From Dysidea avara (Eukaryota; Porifera; Demospongiae; Dictyoceratida; Dysideidae): a stretch of DNA of 64,000 bases. The translations under genes and the position numbers were made by a program. Location: NCBI RefSeq assembly GCF_963678975.1, contig NC_089284.1, forward strand, positions 2,694,001 through 2,758,000, given 5' to 3'. Positions within the stretch are counted from its first letter, which is position 1; every line of letters begins with the position of its first letter. Below are positions 1 to 64,000 of this stretch, one piece after another. Under the pieces are notes generated by a model. It saw nothing but the letters and a program-made list of their open reading frames with translations. It had not been told where the DNA came from and did no database searches.

Positions 1-1345
1 TTTCAAGCTTATGTACATCACTGTTATAAATAGGGTCCTGAAGCATATTCCAGTTGTGGTCTTACCATTGCTAAATATGCTGCTTTCACTTACATAGAAC
101 AATTGCTTGTAGGTTTCTCTTAACAAAGTTTAATGTTCTGGATGCTTTTCCTGTTATTTTGGATACATGAGGTGACCAAGATAAATGTTTGTCCAAGAGT
201 ACTCCGAGGTATCATTTGTATGTCTATCAGTAATTGCTAAGGTATGGCTGTTCAGCTCATAGTTGTGAATGATAGGTGAATTACAACACATTTGGATACA
301 TTAAACCTAAGTTGCCATATATGTATATCTCATTCTGATAGCCTGTCAAGATCTTGCTGAAGGATGGAAGCATCATTCTGGGAATCAATTACTCTATATA
401 ACAAGCAGTCATCAGGAAACAGCCGTAGTGGAGATGTAATACTTCTGGTAATGTCATTAATATTCAACAAGAACATCAGAGGACCAAGTATTGTTCCCTG
501 TGGTACCCCTGTTGTAACTGTTACTGGGGTTGAGAATTTACCATTAAGAAGTACACATTGTGTCCGATCATTTTGATCCAGTTAAAGGTATTGTTTCTAA
601 TGCCATAGTATTGTAATTTCGTAAGTAACCACTGGTGTGGAACTGTGTCAAAAGCTTTAGTAAAATCAAGCAATTTGATGTCAACTTGTTTCTGATAGTC
701 TAGAGCATGTAGAATATCTTCTGTTAGGGTAACGAGTTGGGTAGCACGAGAATGACCAGCTCTGAAGCCATGTTGGTTCTCTATTAGGATGTCATTGGCA
801 TTAAGGTGGCTCATTATGATTATGTTGTGAAATATGATGTGTTCCATTGTTTTTGAGCATATAGAAGTAACAGATATCTGTCTATATAATTACTTGCTTC
901 ATCACGCCTTCCTTTCTTTAAAGACTGGACAAATGTTTGCTTTTTTCCAATCTGATGGTAATAAGCCTGTAGATAGTGATTTTGTAAAAATGACTTGTAA
1001 GACTGGAGAAATTTCTTCAGCAAACTCTTTAAGGATGAATGATGGAATTTCATCCGGACCACTGGCTTTATTTGTATCAAAGTTAGATAACAATTGACAT
1101 ATGCCTTCCACTGAAAATGTGATGTCGGATATATTTGGAAATAGGTCTTCAGAGCTTGGATCTGCCAGATTAGGTAAACTCTCTATATCTTCTTTCGTAA
1201 ACACTGATTTAAAATAATTGTTCAAGGCTTCAGCTTTACTTTTATCATCAGTACATGCATGGCTTTCCATCAACAACTATAGTAGAGATTCCAACATCAT
1301 CTTTACATTTAGCCTTAATATATACATAACTTTGTACAAAATTGG
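1..1345 (-). mobile_element. CR1/Jockey-like LINE reverse transcriptase remnant
   Basis: Read on the minus strand, this stretch is a decayed non-LTR reverse transcriptase, entered from its N-terminal side near 1345 and running off the left edge. Visible blocks in order are DDKSKAEALNNYFKSVFT (about 1250-1190), the KASGPDEIPS motif (about 1070), SDWKKANICPVFK (about 930), QHGFRAGHSRATQL (about 780), LLDFTKAFDTVPH (about 680, palm motif A), VPQGTILGPLMFLLNINDI (about 510-450) and a catalytic box reading FPDD where YADD or FADD is expected (about 430). The frame changes near 905 and again between 580 and 490, and there is an in-frame stop after LDRLSE. The altered catalytic box, frameshifts and stop make it a dead copy. 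The endonuclease part is not seen, as expected of a 5'-truncated LINE. The clade is inferred from motif wording only. Confidence 0.85.
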
Positions 1346-2524
1346 TTTCAATCGGTTATAAGGGATCGTGAAGCTACTACATATGTATGTCAATATACCC
1401 ATAGTGTGGCAGGCACGCTGGCTTCTGGGATGCATGACACACTACTGTGTGTCTTGATAAACTAGCACCTGGTTTGTTGACAAATATTCCTCCAATACAA
1501 CAGTTCTACAGGCATAAAGACCTTCTGACAAGCAAAACTCTACATGATTATTGAATTTTAATATTGCAAAGTTCCTAAAACACAAGATTAAAGTCTTTAC
1601 AATAAAAATGCATGCAAAACACTTTGCAAACTTAAAAGTGTATGAATTGGTTTTCAATATTGACAAGTTAGTTACTTCATATAGTTAATCTATGCAAGCT
1701 AGTCCATTTAATTCTTGACTGGTCTATTAGAGTATTACAGTGCAGGGTAAATGCTTTATTAGAGTAGGTAGATTGTGTTTAGCAGAAGGATCCAGCAATG
1801 CTGCAAAGAAGCAGTTTGGTGTAAAATCCAGCCCATATTTGATACAGTGACTGTCAGGAATATTCCATTATTAAGTCCTACTTACCCTTCATGAGGTGCT
1901 GATTTAAACCAATGTATATGTGACTGGAATTTTGTCAGGAATCCACAAAGTACAGTGGAACTTCAGTTATCCAAACCCCTTGGTACCGGGGGTGATCCAT
2001 AAGTCTGAAAAGTCTGTATCTCTGAAACTGTGTATAAATAACAGCATAAAGAAATTTTAAAAAAATATTAGTATTTCAACTACTCTAATAGAACAGTCAT
2101 TTCCATAGTTCGGTTAACTAAGAATCTGGGTAAGTGGGGTCTGAGGTTCCACTGTATGCAATATTTGGCATAGTATCCTTGCATGTCAATTGACTGTTGC
2201 ATGGCATTGTCAAAGAGCTACATTTACCTATGTATGTCTAACAGTTCTTTACTTGTTATGTAGAGAAAGCTTACATGTGCCAATGAGCAACCAACACAAG
2301 AGGATAATGAGTTACAGGCCTTATCAATACAACATCACAATGAACTACAGGTTAGTGTCTCATGTCACTATGCAAACAGTCTCTGTGAAAGTACAAGTTA
2401 AATGCTTTGACTAATTAGTAACATACTGCTCGTTTTTGTATTCTAGTGGTGACCCCAATGTTGGTATATGGTATCATATAGTATGATAGTACTTATACTG
2501 TGTACTAGGGATCATGAAGGTTTG
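1346..2524. other. Intergenic, no gene seen
   Basis: No convincing coding segment or splice-bounded exon is visible. The stretch holds three occurrences of the short dispersed GACTGYTCTATTAGAGTAT-type motif: 1717-1735, a weaker one near 1753-1769, and a reverse-orientation copy at 2080-2099. Otherwise it is AT-rich unique-looking sequence. Confidence 0.5.
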
Positions 2525-3215
2525 GGCTTTTCTGGCCAAAATCATCACCCAAAAACCAGCTTCACAGTACCATCCTGGTGCTTTGGCAGTATTGGTTAGG
2601 TATAATCAAGCCTAAAAGTGCCTTCAGTACAACCCTTAATGCTTCCAAAAGATTGTTACAAAATTTTGAAAATTTTTCACTGATTGACATCACTTTGTCC
2701 GGAGACATGCCTTTTGGAATACCACAGTATATACAATGCACGCACCATGGACTTACCTTATCCTCCTTTGTGTCCCACCTCTTTTTGCTGACAGCCCAAG
2801 GTGTTGATTTGCAGTAGTGCAATGGATTTCCTACATTTATATATCGTTCATATTTTCTGTGGTGACTGGGTTGATTTCTTCTCCTACTGTTCTTCATTTG
2901 TAACAGGCTGAACATAGCTGAAAGCAAAGTGTAATGGCCCTTCCTAGGCTTGATAGTTGGGGCACGTGAATCGTCCATATTTTTTGTGGTGACTGGATTG
3001 ATTGCAGAGGTGCTTCTCATACTTTTCTTTATTTGTAGTACTGTGTATTGGGCTTAACATAGCTGAGTACATGGCCACTTCATTTTCAAGTCACTAATTG
3101 ATAGCTGGGGAGCACGTTCAGATAAAAACATTAACCCTGGCCCCATCCTTTCTTTGATGCAGAATGCACTGGTTCACTAGTCATAATAATATTACCCAAA
3201 AAAGTAAACAAACAA
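2525..3215 (+). repeat. Dispersed repeat family R1, copy 1
   Basis: This segment resembles 4260-4740, 4935-5200 and, in reverse orientation, 46120-46510. Shared landmarks are the GCAGTATTGGTTAGGTA block, a TTTTTCACTG-TTGACAT block, CCTTTTGG-ATACC, a CATGGACTTACC block and CCTCCTTTGTGTCCC followed by AAGGTGTTGATTTGCAGTAG. It encodes no recognisable protein. The copies differ in length and carry insertions, so they are old. Whether the source was a DNA transposon or a retroelement cannot be read here. Confidence 0.7.
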
Positions 3216-3260
3216 GTATCAGTAAAACTTAGGAATTTTAAGAGATCATAGAAAAAAAAA

Positions 3261-3406
3261 GGGAAACAAGGGAGGTTGCCCACTACACCTGCAGATATAC
3301 TAGTGGACATTTAATCCCTAATTCAGTCATGGGTATATATAGACTGAAGTAGGGATTAAATGTCCACTAGTATATCTGCAGGTGTACCTACCCTCCCTTA
3401 TTTCCC
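3261..3406. repeat. Fold-back (MITE-like) element, copy 1
   Basis: A near-perfect hairpin: the left arm from GGGAAACAAGGGAGG through CACCTGCAGATATACTAGTG to ATTTAATCCCT is answered by its reverse complement ending in CCCTCCCTTATTTCCC. Arms are about 65 bp with a loop of about 20 bp containing a CATGGGTATATATAGACT-type sequence. A second copy lies at 4759-4890. Confidence 0.85.
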
Positions 3407-4259
3407 TACTTTTTCTAAATTCCTAATTTTTCCTTATACTTGCTAGTAGTCTAAACATCAGTTTAACATTTATATTTATGTATGCATACAAATTACATGG
3501 GAAGCCAGAATTACTATGTATCTTTCATTAAGTTAAGATACATCTGCAGTGTGTCATGCAACTAAGGAAGCTGACATTACACCAGTGTGTCATTAACAGG
3601 GCAGCAAAATCATAATTACTTTACATGGTGCTCCCTTCTTCAAATATAGTAACAGAGGTGGAGGAAGGTAGGGGGGGCTCAAAATTATTTGAGCTGACAC
3701 TGTATAGAAACTGGAGACTTGTTCATGTTTGCAGTGATTAGCTACGGCACTCTCAGCATGCAGGGTCTTGGAGCATCTCTCACACACACACACACAGAAA
3801 AATTTTTCAAAAATAGGTGCTACAAGATTAAATTTGGTGGCACTTTTGCAAAAGTATTGTTAATTAAAATTTTTCAGGTATGACACTCGTACAATGAATC
3901 CTTCCGCTATATGATAATTATATAACTGCCAGTTTGGAAACCATGATGATATTTTATCATGTGATATAGTTGTGACGTCACACAAAGTAATTATTGGAGC
4001 TCTGCCCCTCTCATCTGAAAGTTGGGGGGACTCCAGCCCCTCTAGCTCCCCCTTCTGCTGCCATTGATTAGTAGGTAGGGTCACCTCCATATTACATTTA
4101 AATGAAATCATTTTAAAAATTACAAAGATGTGTGCAACCAGTTTTGTGTTTTCCTCCCATGTCACTTCACAAAATTGCTATAACACATCTGCAGTGTTGA
4201 AATTTGGTATACTTACAAAAGGTTTACACTTTAAATTTTTTTGCTACGCCTCTGAGCCT
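3407..4259. other. Intergenic, no gene seen
   Basis: AT-rich sequence with a short (CA)n run near 3780-3796. Open stretches on either strand are short, lack splice-site framing and show no recognisable family motif. I see no RNA gene. Confidence 0.4.
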
Positions 4260-5243
4260 CACAATACCTTCATGGTTCCTTGAAACACTATATATTCAGT
4301 GGAATTTTCTACTGACTGACTGACTGACTGACTGATTCCTTCAGACAGATGTAACTCAATAACGGCTAAGCTTACAGGCTTGATTTTTTCACTGTTTGAC
4401 ATTACTTCAGCCCGACAGATACCTTTTGGTATACCATCATACATTCAATGCATGCTTCTTGGGTTTAGCTGTGTCCTCCTTTGTGTCACATTAATTTATC
4501 TTTACTGACAACACAAGGTGTTGATTCACAGTAGCGCCACATGATGGCTTCTCTATGTTTGTAATAGGAATTGTCTGAGTTTTCTATTGTGACTGGATTG
4601 ATTGCAGAGGTCCTTCTTGCAGAGTTTTTCATTTGTAATACTGTGTAACAGACTGAACGTAGTTGAAAACTAAACGTAATGGCTACTTTGCTATTTCAGT
4701 AATTGATAGTTTGGGGTGCGTTCAGACAAAAAATAATAAGCCTGGTGCCATTCAAAAAGTAGGGGAGGTCGCCCACACCTGAAGATACACTGGTGTACAT
4801 TTAATCTCTACTCCAGTCTATACCCATGACTGAAGTAGGGATTAAATGTCCACTAGTATATCTTCGGGTGTAGACCACCTCCCTTGTTTCACTTCCTAAT
4901 CAAACTTTACTTTAAAATCCCTAATTTTTTCTTGTACTTAAATACAATGCACTGATCATGGACTTACCTTTGTCCTCTTTTGTGTCACATTTCTTTTTGC
5001 TGACTGTGCAAGGTGTCAATTTGCCGTAATACATTACTGGCTTTATGTATTATTGTCTGTATTTTTTGTGTCACACCTCCAACAGTTGAAGTATAAGCCG
5101 ATTGATAGTAAACTAGCTTGTTCTTTGTGCGGGGCAGTGTAACAGGCAGAAAATAGTAGCCAAACACTATGTAAAATGGCTACATTGCTGATTTATAAGT
5201 ATTTTGCAGTACGATCATAGACTGACTGACTGACTGACTGACT
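4260..5243 (+). repeat. Dispersed repeat family R1, copies 2 and 3
   Basis: Two further R1 copies flank the second fold-back element. Copy 2 (about 4260-4740) keeps the (TGAC)n run at about 4313-4335, the ACTCAATAACGGCTAAGCTTA block, CCTTTTGGTATACC and CAAGGTGTTGATTCACAGTAG. Copy 3 (about 4935-5200) keeps ATGGACTTACC, TTTGTGTCACATTTC and CTGACTGTGCAAGGTGTC, and is followed by another (TGAC)n run at about 5218-5243. There is no coding content. Confidence 0.65.
4759..4890. repeat. Fold-back (MITE-like) element, copy 2
   Basis: This is the second copy of the hairpin seen at 3261-3406, with arms containing CACCTGAAGATACACTGG and TAGTATATCTTCGGGTGTAG. Its central loop (AGTCTATACCCATGACTGAA) is the reverse complement of the loop in the first copy, so the two are in opposite orientation although their arms are alike. 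Both sit inside or beside R1 repeat copies. Confidence 0.8.
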
Positions 5244-5788
5244 GCCTTTAGGCACTGTCCCATCGTTCTTGATTGTATTACCTTCGGATTGTTACCACTT
5301 TAGGTTTGGTGGCAGTTTAGTAGACTACGGTAACCGCCATTGCTACTAGAGAAAGCTATGAATTCATCTGAAACTTTCTGGACCACCATAATAATGTTGC
5401 CAACCTTCCCTCAGTGCCTTATATTAATTGTGCTCTACCTGTGGCTTCCAAATTGAGAAACAGAAAATTGAGGCCATAAAGCTTCTCCTTCTTTGGTCCC
5501 CTCAAACTTGCTAGACCAATATCCCTGCCCAAATCAATGAGTCACAAGGTGGTTTTGGTGTCTTTCCATATGGGCTAACCTTGAATTTGGAAACAGCTCT
5601 GTAATGAACTCTCTATTTTAAGTTTATGGTATACTCCATTATATATGCATTGCTAACAGAAATTTATGATGTCATTATCTATCTATCTACAAACTTATGA
5701 TCAAATAGGATCAATCACTTTTTCATCATTTTAGCCAATCACAACAAAGAATTGATCATGTGATTCAGTGTATATTATAATTGTTTCA
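5244..5788. other. Intergenic, no gene seen
   Basis: There are no credible exons, RNA genes or repeat structure beyond a short ATCTATCTATC run near 5675-5690. Confidence 0.4.
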
Positions 5789-5789
5789 G

Positions 5790-5922
5790 AGGGCTCAGTC
5801 TCACATATCAATGCCGGGTGTATGGCCAGTTCTCCTTCCGAACTGGCCAAACAGCTAACTTCACTTTGCACATCTCTGGTGCAAGACAAAAACCTACAAT
5901 CGAACCCACAAGTCAGTCTTTT
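5790..5922 (+). repeat. Left member of an inverted repeat pair flanking a minisatellite
   Basis: About 115 bp here match the reverse complement of 7445-7562. Shared blocks are ACATATCAATG, GTGTATGGCCAG, AACAGCTAACTTCAC, GGTGCAA and AACCCACAAGTCAGTC. The pair encloses the roughly 800-bp minisatellite and may be the ends of one 1.8-kb element, although the outer boundaries and target duplication are not clear. Confidence 0.7.
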
Positions 5923-6054
5923 TCATAGCTCAAAGACGTGTCACAGCTCAAATATTTGTTCTGGTCTATCTCGCTGATAATGTGCCAAAAAGTTTACCAA
6001 ACTGGAAAAGATGCTGATTCTCTCCAAAGGAAGAATTTATAAGACCAGTTACTC

Positions 6055-6850
6055 ACCATCGTTCTCAGAGCAGAACAAATTGTCATTGTTCTCGGAGCAG
6101 ACCATTCAATTCACCATCGTTATTGGTGCAGAACAAATCTGGTGCCACTGTTCTCAAAGCAGAATAGCTCTCTGTTGTTTTCAGAGCAGAACAAACTGCC
6201 CTGGTTATTGGGGCAGAACACGATTATCGTTCTAACCATTGTTTCAGAACATAGCAACTCACTGTCATTCTCGAGCAGAACAACTTACTATTATTCCCGG
6301 AGCAGAACAACATGCTGTCATTCTCAGTCAGAGTGGGACAACTCGCTGTCGTTCTCAGAGCAGAACAATTGTTTGTCCTTTGAGCAGAACAAATTATCAC
6401 TTTCCAGCAAATCAACCCATCATTATTCTCAGAGCAGAAAAACTCATCCTTGTTCTTTGAGCCAAACAACTAACTTGCCCTCAGAGCAGTATAAATTGCT
6501 ATTCTTGAAGCAGAACAACTTCTCAGTATCATTCTCAGAACAAAACAACTCACAATTGTTCTTGGAGCAGAATAAATCACCACTGTTCTCAGAACAGAGT
6601 AACTTGTCACTTCATGGAACAGACCAATCCATTGCCCATTGGAGCAGAACAATGTACCATTGGTGTTATACACATGACTGTGAACCTCTGATTAACAGTT
6701 GAGGTAGCACAGTACAATTGTTCTCAGAGCAGAACATCACATGATCATATAGTCATTCTTTGGAGCAAGCCAATCAGTTGTCCAATTGGTTTTAGAGCAT
6801 ACTACAGTCTACAATACACCACTGTTCTCAGAATAGAACACCATTACATT
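6055..6850. repeat. Divergent ~30-bp minisatellite (TTCTCAGAGCAGAACAA-type)
   Basis: An array of about 20 or more imperfect units built around TTCTCAGAGCAGAACAA, with spacers giving a period near 25-32 bp. The units are heavily diverged (CTCGGAGCAGA, TCTTTGAGCCAAACAA and so on), and degenerate units continue to about 6850. Because many units keep a multiple-of-three spacing, the plus strand stays open for about 190 codons at 6142-6702, giving a Ser-Glu-Gln-Asn repeat. No start context, splice frame or homology supports a real protein. Confidence 0.85.
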
Positions 6851-7444
6851 GTATTCATTTTCACAGCAATACAGCACTAGTTGTTCTTAGAATCTTAAAT
6901 CAACTTTCATCCTTAAATGTATAAGACGTTGTTGTACAACTTACTGATGCATATCTCAGAGTAGCGAGAACACTACTCTAGACATGTTCGACCCATTATA
7001 AACTGAGGGTTCTTGCAAGGCAGCCCACTGCTCTTAGACCAGAAAACAAGTGCCTTGCTCCCATATCCTGACACAAGACATGTCAAGTACACAAACATTT
7101 CAAGTGAGTCACAATTAGCTCACAAAGCTAATATATATAATTATAATACCTGAATATGGCATAACATTCTAAGGAACTAGTCCTCAGTCAGTTCTCCAAG
7201 GTTTATTGTAAACCTTCAGAGTACTCAGTCTGTGGTAGAGCAATGCTCTTATCTGGCTGCAGCTATAAACCTCACCATTGATATGAGAGACTAAGCCTTC
7301 TGAAATATAATTTGTATATGGCTCAGACAATGAAGTGGTTGCAAGCTATTTTGAATGGTATGTACGGTACTTGTTTTTCTATAATCATAGCTGGTAAACC
7401 CACACATACAGCAATGGTCCCACCCATCCAGATCTATATTATGT

Positions 7445-7562
7445 TTCATGATCAATGACTGACTTGTGGGTTTGATTGTGGGTTTTTGTTTTGCACCGGA
7501 GATGCGCAAAGCTGTGAAGTTAGCTGTTCAAAAAGGAAACCTGGCCATACACCATTGATATG
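7445..7562 (-). repeat. Right member of the inverted repeat pair
   Basis: Reverse-complement match to 5790-5922, with about 20-25 percent divergence by eye and small indels. Immediately to the right, 7568-7605 contains a short palindrome (GGAGCCCATGCA and the matching GTATGGGCTCC). Confidence 0.7.
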
Positions 7563-8950
7563 TTCAACCAGGAGCCCATGCATAGGCGGCACGTATGGGC
7601 TCCTGACCCTCTTCATACACAATTCTAAATAACTTGCAACCACTTTGTGGTCTGAGACATTTATGAATTATACAGTCACACCCACCGAAGAGTTTTGGAA
7701 AGTCTTTGAAGACACACCTTCCACTACTCACTCTGAACAGGACACATGCTGCAAACAAGACAAGCAAGACAAAGTGTTTACAAAGGAAGTTTGTACACGT
7801 CATTGCCTAGTTACACGACTGTGAGCAAAACAGTTTACAAATGGAAATTATGTTTAATTAGTCTAATAGAACATGCATCTGTCATGCAAGGCAGTATAAA
7901 AGGAGGGTTATGTGAAAAGCCCTAACATGTTTCAAGTGAGATACATTTCCATCCACTGATTATGCTGCAGCGATATATGCATACTTACAACTACTTCCCT
8001 GACTAGGAACTTCATCACCCAAACTATGTTCAACTACTCTATTAGAATGCACATGGTGAACAACCACTCATGACTGGTGGGGCTGATAATCTCCTGGCAG
8101 GATAAAGTTCCACTATGTTGACAATGCAAGAAAAAAATTTTTGGCAAGACACATTGCATTGTGTTTGCAGAGCACCTTGCTGATGTGGTTTACCTTCAGC
8201 TACAGATTAAGCTAATATAAAACACATCAGATAACACACTTTGGTATGAAATAGATAAACATCACACAAAAGCATGCACACCAACCACGAAATACTCTAA
8301 ATGAACAATCAGATAGTTCATAGTAGAGGTCTGTATAACTATATGTGGAATAACTTTGGTGTTGATTGATGGAAGTTGACTCTGACAGTTGTACACAGAT
8401 CAGCACAGCTGTATACAAACATGTCAGTTATGAAAAATACTATTAATACCATCCCAATTATACCTTAGAAATTTGTAATTTTTGTGTACGTGGCATTTTA
8501 AAGAATGTGGACTTTATGGATGTTAGCATACAACACAACATGGAAGGCATGTCAAACATTGTACACAAAATGTTTATCAAGTGCAGTTGCACACATATCA
8601 ATCAGTAGGTTTGGATGTTGTGACAACTAATAAACAGTAGCATGCAGGTATATAGTCTCACATTATATAGTCTTAGTAGCATGGGTACAACTAGTATAAG
8701 TATTGACTGTTATTCAATTTAGTTAATTTGATTTACACATAGCATTTTATTCCACCATCTAATTTATTAATTACCACTATTTTGTTCATAATTCAAACAA
8801 ACCATGTTTGACATGCATGCACATTGTCAAACAATCATAGCTTTATAAGTTCTTTCCTTTTTTTTAAAATGGAAGTTTACTAATGATAAATTATTTGAAT
8901 GAGTGCAAGGAAAATCTTTATCATTAACTCCAATGTCCACATCCACCAGG
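7563..8950. other. Intergenic, no gene seen
   Basis: AT-rich sequence without exon-like segments. It contains dispersed TCTATTAGA-type motifs at about 7858-7872 and 8033-8050. No RNA gene was recognised. Confidence 0.4.
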
Positions 8951-8954
8951 AGTC

Positions 8955-9480
8955 ACTCTCAATGCTTTAGAACACCATATATGCCATGCAGGATTAACAC
9001 TTATACCTTTTCAATCTCCCAGAAATATAGTCAACCAGCCATCTTTGAATGATTTTAAAGAATTATTGTATAGTTATTTATTTTAGATGATGTAGATTTA
9101 GTATTAAGTAATCACTTGGTATCTGTGTATCAAGCTCTGTATAGAGTTTTTACTCAGTAATAACTAAAAACTAAGATTGTTTTACAAGCTATGTAGTAAG
9201 GATTATTGAAATAAAAATTGCTTATTATAACAAGGGGATCATCAACTGAAATGCAATTCAATCCCTAGCCAATAGCAATAAACTAGCATGATCTCCTATC
9301 CTTTAACATATACTTATTGTAAGTATGTGCAAATATTAGATAGTCTTCACCATTCAATTTTTAGTATTAACATTGCAATCAAGCTCTGGAACAATTTACC
9401 TTCGCATATTGTAGCTCATTAGATGATTTTAAGGATAAGATTAGAATGTACTTTAATTGATGATGACTTTATTTCCTTCT
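8955..9480 (+). mobile_element. Two LINE 3'-end fragments
   Basis: Short plus-strand pieces resemble the C-terminal end typical of CR1/L2-like reverse transcriptase proteins: RNIVNQPSLNDFKELLYSYLF at about 9020-9085, and IKLWNNLPSHIVAH at about 9372-9412. The first is followed by a TAA-rich 3' tail with AATAAA-like sequence near 9210. They look like two heavily truncated insertions side by side. The assignment rests on short motifs. Confidence 0.4.
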
Positions 9481-10080
9481 TCCCCCAATTGTAATAATTA
9501 TACTCATTAATATGAGGTCATACAATTATGATTATATTACAATAATAGGAAGAGCAAACTGAGTAGTTAGAGATCTCTCAAAGCAATGGAGTATATGGCA
9601 CTGTCTGGTGAGTATTTCACAATTATAGTGGTGATATTAAGGTGGTGTCCCTTCTGAAATCACTTATATCATAGGGAGTCACTGACTTACTGTACTGTTT
9701 GGACCACCGTGTCACGGCCAAAACTGTAACCGACCAGATTATTGATAGTGTGCATGGGCTGACAATAAATCAGTTGTGCTCTTAATGAGTACTTGAGTTC
9801 TTATTTTACTACCAATCTGTTAATAAATAGTTCAATAGTCGTTTTTATAGCCCTAAATAGATCTATTTATGTATACATGCATGGTTTTTACATGGTTGCA
9901 TGTGTTCTTCTTTTTGATAGGCCCCAAGATGCAAGAAAGTGACAGCCACAGGATATAAATATATATTAGTTTTGTTCTATGTAACTAGCTGCTGAAACTT
10001 GCACTTTGTTTTGTGGACCTTGACTTGTTTTGTGGAAACATTTATGTAATCAAGATGATTCTGTAACTAACATGTTGATG
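9481..10080. other. Intergenic, no gene seen
   Basis: No exon, RNA gene or clear repeat structure is visible in this AT-rich stretch. Confidence 0.4.
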
Positions 10081-10089
10081 TTTACATAT

Positions 10090-10520
10090 TACAGCTTACA
10101 AATAATGGTAACTGCCAGAGCAAATTAGAATGAAAATGTGTGATAGTGTATTGTGTGAAGCCATGCAGCATGCCACACCGTGGGTATATTGACAGGAAGA
10201 AAAAATCGCATTTTCATGCATGCATAACTCCATGGCTCCTTCTCCACAGAAGACCATTTTTGCACTATAGCTGCATGTCCACCAGGTAGGATAGGCCACA
10301 CAGCAAATTTGATCTTAAATTTGTACCAGCCATTCCTGAGATGTGAGCATTAATTAAAATTTTTGATTCTTTTTCTGCTTTGTTTTTCTTGGGGGCTTAG
10401 ATTTCTTTTGCACACTTTGCAAAAATTGTTATAAAAAGTAAACATGTAACTTGATTACCTTGAACTTTGGCATATATGAAAAGTGAATTCACATACTAAG
10501 TTTGCTATGAACCTTTATAA
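10090..10520 (-). repeat. Dispersed repeat R2 segment A (paired with 47690-48115)
   Basis: This segment and 47690-48115 are inverted relative to each other. Shared blocks include CCATTTTTGCA-TATAGCTG, the TAGG-TAGGCCACACAGC region, the GCACACTTTGCAAAAATTG region and a block near the (A)CATGTAACT sequence. It is one of three segments (A, B and C) occurring in the same relative order here and at 46.6-48.1 kb, which suggests two copies of one older element of about 2 kb. Confidence 0.6.
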
Positions 10521-11137
10521 ATTAGTTGCATAACCAGACCACTTTTTTTTCCTCTGGCCAATAACATACAAAGAAGAAAATGTGGTCATTTATTCATGTA
10601 AAAAATATCGAACTTTTGTCATGGCTACAGCCTATAGGGTAAGCTGAGTATGTGAAAATTGCACATAAGCTGATCATCACAGCAGTATGTACCTTGAAAA
10701 ACAACTACAGGGCTTTAAAGCAAAAACCAAACAAGTGAAAATTTTCAGGATCAAGATGTTCTAATAGAGCTGTGTGGGTGGAAGGAAATGCCATTAGGGC
10801 CAGTTAATAAAACAAAAAAAATAGAGCAGTCCCATGCATGGGGTAAAAAAGGGCACAAAAATGTTGAAAAAATTACCAGGGTTAGAAACAGGGACTAACA
10901 ACATCCTTAACCACTGCGTCACTTAAATGTTTAATAGTTAGATGTCAAGAACCAGGGTTCTACAGGATTTAGAAAACTTGAAGGCCCTGGGTTGTAGCAC
11001 CCGAGCACAGAGAGGGCGCTACTAAGGGCCTGAAGGTACAATTACGAGTTGTAGTCTGAACTTTTATAGATCTCCCAATGGAAGTTCTAGATTTTTCTAG
11101 AACATTCTGTGTGTTCTAAAACTCCTCAAAAAATGTG

Positions 11138-11830
11138 CACTCTATTAGAGTATTACTAGTAGAGCAGCATAGCACCAAAAAATGGGCATTTCGTGCACTT
11201 TATGATACAATTATGAAACTTTCCACACAAATTGTGCTCATTGTGACATTGTTTTTTGAAATAGAGCCATCACAGATTTGACCTTTGGTGACCTTTAGAG
11301 CCATTTTTCACTGAAAATTAATCATTTTTGTCTTTATCTCCCTGAGGCATTATTTTACACTGTTAAACCATGGTATCAAATCAAAGGTGTTGATCTAAGA
11401 ACTATATTGACTTTTGTTTGAAGTTTGTATCTCATTCCACTACAAAGTTATGATCATTTTTGTATGTCATGAAATTCTTTGCCCTTGGGGTGTAAATTAC
11501 TAATGGGCAACTAGTTCATAGTTTCATGGTTAATATAAATGATCATAACTTTGGAATGCAATCACCTATTTACTTCAAATAAAAGCCGAGTGGTTCATTT
11601 TAGCAGCACCTTTAATTTGAAACTGCAAAATGATGCCTCAGGGAGATAAAGACAAAAACGATGAATTTTCAATACAAAAAAGAAAACTGTAAAGGTCACT
11701 AATTGTCAAATATGTGATGGCTCTATGTCCAAAAAATTACGTCACAAGGAGTACAACTTATATAGAAAGTTTCATAATTGTATCAAAAATTGCACAACTA
11801 TCGCACTATGCCGTTCTACTATACAATAAC
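11138..11830. repeat. Giant imperfect palindrome (fold-back element), arms ~330 bp
   Basis: The left half (11138 to about 11470) is answered in reverse complement by the right half (about 11500-11830). Matched blocks include TATCTCCCTGAGGCAT (11334-11350) with ATGCCTCAGGGAGATA (11632-11648), GGTGACCTTTAGAG with AAAGGTCACTAA, the CATCACAGATTTGAC and ATATGTGATGGCTC pair, and ACAATTATGAAACTTTC with GAAAGTTTCATAATTGT. The centre lies near 11485. Arms differ by point changes and short indels. No coding content was recognised. The left end overlaps a dispersed TCTATTAGAGTAT motif. Confidence 0.8.
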
Positions 11831-11899
11831 ATTACCAAATATAAAACATGCAATACAATACGTTGCAAGAAGTGAAATCCACATGAAACCAGAAATTTA

Positions 11900-12025
11900 T
11901 TGGCATTAACATCATTGCAGCTATTTCTTGGCCACTACTGTTGATTTCACAACTTAATTGTTACACATGCAGGCTTTTTAAGACCGTACTATTTTTTCAC
12001 AGCTTGGCTGAAGATATGTACACGT
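11900..12025 (+). repeat. Dispersed repeat R2 segment C (same family as 46611-46850)
   Basis: The block with ACATCATTGCAGCTATTTC, TTGGCCACTACTGTTGATTT, GGCTTTTTAAGACCG and TTTTTTCACAGCTTGGCTG closely matches 46740-46850 in direct orientation. Here it occurs as a single arm rather than as a hairpin. The rest of 12026-12540 is unremarkable; a candidate minus-strand poly(A) signal for POLD4 (TTTATT on the plus strand) lies at 12114-12119. Confidence 0.7.
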
Positions 12026-12540
12026 TGAAATACAAGCATATATGGTACAATGAAAGTCTAAACATATATACAATAGGCTTAACTAATAAGTAGCAGACAT
12101 CCATTCCACACTTTTTATTTCATGTAATTGTGAACTGGCAGCATTCCTGGCTCGACAAACGAGTAATGCAAGCAACAGGTACAAAATAAAATTAGTAACA
12201 TATTTTTATGGCAGCAAGACAGCAGCAGAGATGAAGCTGAGGGATGACATGATACATTACATGTAGTATATCAATTGAATACATGCGTATACTGAACATG
12301 ATTGGTGGGACATTATGGAAGTTAATGTGGAGCATGCATGATGGTAACCATACAAAACTATGTTCTTGCTGAAAATTTTGTACATGTTATGAAATCAAAT
12401 AAAATTACTGTATGCGACATGAAAACAGTACAAAATCTAATGGAAAAGTATAGGAGATCAAGTAGGTACTTTAGAGGTTATGTTTAGACCACAAGCTACA
12501 TAAAGAGACACACACTGATTAAAATTGTATTACAGACAGT

Positions 12541-14449
12541 TCATATCACCCACCATTCCTGCACTTCATAGTTTTCAGGGTGTTTGGTTAAGATGTTCAG
12601 CACCTCTTGTGGGGGATCTAGTTGCATATCTTTGGCTCTGTTCCACCTCTGTAGTCTAGTAATACCTGTATGTATAACGATACATCCATGCATTATAAGT
12701 ACTAGATAACTAGTCTATTGTCCACACGTGCACACATTTTGCATTGACTACAGAAGTGAACATCTACTACTTGGCATTTGAGGTGGCCTCGTCTGTTTGT
12801 TAGTGTCTAGCTTTTCATCTCTTAGATGAGTAATATCCCAGCTCTATATATACTCAAATTTTAAGTGACTGTTCTATTAGAATATTATGATGATGTACAT
12901 CAATGAACAGGTCTGAGCAAATCTACTTACCTACCATCAACTGAGAACATTGAGTAACCGAGCTTCTACTGTAAGTGTACATTAACAGAACCAGGGGAAA
13001 GATAAGTGATGACAACTCAATTGAGGTTGCCTGGACCCACTGAAACACATGTAAGCAACGGTCAATGTGTAAATTGGCAATGCAAACAACTAACAACTAC
13101 TGCAATTGTGTGGTGTGTGAAATTGCAGTTTTTTTGTTTTTTTTTGTATGGAGACTTTACGGACCAAGAATCTTGGGTTCATATTTGTTCAATATAAAAA
13201 TTATAGGTATACAGGTACAAGTGTAACTAGGGAGCCAGACCTACAGGTTGGAACCATAATCTTTGTTGTTTTTATTCTTTGAACACACTTGATTTGAATT
13301 TGAAAGTACTAGTCGCATGTTTGTGAAAGTGACTGCTCTATTAGAGTATACTCTGTGCTGCAGATCGAGTGTACAGAGTTGAAATTGGGGAATCTACCAA
13401 GGAGTTCATGCTGCTGCATTTGAGAAGGAAGGAATACTATTCATGGAAGATTATCTTCTTTTGTCACCACAATGTAAACAAATATACATAATTTGGCAGC
13501 ATGGATTATTGTACATATAATGACTACTACTGTTTTGTATGGATCTTGCATTTTTTTCACACATTATGATGTCATAGGGTGAACATCAACAGTTTTCAAA
13601 AATTCTGTAATATCTCATGGTCCCCTAATAGAATACTGTATAGTAAAAAACTTTGGTGAAAACCACTATTGCAAAATTGACGAAAAAAACTTGGCCGAAT
13701 GGGGCTCATCTGAAATTTTTTTAGCCACCACATACTGTACCACTCAAATACAACATCACTACACGTAAGTGTGAGTGATTACACAACTTGCCAATTACGG
13801 GGTGTGGCAGTAGTTTCGATCGCGAGTCTTTATCCCTCACATTGAGGGGATGACGACTCACGATGAAAACGGCTGCCACACTCCTTGTAAGGTTGTCAGC
13901 CCTGAGGTCAACTCATGTGTCAGTGTGCTATCAAGTTGGCACAAATTCACGATTGCGCTATCCCTGTCACCACTCAGAAGACGAAGGTACAAGCTGGAAA
14001 TACTTTTAGGCACTTTGCTATGGTTGCACTTTGACAAATAATGGCTTGAAGGCTGCCAATCTTATAGTGGATATGGACCACCCACCCACATACATATATG
14101 CATGGTATAAATCTATGTTTCAATCATGCACTTACCAATGCATGGTCCGAAGTCAGGATTATGGTCAAACGACTTGAGCAGATGTAAATGTTCTTGTGTC
14201 AGTACATCTAACAAGTAATAATATAACTTGCTGTACGCAACGCTTCGTTAATACATAGATAGTATATTCTACGTACGTTAATATAGTGTGAATCGAACCT
14301 GGTTCTGGCTTCGTAGAATCAATCAGATCCTTCCTGGCAGTTTCTTTGGGTAGAGAGTCCTTTAGAGATGTGCCCTTCTTCTTAAATGGTCTCTTTTTTG
14401 CGCTAGGTAGATCTAATTTTCGCTGTTTTGCTTTTGCCTTGGTGGACAT
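12541..14449 (-). CDS. POLD4: DNA polymerase delta subunit 4 (p12), 3 exons
   Basis: The predicted protein is the smallest accessory subunit of DNA polymerase delta, which in animals stabilises the holoenzyme and contacts PCNA in the nucleus. Exons on the minus strand are 14449-14299, 14207-14136 and 12665-12541 (stop TGA at 12543-12541), with matching phases (1, 1), GTAAGT at the second donor and CAG at the last acceptor. The product is about 115 residues, close to the human 107. The C-terminal half carries the family signature: HLHLLKSFDHNPDFGPCIG followed by ITRLQRWNRAKDMQLDPP and VLNILTKHP. The N-terminal 45 residues are Lys-rich and unlike vertebrates; I do not see a clear PCNA-box. The first intron (about 91 bp) uses a weak donor (GTTCGA), chosen because it alone keeps the phase. 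The start is the only ATG in frame, and a TGACGTCA palindrome overlaps it. The gene is divergent from HEATR6. Confidence 0.9.
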
Positions 14450-14536
14450 GACGTCAGCATAGCAATTCAAAATAATAGCCAACCATAATCGATTAATGTT
14501 AAAGACAACTCAAACCCACAACCGAAAATAATTAAA
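14450..14536. promoter_or_regulatory. Bidirectional POLD4/HEATR6 promoter
   Basis: Only 87 bp separate the divergent start codons, so core promoter elements of both genes must lie here or inside the first exons. No TATA box stands out. A TGACGTCA palindrome (CRE/ATF type) spans 14449-14456 at the POLD4 start. The HEATR6 start sits in AAAATGGCGGAAGG (14534-14547), which looks like a YY1 site merged with an ETS-type GGAA core, a layout common in housekeeping promoters. Function is inferred. Confidence 0.65.
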
Positions 14537-17500
14537 ATGGCGGAAGGTGAAAGCACCAGGGCGTGGATTCAAATAGCCGGGAAGATTGGCGCTATAGAAC
14601 AATACACAAGAGACAACGAGGTGTATCTTGGACAACTTTTGGATGCCATTAATGGTCTTGTGTATCCTGTGGAGAAGTTTGACGCCAAGGTACAGCGATG
14701 TAAACCTTACTGTAAACACTTCCCAAATGTTGATATCATGTATGACCATATGTTGTCAGTCCAGTTTTATCATGTGAAGCAAGGTTGCACCTTTTGGTAC
14801 TTCAGCATTGAAAATTGCATGCATAATTTATTGTTTTTAATACGTGCCAGATGCACAAATGGAGCTGCTTTGAATGCCTCATAATAACACTGTTTACATT
14901 GTATGCTTTTGGGTATGTTTATACATTTTATTATTTTCTTTGTTTCAGCTAGCCAGTGTTGTACTTTGCCGACTGTGTACACTACTGTCTGCTCGGGATG
15001 AAACACTCATCGCAAAGTGTTCACACTATGTCACTAACATCATACTACGACAAGAGGTGTGTGCGTGCGTGCGTGCGTGTGTGTGTGCATGCATGTGTAT
15101 ACGGTTTGTGTGTGACTCCATGGGTAGAAAAACTTATACAGGATTGTTTCTTGCTCAAGACAAAGTTGTCACTAGTACTTGCTATTTTATTTTTATTGTC
15201 CAGTTAGGTAGTATTATTATAATTGCAGAACCTCGCACAGCGAGTATAAATGTAATGTACACAAAATCAATGAGCAAAATCATACATATAATTGAAAATT
15301 CTATAATTCATTTAGTAGTAGGTTATTAAACTCTGTGATAGAAGGTGAGCGAACAGCCACTGGTTGTACAAAGTTTGGCAGTGAAGGGGAAGAAACTAAA
15401 TCTGTATGAATCAATTCTCATAATAGGTATGGTAAGTTTGTATTCGTGCCCTCTTGTAATTCCTCTGTTGAATGTAATGTATTCTGGTAGTGTAAGATCT
15501 ACAATTTCATATGCATCATTGGAAGTGTCCTTGTGGGAAAGCTATAGAGCCTTTACAAATTCGGCACTTTGCCTAGTAGAGTAGAACTCCTGTATACTAG
15601 GACCATATATAGACCCTGTGCACACTAAGGTGTGGCACTTTAGTACATCATTGAAATGGTGGATTCGCCATTTTTTGAGGGCAAAAAACTTATAATTCCA
15701 TGCTAGGAAATTTTTTTAATGTAATGCAAAATAATTGTACTGAAAGACAGATGAGTGCTGTTAGAAAGTTACTAGGTAAAAGAACATAACATATTTGTTG
15801 CATGGCGAGTTATCCCGCCTAGGGAGGGTTTTTGCAACAGAATGCTCGATATATATACTTTGCCCTCATTTCCCCTGTAAGTCATCATGAAATCTGAAGC
15901 CGTAGCAACTCTTTGCTGGACCACGCCTTAGTGCGCACAGGTCTATAGAGTCCTCATTAATGTTGCATGATTATATATGGTGTAACAGTTGCTATGTAAT
16001 GTACTCATAGACAAGTGTTATGATTATCGAACTGTTCATTATATCTTTGTTTGATGAGCTTTAGTATCATGTTGTTTGTTAACTACAGTATGCTATGCCC
16101 TTTCAGCTTTACAAATAGTTTGATAGAAGGGTAATGACAGTACTATAAAATTTATATCTAAAATTAAAAGTCCCTCTGACAAGTGTTTGGTTACTTGCTT
16201 GTGTTGTGTTGTCTGATCTCATTTAATAGGCAACATTTTCTGAAGTTGCTCAGAACACATGCCTCAAGTTGTTCTTGTCTGCCATGTCATCACCCAGCGA
16301 TGGACCAGTCAGTGACCTCCTCTATGCTACCGCTGCAATGGCAAGGGTACACTGCAAATGGAAGCCTGAGGTACACAGGTTTGTATACTAGTAATACAAG
16401 TTACTGGGACGTCCTCAGAATATTGTATAGCTGTGTAATATTACCAAGAGTTAGTTACACTTCTTTTTGAGTGATTAAAATTATAATATTATACACACTG
16501 CTAAAGACAATGGAATAAGGGTTGGGTCAGAGTTCCAACCTGGGTTTACAAAATGGCAAGAACTGTACATTTATTTGAACGGGTATGCATTTGTACACAC
16601 AATCACATGCACACACAATCACACACAATCACACACATTCCATGCACACATGTACACACAGGGATTTAGGAAAATTGGCATGCATCAGTAATGACAATTT
16701 TCTTACATATATTTTGCCAACTGTACAAGGACATCTACTCTTGTATCACTGCAAAACAGGTCCTTGCTCAAGCTAGGAGTCACTTTTCACACCACCCAGA
16801 AAAGGCTTCATCCTTGTTTAGTTTGATGAAGGAATGCCAAGCTTAAAAATATAAATTGGTAGTGTGGTAGTTTTGTTACCCAATGGTCGTGTTATTTGGT
16901 TTTGACTGCATGGTGTGCATTTTTTGTAGTATTAAGTCTTATGTTGTGGAGCATGAGAGAAAGTGTAATATAATAAAAGTAGTATAGTGTTGTAATAACA
17001 GGTGTGGTTATATGACCTAACAAGTATTGGTCAATTGTCAACTTTCTCCAACTAACTATTTATATATGGCATTATATTATGAAGTGACAACAGTGAGATT
17101 CAAGTAACTTGTTTCTAAAGAGAAGCCGATCCAACTACATTACTACATACCAATGATTGATTATTAAGAACTGTATTGTAACTTTATATCACTGTAATTG
17201 ATACTGATTGAGAGTTTTAACTGTAACACCATTCATGAAGATTATATGGATTCTGAGTGTTTGAGTGATAATTATTAGGACATGTGTGTAGTGGCTGCTA
17301 TACACATTTGTTGATATGATTTTGTTTCTGGTAGCACATGACTTCACTGGTTGGTGGCTCTTCTGGTGTCTTGTTCAAGTTTGTGCCTCCATCCTGCTCC
17401 CTGCAGACATGCCGAGTGTCCATCAACTGTCTGCACGCCATTGTTAAACAGTATGTTAGCCATATTTATTTGCGTGTAATGTATGCATGTCTGTGACTGG

Positions 17501-20500
17501 TTATAGTTAGCCATGAATTCTTATTTTGCTTGTACCATATATACAGGTGTACATCCTATCTGCAAGTGTATTTTCTCTTCTCAAACATTCCGTTGTTTTT
17601 TGTTCTGAAGTTGGGTGGTCATGTTTATCATGTTTCTCTCACTGGAAGCTACTGGTCACTTTTACATCAATAAGACTCAGTATATTATATATTTGCAATG
17701 CAGTTAGTCTGTCAGTTTGTTTGTTTTGCTGCAACCATGTAATCAAATTTATGGTTGGGTCATGTGCATACACTCACTAGACACATACACACACACACAC
17801 ACATACACACACACACTCTATAACCAAGAGTACATAACAAGCTCTCCCCCCGTTATATACTCTTGTTACAACTACACAAACACTACACACACAATTATCG
17901 CTAGCCACTTCATTGTACCTCTAATTTGGAGCTTTTCATTTCACACTGTGAAGCATGGGTTTCCCAAGAAATCCATCTCCTTGTGATGAAATTGCTAAAA
18001 CACAACATGTAGTCTCTGTGGCTATGCTGACACCATCATGACTATGTTTTGAGAGTCTGACAGACACTCCATGTTTTCTAGCCTGATGAAAGAAAATTAA
18101 TCTAACTGGTGCATATATCCATTGTCGTGTTGTTGCCAAGGCCAACTGATACAGTACAAGAATGAAATTATTTCCAAGCATTTTTCTCCAGGTTGTCATA
18201 TTTTTCACCTCCCTGTCAGGGCATGTTACAGTGATGTCATATTATGTCATATTACATCACATGTATACATGTTGTGATGTTATATCCTGTCTGTTTATTC
18301 TCTGACTCTAGTTGTATAGAATTAAATATGTCATCATATCCAAGCAGGTACTGTTCTTTCATTGAAACGTTTGTCTGTTTAAGGTGGTTCCATATTTGTC
18401 TTCTACCTTTTAAGTTCTGACATACGTGTAATTTAAATTGAGAGTCTTTTAAAAATTAAAAATTAAAATTCACACAAGAAATTTATGTATGTAATTTATG
18501 ATGTTCAAAGGCAGTGAGATTTTTCAACTGGATAGCCAAGTTTTACTATAATCATTTGACCTGTTATACAATAAAACAGGATAGAAGTGGCTGGTTGGTA
18601 TGACTGGAGCATTTCCTGTCTGTGTAGTGCCCCCTCATTGACTTCCTTATCTTGACCCTTCCCTCCAAAATATTATTTGTTACACAGGATGTTCCTGTTT
18701 TCTGGGCTGCTATTATGGGCTATTGTTTAAAAACTACCTCTTTCAGCGGAGAATTCTTGCATGATTGACCTAATTTGTCGTACCATCCTCTGGCTCCACT
18801 GAATGAAATTCAGTGATAATTGCTGTAGAGGTTTTTCTTAATGAGTTTCCCACTGTTCAAAAGTGTCTTATGAGTTACGTCGATGTACCAAAGACCAATT
18901 TAGACAATCATTTGGAAAATTAAGAGCATTAGCCAATGCTACTGCATCTTATTCCAGTGTATTGTGCACCTGTGTCTTTAGTCTAAGAGATGGGCCTTTC
19001 ATTTGAGTAAGGCTTCTATGTAGGGACGGTATGTGCCACAAGGTGGCACTTACACACACGCACATTCCTGGTAAGGAATGTTAGTGTTGTAATGCTGATG
19101 TGGTTTCCCTCTAGTATTGGGGTGAGTGATGATGTGATGAGAAGACTGGTCAATCATTTATTGACACTGCTTGAAACTGCTGCTACCCACTCACTTGACG
19201 ACCTACAGCTCTGTAAAGTAAGCTACTGTGTGACATGTAACCTGACCAGCAGCAAATATTTTAAATTTACAACCACACTACAATGTATAATACATTTTAA
19301 GAATTGAATTACGTTGATGTTTTTGTCTGAATTGCAGTAGGTAGGAGCCTTAGACCTAATTTGTACATGCAGTACGTTTTATGTAGAATACCAGTATAGT
19401 TACTCTTGTGTATATATACCTCTGTTCAGCCTGTTAATGTGGACACCCAAAAAGCAAGTACTGCATAATCCAGACGCTTTATGTCCCACGTAGTTCTTAA
19501 GGTCACCCGGAAAAGCTGGACACTTTGATATTCAGGGTGCATAGATACCAATGGTATATACCAGAGGGTTCCCTAAAGAGCGGTAGAGTGGCACAGCACC
19601 ACTCTACTTTACTCAAAATTCCTTTGATGTGGTAATAGGAATGTATATAATTAACAATTTGACTTTGATGTTGGTAGCAAATTGATAGTTTCATCGCTCT
19701 ATTTTGCTGGGGAAGACTCTGATATACATAGGTTAATTCCGTTGAACCTTATTAATTAAAGATTTATGCTATGCAACCCATTTTTATGTATGTAGGTATG
19801 TAGTCAGCTGTCTAAGTTTATATGTAGTTAGTATTACACTAGTGACTGGAATTGCTGCCACTTGTATTGACCAGTACATGCATCGCCATAAGTCATTGAC
19901 TGGGTGTGTAGTGTAAATGGGGTAATATGAATGTGTCCCATGTGTGTATGTAGACGTGTTGAGAATCATGAATGTGTTCGATTAGAGTAGAGAATGCTAA
20001 AAAGTGTTTTGTGTTAAATGGCACACTTTATAGTGTCTGTGTGTCTGTGTAGTGTATATGTATGTAACTTCTCAAGTATGGTACGCATGTAATGTAGGTA
20101 TGTATAAGATTGTATATAAGTACACATTGACTTACTTATATCAAGTGTAAATAATAAAATACTTTTATCATTTACTCTTGCTTATCTGTATGCAAGTATT
20201 GCTGGTAGCCAAACCATGGTGAATTTTGGGTAGGTTTGTTTTTTAAAATATAACTTAGTAATGACCTACTTCAGAATGACCTACAGTACTAGCCATACGT
20301 TGTGAAACGGCTGTAAAATTTTTTCCAAAAATAAAAACAATGGTGGAAAGTCGTTAACACTAATTTCATCACCTAGCCAAGCCACAAACTTGTCACCAGT
20401 CCTGAGAGTGTGATCAAGGGAGTGCTAGTGTGATCAAGGGAGTACTAGTGTTATCATTGGTGGGGCAATGATCATTAATTCACATAATGAAAGTGGTCCC

Positions 20501-23500
20501 ATCTCATGCAGGGCTTCACACAGCAAGTTGCTGTAGCACATGCAGGCTGGTATCTAGGAATGACTAATTCAATTTGGTTTGCTTGGACTAGGGAAGTCAT
20601 GAGCTAAGTCAAAGCAGCTGTAATTGTTAAGCCACAAGACCCCACTTTGTATGATGACCTACCTTTTGTGTGGTGTAGACAATTTACTGTCTGGTGTTCA
20701 TTATGGTGTGCTGATGGTTTGATTATGTAATTGCTGCTAAGTGGTGAGATTTCTCCCTAACGTGGTGGGTACATTTTGTGTGAGCTTCCAGTGTAGGGTA
20801 TGCTATCATTGTTTGTTGGGGGACATGATGTCACATCATTGCCATTTTAAATTTCAACTTGCTTCCCTTTGGGACCATTTCAGTACATACTGAAAATTTT
20901 CCTTTTCGTTATAATTATGACCTTTCTCTTCTCCACTGTACACTGTCTGCTTGACCCTTAATATTGGTCTCTATCATCTGGGTTTACAATGAATAACCAT
21001 CACAGGAAAATATGGCACTAGACTGCAGTAACAGTTTTGTTACTGTAAATCAGACAGAAATACATACCTTAAAGGATCTCCCTATTCCTGTCTCCTTTGG
21101 TTATTAAGTGTTTTTTGTGTGTGTTTTTTGTACACAAATGACATGTTTTTTTTTGCTACCAATTCAGTTTCTATTAGCCTGCCACAAGACTCTGATTACA
21201 ATGGTGCCTAACTTACCAAGGGACTCACTAATGGCCACCCTGCCGAGCCTACTGGCCATACTCAAGGACCAAATGTATTACCAGTGGAATAGTGCAGGGC
21301 AAACAGGGGCTGCCTTGCAGCCAGCGAAGCGACATGCGCGTCAGTCAAAGAAAAAGCCACAAAAGTTTTTAAGGAAGATGGACTCCCTGTCAAGTGGGTC
21401 TGATCAAACACTGACTGATCTCAGTGATTCTGATGTTGGGGGTCGGGGATCAGAGGTGGGTGGAGGTTATGGAAGCCGTAGGACTCATCTGGGCCAATCC
21501 AGACTGCAGAGTTCTGACTCTGAACATTCTGATACTGAGTCAGCTACTCAGTGGATAAGGTGAGCCAGTATGAAGGCTTGCTATCACAAATAAATATCAT
21601 TTGAAGAAAATTGCTTTGTGGCTCAATTTTCTACATGCTATTGTTCCTTGTAGGTTGCAGAATGCTAAAGTGCGGCAGCATGCTTGCATTGGCCTGGCTG
21701 CAGTACTCAAACAATGTGGTGCCCGAACTGTCTTTGGCTACTGGTCATCCTTCCTGCCAGACACTCCAGCCCCTCCCCCTCCCAGGGTAGCCACACCCAC
21801 TCTACTAACACTGGTAGCACGTGATCCACTGCTGCACTCACGCTGTGCGGCCATACAACTTGTGAACACAATATTTGAAGGATCTGGACCATTGCTAGCA
21901 GCTGCTGATGACAAGCCACCAACTTCTGTACATGCATTTAAGGCATTCTCCCAGACCTTGGGTGGCATTATTAAGGAAGTACACTGTCAGCTATTATCGG
22001 CACTGAAAGCTGAGCGGTCGTCAGTCACCATAATACAATTATTGAAGTGTTTAGTAACGATAGTTACTAATTGTCCCTACCATCAACTGACTGGGTCTTA
22101 TATCTCTAAGGTATGTAGTATGTGTGTACTAGTATAGTATAGTATAGTGTGTAAGTGTGTGTAGTGTGGTGTGTCATTGTGTATAACGTGTGTTTTTAAT
22201 GCCTGTTGAGCATTGACTGTGTTTCCTTGACTCCTGAAAAGGGGCCTGCTACAAGGCACATGGCACCACTTATGGGCTCCTGTCCTGGCCAAACTTACTT
22301 CATATTGGGAATATATGCCAACAAAGAGAGATTTTAAAAGCAGCACATGCTTCATTTATTTATAAACAATGCTTCCATATATGCATACGGTTGTATCACA
22401 TCACACAATTTAAAGTTCTAAATTTTATAGAGAAAAGAAAATATGTTCCATGTAGTTGTGTTGGTTATAGCAGAAAACAAAATGTGCTAAAAATAGCATA
22501 CCTCCTACTGTCCATCAGTACACTAAAACTTTTTGGTAAGGTGATGATTGAGGTGGTTACAGTGTCCAGGGTGATCACAGATTCATAGTCATGCACACGC
22601 TAACTGCTGTAATATTTCTGGCTCACTTGTTATGGAGTCATGCCAGCACAATGAGTTGTGGGGGTTCTCTTTACACAATGCAGACAAGTTGATCTTATGA
22701 GAACAGAGGTTTTTGGCATGCTAACAAGTGTGCACCTTTATGTCTGTGTACTCAAGTTGCTGTAACCACATTGTCTGTCTCTTCTCATTTCTTAGGTCAT
22801 CGTGGAGGTTTGTCGTGTGGCAACTTTCTCCAACACTGATGTACGCACGGCCTCTCTCAAGTGTTTTGCTGCCATTTTGAGTTCTCATTCTCCCCTGGTT
22901 GAGGTTGAATCATGGCTATTACCGGGAGACAGCATCACCTCTGGTAAGACTTCAGATGAGCAGAATGGCAAAGGAATGGATGCAACGGAGGTGCCACGGC
23001 CGTGGGTGATGACGCACTGTCTCCGACAGTTTTCAACCAATGGTATGGGTACATTATATTGTCCATGTCTATATAAGGTTTATGTATGCCACAGATTGTC
23101 CACCGATTCAGGCTGAAGCCATCCAGGTGATGACAGCACTTTTCAAGAACTATTCACACAAAGTTTAGTAAGTGGTTCATGATTGCTGGTATGAGTGTTG
23201 CCAAGAGAGTCCCATGTGTGTTACTACTGGGTGTGCCTACATAGCTGTGTCATACTTGTGGTCAGGATAGACACAGCTGTGTTCTGAAAACGAGACTGGA
23301 CAGGTTGGGCAGTAGAATTCTCCACCATTACTCCCCTCTGATAATGAATTTACACAGGGGAGGTACTGACAATATTTGTTCTTCTATAAGGAAGGGTTGG
23401 CCTTTGACATCTCTGCTGTTAATTACATTAGTCAACTATTTTGGTCAGTAATGTTTAAACAACATGCCTTTGGGCATCCTGTTGCCACTAGCAACAATCA

Positions 23501-24801
23501 GGTGATGGACTTAGGGGAATGCTGTATTATTTCCTGGCATGTAAACAATATCAGTGGTGGATCTAGAAATTTTCAGAGGGAGTTTCAGGTTCAGGAAGTT
23601 TCCCCAGAAGTTTTCAATAACTGTGATCCCAGAAGTGTATAGCTAATATAGTCCAGCTGGGGTGAATGTTACCAAGAGTTAAATAATCCTACTATTATTA
23701 GCTCTTGATGTTACTAAGTTAGCTCAGTCTTTGATAGCTCAGTGGCCTATAGCTAGCAATGAATCAGTAAAAATCACCACAACATAGTTTCACAGTTGAA
23801 TCTTACCAATCCAGGAGGTTTTGAAGCAAAACAGCAGTTGTACTCATTAAAACAATAAATATTTTTGGAGGCGCTTAACACGCTTAAACGTTGTAATAGC
23901 ATATTTCAAAGGCAAAAGTATGAAGTTTGGCTAACAGAAAAGTCCCAATATATATTACTCTTGGTGATTTTATCGCCTACACAAATCGTAAATAAATTTG
24001 TGGCGTGCGCTATTTTTCAGAGGGGGTTTCAGCTGAAACCATTGCAACCCCCCTGTATCCGCCACCGGATATGGGCCTTATAGGTCTACAATATAAAACC
24101 TTTCGGTCAGATGGATACTGTACATGTGGTTTAAATTTTGATGTAAAGCTATGGCTTGTTAGGAATCTTGGCTTTGTAGTTGATGTGTTGAGAGTTTCTT
24201 TAGGAGTAACTTGTGCTGGGTGGTGAGTTTCAATAAAACTGGACAGTGTGTCCTGTGAGTTAATTGGCATCCATACTGGGGAATGTTTTGCTGTGTATCC
24301 TACAGTATGGGGTGGTGATTCCCACATTATAACTTGTGGGAAAGCTTTAAAACTGGTGATAAATAATTTGCATGGAAGTTATGGCTTGTGAAATTGGATG
24401 TGCATGTGGAATATCATTCCTTTGTGAATTCCCATTACAAGTATGCATAGGTGAATAGATAAATTAATATAGTTTAGTCTTAACACTGAATAGCCTGTTT
24501 GGTATTGTTATGTGTTCTCCCTTTGATCTGTGACATTCTAGCCAATACTGTGAGGACGTGTATGACCATGTTGTCATAGCAATGATGGATGTCAAGGCAA
24601 GGCATCATCTACTTAAACTGTTGGAAGAGTTTGGCAGAAGCTTGGCAAGTTACCGACAGCAAATTGGTCCTTCTAAAGTAATTTATACTTAAACCTCACA
24701 CTTGTTACTACACACTATGCGCGCACGCACGCACACTACACACACACACACTACACGCGCGCGTGCACACACACACACACATACACACACATACACACAT
24801 A

Positions 24802-24875
<74 letters not shown>

Positions 24876-27800
24876 GGACATACACATATTCGCACAGCTG
24901 TACACACAAAGGGGCAGTCAGACATATTTGAACTCATGTACTGTGATTTCAATCTCTTTCATACTTAAACTCATTACCATTTACCAAGTTGTTTTGTTAT
25001 TACAAGGCAGGCCACAACCCTGCAACATTTCAAACTATTATTACCAACTGCATAGCTACCAGATTTTGGAGTAAGCTTTGAAGGGTATCATATATTCCAT
25101 ATTAAATCAGTATTGTTGATTGAATCCCGATGGGGTATGTATGCAGCACACGACTGGTGACTGCTGCCACGTGTGTGTACTCTGTCCCTGTAATGTTATC
25201 TGCTCTGATACTATAACTGTATTATGGGTCCAATTGGTGGAGTGTTTCAGCTTTGTTGATTGGTTATAATATGTTAACACCATTTAATTATGGCTACAGT
25301 GCAAAGGTCTATTGTACTGATGTCATTGTTGGCATTATTATCTTCTGTGAAGAAATGCTCAGACAGTGAACAGCCAGTCAAGCACTTCCCATTAGAGGTG
25401 TCTGGTACGTAGCTGAGTGCTTACATAAACAGTAGTGGTACAATGTACAGTACCATAGTATTACACTTGGTCTATGCAACAGTTATAGGCAGTTGGTGCA
25501 CATATATATCTTGAGAAAAAAAAATCACAGATTTAGCAGTTGATCTCGTCACTACTGCTTACATTTGGTGATCGAACATGAGCATTAAAACATTACACAT
25601 TCAATGTTGTAACAGTCCATTCCAATGTTTGTGCCTTCTTGTGTGGTTGGGCTTAGTTTGTCTTGTGAGCCAGCCAGTTGTATTTTTATGCATGGAAAAA
25701 CTGTCTCATAATCTTCCACTGCTGAAATTCAATCAAAGCAGTTGGTGAATATAATGATGCAATGATAGAACAACTGTTACTAAGGGCACATATCTTATGA
25801 GGTTACATTCTACCTGCCAACAACAATAACAACAAAATACTAGCTGAGATAACCAAACAGTTTTCCCCATGCCCACACGCAGAGAAAATACTGGCTGGCT
25901 TGCAAGGGTTTAGTATTGATATGTGTATTAGTATAACTGTTGTAGTGCACTGAAATGTGGGAGGGCCTCCTGGCTGGACCACTGATGTTGTGCCTGAAAG
26001 AGACGAGCAACTTCGTGGCACGGGCTATTGCTCTTGATGTCATGGCAACAATTGGAGATCACACACTGCAGTCACTGAATGTAAGAGTGTGTGTGTTGTG
26101 TGTGTGTGTAGTGTAGAGTATGTGTATGTGTTTTCTTTGGGTTAAATAGAAAGGAACCAATACAAATAGTTTCAGCACAATAGTCAAAGAACTGACAAAC
26201 AAGTATATGATTACTGGGCCTTGGCTCCCCATGCACTAATTAATTCACTAACACAATTTATTCAATCTCATTATGGGACCTCTTGTCTTGATCATCATCT
26301 CTCTCCATGGCTGTTTATACTAATGACATCAAGCTGACTCGAAAACAGAATCACTGACTGTGCACCATTCTTAATAGCCCACTAGATCAAACTGGCTACA
26401 TGACTGAGTTGGTTTGAATGGTCCCAGTGTTTATCCCAGTCTATACAGCAGATATTTGGTACCTTTTTAACAATGTTGTGTCAATAGATTATATATGTAT
26501 CCACTGAATCCACACACTGGAATATAGCTGTAAGTGGCCATGAATGCCAGACCCACTCAGATCTACTCTACTATATATGCCATGCCAATGGCCTCTCTGT
26601 AACATACATGTATGAGTTCATGTACTGTACATTGCAAGTGTGTGTATGTGTGCATGCGTGTGTGTCCATTGGGTGAATGCATCTGTAGCTAGTAAGATGC
26701 TAACCAACCAGACAGATCAATGAAACATTCACAATGTAGTCGCTTAATTAATTTGTTAATAATTCAGGTGGCTTGTGTGTGTGTGTGCTAAGTGAGCATG
26801 TGTTGTGTGTGTAAATTGCCTGTCCGTCTGCTTATGTGTATTTTAAAGTATGCAAGTAATTTTTGGTAGTGTGGGTGTATGAATGTGTGTGTGTGTGTGT
26901 GCGTGCGTGCATGCTCGCACGTGTGTGTAGTGTGTAATACATGCAGTGTCTCACTGTTACTGTGATCTCTACACAGCACTCACAGTGTATGATGATGCTC
27001 AGTCTTGTGTTGAACATGAGCAAAGATCCCGACCCTGGCGTGTGCTCTGCTGCCATACGCACACTGGGGATGTTTGTCACCTATGGTAGTTTGGTCGAAG
27101 TGAGTCACCACTAATGCACTTTTTATTATCGATTATGGTGAATAGTGGAATAATCCCAGACAGTGATTCTTAAGTTTGTTTTATAGCCTAACTTAGTTGG
27201 CTGCTTGTTTTATCAACATTGTAATGGCCAAAACAATTCTTATATCACTAGACAGTCAGTCAGCTAATGTGTGTATTATCAGATGTCTGTTTAGGGGTAT
27301 AGCCCTCAATAGCTGGGAATTGCTTTTCCTCCTCCACCTCTAACTTTCGTTGTAACAACTTGTAAACCTGTTGACTGTTCTAAGAATGGCGTTTTCAATA
27401 CTTCTTTTGTGTGTGTGTGATTTATGTGTAACTAGGACACTGCATTCATGCTGGACACCTCCCAAGCTATCGTGTCTGCCGTGTCGGCTGAGAACAACCT
27501 GCTGATCCGCACCAAGGCAGCATGGTCGTTGGCCAACCTTTGTGATTCCCTACCACGTCTGTCCGACCCTCTTCCCAACGACACATACAACCGATTACTG
27601 CAGACATCCATTAATGCATGCCTCGATACGGACAAGGTGACACATACACATTGCTATGTAACTAATCATATTATCCTTGTACATTGTACATCTCTAAAAT
27701 AGGTCAAATCCAATGGTGTTCGGGCGTTGGGGAATTTGTTAGGCTGCATGGGAACGGATCAGCTAAGTTAATGGAGCTGCTTTGTTTTTGTCATGTCATT

Positions 27801-29684
27801 CACACCACAAATTTGTGTTGACTGTTTCAGGGCTGTGTAATCAGCATATCCAGCCGGCGATGAAGGCAATGGCCCATTGCATTAACATTGGTGCAGCTAA
27901 GGTAAGGAGTCATGTAATCATCCATGGTATGCGACTGCAAAAACAACGACACATATTCATTACATTTTTATGATTTTGATGTTTATGATAGTGGCAAATG
28001 GCCCATAGGGATACTTGACGAGGAATCATGATTGATTCAATGATGCATGACATAAAATGAGATATTTGAATAGTTTATTATTTAACTTCCTTAATTTAGT
28101 AGTTATTGAAGCACCTAATGTGGATTTTGTGATGATGTGTAAATTTTGTCTATGCTAAATTTTCACAGACACGGTGGAATGCTTGTTATGCCGCTCGACT
28201 AGCTCTGCAAAGTGCACCTCTCTGTTCTGCACACTCCTCCGCTACGGTAAGAATCCCTATCTGTGTGATGTGGTTAGGATCTTCTTGTCGCCATCACAGG
28301 TAGCTGTGACTGCCTCATTGTCTACCGTGATTTATGAATGCAAGAATTTTAAAGTTTGTTATTTGATGTCCAAATAACTTGCTGCCTGTTTGTATCAGTT
28401 ATGTCTTTCGTTACCATATCCACAGGTACGCACTAAGGCTTCGTTGGCTCTCTGCTCCCTGCAGCGATCTTGCATAGTGAGCCCTGCCCACTTAGCCGAG
28501 CTGCTGACAGCAGTGATCAAGGCGTTGCAGTGTAGTGATACTCTCACGGATTTCTCAGAATACAAGCACTGTGCCAGCCTAAAGCAACAGGTATTGCATC
28601 AAATTTTAATTTTGTGTAACGTACAAATGTAGATGTGTTCGTAAAGTTATTTTCCCATGCTAGTTGAAACATGCAGCCAAGGTTATGGAAACTATATAAC
28701 TATTTGTGTGTGCCAATACTATGCAGTAGAGCTTAAGTTACTATTTTTTGTGACTCATAAATAAACTACACACATTGCCAGTTCCTGAGGGGAGCATGTG
28801 TGTGTATGTTTGGCAACCAATTTTACGGTGAGTGTCAAAAATGTGAGAGGGGTGGGTAGGAGGAGGAAAGGAATTAAGAGATTGGTTGGGGGAAGCATGA
28901 TTACACCCCACATGTATCTGTTTCCTATGAACGTATTAGTAGGGGAAAGGTATCAAGTTGTTATTACCGAGAAAAGAGACTGCAAAAATGTAGCAGCTGA
29001 ACTTCAGGACTGAACTATTCTGTAGTCTACTTGTCTGCTATTTCATGAGCTAAGTTATAGTTTACTGTATATGAGTGAGTTGACACATTGTATGTGAGTT
29101 TTGCGGCTTTGCTCAGTTGACAACAGTGAGGATTCCTTTTTTTCTTGTGTCTGTCATTGTCTTCAGCTAATAGCCAGGGGTAACCTGACCCAACCTTTGT
29201 GGTCAAATAATTGTAGTGTAATGACATTGGAGATGAAATTGATACCTCTTCTACATGTGTAGTTATGTACAGCTCTATGCCACTTAACAAGCCAGCTCGT
29301 ATTTGAGGATGTCCCTGAAGTAAGCAAGACATTGACTCCCTTATTACCGGTGATACGTCAGTACATGGAAGAGACACTGCGGAGTACAAATTCCTTAGAA
29401 AACCATGCCACGGCAATTCCCAACAGCAAAGGGGAGGAAGATGACCATACGTCTGTGCCATCAATTGGTGGGTACATTTATTCTCTTTCAATTTGTAGTA
29501 AACCTAATTTTTGGGTACAGATATTGTCACAACATCTGCGCTGAAACATTTGTCACAGCTAAGAGATAGTGACAGCTTGGTACAAGAAAACGAGCAGTTT
29601 CTCAGAGAACTGGCCATGGTGTTTGACAAGACCAAGTACACAAGAAGTAGTCACACCGCCTGTGATCTGAAACCAAAGACCTGA
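14537..29684 (+). CDS. HEATR6: HEAT repeat-containing protein 6, about 21 exons
   Basis: An alpha-helical HEAT/armadillo scaffold protein whose molecular role is poorly known in any animal. Exons: 14537-14689, 14949-15056, 16230-16370, 17335-17450, 19115-19217, 21168-21559, 21654-22110, 22796-23042, 23095-23167, 24542-24677, 25300-25397, 25946-26080, 26977-27099, 27436-27636, 27703-27766, 27831-27901, 28169-28246, 28300-28353, 28426-28590, 29263-29467 and 29521-29684 (TGA). Phases agree at every junction except 24677/25300, so a donor there is mis-set or a small exon is missed. The total is about 1,090 residues, against 1,181 in human. Diagnostic stretches are KVRQHACIGL with GYWSSFLPDTP (exon 7), TKAAWSLANLCD (exon 14), VKSNGVRALGNLL (exon 15) and RWNACYA (exon 17), each matching the human protein. 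Exon 6 holds an acidic Ser/Asp linker (SDSEHSDTES) after the N-terminal repeats, as in vertebrates. A possible extra exon at 15343-15422 does not keep phase. A poly(A) signal candidate, AATAAA, is at 30671-30676. Confidence 0.92.
15058..15095 (+). repeat. TG/TGCG repeat directly after a HEATR6 donor site
   Basis: A (GTGCGTGC)n and (TG)n run begins inside the 5' splice site of HEATR6 exon 2. Similar TG runs follow the donors of the exons ending at 22110 and 26080. Confidence 0.8.
15608..15947. mobile_element. Non-autonomous DNA element (MITE) in a HEATR6 intron
   Basis: Terminal inverted repeats of about 27 bp: the left starts TATAGACCCTGTGCACACTA and the right, reverse-complemented, starts TATAGACCTGTGCGCACTAA, both continuing AAGG-GTGG. 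The 340-bp interior has no coding content. I could not define a clean target duplication, so the superfamily is unknown. Confidence 0.65.
17783..17817. repeat. (CA)n microsatellite in a HEATR6 intron
   Basis: ACACACAC runs interrupted by T. It is one of several CA/TG tracts in the introns of this gene. Confidence 0.8.
23552..24072. mobile_element. Possible hAT-like non-autonomous element in a HEATR6 intron
   Basis: The left end reads CAGTGGTGGATCTAGAAATT and the right end, reverse-complemented, reads CGGTGGCGGATACAGGGGGG, both followed by a run resembling TTTCAGAGGG-GTTTCAG. CAGTGGCGGATC-type ends are common in animal hAT elements. No clear 8-bp target duplication is visible, so the assignment is tentative. 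No transposase remains. Confidence 0.45.
24715..24870. repeat. (CA)n microsatellite with CG interruptions
   Basis: About 155 bp of alternating CA, with GCGCGCGTGC near 24755-24767. The alternating purine-pyrimidine run is a potential Z-DNA tract. It lies just after the HEATR6 exon ending at 24677. Long His/Thr or Cys/Val reading frames across it are artefacts of the repeat. Confidence 0.95.
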
Positions 29685-31443
29685 CATACATGTATATCAT
29701 CTCTCCGTAGGATACATGATGTACACAGACCCATTGACTGTACTGAATTCTCAGACTCCATATTAGGTGTAGACTGAGATCACTGTAACATATCAATTTC
29801 TAGTGTACAATTGTCTGTATGGGAAAATGTGTAAATGATTTTTGCCTTTACCAGTACAATGTGGAAGGGAGTGGGTCTTTGAATTCCATTGCTTGGTCAA
29901 ATGGTTTCATAAGCTAGATCAGCTTTCTGGTTTGGGTTGGGTTGGCAAAATTTCTCACAAATCCTTGTCTCTGTGGTCAAGCAGTCAAGTCTGTTTGTCT
30001 GACTAATAATGGTGGTCAGTTGGGTATACAGTTTCCCTTTGTTTCTCATTGGCCACACCACAAGTTTCTCACATAGTAGGTCAGATGATAGCATGCTTCA
30101 AAGTCACACTGAGACATTACAGCCTATTAACCTGTTAGTTGGAAACTACAATTGTCTGAATGAACAGTTGGAAGAAACCTTGTATGGCCACTCTAGGTAG
30201 CTAAGGTCTTGGCCACTAGAGCTATGACAATGAATAGATATTTCCTCATGACCAGTCCATGGAGTGTACTTATCCTGTGTAATGAATGTAAATATGCTAG
30301 CTACCTGTTCACCAGAATCTAGCTCTTCTGCCTACAGGATACACTAGTGCATTAGCTATTGATATGGCTGATAGGCCCTAGGTCTCCCTACAGGATGCAT
30401 GTTGAAAGCATTGGTAACAGTTCCCTGTAGGAGTATACTGTACAATAGTTTGTGCTGCACACACATACAGTCCCCACTACATCATAGTTCAAGAGATGTA
30501 GTTACTGTGGTATAGTGTTGCTAGGCAACTCATCCAGATAATGGACAGGCTGTAGTCACAATGTCAACTGACTTAATCAGTGTTTGCATTATTCAACTGC
30601 CCTACTAATTGTGCCACATGGAAAAACATCTCCAGCAGTATTATTCATCTGGCCCCAGTGCTCTTCCATCAATAAAAAACAAATTATATTGTCATCACTT
30701 GAATAGCAACCAAACCCAACAAAATAGCCATGCAATGTTGGCTATGTTTCACTTTGAGACAATTAAAGAAAAATAGAATTGTTTTTTTAAATATTTAAAA
30801 TTCATGTATATGTGTTATATGTACAAACGGACAAACAAATAATTACATTTTTGACTTGCTAAGCAAGAGATACACAAAAGTCCTGTCACAGGCTTTTGAA
30901 AAATGGATTAAAAAATATTATATAATACAAAGTCTTTTATCTTTGCACTAGTCTTTTGAACATTATTAAAAGTGAGATTCCCACAAGTGGAATGAACAAT
31001 CTAAAGAAGATCAAGACACACAATATAAAGTGAATGCCAACTATCTTCCCATGAGACTTACTGGTAGATTTGAAAGAATACTTTGGTCAGCAGTGGCTAA
31101 CACCTAAATAAATATCAGAAACCACTATAACAACAAGAATGCAATACTGTAGACTACCTTGAGGTACAAGGTTGAACATAGACAGACATTGTGACTACAA
31201 CTCACTGTAGCTAGATATGGAATCATTGTCTTGTTGTAGTAAGTGTGCCTGAGATGAAGTGGGAGAGACTTGAGGACTAGGTCACCCAGTCAAGGATTAA
31301 ACAGTTGACTTCATAAAGCTATTGTCAATTAATTAACTATCTACATCACACTTTCTTCCCTTCAGGGAATAATATCACTTATTGTGGTTAATGTGTGTGT
31401 GTACATTCCAGCCTTAAGGGGTACACTCTAGTGGTTAGTACAC
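29685..31443. other. Convergent intergenic region between HEATR6 and CUEDC1
   Basis: This contains the 3' untranslated regions of HEATR6 (plus) and CUEDC1 (minus). AATAAA at 30671-30676 is the best HEATR6 poly(A) candidate. No further exon, RNA gene or structured repeat was seen. Confidence 0.5.
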
Positions 31444-32680
31444 CTAATACAATAGCACTGTTGCATTTAAAGGATACACATCATTGCCACCATTTCTTCT
31501 CCAAAGTCTTTTTGACAAATTCTGAAGCCTCTTTTTGGCACCTAAAACAGAAAGTAAACATATAACTAGCACAGAGCTTTCCTTCCCATCTGAAAACTAA
31601 CTTTTCCTGGTAGGTTGATTTCTTGTGATGGTTGGTAGCATGGAATGGTCATCCAATGCTTCTTTTGAATCAACAGTAGCATTGGGGGGTGGAGAGGTGT
31701 TTTGCTGCCTCTGTATGGACATTGTTTGCGTACGACGACTTTTGGAGTGTGGAACACGTTGTGTAGCTACCCCTGTAGACCCATCAAAGCATGGTACCAA
31801 TGACATCACAGCTGTTTGGAGGACAGACAGGTAGACATAGTTATTAGTCAACTTTAAATCAGATTACATCACAAATGATTGTCTCCCAAAACTTCTAAGG
31901 TTCTCCCCAAAAATTATTGCCCTCATGTGCAACCTAACACAATTTTGACTAGAGACTTATTGTATTGTATGTAGACAAGGCACTGACTTACGGTCACTGT
32001 GTCTGTGTGGCTTTGTCCCATTGTGCTGTTCTCCACTACCTGTGCAAACAACACAGTATAGCTATATCACTAGCAGGTACTGACCACTTACCATTTCTTT
32101 CCAAGTATTCTATAATTCTTTGCTTTCTTTTTAGTTGCTGTATTAGTTCTCTGTTCTGCAAATATAATGCCATTTTTTCATCGTCTGTTCTTAACGCTAC
32201 GTCACTACTATCACTAGTACTGCTCGATTGTGAGTCACTTAGTTTGAGACGTTCAAAGTCTTCTGTTAATGTGCCGTTTACCACACCATGATCACTCTTA
32301 CACATCGTATCCGACGAAAGTTCTGTTTGTGTCGAAGCGTCTGCGTACGTGTGAGATGCATGGTATGAAGGAGGTGGTTGCTGCTGTTCTTTAGTATAGA
32401 TCACTTCATAGTAGCCTGGTAATATATCACTGTCCAGTTCTTTCTTCTCCTGTCTTTGCTGCTCGCAACACATTGAAATTAATTTCTCAACTGTTGGATC
32501 AACAGCTCCCCCGTTAGCTCTCAACACTGCTTCTATCACCATCGGCGGTAGGTCGGGGAACATTGCTTGAAAATCTTTCATGGCCGAGACCAAACTTATC
32601 TTTGGCAACCTTGAGTGCTTGCATGATCCGCCCGTGTAATGAGGCGGACCGCTTACCGGCCGCTCACTTACTAAAGACAT
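31444..32680 (-). CDS. CUEDC1: CUE domain-containing protein 1, 3 exons
   Basis: Minus-strand exons are 32680-32092, 31811-31602 and 31541-31444 (TAG), all with phase-1 junctions and good donors (GTAAGT, GTTAGT). The product is 298 residues, against about 386 in human. Residues about 34-70 form the CUE domain, with the MFP motif (MKDFQAMFPDLPPMVIEAVL) and the RANGGAVDPTVEKLI helix. CUE domains bind ubiquitin. A PPPSY motif (PPxY, a WW-domain ligand) follows near residue 104, as in the human PPPVY region. A conserved helical block (DDEKMALYLQNRELIQQLKR) lies near residues 166-197, and the last exon repeats the human KSTRRKLFELAR-type basic helix as AKKRLQNLSKRLWRR. The middle is Ser/Thr-rich and divergent. 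The ATG at 32680 is the only good start. The gene is tail-to-tail with HEATR6. Confidence 0.9.
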
Positions 32681-35600
32681 CCTTACCTAACTACCTAAAT
32701 GTAAAATTGTGACCCAAGTCAACAGTATGGTCCAATTTATTAAGAGTTTTTGCGCTAAATAACATACCACCAGTACTAGACGGGTGTTCATTACCATGAC
32801 GCCGGCCAAATTATCTGTTCAGCTGATTAAATACGATGACGTTACCACGACTGCTAGACGACAGGATGGCGAATCCCGCAATCTCAAAGTATACGAGCCG
32901 CAGACTTAAGTCTCTGGAATTTAATTAAACAGTGATGAGATGTCCGGAAATGCACTAACCTAGTTATTTGTCATCAGTCCAGTCATAGATTATACTACAT
33001 ACATATAATTATCTATGGTCCAGTGTACAATGTATCCTGTACTCTGGTCTTCGTCCTCAGTCAAAAAAAGTCAGAAATTTGCAATTGGTCAAATGGCTAG
33101 CTAAGTACAGTTTGCAAAGCCGACGATTGATACTTCTAAAACAACGTGAACATAATTTTACTAGAATTCAGTCAAGTGGATCAAGGGTTATTTTTTCAAG
33201 TTTGACCACTTTGGAAGATCAGAGTACCAGCTTTGCCTAACTAGACTGGTGTGCATCATGTGAGATTGTGGGCTTAACTGTGACTACGATGTTGCAGCCA
33301 GTGCTGAAAAAGTTGTCAATGCATCAATTATCATATTAACCCAGGCAGTTTGTCTAAAGGATATAATTATTATGCAACCAAACAGGATGTCACACAACTA
33401 CACGGCATATTGACGTTGTTTATAGCTAGCTACATATTATTGTTACATATCATGCATTTCATGGGAAGAGGTGTGTTTAGGGCAACAATATCCTCTAATA
33501 GAGGCTAGACCAGTACCTATTGACTCAATTGTGAGGTGCATGTCATCAACATATCAAATAATCAAATTAATACAAGATCTGTTGCCACCAGTTCCTGTTT
33601 ACATAGCTCAAGTCAATACAATCAGTTTCAATAAAGACACCATAATTGGCACTACTAATTGAAAGAAGTGCTATTCTCAAGTGGCAGAGTGGCACTCACT
33701 CTAATGTAACTTGTTTGGCTGACAAATTTCTTTGGCATTGTCTGTTTTGATGATCTCACAATCACAAGCCATTTAGCAGCTAACAAATAAAGATACTTGG
33801 CTGTACCATCACACTTTGAATGACAGAAAATTTAATGAAGATTTGAGCCTAAATCAGGCAAAAGGAACCATTGAAATAGCTAACGTCCCAAGAAAAGTCT
33901 TCCGTTTTATGGATGGGCTTTGAAAAGTTATAGCATGAAAGCTAGCTAATTGTATAGCCGTATACAGCAACAACAACTAGTAGCATATGTAAGTGATATA
34001 AGAGGTAATATTTCCTTATGAGAGTACACTTCCAGCCCTCTGGCTCTGTGATTTGACTTATCATGACATGAAGTATATTGTATGACAAGACAGCTAGTCA
34101 TGTACTCATGTATACAGTTTAGTTACACGTTAACATTAAAATGGTTCCCACATTGGCACAGCCAGTAGAATCACTACCTATGACTACAAGCAACACACAT
34201 AACAGTGTCTGGCTCTGCAGCCATGTTGAAATTCAAGTATGGTAATGATTACCTCAGCTGGGCTACCTGGCACTGGTTGTCAATGATGCAAGGTAAACAC
34301 TATTTTCAAATCAATAGTAAATTAATTACTAATTAATTATTGACCTAATAAATAATAACTTTTTTTACCACCACTACTATCATGGCAGGACCATCAGTGT
34401 TACTTTCTATCAAATGTTTTCACAGTATGATAGCAGCTGCCGTCCTTTGTATAATTGCAAAACTGACTGGCCAGTGATCACCATACAGTTACCAGATCTG
34501 CTATACATTGAGAGGGCTGCGGTTTTCTCCCTTTCAAGTAAACCTTATTGATGACACAGTTGTACAACAAAGGAAGCACATGCCTTGCTAGTCTGTGGAT
34601 TCTGTACTACTGTGCTAGCTGCCATATTCATCCATCAACTATAGGCAACTCATAATATAATTCATTCATTTTAAATAAAGTGTACACCATTGGTGCTATG
34701 CCCATTGTGACGTACACCAGCACCAACTTACCAAGTTGTTAGCTAGTCAAATAATGTTATTTCAAGAAAGTGTATGATCTTCTTGTGTTGCTGCAGGCTC
34801 AATTAAGCATGCAGCGTGACTCCTTTGAAATGCGTCAACTGTTGAACATGCTCAAAACTCTTCTCCAAACATGACTCATGTCTAAGCAACACGTGTACAC
34901 AACGAAAACAATAACAGTGAATTTTGATTGGGAGGAACAAAATGGACTAGTTGCCTTATTTGGTTTGTCTGATCATTATCAGTGCACATGCACAATGCCA
35001 CACACATATCAATTCATACACCATGCACCTGCTATTTTGGAAATGTCCATAGTGGAGGGTAATCATGTATGCCCAAAAAAAATGGGAGTACGTACCCCTA
35101 CAAGTGTATTTCCAGAGGGTACAGATTATGTTGCGTTCCAACTATGTGTAAACAGTACGCAATTTTTGTTAACAACTCAGTAGGCATACATCATTTCCAT
35201 TTAAAATTAACTAAAATCGTATCATATCTGGCTGGCCAATGTTATACACCTAACAGCAATTAAAAAATACATCCTATCACAAGGTCATGTTTTAAATTGA
35301 TGGTATAAATTTTGTAACATCATACTTCATTGAGTATATGATCCCACATTATGGCTGGCTGGAAGCCTGACTTATGGCTCACAAAGAATGTACACTTGTG
35401 TGGTTTGATAGTAGCATATCCTTACCTTCGTAAGCACTTGTTTACAACAAGGCCTTAGCTGGGCTGATAAATTAGTCCAGCTGATGAAACCCTACTAAAC
35501 AGGAGAATTCTCTCATTGACTGTACTTCAATGTGTGCACACATTCAGCTAATGATTTAAGCTATTGCACATTTTCATGCATACCGAATAGTCTATTGGAC

Positions 35601-36729
35601 TCTGTTGCTATTGTTCCCTACACAAATTCAATGGCACCAGATTGGCTGGTGACAGTGTTATCATAGCAGCGATGTTACAATCAGAGACACAGGGGGTTAA
35701 TGTACTGTACTACCGTGTCATATCTCTTAGCAAACAAGCCAAACATTGTGTGATCATAGATAACTTCATTCCAACATTATTAGCTGTTAACATGAATTGT
35801 ACGTAATTACCATACATGTAATTACGCACTTCTCGGACTTGATTAAATAACTAAATACATGTGATTAAAAGTCCACTGGTAAATATAAACATCTTTAGGC
35901 CTTTATAAGGCTTTCTGGTATATAGGCTCTGCCTTTACCAAGTACTTCAATCATAATAAAACAAGCATTTTGATAAGAATTAAGTGATTAGTAGTTCGTG
36001 TACATATAAGTGTACATATAAGTACACTGACGTGTGGTGGCTGTAGTAGGTGCTATATTTCAATACATGGTTAAGAACTGGGATGGTTTGGTAAATCCAA
36101 TAAGAGTTAAAACACATACACACAAAGGACCAGAAAGCACACAGTTGGTTGTAACAACTCTCTTAATCCAATTAATAGTGAAATCAAGCCACTTATGAAT
36201 ATCATCAAATATGAATACATTCTTCCTTGTAGTGTGGCCTCCACATGCTCACTCTTGTCGAATAGCCATATATGAGGATACCCCCTTATCCATAGGAGGA
36301 AGGTATCATCCACCTGGATCGCAGGCATGTGAAGTGTGATACAGTATAGCTGCTATCAAGTTACTCGACTTCCATTGGTGTCTACACTGAGTGAGTATTC
36401 CAACAAGTATTTCACATATGTAGTTACTAATGTGTCTCCCTAAATACTGAAATGTTTATAGCCTTTTCGTTCTAAGGAGATCAACTATATCACTAATCCT
36501 TATGAAGGTGCCATGCAAAAGTAATATCTAGTCTGTAAGACAATTTACTGATGACATATCAAATTAACTTTAGTTATGCAATGGACTTCAGTCCAAGAAA
36601 CACGTCTATATATGATATTTGAGCCCAGCCTTTAACTAGCTGCTGTAGTTACTGTTACTACAAATAGATTTACTTACAAAAACCAATTGAAAACATAATC
36701 CTAAAATTTGAAATCTGTTTGGCATCTAT
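32681..36729. other. Intergenic, no gene seen
   Basis: About 4 kb upstream of CUEDC1. The first 200 bp are less AT-rich and probably include its promoter. Elsewhere only short, unframed open stretches occur, and none shows a family motif with splice sites. No RNA gene or clear transposon end was found. Confidence 0.4.
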
Positions 36730-37030
36730 TCACTTGTCGACAGTACAGACGCATTCCTGGTACTTCTTGTAGTCCTCTTCTGTCAACAAGTTCTTCACAT
36801 CGTCTTTGGCTCCCACCTTTCGGTAGTAGTGTACAGGAGGCCTGGCATTGCCAGTGTTGTAAGACTGCAAGTATTCACGAGTGTGTTGTCGATTGTTGGA
36901 CAGTTCCATCTTTCCACTCAAGAATGATCGCTTGACAAATTCCGGATAGGGGATCACATCTTGTTGTTTGTATATAGCATCCTCGATCTGTTGCCTCATC
37001 CAGTCGAACAACACAAGCCTGCCATGATAC
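36730..37030 (-). CDS. Terminal exon of an unrecognised gene (99 codons plus stop)
   Basis: A 3'-terminal coding exon bounded by a good acceptor (CTTTGGCAG before GTATCATGG) and ending in TGA at 36732-36730. It is open for 99 codons with balanced composition. It begins YHGRLVLFDWMRQQIEDAIY, has an Arg/Tyr-rich middle with the block ARPPVHYYRKVGAKDD and ends TEEDYKKYQECVCTVDK. I do not recognise the family. The entry phase needs two leftover bases from the preceding exon, which is exactly what the exon ending at 51274 supplies, and both are on the minus strand. They may be one gene with a 14-kb intron, or exons between may have been missed. Agreement of phase has a one-in-three chance of being coincidence. 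Confidence 0.55.
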
Positions 37031-38056
37031 CTGCCAAAGGATAGACAGCTGGGCTACAACAGCTAATCACAACTAGGTGTAGCATATCACCTAATTGTAT
37101 AAATCCTATTAATTGCATGCCAATGTATTACATCTAGTATTGCATATTAGATTATAAAATACAGTATTAAGTTTTTGCATCAGTACAAATACTGCTTAGC
37201 ACACTACGGCTTTGGTACACACTCTGCTCCTCCTTTCCGCGACTACCTTGGGCCATAATCAATTTAGATCACAGTTTTACTAGGCTGCTCTTTGTTAGTG
37301 ACATACATAATAAAATTCTGCCAGTACCTGGCAGATGACTATCACTAAAGTTATTTCAGTGCAAGTGGACTCAAGCATGTTGATCTAATACAACAATTAG
37401 TGGAATGGGACATATTGGAATACCCAGTCAATGTGACTGATAAAACAAAGCCATCCTGGTACTGGCTGTAGCCATATAGTTAATGATTCTAGACTAGTGT
37501 GCATGTGTAGTGTGTGCTTACAGTGTACACATGTGCGTATGTGTGTAGGCCATATTGTGCATACGTAGGCATATACGTACATGGATTATGTTGTATGCAC
37601 ACAGTATTCCATATACACAGCACACATTTATGGAAACAGGCAGAGAATTACATACATGAATGATACACCAACTAATGAAAATACACATATGACATTATAT
37701 GTAACACACACGCACGCATGCACACTTACAACATACACATGCAACTTATTTACACCACAACATATTTTAAAGGGTTACATTTCATGAGTCCACCAGACCA
37801 GTTGATGTGTTTGGATTACAGTGTACACCACAACAAACAATTTGCTTTGAAAATTAAATAAAATAAACTGGAGATTAAAACATGATACATCACCAGACGA
37901 CACAACCTAAATGGAGACACCAATGAGCTCATTTCACAAGCATGTAATGGCTGATGGCTGTCACTATCTCCAGATGCAGTAATATCTGTCTGCAGAGGAG
38001 GTCCGACACGAACTAAGCGCTATTGAAAAGAATTCGCAGTAATTGCCTTCTTCAAA
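37031..38056. other. Intron or intergenic, no gene seen
   Basis: AT-rich, with short TG/CA-rich patches near 37495-37545 and 37700-37735. No exon was recognised. Confidence 0.35.
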
Positions 38057-38188
38057 TGGTAAATTCACGGAAAATCAATCCGTAGACAAGATTTGGTGAA
38101 CTGCAAAGCTACTTATACACAATGGTAAATTCACAGAAAATCAATCCGTAGACAAGATTTGGTGAACTGCAAAGCTACTTATACACTT
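38057..38188 (+). repeat. Recent 66-bp tandem duplication
   Basis: Two copies of a 66-bp unit starting TGGTAAATTCAC (38057 and 38123) and running to CTACTTATACAC differ at about one base (CACGG against CACAG), indicating a young duplication. Confidence 0.95.
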
Positions 38189-38904
38189 GTGCAGTTGATT
38201 TACACTGGTTTTCTCTTCCCAACTTGCTGCTTGGCTTTATTTCGTACGGTTAGTTATTCATCACGTGGCGGTTCCTATGTATATCAAAACTGAACCACTG
38301 GGGTTGAATGGGCTTGATTGCACGGTTGAATTAAGCATAAGAAAAGAGTTCGATCGGCACGTATTTTTCATTGATAACCCCACGAAAAAGCTTCCCTGTA
38401 CAAAACGTATGTGCTCACGTGTACGTGTCGCACCTCCTCTGATCTGTCTGTATCTACTAGTACCCCCTAACCAATTAATGGTACACTTGGCTGCCATTTT
38501 GAGCTGCTTCATCCGGTTATACCGATGATACAATAGGACATCTTGACATGCCTAATAGAACACTTGTCCTATTTTGGAAATCGTGATTTTAGGCATTTCT
38601 CTATGCAATCTTCTCAGACATAAAAACTCTTTGGCAATAAAAGGCAGAGAATCTCCCTAAGTCACAATGGTAAAATCTTGTCAATTGGTTACTAGTAGTG
38701 GCTGTGATAATAGCGAGGAGATAGCATGAATGGCTGGCATTATGAATATGCAAAAGTGTAGCAGTGCTTGAATGGCATCTCAATTCTATAATTCTATACA
38801 ATGTGTAACAGCACTTACATGAAACCACAAATGGTTTTGCATATTTCAAGCTAGATGCACTTTTGGTCAGTTTGCTTTATCACCATGTCTAGTTTGTTGG
38901 AACA

Positions 38905-39770
38905 TGCACGTATGCACACGCTACACACACATGCACGCTACACACACACACATGCATGCTACACACACACGCACGTTACACACACACACACACACATGTT
39001 ACACACACACACGCACGTTACACACACACGCACGTTACACACACACGCACGTTACACACACACGCACGTTACACACACACACACACACGCACGTTACACA
39101 CACACGCACGTTACACACACACACGCACGTTACACACACACACGCACGTTACACACACACACACACGCACGTTACACACACACGCACGTTACACACACAC
39201 GCACGTTACACACACACACACATGCACGCACGTCACACACACACGCACGTTACACACACGCACATTACACACACACGCATGCACGTTACACACACACACA
39301 TGTTACACACACATGCACACACGTTACACACACACACATGTTACACACACATACACACACGTTACACACACATGCACGCATGTTACACACACGCGCACAT
39401 TACACACACGCGCACGCACGCACGTTACACACACGCGCACACACGCACATTACACACACGCGCACGCACGTTACACACACGCGCACGCACGTTACACACG
39501 CACGCATGTTACACACGTACGCACGTTACACACGCACGCACATTACACACGCATGCACATTACACACACACGCATGCACGTTACACACACACGCATGCAC
39601 GTTACACACACACACGCACACATGTTACACACACACACGCACACATGTTACACACACACGCACGTTACACACACACACACGCAACACGCACACACACGCA
39701 CGTTACACACACACACAACACGCACGTTACACACGCACGCACACATGAAAGCTACACACAGATAACACAC
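38905..39770. repeat. 850-bp ACACACACGCACGTT minisatellite
   Basis: A long array in which CA runs of variable length are punctuated by GCACGTT or GCATGTT every 14-24 bp (for example CACGCACGTTACACACA). All three plus-strand frames stay open for about 270-300 codons because the array contains no stop in that strand. The resulting Thr-His-Ala-Arg-Tyr repeats are not a credible protein. GCACGT E-box-like cores recur dozens of times. Confidence 0.97.
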
Positions 39771-41414
39771 AAGATAAAATGCACAGGATCCGGTTATACA
39801 CATGGCTAACTTCTACACAATGTCTCTCATTTATGGTCACTACATGTTCAAATCAAATTTAAAAGGTAGAAAACACCTCACAATAATAATGGGTATTTTT
39901 CTACGTTTCCTTGTAGTTTCATATTCCTTTTCCCTCTCACCCACTTGTTGGTAGATTCCAGGGTGGCTGCAGCATGTACTGAATAGTTATAACAATTAAT
40001 ACCATGCTAAATGCAGACCACCGATATCGCTTCAGGAATACTTGTGAAACAAACTCCAGTGTTCTCCACATTATTGGTGAGACACACTGGCAGTGGAACA
40101 TGTGTTGTGAGCATGTCAAATTTACAGTGAGGGTATTACTTCACAAGGAACCCTTAGCAGTTAGTGGGCTAACAATCCCACTATACCTGAAAATAGTTTG
40201 TGTTGGATTGGTTAGGTTAGGTAAATTATAAACAGCCTTCAATAAAACACAAACATATGTTTCATCAATTGCCTTGTGGCTACAACACAGTCACACAGTT
40301 ACCCAAACCAGTGGGTCAATAATATCTAAAACACGAGAATACTTTACAACCAGTAAAAACACTTGTTCTGGAGTACCAGTAAGGGAAAAAATGAGATGAG
40401 AAGAGTTCTACTGTAGAATACCGTATAGCATTATCTTTCAAGGGAGAAATATGTCGAGGAGAGAAATTTTCACTTCTTTGTGATCTTTTATGCATTTTGA
40501 TAGAGCTGCATGAATGCCATTTTGATTGAGCTACAAATTTTAAGGAAGAAAATTTTTTTTGCTGACTGGAGTCAGAAAAGAGAATTTTTTTTACCCTCAG
40601 AAAAAAAACCGACTTTACGACATCAGCACAGACAAATTAAAATCAAACATACTGTACAGTATACTGAAGTACATATATAGCATAGAGGGTTAGAGCATGT
40701 ACAATGTAGTGGGTTAGGATCCTTGGTGATAAAACCCTGTCCATTTAGCAGGTAACAAATTTAGCACATTCACTTAATATAGGACAGCAGTAGGCAGATA
40801 AGTATATCCACTGAGTGTCTATGTCAAACCTGATACATTACTAACAAGGTCAAGCAGTGATGAATAATAGCATTAAACAGTTGGTGACAACCAGCCAACA
40901 AGACCCGACTGGCGGTAAGCATAGTTGACTAAACAGTTTCAGAGATGACAAACTATCAACAATGGCACCTTGCTATAAATGTAATGTCGTCATGGTGGCA
41001 TTATTTCCTAAGTTATCAAGTTATTGACAGTTTCAGTGACTTGAGTACTGCCGCTGAAGAGTTTCACTTCCATTATGCAAGTCTGGAGATAAACTACATA
41101 TGTACTGCCTATATATGGAGTGAATATATTGCATCTGTAGCAGAGGAGAAGTCATGAAACGCACATTTCCCTCTATTAGCAAAAGTTGCAGCAAGGCATG
41201 ACTTGTTGACAGTTCATTATTTGATTATTTGTCTCTTTCACTTTTGAAATGTCTAATTCTTGTTTCTGAGCATGTGCTATAATAATCTTGAAACCAACAC
41301 AGTTGTTTCAAAGGTCCGGTGCTTTATTCACAACACTGTCATTACAACACTGTCATTAGAACTGTTAGTCCAAATACGGTAAGGAAAGACATAACAACTG
41401 GTTTTGAAAGTTCA

Positions 41415-41415
<1 letters not shown>
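39771..41415. other. Intron or intergenic, no gene seen
   Basis: No exon with splice sites or recognised motif. Open stretches near 40004-40231 (plus) and 39937-40119 (minus) have no supporting features. Confidence 0.35.

Positions 41416-41416
<1 letters not shown>

Positions 41417-41452
<36 letters not shown>
41417..41452. repeat. (TG)n microsatellite
   Basis: An uninterrupted GTGTGT run of about 32 bp, followed by TG-rich sequence to about 41560. A second (TG)n/(GC) tract lies at 41982-42023. Confidence 0.95.
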
Positions 41453-41454
<2 letters not shown>

Positions 41455-41564
41455 AGTGTATGCGTGCATGTGTGTATGTACTGTAGCACATGGACGTGTG
41501 TGTACCGCATGCGTTCATACATGTGTGTGTAGTACATGTGTAGGCATGTATGTGTGTGACAAGG

Positions 41565-41980
41565 GTACCCTTGTCATCTTACATACAGAATTGTATTTTG
41601 CAGATGATGCTGTAATCGTAGCACCTACGAAGGACAGCAATGTGTTAAGGCCACTGTAGGGTGGTGTGAGCTTATGGACTGAATCCCTAAATCAAGTTTC
41701 TGGGTGCTGGGAAAGGTGTGACTCAAGTGATTTGGACCCTATTCAATTGGCAATGGCTTTATCGAAGCTGTGTCATCCTTTTGTTGCCTAGGCTGTGGTG
41801 GAGAGCCACGGTGATGTGAATATATACTGTACTGAGTTAACTGCTGGAGCGTTCCGTGCTGCAGCATTGTTTGGGGCTTGCATAGATCTGTCTTTTGTGA
41901 CAGTTCTTGACTAAGAGTATAGCATACTAACAGGCATTCTTCTTTATGCAGTGGAGATGTGGCCTACATCAAGCGCAATC
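41565..41980 (+). mobile_element. Decayed LINE reverse transcriptase fragment
   Basis: Plus-strand LYFADDAVIVAPTKDSNVLR at about 41590-41655 contains the FADD catalytic box of non-LTR reverse transcriptases. About 300 bp later, GILLYAVEMWP (about 41934-41966) matches the VLLYSAETWTP block of the LINE at 61.1-62.3 kb. Stops and frame changes lie between. It is probably the same LINE family, severely eroded. Confidence 0.65.
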
Positions 41981-42023
41981 CAGTGTGTGTGTGTGTGTGT
42001 GTGTGTGCGCGTGCGTGTGTGCG

Positions 42024-44597
42024 TAAGAGAGACAGCAGGTATATCTAAATGTAAAAAAGCCATTTTGCATGTAGCCACTATAGCTTAGCATTCAGAAATC
42101 ACTTTACCGGTTTAAAAAGTCCTTTTAAAATGCATCAAATAAGACGATTTAGCATTCACAAGAGTAGCAAATATTATAAAGGCATTTCAATACACCACAG
42201 AAAGATTTGTGCCCACTGCTACCTGGACCATATCAATTGAGTTGGCTGCCCAGTACAATAAATACATAAATATTAAATCAGCTCACAGTAAAAACTTTTT
42301 AATTACATCTTGGCAGTGTTTTTCATGTGTAAATAACGTAGCAACAAGAACAACAAAAATATCAACAGGTGCAAATCTTACCAATGCCCAAACACCATGA
42401 GAAACACATCACCTTTCAAGCTGTAGACTACATTCTGGATAAGTGGTATGTTGGGTGATTATAAAACAATTATTAGCTTTTATTATAATTTTTCAAACCT
42501 AATTTTATTGAGGTAACACAGTCTATACCCCAAGTCTGTCTGTACACAAGTAAATAGTGCCTACATGCCCCACACATGTGTGGCTTCCATTTATACTCCC
42601 TTTTTGGTGATGCATTTTATAGTCACCTTTCCAACAACAATATTACTAAATTATGGACTACACAAATTGTGCTTTAAAAATAATTTTACCAACAACTGAA
42701 GTTTATACTGTTTTACAAAAAAAAAAGTTTCTCCATACATACATATGCTTCTGACTGGACAAATGAATCGTCAAAGTTAAATTACTTATCAATTAAGAAA
42801 ATTACAGCTGGCTAACGCTCACAATGACCCAATTATATGTGATACACCTGATGCAAGCCTAATCTTACAATGAATGAAACAACAAACAATTAAATAACGT
42901 TCTATTCTGTTTTAGCAGCATTTACACAGTTACGGTGGTGATAATCAGATGTAATAAGACATTTCATTGTTGTACATTCCTAATTCCCAACTCCCCCCAC
43001 CTTAACAATTTGAAATCCATCAACTTTGCAGCTGCTCACAATTTGTTTCTCATGCTCATGGACACATTAGGATGACAGTATGCATGGTTGAGATTGCATG
43101 GCACTTAATACCATATTTGGTACTTCTGCACTCATCACTGTCTATTGGGTAAACAACCCCACACTACTATAGCTCTCCTACAAATATTGTATAATAGCAT
43201 TCTCATATGTGGCTCTAAAGTGGCTCTAAAGACCAAACTTCCCCCCATTTGAATGTCTTACCATATATGGTATGGATAAATTATCAGTGTTTATTCACTG
43301 TATAGATGTGGAGGTATGATTTGCTTTGGGTATGTAATCCTCTGAAGTCCCCCACAAATGGCCACATTAAAATTACCACCGAATAAATTGTTTATATCAA
43401 AATCGATTTTATTCTAGTAGACAAGTTGGTTACAGAAATAATAATGTATGCTTTGATCTGATGATTATGAAGCTATTAGAGGCACAGCTCACCAGTATGC
43501 ATTGCATTTTAGACAATTCCTCATACCGATATTATGAGCTCTTGGGGCTAGCTTGAGAAAGCTGCATAAGTCTGTGAGAGAACTTAGACATGATAAAATG
43601 TTTAAGTTATGATTTTCCATGATAACACAAACAGGCCGCAGAGTTTTCCTATGAGAGATTGATCGTCCATTCACAATTAATACAGGCTATGCAAACAGCT
43701 ATATTGCAACACAAAAGCCCAGCTTCATAATCCAATGTCTTCATTTAATGTTTGTTCATACAATGATAAAAGCAGCTTTCCGTCAAACAGTAGAACTTGA
43801 TCTACTGGAATATCCCATAGTATGACATACATGACTTACTGCCCAGTATGTTAGCCCTGTATTAATGGTGCTCACAATCTTACTCAAAATTGAATTTTTC
43901 ATCATTATATGCTCACCTGTTCTGCCAGTGCAGTGTATAACAGCTCATGGTAAATATTTACACATCACGAAGATGTTTACAGCCATTGTGAAGCCAAAGA
44001 TATTTAGTCGTGTACTGCATATGAGTAAACATACACACCCCTGCATTTCTTAAAGGAGATTGAAATGTAAATGTTTAGGTATTCAAGAAACAGTGTATTC
44101 ACTCAACCATGCGGTCAGACTTTTAACCAAGCCCAGGGACGGTCTGCGATCAATTGTAGGCACACACCTGGTTTACTAAAATTGTTATTTTACGTGTACC
44201 TAATACTATCAACCCATACACACCCATGTGAGCCAATCCATTTAATGGTAAAAGCAGCCAGCACACATGAGAACTAGACACTAAACAAAGCCTGCATTAA
44301 ACTTCAGCATAGGTAAGCTTGGTTTACCTAGCTTAGAATCTTATGATGCCTAGAATCTACTAATCTTAATACGCACCACTAAATTTTCTGGGGGACCATA
44401 CGGCCCACAATAAATTGCGCTACATAAGCTTCACTGTACACTAAACTACTTAGTTACCATACCTCTAAGTAATCGCTATAGACTAAGAACCTCAACTAGG
44501 TTGTTTTTGTTTATGTATATAAAACCACTCAGTAACTCCAAGACATCAAAACCACAAAAATACAGTAAAAACAGCTTAAACTAGTAGACAAAAAATT
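42024..44597. other. Intron or intergenic, no gene seen
   Basis: AT-rich sequence with no exon supported by splice sites or motif, no RNA gene and no obvious terminal repeats. Confidence 0.35.
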
Positions 44598-45069
44598 GGA
44601 ATTTTCAACTAGAGTAGGGACCATAGCACATCAATAAAAAGTACTGAAACAAGCTGGAGTAGTGCATGATATTAAATCACAGTAAAACAATAAGAAGTGT
44701 TATTCCCTACTGTGCTCAAGATACCATAATGGAAATGCACAGTAGGGATATAACACTTCTTATTGTTTTACTGTGATTCAATATTGTGCATTACTCCAGC
44801 TTGTTTCAGTACTTTTTATCGATGTGTTGTGGTCCCTACTCTAGCACAGTAGGGATATAACACTTCTTATTGTTTTACTGTGATTCAATATTGTGCACTA
44901 CTCCAGCTTGTTTCAGTACTTTTTATCGATGTGTTATGGTCCCTACTCTAGCACAGTAGGGATATAACACTTCTTATTGTTTTACTGTGATTCAATATCG
45001 TGCACTACTCCAGCTTGTTTCAGTGCTTTTTATCGATGTGTTATGGTCCTTACTCTAGTTGAAAATTCC
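44598..45069. repeat. Fold-back element with one arm amplified as three 107-bp tandem units
   Basis: The ends are GGAATTTTCAACTAGAGTA (44598) and its reverse complement ending at 45069. The left arm (44598 to about 44717) occurs once. The right arm is present three times in tandem as a 107-bp unit beginning GCACAGTAGGGATATAACAC at 44737, 44844 and 44951, with nearly identical copies (TTGTGCAT, TTGTGCAC and TCGTGCAC variants). No coding content and no convincing target duplication. Confidence 0.9.
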
Positions 45070-45224
45070 TTGTGTATTTGTTTCTTTTTTGTAAAATAAA
45101 ATTATTATGACCACGCATGCCACATCAAAAGAAAGAAATGGCGCCGCTCACCCCAGCTGCCAATTATCATCTGAAAAGTAAAGTATCCATTATGTTTCGT
45201 TGTCAGCTATGTTCAACCTGTTAC

Positions 45225-46020
45225 CAGGCTTGGGGTCAAATACTTCGTTAAATACAAATACTCTGAAAGTATGAAATACAAAATACAAATACTTTTATCC
45301 AGGATGTATTTCAATTACAAATACAAATACTTTTAAAATCATTTACATACTTATAAAATACTTCTGTACTTTGATCTGAACTACACGTTACGTAACCACT
45401 CAATAGTACACACATGTTTCAATATTGTTCTAACAAAATTTCAAGTGTATGGTAAAAGCAGCTGGCCACTCATAATAGCTTAGTAACTAGCTACTTAACT
45501 TATAATTATTGAATACATATCTTATAAACATATATTCCTCAAATTGTTTTGTCAGTTAAATGGGCAAAAGACTTTACCTGCTTTGCTAAACAGCCTTTCT
45601 ACGGGTGCTGAGGATGCAGGCATGCAGAGAAATCTACAAGCCATTTTGGCTAAAGGTGGAAATTTTGTTTGATTTACTTTCCAAAACACAAGTGGGTCTT
45701 CTTCTTGCGGTATGCAGGGTTAGAGTAAGTACTCTTCAACAATTCCTTGGAAGTATTAGCAGTTGCAGAGTCAGACTCATTTATTAAATGACTGGAAAAG
45801 GCTTTTATTATTTTTGGCTGGAAGTTCAGATTCTTCCTCTATTTGTTCAGAAATTCAGGAGCAAAGTATTTGAAGTATTTTCAAAAAGTATTTTAAGTTT
45901 TTACACAAAGTATTTAAGTACAATACAAATACATGTTTCAAAACTTCAAAATACAAATATTCAAAAATAGTATTTAAATACAGCTAAATACAAATACTCA
46001 TGTATTTGACCCCAAGTCTG
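45225..46020. mobile_element. Non-autonomous hAT-like element (796 bp)
   Basis: The left end reads CAGGCTTGGGGTCAAATAC and the right end, reverse-complemented, reads CAGACTTGGGGTCAAATACA. Both ends are filled with repeated AAATACAAATAC-type motifs. Flanking octamers CCTGTTAC (45217-45224) and CCCGTCAC (46021-46028) look like an 8-bp target duplication with two transitions. CAG-start ends and an 8-bp duplication fit the hAT superfamily. The interior shows no transposase. Confidence 0.75.
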
Positions 46021-46119
46021 CCCGTCACACAGCATTACGAATCAAGAACTGTTTGAAAAGTACCTCACTGTGAAAAATACGAACGGTTTCCGTTATGAAG
46101 GGAAGTCATGCATCACGCG

Positions 46120-46510
46120 CTACCGCTAAATCGACACTTTTTGCTGTAAGCAAAGATAAATGGGACACAAAGTAGGACACTGGTAAGTCCATGAAGAATG
46201 CATTGTACATACTGCGGTATGCCAAAAGGCACATGTCTGGCTGAAGCGACGTCAAACAGTGAAAAAATCAAGCCCATAGCCTTAGCCGTTAGCGAGTTAC
46301 ACTTGTCTAAAGCCATCAGCCTGTCAGTCAGTAGAAAATTCTGTTTAATAAATTTTTGTAAAAAATTCCTGTAACAACTTGGTGAAAGCGTTTCGGGTTG
46401 ATCTAAAGGCTTGTATTGGGCTTAGTTTTACCTAACCAATACTGCTTCATCGCTGTCAGGGAAAAGTGAGGTTGGTTTTTGGGTGATGTTTTTTCATGGG
46501 CCACGCCTAC
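46120..46510 (-). repeat. Dispersed repeat family R1, copy 4 (reverse orientation)
   Basis: Reverse-complement match to 2525-2830 and 4290-4545, including the GCAGTATTGGTTAGGTA block (seen here as TACCTAACCAATACTGC), GGTATGCC-AAAAGGCAC and GACACAAAGTAGGACAC. It may be the most complete copy, keeping GTAGGCGTGGCCCATGAAAA at one end. Confidence 0.7.
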
Positions 46511-46610
46511 ACCTATGTGGTCCCTACTAGTCACTAGTCCCTACTATACAGTACGATAGATAAGTAGTCAGTTACAAAGAAAGTTGCTACAGGTAACAGC
46601 GAAAACATGG

Positions 46611-46850
46611 TGCGGCCTTAAAAAGCCTGGGTGAAAAAAGTTGTGAAATCAAAAGTGGCGGCCAAGAAATGGCTGCAATGATGTTAATGCTAATAAATTT
46701 TAACAATGCACACAGCCATTATTAAAATTTTTTAGCACTAACATCATTGCAGCCATTTCTTGGCCGCCACTTTTGACTTCACAACTTTCTTCATCCAGGC
46801 TTTTTAAGGCAGCACCATTTTTTCACAGCTTGGCTGTTTTTGTGTGTGGA
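46611..46850. repeat. Fold-back (MITE-like) element, R2 segment C
   Basis: The left arm (46615-46705) with GGTGCGGCCTTAAAAAGCCT, AAAAGTGGCGGCCAAGAAAT and GGCTGCAATGATGTTA is repeated in reverse complement at 46735-46815. Arms are about 90 bp and highly alike, with a short AT-rich loop. The right arm extended to 46850 matches 11900-12025. Confidence 0.85.
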
Positions 46851-47264
46851 TTTAACTTCTTCTTGAACTTTATAAGGCCCCAAAACCAGCCTATGGCTGA
46901 CTTTGAGGTTTGTTTTTACTCACATTTCTTCTTCTCTATGCAGATACAATGATGATTATTGAAGACAGACTTATAATGAAGGGATCACTGGAAAAAGAGG
47001 ACATGTGCATTTCAGATTTTTCAGTTTCTAAAAATCAGAATGGCTTGTTTTAGCCATTTGAATAATGTTGTCACTAAGTAAACAACAGAATTTAAAAATC
47101 CATGGCAGCCTCAAATTAATTTTTACCAAATATTACAGTAATTCAATTATATCGTTTAATGCCTACCATGTGGTCACCTAAATTTTCAAATGGCACTTGT
47201 CAACTTTTACCTCTGACCCCTTCAAATGTATTTCATTGCATGATTTAATTCAATATTTGATAAT

Positions 47265-47365
47265 ATTATTGTAATACTCTAATAGAGTGCACATTTTTTG
47301 AGGACTTCTAATAGAACATACATAGAATGTCCTAGAACAATCTAGTACTTCTATCCAAACGTTTG
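47265..47365 (-). repeat. Dispersed repeat R2 segment B (paired with 11060-11155)
   Basis: The block with ACTCTAATAGAGTGCACATT, TTTTTGAGGA and TAGAATGTCCTAGAACA is the reverse complement of 11060-11155. It lies between segments C and A in the same order as near 11 kb, but inverted overall. Confidence 0.7.
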
Positions 47366-47689
47366 ATTTAAACTAGAAATTTCATTTATAAAGCAGAAAT
47401 TAAGTGAGGTCATCAGCCAAGGTAGCAGTGGTTCAGGATGCAGGTGTTAGGTATGGAGGTCCGAACTCTGATAAGGTTTTTTTTGCACACCTTTTTACTC
47501 CGTGGTGACTGCTCTATTAGAGTATCTCGATTCCACGATTTTACACTTGTTTGGTTTTTGCTTTATAACTTTGTCTCTGTAACTCTACTGCTATTCAAAC
47601 TATCAAAAGGCACTGCTACGATGATCAGCCTATCTATACACCAATTTTCAAGTTATTCCTATACTCGGTTTACCCAGTAGCCGTGACAG

Positions 47690-48115
47690 AAGTTTGATAT
47701 TTGTGAATAAACGCTCATAACTCCTTCAGATACACAGCAAACTTGGTACGTGAATCCACCGTTACACACTGTTTATTTGAGCAAAAGATCGAGGCAATTG
47801 AGTTACATGTTTGCGTTTTATAGCAATTTTTGCAAAGTGTGCAAAAATAAATCGAAGCTCATGTAGTCCTCGTATGGCATAAGAAGAAAAAAACGAAGAA
47901 ATTAAAACAAAAATTTGAATACCCATATCTCGCAAATGGCTGTTGCGAATTTAATCAAATTCGCTGTGTGGCCTACCCTACCTGGAGGACAGCTATAATG
48001 CAAAAATGGTGTGATTTGGAGAAGGGGCCATGGAGCTATGCACGCATGAAAAAGCTGTTTTCTTTCTTCCTGTCATGGTGTGGTGCGCCAGCTTTCTTGG
48101 CTGCACGACACACGG
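47690..48115 (+). repeat. Dispersed repeat R2 segment A
   Basis: Reverse-complement partner of 10090-10520, with GCAAAGTGTGCAAAAATA, TGTGTGGCCTACCCTACCTG, GACAGCTATAATGCAAAAAT and GGCCATGGAGCTATGCA blocks. Confidence 0.65.
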
Positions 48116-48119
48116 TAGT

Positions 48120-49140
48120 GTCTTGATAATCCATATGACTATTCTAAACAGTCGCCTTACCGAGTGATTGTTTCTTCAGCTGGTTTTTTTCAAGAATTAT
48201 CGCAAATCTCGTATCACACATGTGTGAATCACGCCACACTTCTGAAAAACAGCCGACCGTCATCCTTGGTATCTATAACAATCCAGTGGACTTCAAAATG
48301 TGACTATCAACTCAAGTATTCATGAAACTTGTGTTTTTTGATAAGAAAAATTTTGCGGTATTATGTAACAATACCAGCAATGGTTGTAGCTGTGAAAGGG
48401 ATTTATATAATTGCTAATTAAAGATTAATTGCTTACAAGTGCTGTTCAGCATCACATCTTGATCGTCACAATAGGATGACTGCTCTATTAGAAATTAACT
48501 GTTACCATATTTTTTCGTTGCTAACTCAGGAATAGTTGTATTGACAAAAAATGATGGTGTATCTATCACACCTCATTTCATTAGGCACACTCCACATTAT
48601 CAGCTTGCACCATTAAGATCACCTGCGCCACTGTCAATCAAGCTACAGTTGTGAGGGCTATGAACCTTATCATAACCAGTTAACTGGTACCTGATAATAA
48701 CCGTCAGGTCACCCAGTTAAGGATCACAGCACTAACGTCTACTCATATAAGCTCAAGCACTGCGATTAGCTTTTTGCTGCCACACTATTATTTGTTGTCA
48801 AAAATTTCACTCTAAATAATTTTCTTCAGCAATCAAGGTAAAGACAAATTACTACCGACATTGAAATTATTTGCGATCTACAGTACCAAGAGTGCACTGG
48901 ATGGTACATGACAGTGTCGTGATGAAGGTGCTGATTGGTCAAGATGTAATGGAAAAAAGTATTTAATGTCGACAACGTCTTTCTTTTCATTGATGCCACC
49001 ATTTCGCTGTGAACCACTCTAATAGAACACACTAAATGTAGTCATATGGAACACTGTCCAAGTATAATAAGAACTTGTTTTCATGGTTATCATTACTTAT
49101 CTAGTGTCAATTTAATCCTCTGTATATACTTACAGGAATT
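48120..49140. other. Intron or intergenic, no gene seen
   Basis: No credible exon. It contains short dispersed TCTATTAGA-type motifs at 48478-48492 and 49017-49030. Confidence 0.35.
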
Positions 49141-49144
49141 CCTA

Positions 49145-49540
49145 CCTGAATTTGCTAAATAAGTTAAAGCACTGTTGCAAGTGCTGGTACTCAAAAGAAG
49201 ATGAAATATTTTGCCTAATGTTATACTTGTCCCTGCCACTTCTAACACCAGAGGACACGACCAAAGATTTCATCATATCTATGCAAGGACCAATCAGTAC
49301 AGTAATTTATTCTTCCCTAGATCAATTAGACTGTGGAATTCACTCCCACCTGACCTAATCCAACAACAATCATTACAAATTTTTAAGTACCAACTGAAAT
49401 TATCGTTACTTTCCCCTACCAATCAGTAATCCCATAATCAATCATATTGTAAAACATTTTGTATGCATGTTTCACATGTGCGTTAATCCTCAAACTGAGG
49501 CTGCACATTTTTGGAAAATAAATAAATAATAAATAAAACT
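49145..49540 (+). mobile_element. LINE 3' end with AATAA tail
   Basis: Plus-strand reading gives NTRGHDQRFHHIYARTNQYS, then FFPRSIRLWNSLPPDL and LQIFKYQLKLSLL. This is the conserved C-terminal end of CR1/L2-like reverse transcriptase proteins (RTRGH, FFPRTI-WNSLP, SFK). It is followed at about 49505-49540 by a (AATAA)n microsatellite tail typical of LINE 3' ends. It is a 5'-truncated insertion with at least one frame change near 49205. Confidence 0.75.
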
Positions 49541-51273
49541 TGTTTCTCACCAGCTACATTCCTCCATGCTCAGCTATTCTCTTAACAGTGTTCTTTTTTT
49601 AAAAGTTTTGACCAGTTGTACAACCTCTTCACAGTACTTTTCCAGTTTAAGCATTTCCCCCAAGGAAATTTTTGAAAAAGGATCACTTTGAGATTGAATC
49701 TGAGACCATTTTCAGCTACTTTTCACTGAACTTTATGCACATGCATTTTACAGAGAATTAAAATTGTGTTTATTAGTAATACATGTACAAAATTTGTATT
49801 GCTGCATACATATTTTACAAAAAAACTATGAATCAATGTACTGTACAGCCAGTTTGTAGACTTAGCTGGGCTAAATGCTTTGTTATAAGTGGTGTTGAGT
49901 CAACACAGATTGAATTATAACTATCCAACTAGCTATTTCTCTTGTGAATTGCAATAGATCAAAACTTACTCTCGAACCTGCCGTGTGCAGAACACTTTTA
50001 TCACCTGCCTTTCATTCCACTCTCTCCAGCCAGTGCAATTCTCTACACATTCTAACCGCGAAATGGCCATCTTATACTTAATACCACTTTGCAAGTATTA
50101 CTTTCTTTTCTTCTGCTGGACAGCGCCACTAGTCAGTGTAGTGATCGCTTCTTCACTGAACATCGACTGTAACCCAAAATCGATAATTGGGGTAAACACA
50201 GGGTGCAGTGCTCTAGCTTACACATGCGCATTGAGTCGATGCTTCGACTTCACGCAGCGATTAAATAGCTTCGGTAAGGAAAGGTAACGATACAATAATA
50301 ATAATAACTATAATAATACATGTTATAAAGACTAAGAATTGCAGTTTTGAAAAATTTGATCGGCACAAATGGCCGACCAATGGCTATGTTGATCAGTCAA
50401 CAGCATCACTTGGTCGGAAAATGGCCGATGGTCGACTGTTATATTGTACTCTGATTATATAAAAAATATATATATACTCTAATAGAACGTTCATGCATTC
50501 TCAGCGAACACTCAACACTTTAATAGAACAAATTAGCTGGTATTTGTGTTATCAAACATTGCAGGTATGAGTTGCCTTTGATGATGACTATGCCAGCAAG
50601 TGAGGGGCTTATATGTGGTGTTGACAGAATGAGAATGGTAAGATTAACATGGTACAATTGTGACAGACCATGTTGCACTAGCTAGTATGTGACGTACACG
50701 CAGTGCATGATACACATACACAACTTTAACTGGTTTCTAAAAATCAAACATTAAATAAATTTTGACATAGCTACTTGGTTTTGCAAAATTTTCCATAACT
50801 CAGTGAGTGATACAATGTGGAACAGGAAAACATCTTATAGAAACTGATGCTACTTTTGAATGCAATATTAATTGGCAACTACTGCTACATATAATAGCCA
50901 AAGTACTCCCTACAGTAATGAATGATTCGATATATTTATGGTATTGGTTCAAATCAACTGAAGCTACACAGGTTCACCTAACAATACAAAGTATAGGACT
51001 TCTGTAGGAGTGCTTGTCTATTAGGTTAATCACCATAAACCAAACCAAGCATTCACTATAGATCATGCTTGGTACTGGAAGAAAGATGGCGTTACAGTAT
51101 ATACTGACACAAAGATGCAAATTATCAACTTTCACCCAAAGACAATCAATTCAAGGCCCATAATCAGACAAGTAAGACACAATGAAATTAGTTACAATAA
51201 CTACTTCGATACAGATGTAACAGAACTTGAAATGTACATGTCAAATGTATTATTGTGTGAAACTGAAACAAAC
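49541..51273. other. Intron or intergenic, no gene seen
   Basis: No exon was recognised. Short palindromic TGGTCGGAAAATGGCCGA / GGCCGACCA sequence near 50360-50430 and two TCTAATAGAAC motifs (about 50477-50490 and 50518-50530) are the only visible structure. Confidence 0.35.
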
Positions 51274-51864
51274 CTTGCAATGGCAGGACGACAGACTTCC
51301 TGTAGGACATTGATCTGCTCCAGATTAGCGCCCTTCACTGCTGCAACTAAGCCAACCAGAGTGATAGCTCCTTGTGTACGAGAACATGATGGTCCAATAC
51401 GTTCACTAGCATGAGGATCACCTGCAGACACAACAGTATGAAAACAACTCACCACACAACTCTTAACAAGCCCTACCAGTTAAGCCAGCTGGATCATAGG
51501 TCCTTGTTCCTGGCAAGAATATTGTGTACTCTTTTCCTGTGGAGTGGGTGATTTTCACTATCCCTGCAAAATTGATTCCCCACTTATCCACTGTCTTTTC
51601 TTCTAGCTCCAATCTCACAGAGGGGCCACCTGGCATAGACAGGTTAAGCGATGCTTCTGATACCAATGAACTATTTTCCTTTTCGTTGTAAGCCACTCCA
51701 GTCTCGGTAAAGGAAAACAACAGTTTTCCGGATACATCGTCAAGTTTATACAAGTTTCTAACTGCGTCACTTTGAAATTTGAACGTTTCCCTAAGGTCAT
51801 CACCAGGTTGACCGTCTTCCAGAGCGAAGTTATTCTCGAAGCATGCCGGTATAAGAACCGCCAT
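51274..51864 (-). CDS. Unrecognised gene, first two coding exons
   Basis: Exon 1 (51864-51477) opens with ATG in a GCTATGGCGG context and encodes 129 codons plus one base, ending at a GTAGGG donor. Exon 2 (51421-51274) begins after CTGCAG, restores the frame as Gly and ends at a GTTTGT donor with two bases left over. The protein begins MAVLIPACFENNFALEDGQP and contains alternating hydrophobic strands (VSGKLLFSFTETGVAY, VRLELEEKTVDKWG, KEYTIFLPGT) that suggest a beta-rich N-terminal domain, then GAITLVGLVAAVKGANLEQI, which looks helical. No family is recognised. Composition and splice sites support a real gene. The 3' part may include the exon at 36730-37030, whose phase fits. Confidence 0.65.
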
Positions 51865-52088
51865 AGTTTCGTATCCGGCCGAGAATTCTAATTAATACGC
51901 ATCACAACATGAAACGCGGGGTCTATAGTTAGCTCAGTAGAGTTTTCGTCTTCTGTGATTTCAGCCAAATCACAAAAATGCAGAGACTATCTCGAACGCG
52001 GTGCGCAAAACCAGATAACAGGCCCGAAAACACATGATTTTGTTACTGTGTGAGTATAGATTATATATTCCCTATAATCTATGTGAAG

Positions 52089-53472
52089 TGTCAACGCACA
52101 AATGGTCCGGGCATATAAGGTCCGGGCGGACCATTTATGCTGTCACAAATGGTCCAGCCGGACCACTTGTGCTTACATAACTGGTCCCCCCGGACCACCC
52201 ATGCCAGTGCATGAATGGTCCGGGCTGAACATAAACGGTCCGCCTCCAGTTTGCCATGCATGCAATCGCTAATTGCTGGCGCGAATTTAGCAGTGTAAAT
52301 TATAGCTATCTGAAGCATCATGGTTGTTGCTACAGATAGCCAATTAAAACAAAGGTAGCTATTAAAATAAAGTTGACTCAAAAATACTCTGACATGCGTA
52401 ATTATATAAAATATTAGGTGTAGCTATGGCCTCAGCCCACTTGGTGAAGTAGTCAATAACTGTCAATATGTAGTGATTTCCTGTTGGAGATTTGTATGCT
52501 ATTGGGCCAACAAAATCTACTCCCAGATGATACCAGGGAGACTTGACTGGAACAGGATTCAATGCAGGAGCAATAGTTTCCAATTTTCTATTCACATGCT
52601 GACAGATATCACATCATTGTACAATTTCTTTGGCATCTTTGGATACTCCTTTCCACAAAAATCTCTCAGTGATTCTTGTCAGTGTCTTTCGATATCCAAG
52701 ATGGCCAGAAGTCTTATCTTCATGACAAGCACGTACAATTCTCAGCTGTTCCTTTCTGTCTCTGATGTATCTGAGTTCATGCACCTCATTTTTGCCCTTT
52801 TTCTTTTTGCTAAACATTATTTTCTCCATCAGCTGTGTGAAAGTTTGTTGCTTTCCTTCTTATAACGCGCTTCTGGTTTTGAGTAATACCTTCATGATAC
52901 TGCTTCTTTGTAAGGTAGAGATATACATCTTCTAACTGACAAGTCAGTCTCACTTTCATCTGTGACATCTCCGCAGTGGTTATCCTCTTCATCCGCAGAA
53001 GCCATGATCACTTTAAGCACTAGCTATAAGTTCTGAAACAGGATCACAAACTCAGTAGCTGTATTGCCAGCTGGCTACGTAATTCACACACGCCAATTTC
53101 AATAACTAAGCGAGCGAGTCTTGCAAAATATACTAATCAACTAGCCAGCTGCACATACGTAGTTAACTGAGCACTGGCGCCGGTTTAAAGACTTTATAGC
53201 GGCATACTGAGAGATTTTTGAGAGATTTTTGTGAAGACATCACTTCAAAGAGATGCGGCTAAAACCAACATTTATAGCTAGCTAACATAATTAGCTATTA
53301 TATACGGTATATGACTAGCTATTCACGAGGAGGGATCACTCTGGCTTAGCTATTTTGAAATTTGTAAACCGGACCATTTTTGTCGTCATAGTTGGTCCGG
53401 CCGGACCGTTTATGTCGAACATATTTGGTCCGGCCGGACCGTTTATGCACCCGGACCAAATATTTTGTTACA
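52089..53472. mobile_element. GINGER-like DNA transposon with palindrome arrays at both ends
   Basis: The left end is TGTCAACGCAC and the right end, reverse-complemented, is TGTAACAAAAT. Both begin TGTNR, as described for GINGER elements. Flanking tetramers GAAG (52085-52088) and GGAG (53473-53476) could be a 4-bp target duplication with one change. Exactly 15 bp inside each end lies a GGTCCGG half-site (52104-52110; 53451-53457), followed inward by full palindromes of the GGTCCGGCCGGACC type every 32-34 bp: left at 52119, 52151, 52183 and 52217 (degenerate), right at 53427 and 53394 (perfect) plus a half-site at 53369-53375. The mirror symmetry supports these ends. The interior carries a broken integrase. 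At 1.38 kb it is an internally deleted, probably non-mobile copy. Confidence 0.75.
52362..53005 (-). pseudogene. Broken gypsy-type integrase of the GINGER-like element
   Basis: Minus-strand pieces in order: an ATG at 53005 beginning MASADEEDN; a frame-shifted QLEDVYLYLTKKQYHEGI segment (about 52940-52880); the HHCC zinc finger (RACHEDKTSGHLGYRKTL to CDICQ, about 52740-52600); and the catalytic core start with PWYHLGVDFVGPI and YILTVIDYFTKWAEAI (about 52540-52425). The order matches integrases of the GIN1/GINGER group and of Ty3/gypsy elements. A stop codon replaces a residue just before CDICQ, there is at least one frameshift in the N-terminal part, and the sequence stops after the second beta-strand region, so the rest of the DDE core is missing. 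It cannot encode an active enzyme. Confidence 0.8.
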
Positions 53473-53476
53473 GGAG

Positions 53477-54068
53477 ACATCCCATCGCTGGCCATACTGA
53501 TCAGGTCTTTTGGCTTAGGGTGTACACATTCTTTTTAGGTAGACTAGTGCTTTAGACCCTATTTCCTCGCGGGTGCATGGCGCTTATCATTTAGATTTCA
53601 GTCTGATTATAGAACTGATGATAACTATCAGTCACGGCTCTCAGCCGGTGAACTAGCTACTGAGCCGGTGTCTGGCACAGGGCAGTACTAAGCTATAGGC
53701 CTAGGGGCTTATGGCTCACGGTAATCAGCACAGCCGTTCTTTCTTAGAGCATACACACTGAGTTATAAGTATATGTACAAATCAGCAAGACAAACACATC
53801 ATGTGGCCGTGCCGGAGTCAGTCAGTACGTGTCACGCCAGTACCGCACTGGCTGACTAGCCACACGAAAGCAACCTACGTAGCTATAGCTCCAAAGGGTG
53901 CAGCACATGTTGCTGTCAGACCTTCAGTGCTGGCTACTGTAAAGCTTTAATAATATAATCTGCCCGGACCAGACAAACAAAACTGATCAGTATATCGTAC
54001 AGCTACATGCACAGCAAAAAGTCAAAAACAGTGGTCTGCATGGAGATGAATGTCATCGGGCAATTCAT
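53477..54068. other. Intron or intergenic, no gene seen
   Basis: Somewhat less AT-rich sequence between two transposons. A GCCGGTG-containing patch lies near 53640-53680. No coding evidence. Confidence 0.35.
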
Positions 54069-54077
54069 TCCACCATC

Positions 54078-54361
54078 TAGTCTGGCGTCGCCCGCCCCTT
54101 CGCAAAAAGTAAGGGTCTGGAGAAATACAAATACCTAATCATTTCAAAAGGAATTCAATTAGACAGCGCACGTAATGCTTGTTACGTCAGATAATTGCAC
54201 TTCAATTCGAACAAAAGCATTGTGTTGCCAAGGCGATTTCTGTATGAACGTCATTGGCATGCACTAATTGGCTAGCGCCGAATCTGGGCGCTAGAAATGA
54301 TTTAGTATCTGTATTTCACCAGACCCTTACTTTATGCGAAGGGGCGGGCGGCGCCAGACTA
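54078..54361. mobile_element. Non-autonomous element with 9-bp target duplication (Mutator-like size)
   Basis: Inverted ends of about 68 bp: both start TAGTCTGGCG and continue through CGCCCGCCCCTTCGCA, AAGTAAGGGTCTGG and ATACA-ATAC, with about six differences. The 9-bp direct repeats TCCACCATC at 54069-54077 and 54362-54370 are exact target duplications. A 9-bp duplication with long inverted repeats fits Mutator-like elements. The interior (about 150 bp) has no coding content. Confidence 0.88.
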
Positions 54362-54370
54362 TCCACCATC

Positions 54371-55849
54371 GTGAAATAGCATACATTCAGTTGCACAAGT
54401 AACTTACCATATAGCTAGCTATGTGCTTATGCCTGCTGAGTGTGAGGCTCATGGGATGGACAGACCTCCTGTGTCCCTTAATTGGGTGTACAAGATACAT
54501 CCCAAGGGTGGCTCCAGGAATTTTGGTGAGAGGTTTCCAAAATTTTATTGTATGCACACTTAAATCTAGGAGAGTCTGGGAGCATGCTCCAAGAAGAATT
54601 TTTTGAAAATTATGTTCTGAGTCTGTAGCTAACAATTTTCTGTGGCCAAACAATCTTTAAAGCTGACATGTAGTTAATCATATCATATGTTATAGGAATT
54701 GATTGACTCATATGTCTGTTGTCAACAGACACTTGTATGCTTCAAACTTCACATTGCTCCACCTCTTAAATCTTTAGCCCGCTCCTGATTCAGTGCCAGC
54801 AGAAACAAGCAAGCCTATGATGCCAATCATGCCCCCAGAAAAAAATTAAGATCTTAAACATGTAGCTACTCTGAGATACAATTTTAGACTATATTTTATA
54901 CTGCATGTGTTTGTATATATACGTATACGTAAACTAAAAAAATACAAATAGGACTGTTCTATTAGGGTAGTTGACTGCTCTATTAGAGTATTTCTATCTG
55001 AAACTTTGATATCAGTTCACAATCAATTTTAACTGTCTAATTATATACTTGACCAGTTTCTGGAAACCTCAGAAAACCCTTAGATCCGCCCCTGCATTCT
55101 CAATATTCAATATACAAATTTAAGTTATTTTGTTTTTGTCAGTGACATGTTGCATGTGTATAGTATATATGCATGCAGAGGTATAAATTATAGCGATCTA
55201 TTAATTGAGCTTTGTGAGATGAACCAGTAGAATATTGACTCGATCTCTCAGCAGCTGGGGGCTGCACCCCCATGCAGACCTTTGAATCTGTAACTTGATA
55301 TATTGCTGCTGCTGGAACACCTCTTTGCAAATATCCTGCATGCATGGTTTGTTATTGTTATTAGAGCTTTACAGTGACCAGCACTGAAGGTTTGACAGCA
55401 ACATGTGCTGCAGCCGTTGACAGTATAGAAAGCTCACACATTGTTTGTTCCATGCAGCTTGATAGGCCGTGACAATGCACTGTATATATGATCATAACAA
55501 TTAGTGTATATATATATACGCAAGTGAAAAATTATACATTTAATAATATATAATTTATATAGTGCATGGTAGAAATTACAATTTTCGAGTAAAAATGGGT
55601 TACCAAAAGGGTCCGACTTTCCACACTTTTTGATACTATACATGTGCTTTTGCGCAGTTAAGTTTACATGCACAGTAGCACCTTCCCTACTATTGGGCGA
55701 AGTAGTATGTGGGCAGGTGATGGGAAACAATTAAGTAATGCATGCATGATCGCATGAGTAATGCTGCATGGCTTTTTTTCTCCTAAGTAAAAAACCCTGC
55801 AAGAAGGTAAAACAACAAATCAATCAGTAAGCATGCAGTAACAGTTAAG
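54371..55849. other. Repeat-rich intergenic, no gene seen
   Basis: It contains two tandem GACTGYTCTATTAGRGTA motifs (54952-54970 and 54973-54991) and GGGTGGCTCCAGGAATTTT (about 54506) and AACCCTTAGATCCGCCCCTG (about 55076-55095), which look like opposite ends of a decayed hAT-like element. No exon was recognised. Confidence 0.4.
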
Positions 55850-56455
55850 TTAGCAACAGCAACATGTTGTTTGCAGGCTTATACATGCTGCAGCTGTTAT
55901 TGCTACTTGTTAGCCTTCCTTATATACTGCTGGTGGCCGCATGCTGCATGCATGCTTGCTATACTTTTGATAGTAACATGCAGCAGCAGCAAACAGCAAC
56001 AATTAAGCATCAGTAAGCAGCAAGCAGCAGTAGCAACAAGCAAGCAATTAACAGCAGTAACAGCAAGTATATAAGAAGTAGCAGCAAGCAAACAAGCAAG
56101 CAATCAACAACAGTAACGATAAGTAAGCATGCAGCAACAAGCAAGCAGCAGCAACAAGCAAGCAGCAAGCAACAGCAGCAAGAAGTATAAGCAGCAACTA
56201 GCAGCAGCAAACAGCATGTTTGAACATGCAGCAGTAGCAAGAATTTAATCAAGCAAGCAGCAAACAACAACAGCAGCAAACAGCAGCAGCAGCAAGCAAC
56301 ATGCAGCAGTAAGCAGCATGCAACTTGCAGCAAGAAGCAAGCAAGCATGCAGCAGCGAGCATCCAGCAAGCAAGCAAGCTGCAGCAGCAACAGCAAGCAA
56401 GCAGAAGCAGCAACAGCAAGCAAGCAGAAGCAGCTTGCAGCAGCATGCATGCAAG
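55850..56455. repeat. 600-bp AGC/AGCAA-rich minisatellite
   Basis: An irregular array of CAG, CAGCAA and AGCAAGCAAGCAG units with repeated GCATGCAGCAGC blocks. Reading frames across it on the minus strand give Leu/Cys/Ala-rich repeats, and on the plus strand Gln/Ser repeats. These are repeat artefacts. Confidence 0.9.
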
Positions 56456-56761
56456 AGCGTTTATTGCCACTTCCGTTCCTTTCCGTGAAGTATACCGGCA
56501 CTCAGCCTTTCCGTCTGGCCTGGAGGCTGTTGGCGTCGTTTCGTTTTTGAATCAGTATCTAGTGTAACACCACAAGTGGTATAATAAACAAATGATGCTG
56601 CATTCTCAGTTTCTTCAGGAAATATGCTAGGTCACTTCAGAAATAATTTCCGCATAGCTAAGTGATCTACGAAATTTCCTACGGTATTTTCGATTCTATA
56701 TTATCATTATATAGCTACCTTAAACCTTCACGTTATTAATAGAGTATAACCAAACTATGAC

Positions 56762-57591
56762 CATAGATAATAGAGTAATAGGGATAGGAAACGCAAGCGA
56801 TTTCCGGTTTGATTTCCGTTACGCGTGACTTGAAAGGACAAGACAGTTTTGTGAGAATTAGTGTTCTAAGCAGCGTAAATAGTAATCCAACAGACTACAG
56901 TAAGTATTTAGGCCTATGTGAGAGATTTTGGGGAGAGAATTCAGACCGTAGATTTTGTAACAAAGCGTATCGCATTAACCGTGATTCTTACACGCTGTCA
57001 CACTTTCGCTCATCGTAACTTCATGCCTCGTCCATACCGCTTCTTTTATAGCCGGTTCCACTTTCGAATCTTGTGGTAAGCTAGGCGTGTCACCAACACA
57101 GTCTTTTACCGTTGCGTTGTACTGCAAGGTGGTTTAAGCTTTTAGTTAAAAATGGAAGATACTTAGTCGTTTCTTCAACCAACAGTTCCTGTTTTGCTCC
57201 GATATTTCCTCTGGTTCCCTCTGTTAAATGGTAAGGAATAGGTTTATCACAGTTAAAAGGATAGAATATATTTACGAAGAAAGTAAAGTGGTTTAAAGTA
57301 ATTTTTGGGCCGTTTTTTTCACTTTCAATCTCCTTTAATTTTGCGTATAACTTCCTTGAGGGTTGGTACCATCCTATTTCCCTCGATTACTTACTTGAGT
57401 TCACTGTAGCGAAGTTTCACAGTCGTTGGTTACAAAATTCTGTCGTTACAACAATTTGTTTCTCTTTGATACAAGCGCAGCAAGCGTAACGAGTATGTTC
57501 GTGACGTACTACACGGAATTCCAATAGAAATGTACGTATTTTGTGACGTCACGTTATTGCGTTTCCTATCCCTATTACTCTATTATCTATG
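56762..57591. mobile_element. 830-bp non-autonomous DNA transposon with 35-bp perfect ends
   Basis: Both ends begin CATAGATAATAGAGTAATAG and continue GGATAGGAAACGCAA, giving 35 perfectly inverted bases. Direct repeats CTATGAC at 56755-56761 and 57592-57598 form a 7-bp target duplication. The perfect ends imply recent movement. The interior holds no recognisable transposase, so it must rely on an enzyme supplied elsewhere. Superfamily unknown. It inserted about 300 bp upstream of the KDZ-type gene. Confidence 0.88.
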
Positions 57592-57891
57592 CTATGACCA
57601 ACATACGCCAGAAATGCCTCGAATGTAACGAGCGCGCCGGCAATGGATTTTATATTTTATTAGCTATTTATTTATTACTTTTTTCCCGGGCTAGATGGAC
57701 AATGGTGTTGCAACCTATTATCTTAAGTATATGGACAAATAGTCCAAACGTACATGGTGTCTTAGTAAGGATCATATGTCCATATGAGCGGCGTGTTAGT
57801 GTACGGTATTAGAATACGACACATTAGTTGTCAGTAAATTGAGTAGCGGTATAGCGCTGCTGAGGAGGCTCTATCCCACAATCGAGTCCAC

Positions 57892-60800
57892 ATGGCTGGT
57901 TGTGATGATTTAGTCGAGGTGGAATCGCAACTAAAAAAAGAACTGAAGCTTTTAACATCCAAGAACAGACGAAGAGCCAGACATAGGAGAGCTCTAAGGC
58001 CTTCCAGCAGCAATCAATTTATACATCATCACTACGATGGAAGTGGGCAACAAATTACGAAGTCTATTCCACGCAAAAGAGTTAGAACTAGTGGACAAGC
58101 CAGTCAGGGTGAGTCCGTGATACTGCATAACTAATCAGGCCACTTGTTCACATCATTGTTATACATTAAATTTGCCAGGTGTTACAGCTCAACCAGCAAA
58201 TAAAAAGGGAGCCCTTTGATTCACCCCTAAATCCGTAAATTGAAAGTTGCTTAGGAGATTAAAGTTAGTTGGGATAGCCTTTGCATTACATCAGTAACAT
58301 GGGCACAGGATGTGGAAGGTGAATTTGGGCATTTGATTCTCCAGTAGTCACCAAGTAGCCACCCGTCAATTTTACAGCTGGGCCTAGGCTATCAGGTTCC
58401 CAATGCACACATGAACACACGAACACACACACACACACCTTTCACTATAGTATGTCCATGTTGAGCTGATTCCTTTAATAACTCAAAATGGAATTGAAAC
58501 TTGGCACATTTGTAGTCTTCCTCGACCAGCTAAAAATGTTTCAGAATGTTTCAGAATTTTGTCATCCAAATTTTCAACAGACTTTATGGCCAATCGAAGT
58601 TTTCACCACACACTTCCTATGTGGAAGCCATAAAAGTATGCAGTCCGATAGAGGATATGTGGCGGAACCTAACTGTACGTGTGTACTCTTGATATCTTAA
58701 CTGATCACTAACAATTTGGTTGGGTGAAATGTTCTCTTTGAAAAAATTCCACTTTTTATTATTTTAGCTGATTTTTTCAGGAACAATGCTGTATTCATTA
58801 CTGCTTCAAAGTCAAAAGCAAAAGTCTCTACCTGCCATAAAGAACGGTCACGCCGGCCCAGCTAAACTGGGCTGCCTGTGCACTAGGCAGGCACTAAGAG
58901 CTGCGCTAGAAGATCCTCCTGGGGGAGGACTAGTGCCGGCATGCTCATGGATGATGGTGTATGCCCCAAAGTCCCACATGAACCCTGTCCATTAGTAAGA
59001 CTTTGATAGTAATAGGCACTTGCTTTGACAGTTACGTAAAACCAGTTCACCAGATTCCTATTATACAACTGGACAGTCTGGAGCATTATGAGTTTAAGTT
59101 TCTTATTAAATCATCCCCCAAACTGCCCTGACTGGGCATTGATCCTGGAACCTTAGTGGTTCAATGTCAACATGGTTATTAAATTGTTGCAAAACTTTTG
59201 ACTCCAGCAATGTTGGGACCTCAGCTATTCCACTGTTTGATTGTACACTTTGTTATTTCTATGTAGATGTTTGTTATGATGCACAAGAAAGTGATTATGG
59301 AGTTGAAGGTATTTGCGATAACAATAGAGACCACTGTCAAGGTTGGTGCTGCCAAATAATGCATTTTTGTAGACCATAGTTTGCTTACTTTATAAGAAGA
59401 TGTACTGTATGTCTACGTAGGTGCAAGGTAAGTCACAGACTACTAAGTCCACTAGCTTTTAAAATAATATGCATTATGTACAGTGTATTGTGGTATACAG
59501 ATGTGTATCTGATACCCCTATTGTCATAAAGCCACACAGCCCTTGTAATAACAAAGATGTTTGAATTCCACTGTATGTGATTGTCAGAATTGCACCACCT
59601 TGGTCTGATGCTATATCCCGCTGTAATTCTGTAGCTACTGTGCATGGTCAAACATATGCATACCTGTACTTTACCCTTGCTTTATATAATTGCAGACAAT
59701 GAACTTCAAGCAATGGTAGATGAGTTAAGGGAAAGCCTCAATGCTATTCCATGCACTGCTGAGCCTGCCAGTGTAATGAAGAGTTGGGCTGAAAGGAGGG
59801 AACAACTAGAACAAAGCTGGGAGAGCCATAGAGCCAAACTCTTTGAAGAAGTGGTGACATCAATGGCATTACCACCTGAAGCAGTATGTGCATTCTGTAT
59901 TTTGTGCTAAATTAGAATATGATAGTTCTAATATAGCATAAACCTAATTGATTTTGTTGATTTAATTGCAGAAATGTTCAATGTGCGGTGATACTGATAC
60001 AGCAATAGTGCGGTGCCATCAGTGTGGCTACTCAAATATGACATACCTGTGTCCACTTTGTGATTGTCATGTTCATAATGATCACCCCCTCCATGACAGA
60101 GAATATTGGAATGGACACTACTTTACATTTATTCCACCAACACAGTATCCTTGCCCAGATACAGGAAACTTGATCGATATCGGTAGGTGAAATTTATCTC
60201 ATAATGATAACAATGTTTACCTGTACAATGAAACTGAAAGCTGGGATACCAAGAGAGTAAATAGTAATACACCATGACACAGTATTTTTAGTATACAGCC
60301 TCCACAGTATACTGTATGATCTACAGTAGACATCTACGTACATCATCTTTGTGTGTGTGTATAGTGTGTAGGTGTGTGTGTAGTGTGAGGCAGCACAGCT
60401 AAGTGGTCAGAGCTCCGGCCTGTTATTTGAAAGGTTGCAGGTTCAATACCTGGTTAGGCCCAATTTGCTGTTGTTGTTTCCCTGAGCATGAAACTTTATT
60501 CACATTGCTCCAGTCTACCCAGCTGATAAATGGGGACCTGGTGAACTGGTGTCAACTGGTGAAGCAGCCCACCCAGCTGTAACATCAATGGGTACCTGGT
60601 ATGAACTGAGGAAGCAAGAGTCTACCACTGTCCACATCTCACTAATGGATGGGGTTCAGGTGAGACCTTGGGTGCCCACACCATTAGTCTCGCATGGCCA
60701 GACCGCTTTTTTTCTTTTGTGTGTGGGTGGGGAAAGAATAAAATGCAGTCTAGCCACGTGAGACTGCCACACCATACGTAATCCATGAGCTTGGTACAGC

Positions 60801-63800
60801 TCTCTTGCGGGGTATTGGCCCTTCCCCAAGAGGAACTTCTACCATGGCTCCTAGTGCCTGCCTAATGCACAGTCAGTCCAGCTCAGCTGGGTTGGTGTGA
60901 CCGCCCTGGTGACAGCTAGACTTTGATTTTTGCTTTTGTGCATATAGTGTGTGTGTGTGTGTGTGTGTGTATAATGTCTATGCAATATATGTGTGACCTG
61001 GTTCAGAAGTAAAGGAGGCCTAGCAGTACACACATCCGTTCAATGGCAGCAAAAGAGCAAGCAAGCAAGTGTGTAGTGTAGTGTAGTGTAGTGTGTGTGT
61101 GATAGAGAGAGAGTACTCAATGACTGACTTCAGTCTGTGGTAGAAGACTCTGTTGCTAACTCTCAGTGTGGTTTCAAAGCTGGTAGGGGCTGTGTGGACA
61201 TGGTTTTTTGTGTGCGACAACTGGTAGAAAAGACCATTGAACATCATAGCCAAATTTTCATCTTGTTTATTGATCTTCTTAAGGCTTATGACTCTGTGCC
61301 AAGACAGGCACTTTGGTCTGCTTTGCAGAAATACGGTGTACCTGATTGTATGGTAGATTTGGTATGTTCTTTTCATTAAGGGAAGGTTGCCACTGGGGCA
61401 GTAGGAGCAGAGGAAGCACCACCATTTCAAGTAAGATATGGATTGCATCAGGGCTGCACCATTGCCCCAACTTTGTTCATCTTGTATTTTGACTTGGTTA
61501 TTCGGTGTTGGTTACTGTAAGTCGCTGTAATGCTGTAGGAGTTGAGGTGCTGTACAAGATAAGTGGGAAACTTGCTGGGGAGCGTACCAGAAGACCCTTA
61601 TCATTTACTATATCTGATTGCTTGTTTGCTGATTATGCTGCACTGATCTGCTCTTTTAGAGAAGTTGCTTGTGGCTGGTGTCCATATTACAACTGAGGCT
61701 GTAGTTGCATAGGATTTAAGTGGTGGTAGCATAGAGGTAGTGAAGGAATTTAAGTATTTGGTGTCACTGATAGAGGCTCATGATAGGATGACAGAGGATG
61801 TAAGTCACAGGATTGCACAGGCTTCTAGAGCTTTTGGTGAGCTGCACAATTCTGTGTTCAGCTTGTGATCTTGGATTAGAAACTAAGAGACTAGTTTGTC
61901 AATCTGTAGTGCTTGGTGTTCTTTTGTACAGTGCAGAGACCTGGACTCCTACTCAAAAACTTGTCAGGAAGCTGGAGACCTTTCATCGTCATTGTGTCAG
62001 AGGTATCATGGGTATTGGCTGGACTATACAGTGGGTAGAGCACATCACCACTACTCAGCTTGTTGAACGTTTTGGCATGCATGAGTCTATCAGTAATCTA
62101 TTAGCTTTAGCTAGACTTAGGTGGTTGGATCATGTGGCACGTATGCCTGATGACCACATGCCAAAAGGGATTCTTTTTGGTTGGCTGCCACAGAAACGAC
62201 CTGCTCATGTTGTGAATTGCGTTGGCATGATAAAATCAGACAGAGCTTATCAATTAATGACTAAAAGCTCAGGATAGAAACTTATGGAAACAGGTAGCTA
62301 CTGAAAGACTAGGTGACTGGACCACGTTCTCAACCTAACTTGTTTTGTTGTTCAACTTGCCACAGATCATTCAGAAGAAGAAAAGATATAGCTCAAAATA
62401 AGTGTATAACTACCTGCCCTCAACATAGCCACCGTTGATTAGATCTAAAGTGGAATCTCCAACCAGAGCATCATTCCCTGAATGGCTCTCTTCCAAGTAT
62501 GTGTGTGTTTGTGTGTGCGTGTATGAGGCAACACAGCAAAGTGATCAGGGTACCGGCCTGGTAATATAATGGGGACCTGGTTGGTAGCCTGGTGTTACTG
62601 GGGAAGCAAACGCTCAGTTGCCCTAGTCTCGATAGTAGTGTTGGGGCTGTTGTGGAACTTTTGAGTTCTGCAGCCTCTCTCCATGAGGCCTGGACAGTCC
62701 TCCTGCAGGTTGCTAGTCCGATTTGCCTTCACAGACTCAAGTGCCTGAGTGGTGCACAAGCATCCCAGTGCTGGTTCGCTGGGAAACAATAGCTGTGTTT
62801 CGCATGGCTGCTGTAAGCTTTGCTTTTCTTTTTTGTATGTGTCTGTGGTTGTAGTATTTGTCTGTGTAGTGTAGTGTGTGTTTGTGTAGTGTAGTGTGTG
62901 TCTGTGTAGTGTAGTGTGTGTCTGTGTAGTGTAGTGTTTGTCTGTGTAGTGTAGTGTGTGTCTGTGTAGTGTAGTGTGTGTCTGTGTAGTGTAGTGTAGT
63001 GTCTGTGTAGTGTAGTGTGTGTCTGTGTATGTGAGACAAGGACTGTCCTTGCCTCACTTAGCAGTGTTGTGGCTGTTGTCGAACTTTAGATTCTGCACTT
63101 TCTCTCTGTGAGATCTGGACAGTCCTCCTGTGGGTTACTAGTCCTGATTTTTCTTCACAAACTTGAGTGCTCAAGTGATGCACAGGCATCCCAGCACTAG
63201 TTCACTGGGCAGTAATAGCTGTGCTCCACATAGCTGCTGTAAGTATTGCTTTATGTGTACAATAATGTTTCATAAGATTTTATCAGAGGTATACTGTGTT
63301 TACTTGGTTATAAACGCCGTGGTTACTGTTACCTATGCAGTAAAAATCGATGTGGCGGCTATACGAAATACACAACCACTTGACACTCAAGAAAGATGTT
63401 TAAGCCCTTTCTATTGTGGCATCACTTATGTGTGGCTGCTGTTTAAGTTGTGGTGTCTAACTCCACTCATATATACCCAGAGTAGTCTATTTTAATGGCC
63501 ACCTGACTAACTCAGTATAAGATCATGTTTAAATTTCTTCAGTGAGCATGGCATACATCAGGAGCATTTGTACTTTTGGGGCGCTTATAATATGCTCCTG
63601 CATAAATTAATTCAGCTGTGTAAATCAGCCACCTACCCATTAAAACCCCAAAAAATTATCCTGAAGGTGACTGTTTTAGTCATGTTCCACTGTTCTGTGT
63701 TTTCCACTGTAGCTAAAAATTGTTTCATTGTTTTTTTTTTAATAGAAAGAATTATTGCTCCAGGAGGAAACCCCATGTGCTCAAATTGCAAGAGCACATT

Positions 63801-64000
63801 GCAGAGTAAGCGCTTTGAAGGCAAGAGAATTGTGATCACTCTGAGAGGTATATGCATGAATGAATGCACGTGTACATAGGATTGACAATAATTTGTGTAA
63901 ATATTAGGGAGATATGACCTAGATGATGTGGTGTTGTATTGTAACGAGTGTAAAATTGAGCAACACTTGGAAGGTTATTGGATAGGCTGTGTGGACAGAC
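57892..64000 (+). CDS. KDZ-transposase-associated cysteine-cluster protein, 5' part, 6 exons in window
   Basis: Exons 57892-58108, 59267-59308, 59696-59883, 59972-60182, 63746-63847 and 63908 to beyond the right edge join in frame at every junction (phases 1, 1, 0, 1, 1) with GT-AG sites. The first 75 residues are basic (NRRRARHRRALRP and PRKRVRT, likely nuclear localisation). Exon 3 is a helical segment (DNELQAMVDELRESLNAI, KSWAERREQLEQSWESH). Exon 4 carries the cysteine cluster: KCSMCGDTDTAIVRCHQCGY, LCPLCDCHVH, then HPLHDREYWNGHYF, the CxC2/CxC3-like signature found just upstream of KDZ (Kyakuja-Dileera-Zisupton) transposase domains. Exons 5-6 add CSNCKSTLQ, YCNECKIEQH and YWIGCVDR. The KDZ catalytic domain would follow outside the window. 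An open frame over six exons argues for a young element or a host-captured gene. Intron 4 (3.56 kb) is filled by SINE and LINE insertions. Confidence 0.8.
58795..58995 (-). repeat. Inverted copy of the 60.78-60.94 kb repeat
   Basis: Shared blocks with the reverse complement of about 60780-60940 include AAAGTC-AAAGCAAAAGTC, GGTCAC-CGGCCCAGCT, CACTAGGCAGGCACTA and GGGGGAGG. It lies in intron 1 of the KDZ-type gene. Confidence 0.65.
60388..60960 (+). mobile_element. tRNA-derived SINE with composite 3' part
   Basis: The 5' region has RNA polymerase III promoter boxes of tRNA type: an A-box-like AGCTAAGTGGTCAGAGC (60397-60413) and a clear B box, GGTTCAATACC (60440-60450), spaced as in tRNA genes. 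The downstream part has ACCCAGCTGATAAATGGGGA and a second similar ACCCAGCTGTAACATCAATG, then a block ending in a (TG)n tail at about 60946-60970. It lies in intron 4 of the KDZ-type gene. A shortened relative lies at 62526-62640. The tRNA-like head is not a functional tRNA: no acceptor stem closes. Confidence 0.75.
61133..62345 (+). mobile_element. 5'-truncated LINE reverse transcriptase, broken
   Basis: Plus-strand reverse transcriptase fragments in family order: SQCGFKAGRGCVDMVFCVRQ (61160), IFILFIDLLKAYDSVPRQAL (61255-61312, motif A), RYGLHQGCTIAPTLFILYFD (61434-61493), FADYAAL (61624-61644, a changed FADDAAL), EFKYLVSLIEAHDRMTEDVS (61746), VLGVLLYSAETWTPTQKLVR (61910) and LARLRWLDHVARMPDDHMPK (62106). 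Frame changes near 61377, 61505 and 61690-61860 and the FADY box show it is dead. The C-terminal LLYSAETW to HVARMPDD block is typical of endonuclease/RT LINEs common in marine invertebrates. It inserted in intron 4 of the KDZ-type gene. Confidence 0.85.
62526..63245 (+). repeat. SINE-related duplication flanking a GTGTAGTGTAGTGTGTGTCT minisatellite
   Basis: A 180-bp segment at 62640-62820 (GTTGTGGAACTTTTGAGTTC, TGGACAGTCCTCCTGCAGG, GCATCCCAGTGCTGGTTCG) recurs in direct orientation at 63063-63245 with about 15 percent change. Between them, 62850-63030 is a tandem array of a 20-bp GTGTAGTGTAGTGTGTGTCT unit. The left part (62526-62600) is a shortened relative of the SINE at 60388. Confidence 0.8.

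Follow-up and report, generated by a model that had tools for sequence, protein, structure and literature searches.

A transposon copy at 52089-53472 of the window (the whole 64,000-nucleotide stretch of Dysidea avara DNA analysed here, C13:2694001-2758000) bears at its two ends arrays of GGTCC half-sites. These arrays are ordered and unequal, and they are common, with some variants, to three diverged transposon families of this genome. The copy is a nonautonomous, internally deleted Ginger1 cut-and-paste transposon of the type carrying Ulp1 and PHD domains. The account that we favor as a whole, and regard as a likely one, is that of a Ginger1 copy whose half-site arrays are bound by the transposase and mark the ends. 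With respect to the published description of Ginger1, the ordered unequal arrays and the GNNC target preference are new.

The Window Element and Its Ends

The element starts with TGTCAACG and reads TGTAACAA from the opposite side. As a first-pass annotation of this DNA had proposed, a GGTCCGG half-site is located 15 bp from the terminal TGT at both ends, with TGT from 52089 and GGTCCGG from 52104 at the left tip, and with CCGGACC and ACA having their last bases at 53457 and 53472, respectively, at the right tip. A different placement of the boundary, with ATGT outside the ends, was discarded, as copies stop at 52089 and 53472 and the duplications are found there. The features are as follows (window coordinates, with the strand where one applies):

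52085..52088: left flanking 4-mer GAAG, an imperfect target duplication (other copies mostly have identical GNNC)
52089..52241, plus strand: six-site 'S' end, TGTCA, with GGTCC half-sites at offsets 15, 30, 62, 94, 128 and 148
52104..52110, plus strand: terminal half-site GGTCCGG, 15 bp from the tip
52119..52132: palindrome-like site GGTCCGGGCGGACC, the commonest family-A form (6/9)
52151..52164: palindrome-like site GGTCCAGCCGGACC, one base off the common form
52183..52196: palindrome-like site GGTCCCCCCGGACC, the commonest family-A form (6/9)
52217..52230: site GGTCCGGGCTGAAC, the commonest family-A form (5/9)
52237..52241, plus strand: inner lone half-site, offset 148
52417..52425: internal deletion junction, approximate, with ~2.15 kb missing relative to L025
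52422..52613, minus strand: start of the DDE integrase core (first D region), truncated by the deletion
52614..52859, minus strand: H2C2 zinc-binding domain (Pfam PF17921, E 2.4e-13)
52792..52935, minus strand: N-terminal region upstream of H2C2, frame-broken
53371..53472, minus strand: five-site 'F' end, TGTAA, with half-sites at offsets 15, 32, 65 and 97
53394..53407: perfect palindrome GGTCCGGCCGGACC
53427..53440: perfect palindrome GGTCCGGCCGGACC
53451..53457, minus strand: terminal half-site CCGGACC, 15 bp from the tip
53473..53476: right flanking 4-mer GGAG

With up to 3 mismatches, seven sites of the GGTCCGGCCGGACC type are present in the window, whereas shuffled windows have 0.15 on average and never more than 2. 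Six are inside the element (starts at 52119, 52151, 52183, 52217, 53394 and 53427) and the seventh, with 3 mismatches, lies outside at 58846. The annotation had described mirror-symmetric arrays of 14-bp palindromes at 32-34 bp intervals. The arrays are indeed inverted at the two ends and the palindromes do follow each other at 32, 32 and 34 bp in the left array and at 33 bp in the right array; however, the spacing differs between the ends, and the first interval, from the terminal half-site to the next one, measures 15 bp at the left end and 17 bp at the right end. Similarly, the palindromes of the right end are perfect as claimed, but those of the left end are not generally decayed, three of the four having the form commonest among nine family-A elements (6, 6 and 5 of 9) and only the second departing from it. 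The S-end offsets of the window element are identical in L025, L041, L046 and L052, and the F-end site at offset 117 is missing from the window copy.

Regarding the deletion, positions 1-337 of the window element correspond to 1-357 of L025 and positions 329-1384 to 2504-3600, L025 being 92-93% identical to the window copy outside the missing ~2.15 kb. A longer direct repeat at the junction was rejected, the best shared word being only 5 bp. Close to the five-site end (53206-53233), a 15-base piece of the integrase region (52654-52670) is found again as two inverted copies, perhaps a scar of faulty repair. Elsewhere, the window contains genes with DUF4042 and CUE domains, which mark the DNA as eukaryotic, an ACAC/ACGC-rich tandem array of ~820 bp that is open in several frames (38917-39745) and two clean tandem repeats, one of three copies of 107 bp (44737-45058) and one of ~9.6 copies of 20 bp (62838-63029). 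A ~66-bp repeat at 53890-53955 and 55348-55415 also occurs inside family-C elements (86-87%).

Distribution and Mobility in the Genome

In the genome searched (551 Mb, 108 contigs), GGTCCGGCCGGACC with at most one mismatch occurs at 1,089 places, versus 7 for the reversed control, and among the matches listed all nine close pairs are 32-34 bp apart. A TGTNR end adjoins the palindromes in 20/20 unselected loci, i.e., the first 20 clusters of GGTCCGGCCGGACC in listing order on contig C1 (19 identified by script and L033 by eye). A DNA search with the window element gave at least 83 matches, a lower bound as 40 of 280 candidates were scored, and many of them begin or end exactly at element position 1 or 1384. 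The pattern CCGGACC-N12-ACA is not enriched by itself because it is short (551 matches versus 596 in the control), whereas CCGGACC-N12-ACA-GNNC has 288 matches versus 23 in the control. Among 100 listed matches of the shorter pattern, GNNC follows 51 of the 67 end-like ones and 1 of the 33 unrelated ones.

Within the first 100 matches including GNNC, 32 convergent end pairs were found within 30 kb. Each of the 32 associates one TGTCA end with one TGTAA end, and 28 have the identical 4-bp duplications that had been expected of this transposon, with ~2 expected given GNNC; the window copy itself, with GAAG/GGAG, is imperfectly duplicated. Both ends were read in 21 elements, of which 19 have identical duplications. 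Seven of these 21 had been preselected from the 32 end pairs, all matching, and 12 of the remaining 14 match as well; the two exceptions are the window element and L024+L042 (GGCC/AGCC). The element length is 3.6 kb for L025. At C3:33593212-33614776, matching ends stand 21.6 kb apart with identical GTTC duplications, indicating either a very large element or nested insertions. A search with a longer motif gave no match in viral and genome contig collections. Viral contigs with two adjacent sites (L001-L011) were rejected as unrelated, being GC-rich and, by eye, made of collagen-like coding repeats.

An Unequal End Design Shared by Three Families

The elements fall into families that we label A (the window element, L025, L038, L041 and others), B (L022, L024, L032, L034-L037, L039 and others) and C (L023, L026-L029, L031 and L040). 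By blastn, A and B match in their end regions (~140 and ~125 bp, 69-79%), in a dispersed repeat of ~60 bp and, for those B elements that have them, in integrase coding parts; B and C have some internal repeats in common; between A and C no match was found at E 1e-5. The half-sites of the TGTCA end are located at offsets 15, 30, 62, 94, 128 and 148 in A, at 15, 30, 63, 97, 130 and 150 in B, and at 15, 30 and 63, a degenerate position near 96, then 128 and 148 in C. Those of the TGTAA end are at 15, 32, 65, 97 and 117 in A, at 15, 32, 66, 99 and 119 in B and at 15, 32, 64, 97 and 116 in C. Overall, the S end thus has its sites at 15, 30, 62-63, 94-97, 128-130 and 148-150 and the F end at 15, 32, 64-66, 97-99 and 116-119. 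An alignment of copies had been proposed as a check of whether the spacing is conserved, and it is so across copies and families. When ends were picked without regard to spacing, 35 of 36 F ends had their second half-site at precisely 32; for the S-end candidates, which include some internal TGT words, it was at precisely 30 in 29 of 38. As copies within one family are not independent, it is the comparison between families that carries weight: when two families are compared at sites defined solely from the third, identity is 82-99% in the half-sites and 44-67% in the remaining bases. The three families may share one ancestor, so that their common spacing counts only insofar as the rest has diverged.

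Natural variants show how the S array changes. L054 (805 bp) has kept only its outer 92 bp, L055 contains a repeated extra 63-bp piece, C5:7405098 lacks one dyad and the array of L032 is devoid of the first interval. The S array is thus modular, and all four variants have identical duplications; these changes could also postdate insertion. Short elements without any integrase retain both arrays. In the five-site end of one family-C element (L026:4407-4637), extra tandem GGGCGGACCATCTGCAGCA units of ~19-20 bp are found inside the array.

Such gains and losses of units (L055, C5:7405098), together with the likeness of both ends of an element, are what would be expected if the arrays arose by neutral tandem duplication of a subterminal unit, with a spacing devoid of function. 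We give this explanation hardly any credence, as it does not account for half-sites that are 82-99% identical amid bases at 44-67%, nor for a first interval that is end-specific in three families.

Half-Sites as the Conserved Unit

Within the sites, GGTCC and GGACC are constant and the central four bases vary (GGCC, GGGC, CCCC, TACC, GACC), from which it follows that the conserved unit is the half-site. The palindrome, initially taken as the unit, holds only in part: half-sites are often, but not always, paired as GGTCC-N4-GGACC dyads, mostly 32-34 bp apart. The symmetry of the arms outside the core is 0.585 in family A and 0.640 in family B, versus 0.287 and 0.358 expected from composition, and symmetry across families is lower (0.442 and 0.382). 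No such excess was seen in family C (0.446 within the family versus 0.507 across families). Within a family, arms taken from different palindromes pair no worse than those of a single palindrome, and site-by-site compensation between arms is absent (within-family shuffle p 0.63, 0.16 and 0.89). Some dyads are moreover mispaired in most copies, e.g., AGTCC....GGACC.

These observations bear on the idea that the palindromes form DNA cruciforms or RNA hairpins. Perfect 14-bp palindromes, and arms that extend the symmetry in A and B, would fit such structures; nevertheless, the half-sites at 15, 116-119 and 148-150 stand alone, without a partner. The absence of site-by-site compensation and the mispaired dyads favor half-site recognition by a protein over hairpins, which we consider very improbable.

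Integrase and Coding Content

The broken GINGER-type integrase announced in the first-pass annotation is present on the minus strand, with a stop between H2C2 and the core and a frame break before H2C2, and its 3' half, including the second D and the E, was lost through the internal deletion. The core piece of the window is 93.6% identical to the L025 core over 78 aa (Pfam rve E 0.013, under the cut-off), and the N-terminal region is 62.5% identical to the N-terminal piece of L041 over 48 aa. Longer copies do encode a Ginger integrase, as had been anticipated for full-length ones: they comprise H2C2, a DD35E core, a GPY/F-like motif, a Ulp1-like protease and a PHD finger. H2C2 is recognized in L041 (PF17921, E 1.6e-13), and rve (E 3.1e-12) and PHD (E 8.2e-6, over its cut-off) in L025, where Ulp1 (Peptidase_C48) is found as two pieces collinear in the profile, at 4.3e-4 (20.6 bits, cut-off 20.7) and 0.013. 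In the C12 copy, 35 residues separate the second D from the E. The GPY/F motif was recognized by eye as RWLGPYEIV in L025, L041 and the C12 copy, and this region matches SH3_Tf2-1 with E 9.7e-6 and 26.0 bits, below the 30-bit cut-off. Upstream of H2C2, the YPYY region of L041 reads QYREG...ANF...LVF, in which, by inspection, the Y and the aromatic positions seem present and the P absent.

Frame breaks are common to both family-A1 copies, and no intact full-length transposase gene was found. In the A2 subgroup (L041 and others), the coding sequence is in several pieces, as if interrupted by introns, and the copies hardly differ in their ends: of 18 ends, 17 have an identity of at least 97.4% to L041 and one of 94%, which suggests a recent spread. 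No reverse transcriptase was found in the 3.6 kb of L025, scanned ORFs of at least 70 aa giving only rve, rve_3, PHD and a weak Ulp1. Searches of the PDB gave only weak matches of the core piece to the Ty3 and PFV integrases (E 0.078 and 0.39), a weak match of the Ulp1 piece (E 0.36) and none for the H2C2 piece; three pieces had no match in NCBIfam, the window had none in Rfam, and the core piece, searched as protein against viral contigs, gave no relative.

A protein search with the L025 core gave at least 24 genome loci at 50% identity or more (131 of 2,671 candidates being scored). Array-type ends were found near 21 of the 22 loci examined, two of these 21 being known from 22-26 end bases only and one (L043) being decayed; around L044, one of two integrases at 51-52% identity, no array was seen within 7 kb. 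Both ends were sought by predicted position at 14 integrase loci and found at 8, and all eight elements have identical duplications, seven being GNNC. The contrary case considered at the outset, of ends located elsewhere or of palindrome arrays lying away from integrase-bearing elements, was hence not encountered, given TGTNR ends at all 20 unselected loci and at 21 of 22 integrase loci. Matches to the integrase core at ~34-46% identity occur at many places, often in open frames of more than 1,000 aa, as expected of gypsy pol.

The position of the arrays relative to the gene raises the question of a role as operator or enhancer, bound by the transposase or a host factor and mainly controlling transcription of the transposase. 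The F array does lie upstream of the integrase, with ~370 bp between it and the likely N-terminal codon near 53005, and promoters usually have multiple sites at a set spacing. We nonetheless regard such a role as unlikely to be the main one, since a longer array with its own fixed spacing stands at the S end, on the opposite side of the gene, the short elements devoid of integrase keep both arrays, and the offsets are fixed to the transposon tip.

A further explanation is that the GGTCC sites are recognized by a host DNA-binding protein, and not by the transposase, with the element being assisted or silenced as a result. It would fit the GGTCC core common to all three families and the presence of the sites in families B and C, whose fetched copies gave little or no integrase (none was found in those of family C, nor in most of family B). 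We attribute a similarly low probability to this explanation, for the spacing is locked to the cleavage end and different between the ends, and the arms beside the core are family-specific in A and B, as if each family's protein had changed along with them.

Relationship to Known Systems

With Ginger1, as described by Bao et al. 2010 (PMC2836005), these elements share TGTNR ends, 4-bp duplications, H2C2 and an integrase with DDE and GPY/F-like parts, and, with Ginger1-9_HM in the same description, Ulp1 and PHD at the C-terminus and a comparable size (3.6 kb here vs. 3.76 kb). The duplications published for Ginger1, as a property of Hydra elements, are CCGG (75%) or CCGT/ACGG (24%) (Bao et al. 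2010, PMC2836005), whereas GNNC is found here; with target preference treated as variable, the element is a Ginger1 variant. The terms palindrome and subterminal are absent from the main text of that article, to which the comparison with Hydra is confined (Bao et al. 2010, PMC2836005). In the literature searched, largely outside subscription journals and judged by titles and passages, no description was found of Ginger end binding, of such arrays or of a GNNC preference, and a word search of a 2026 paper on Imagin, a Ginger1-derived gene, for six relevant terms was empty. Unlike Ginger2/TDD, which lack GPY/F and target RTATAY, GPY is present here and targets are GNNC. Gypsy LTR retrotransposons have a related integrase, which in this genome has ~34-46% identity to the core of L025; they differ in that the elements described here have inverted arrays at their ends in place of long direct repeats, with no reverse transcriptase found.

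En/Spm (TNPA sites), Mu and Tn7 have several transposase-binding sites at each end, with number or spacing differing between the ends; their transposases are unrelated or distantly related, and their sites are not known to be arranged in dyads at 32-34 bp. The closest studied parallel to these ends, by analogy of layout, is Hermes (hAT), with precisely positioned subterminal repeats and unequal ends (PMC10368747). As described for this transposon, a quasi-palindromic pair beside the terminal repeat is cooperatively bound by two BED domains and an octamer gathers several sites (PMC10368747). Hermes differs, however, by its transposase superfamily, its AAGT/C site, its binding domain and its 8-bp duplications, and it has two palindromic site pairs where a run of 2-4 dyads at near-constant spacing is found here (PMC10368747).

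A Model for End Recognition

Judging from site conservation and layout, the arrays most likely hold transposase multimers that discriminate between the two ends and bring them together. The GGTCC half-sites would be bound by the transposase, or by a protein that works alongside it, with one protomer on the lone terminal half-site at 15 bp, beside the cleavage site, and dimers on the dyads, which are 32-34 bp, or about three helical turns, apart. The differing arrays would label left and right, so that cleavage, and then integration with a 4-bp stagger, would proceed once one array of each kind has been brought into a pair. Against this model stand the changes tolerated by the S array, the failure to find an integrase in the fetched elements of family C and in most of those of family B, the L044 integrase with no array within 7 kb, the frame breaks of the A1 copies and the lack of enrichment of the bare CCGGACC-N12-ACA pattern. 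The GPY/F region is described as mediating multimerization (Bao et al. 2010, PMC2836005). More tentatively, the transposase, of retroviral-integrase type, may assemble on the seven to ten GGTCC half-sites of each end as an ordered multimer made of dimers and a lone terminal protomer, left and right being set by the offset of 30 versus 32 bp. If true, this would represent a mode of end recognition not described for integrases, with an array that grows or shrinks by whole units.

End recognition and pairing by Ginger transposases, which are cut-and-paste relatives of retroviral integrases, seem to have been little studied. From the present findings, integrase-type enzymes seem able to work with ends that, like those of Hermes, are long, unequal and composed of multiple sites. 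With their conserved sites, spacing variants and short derivatives, the elements of this genome constitute a natural set with which the question becomes testable.
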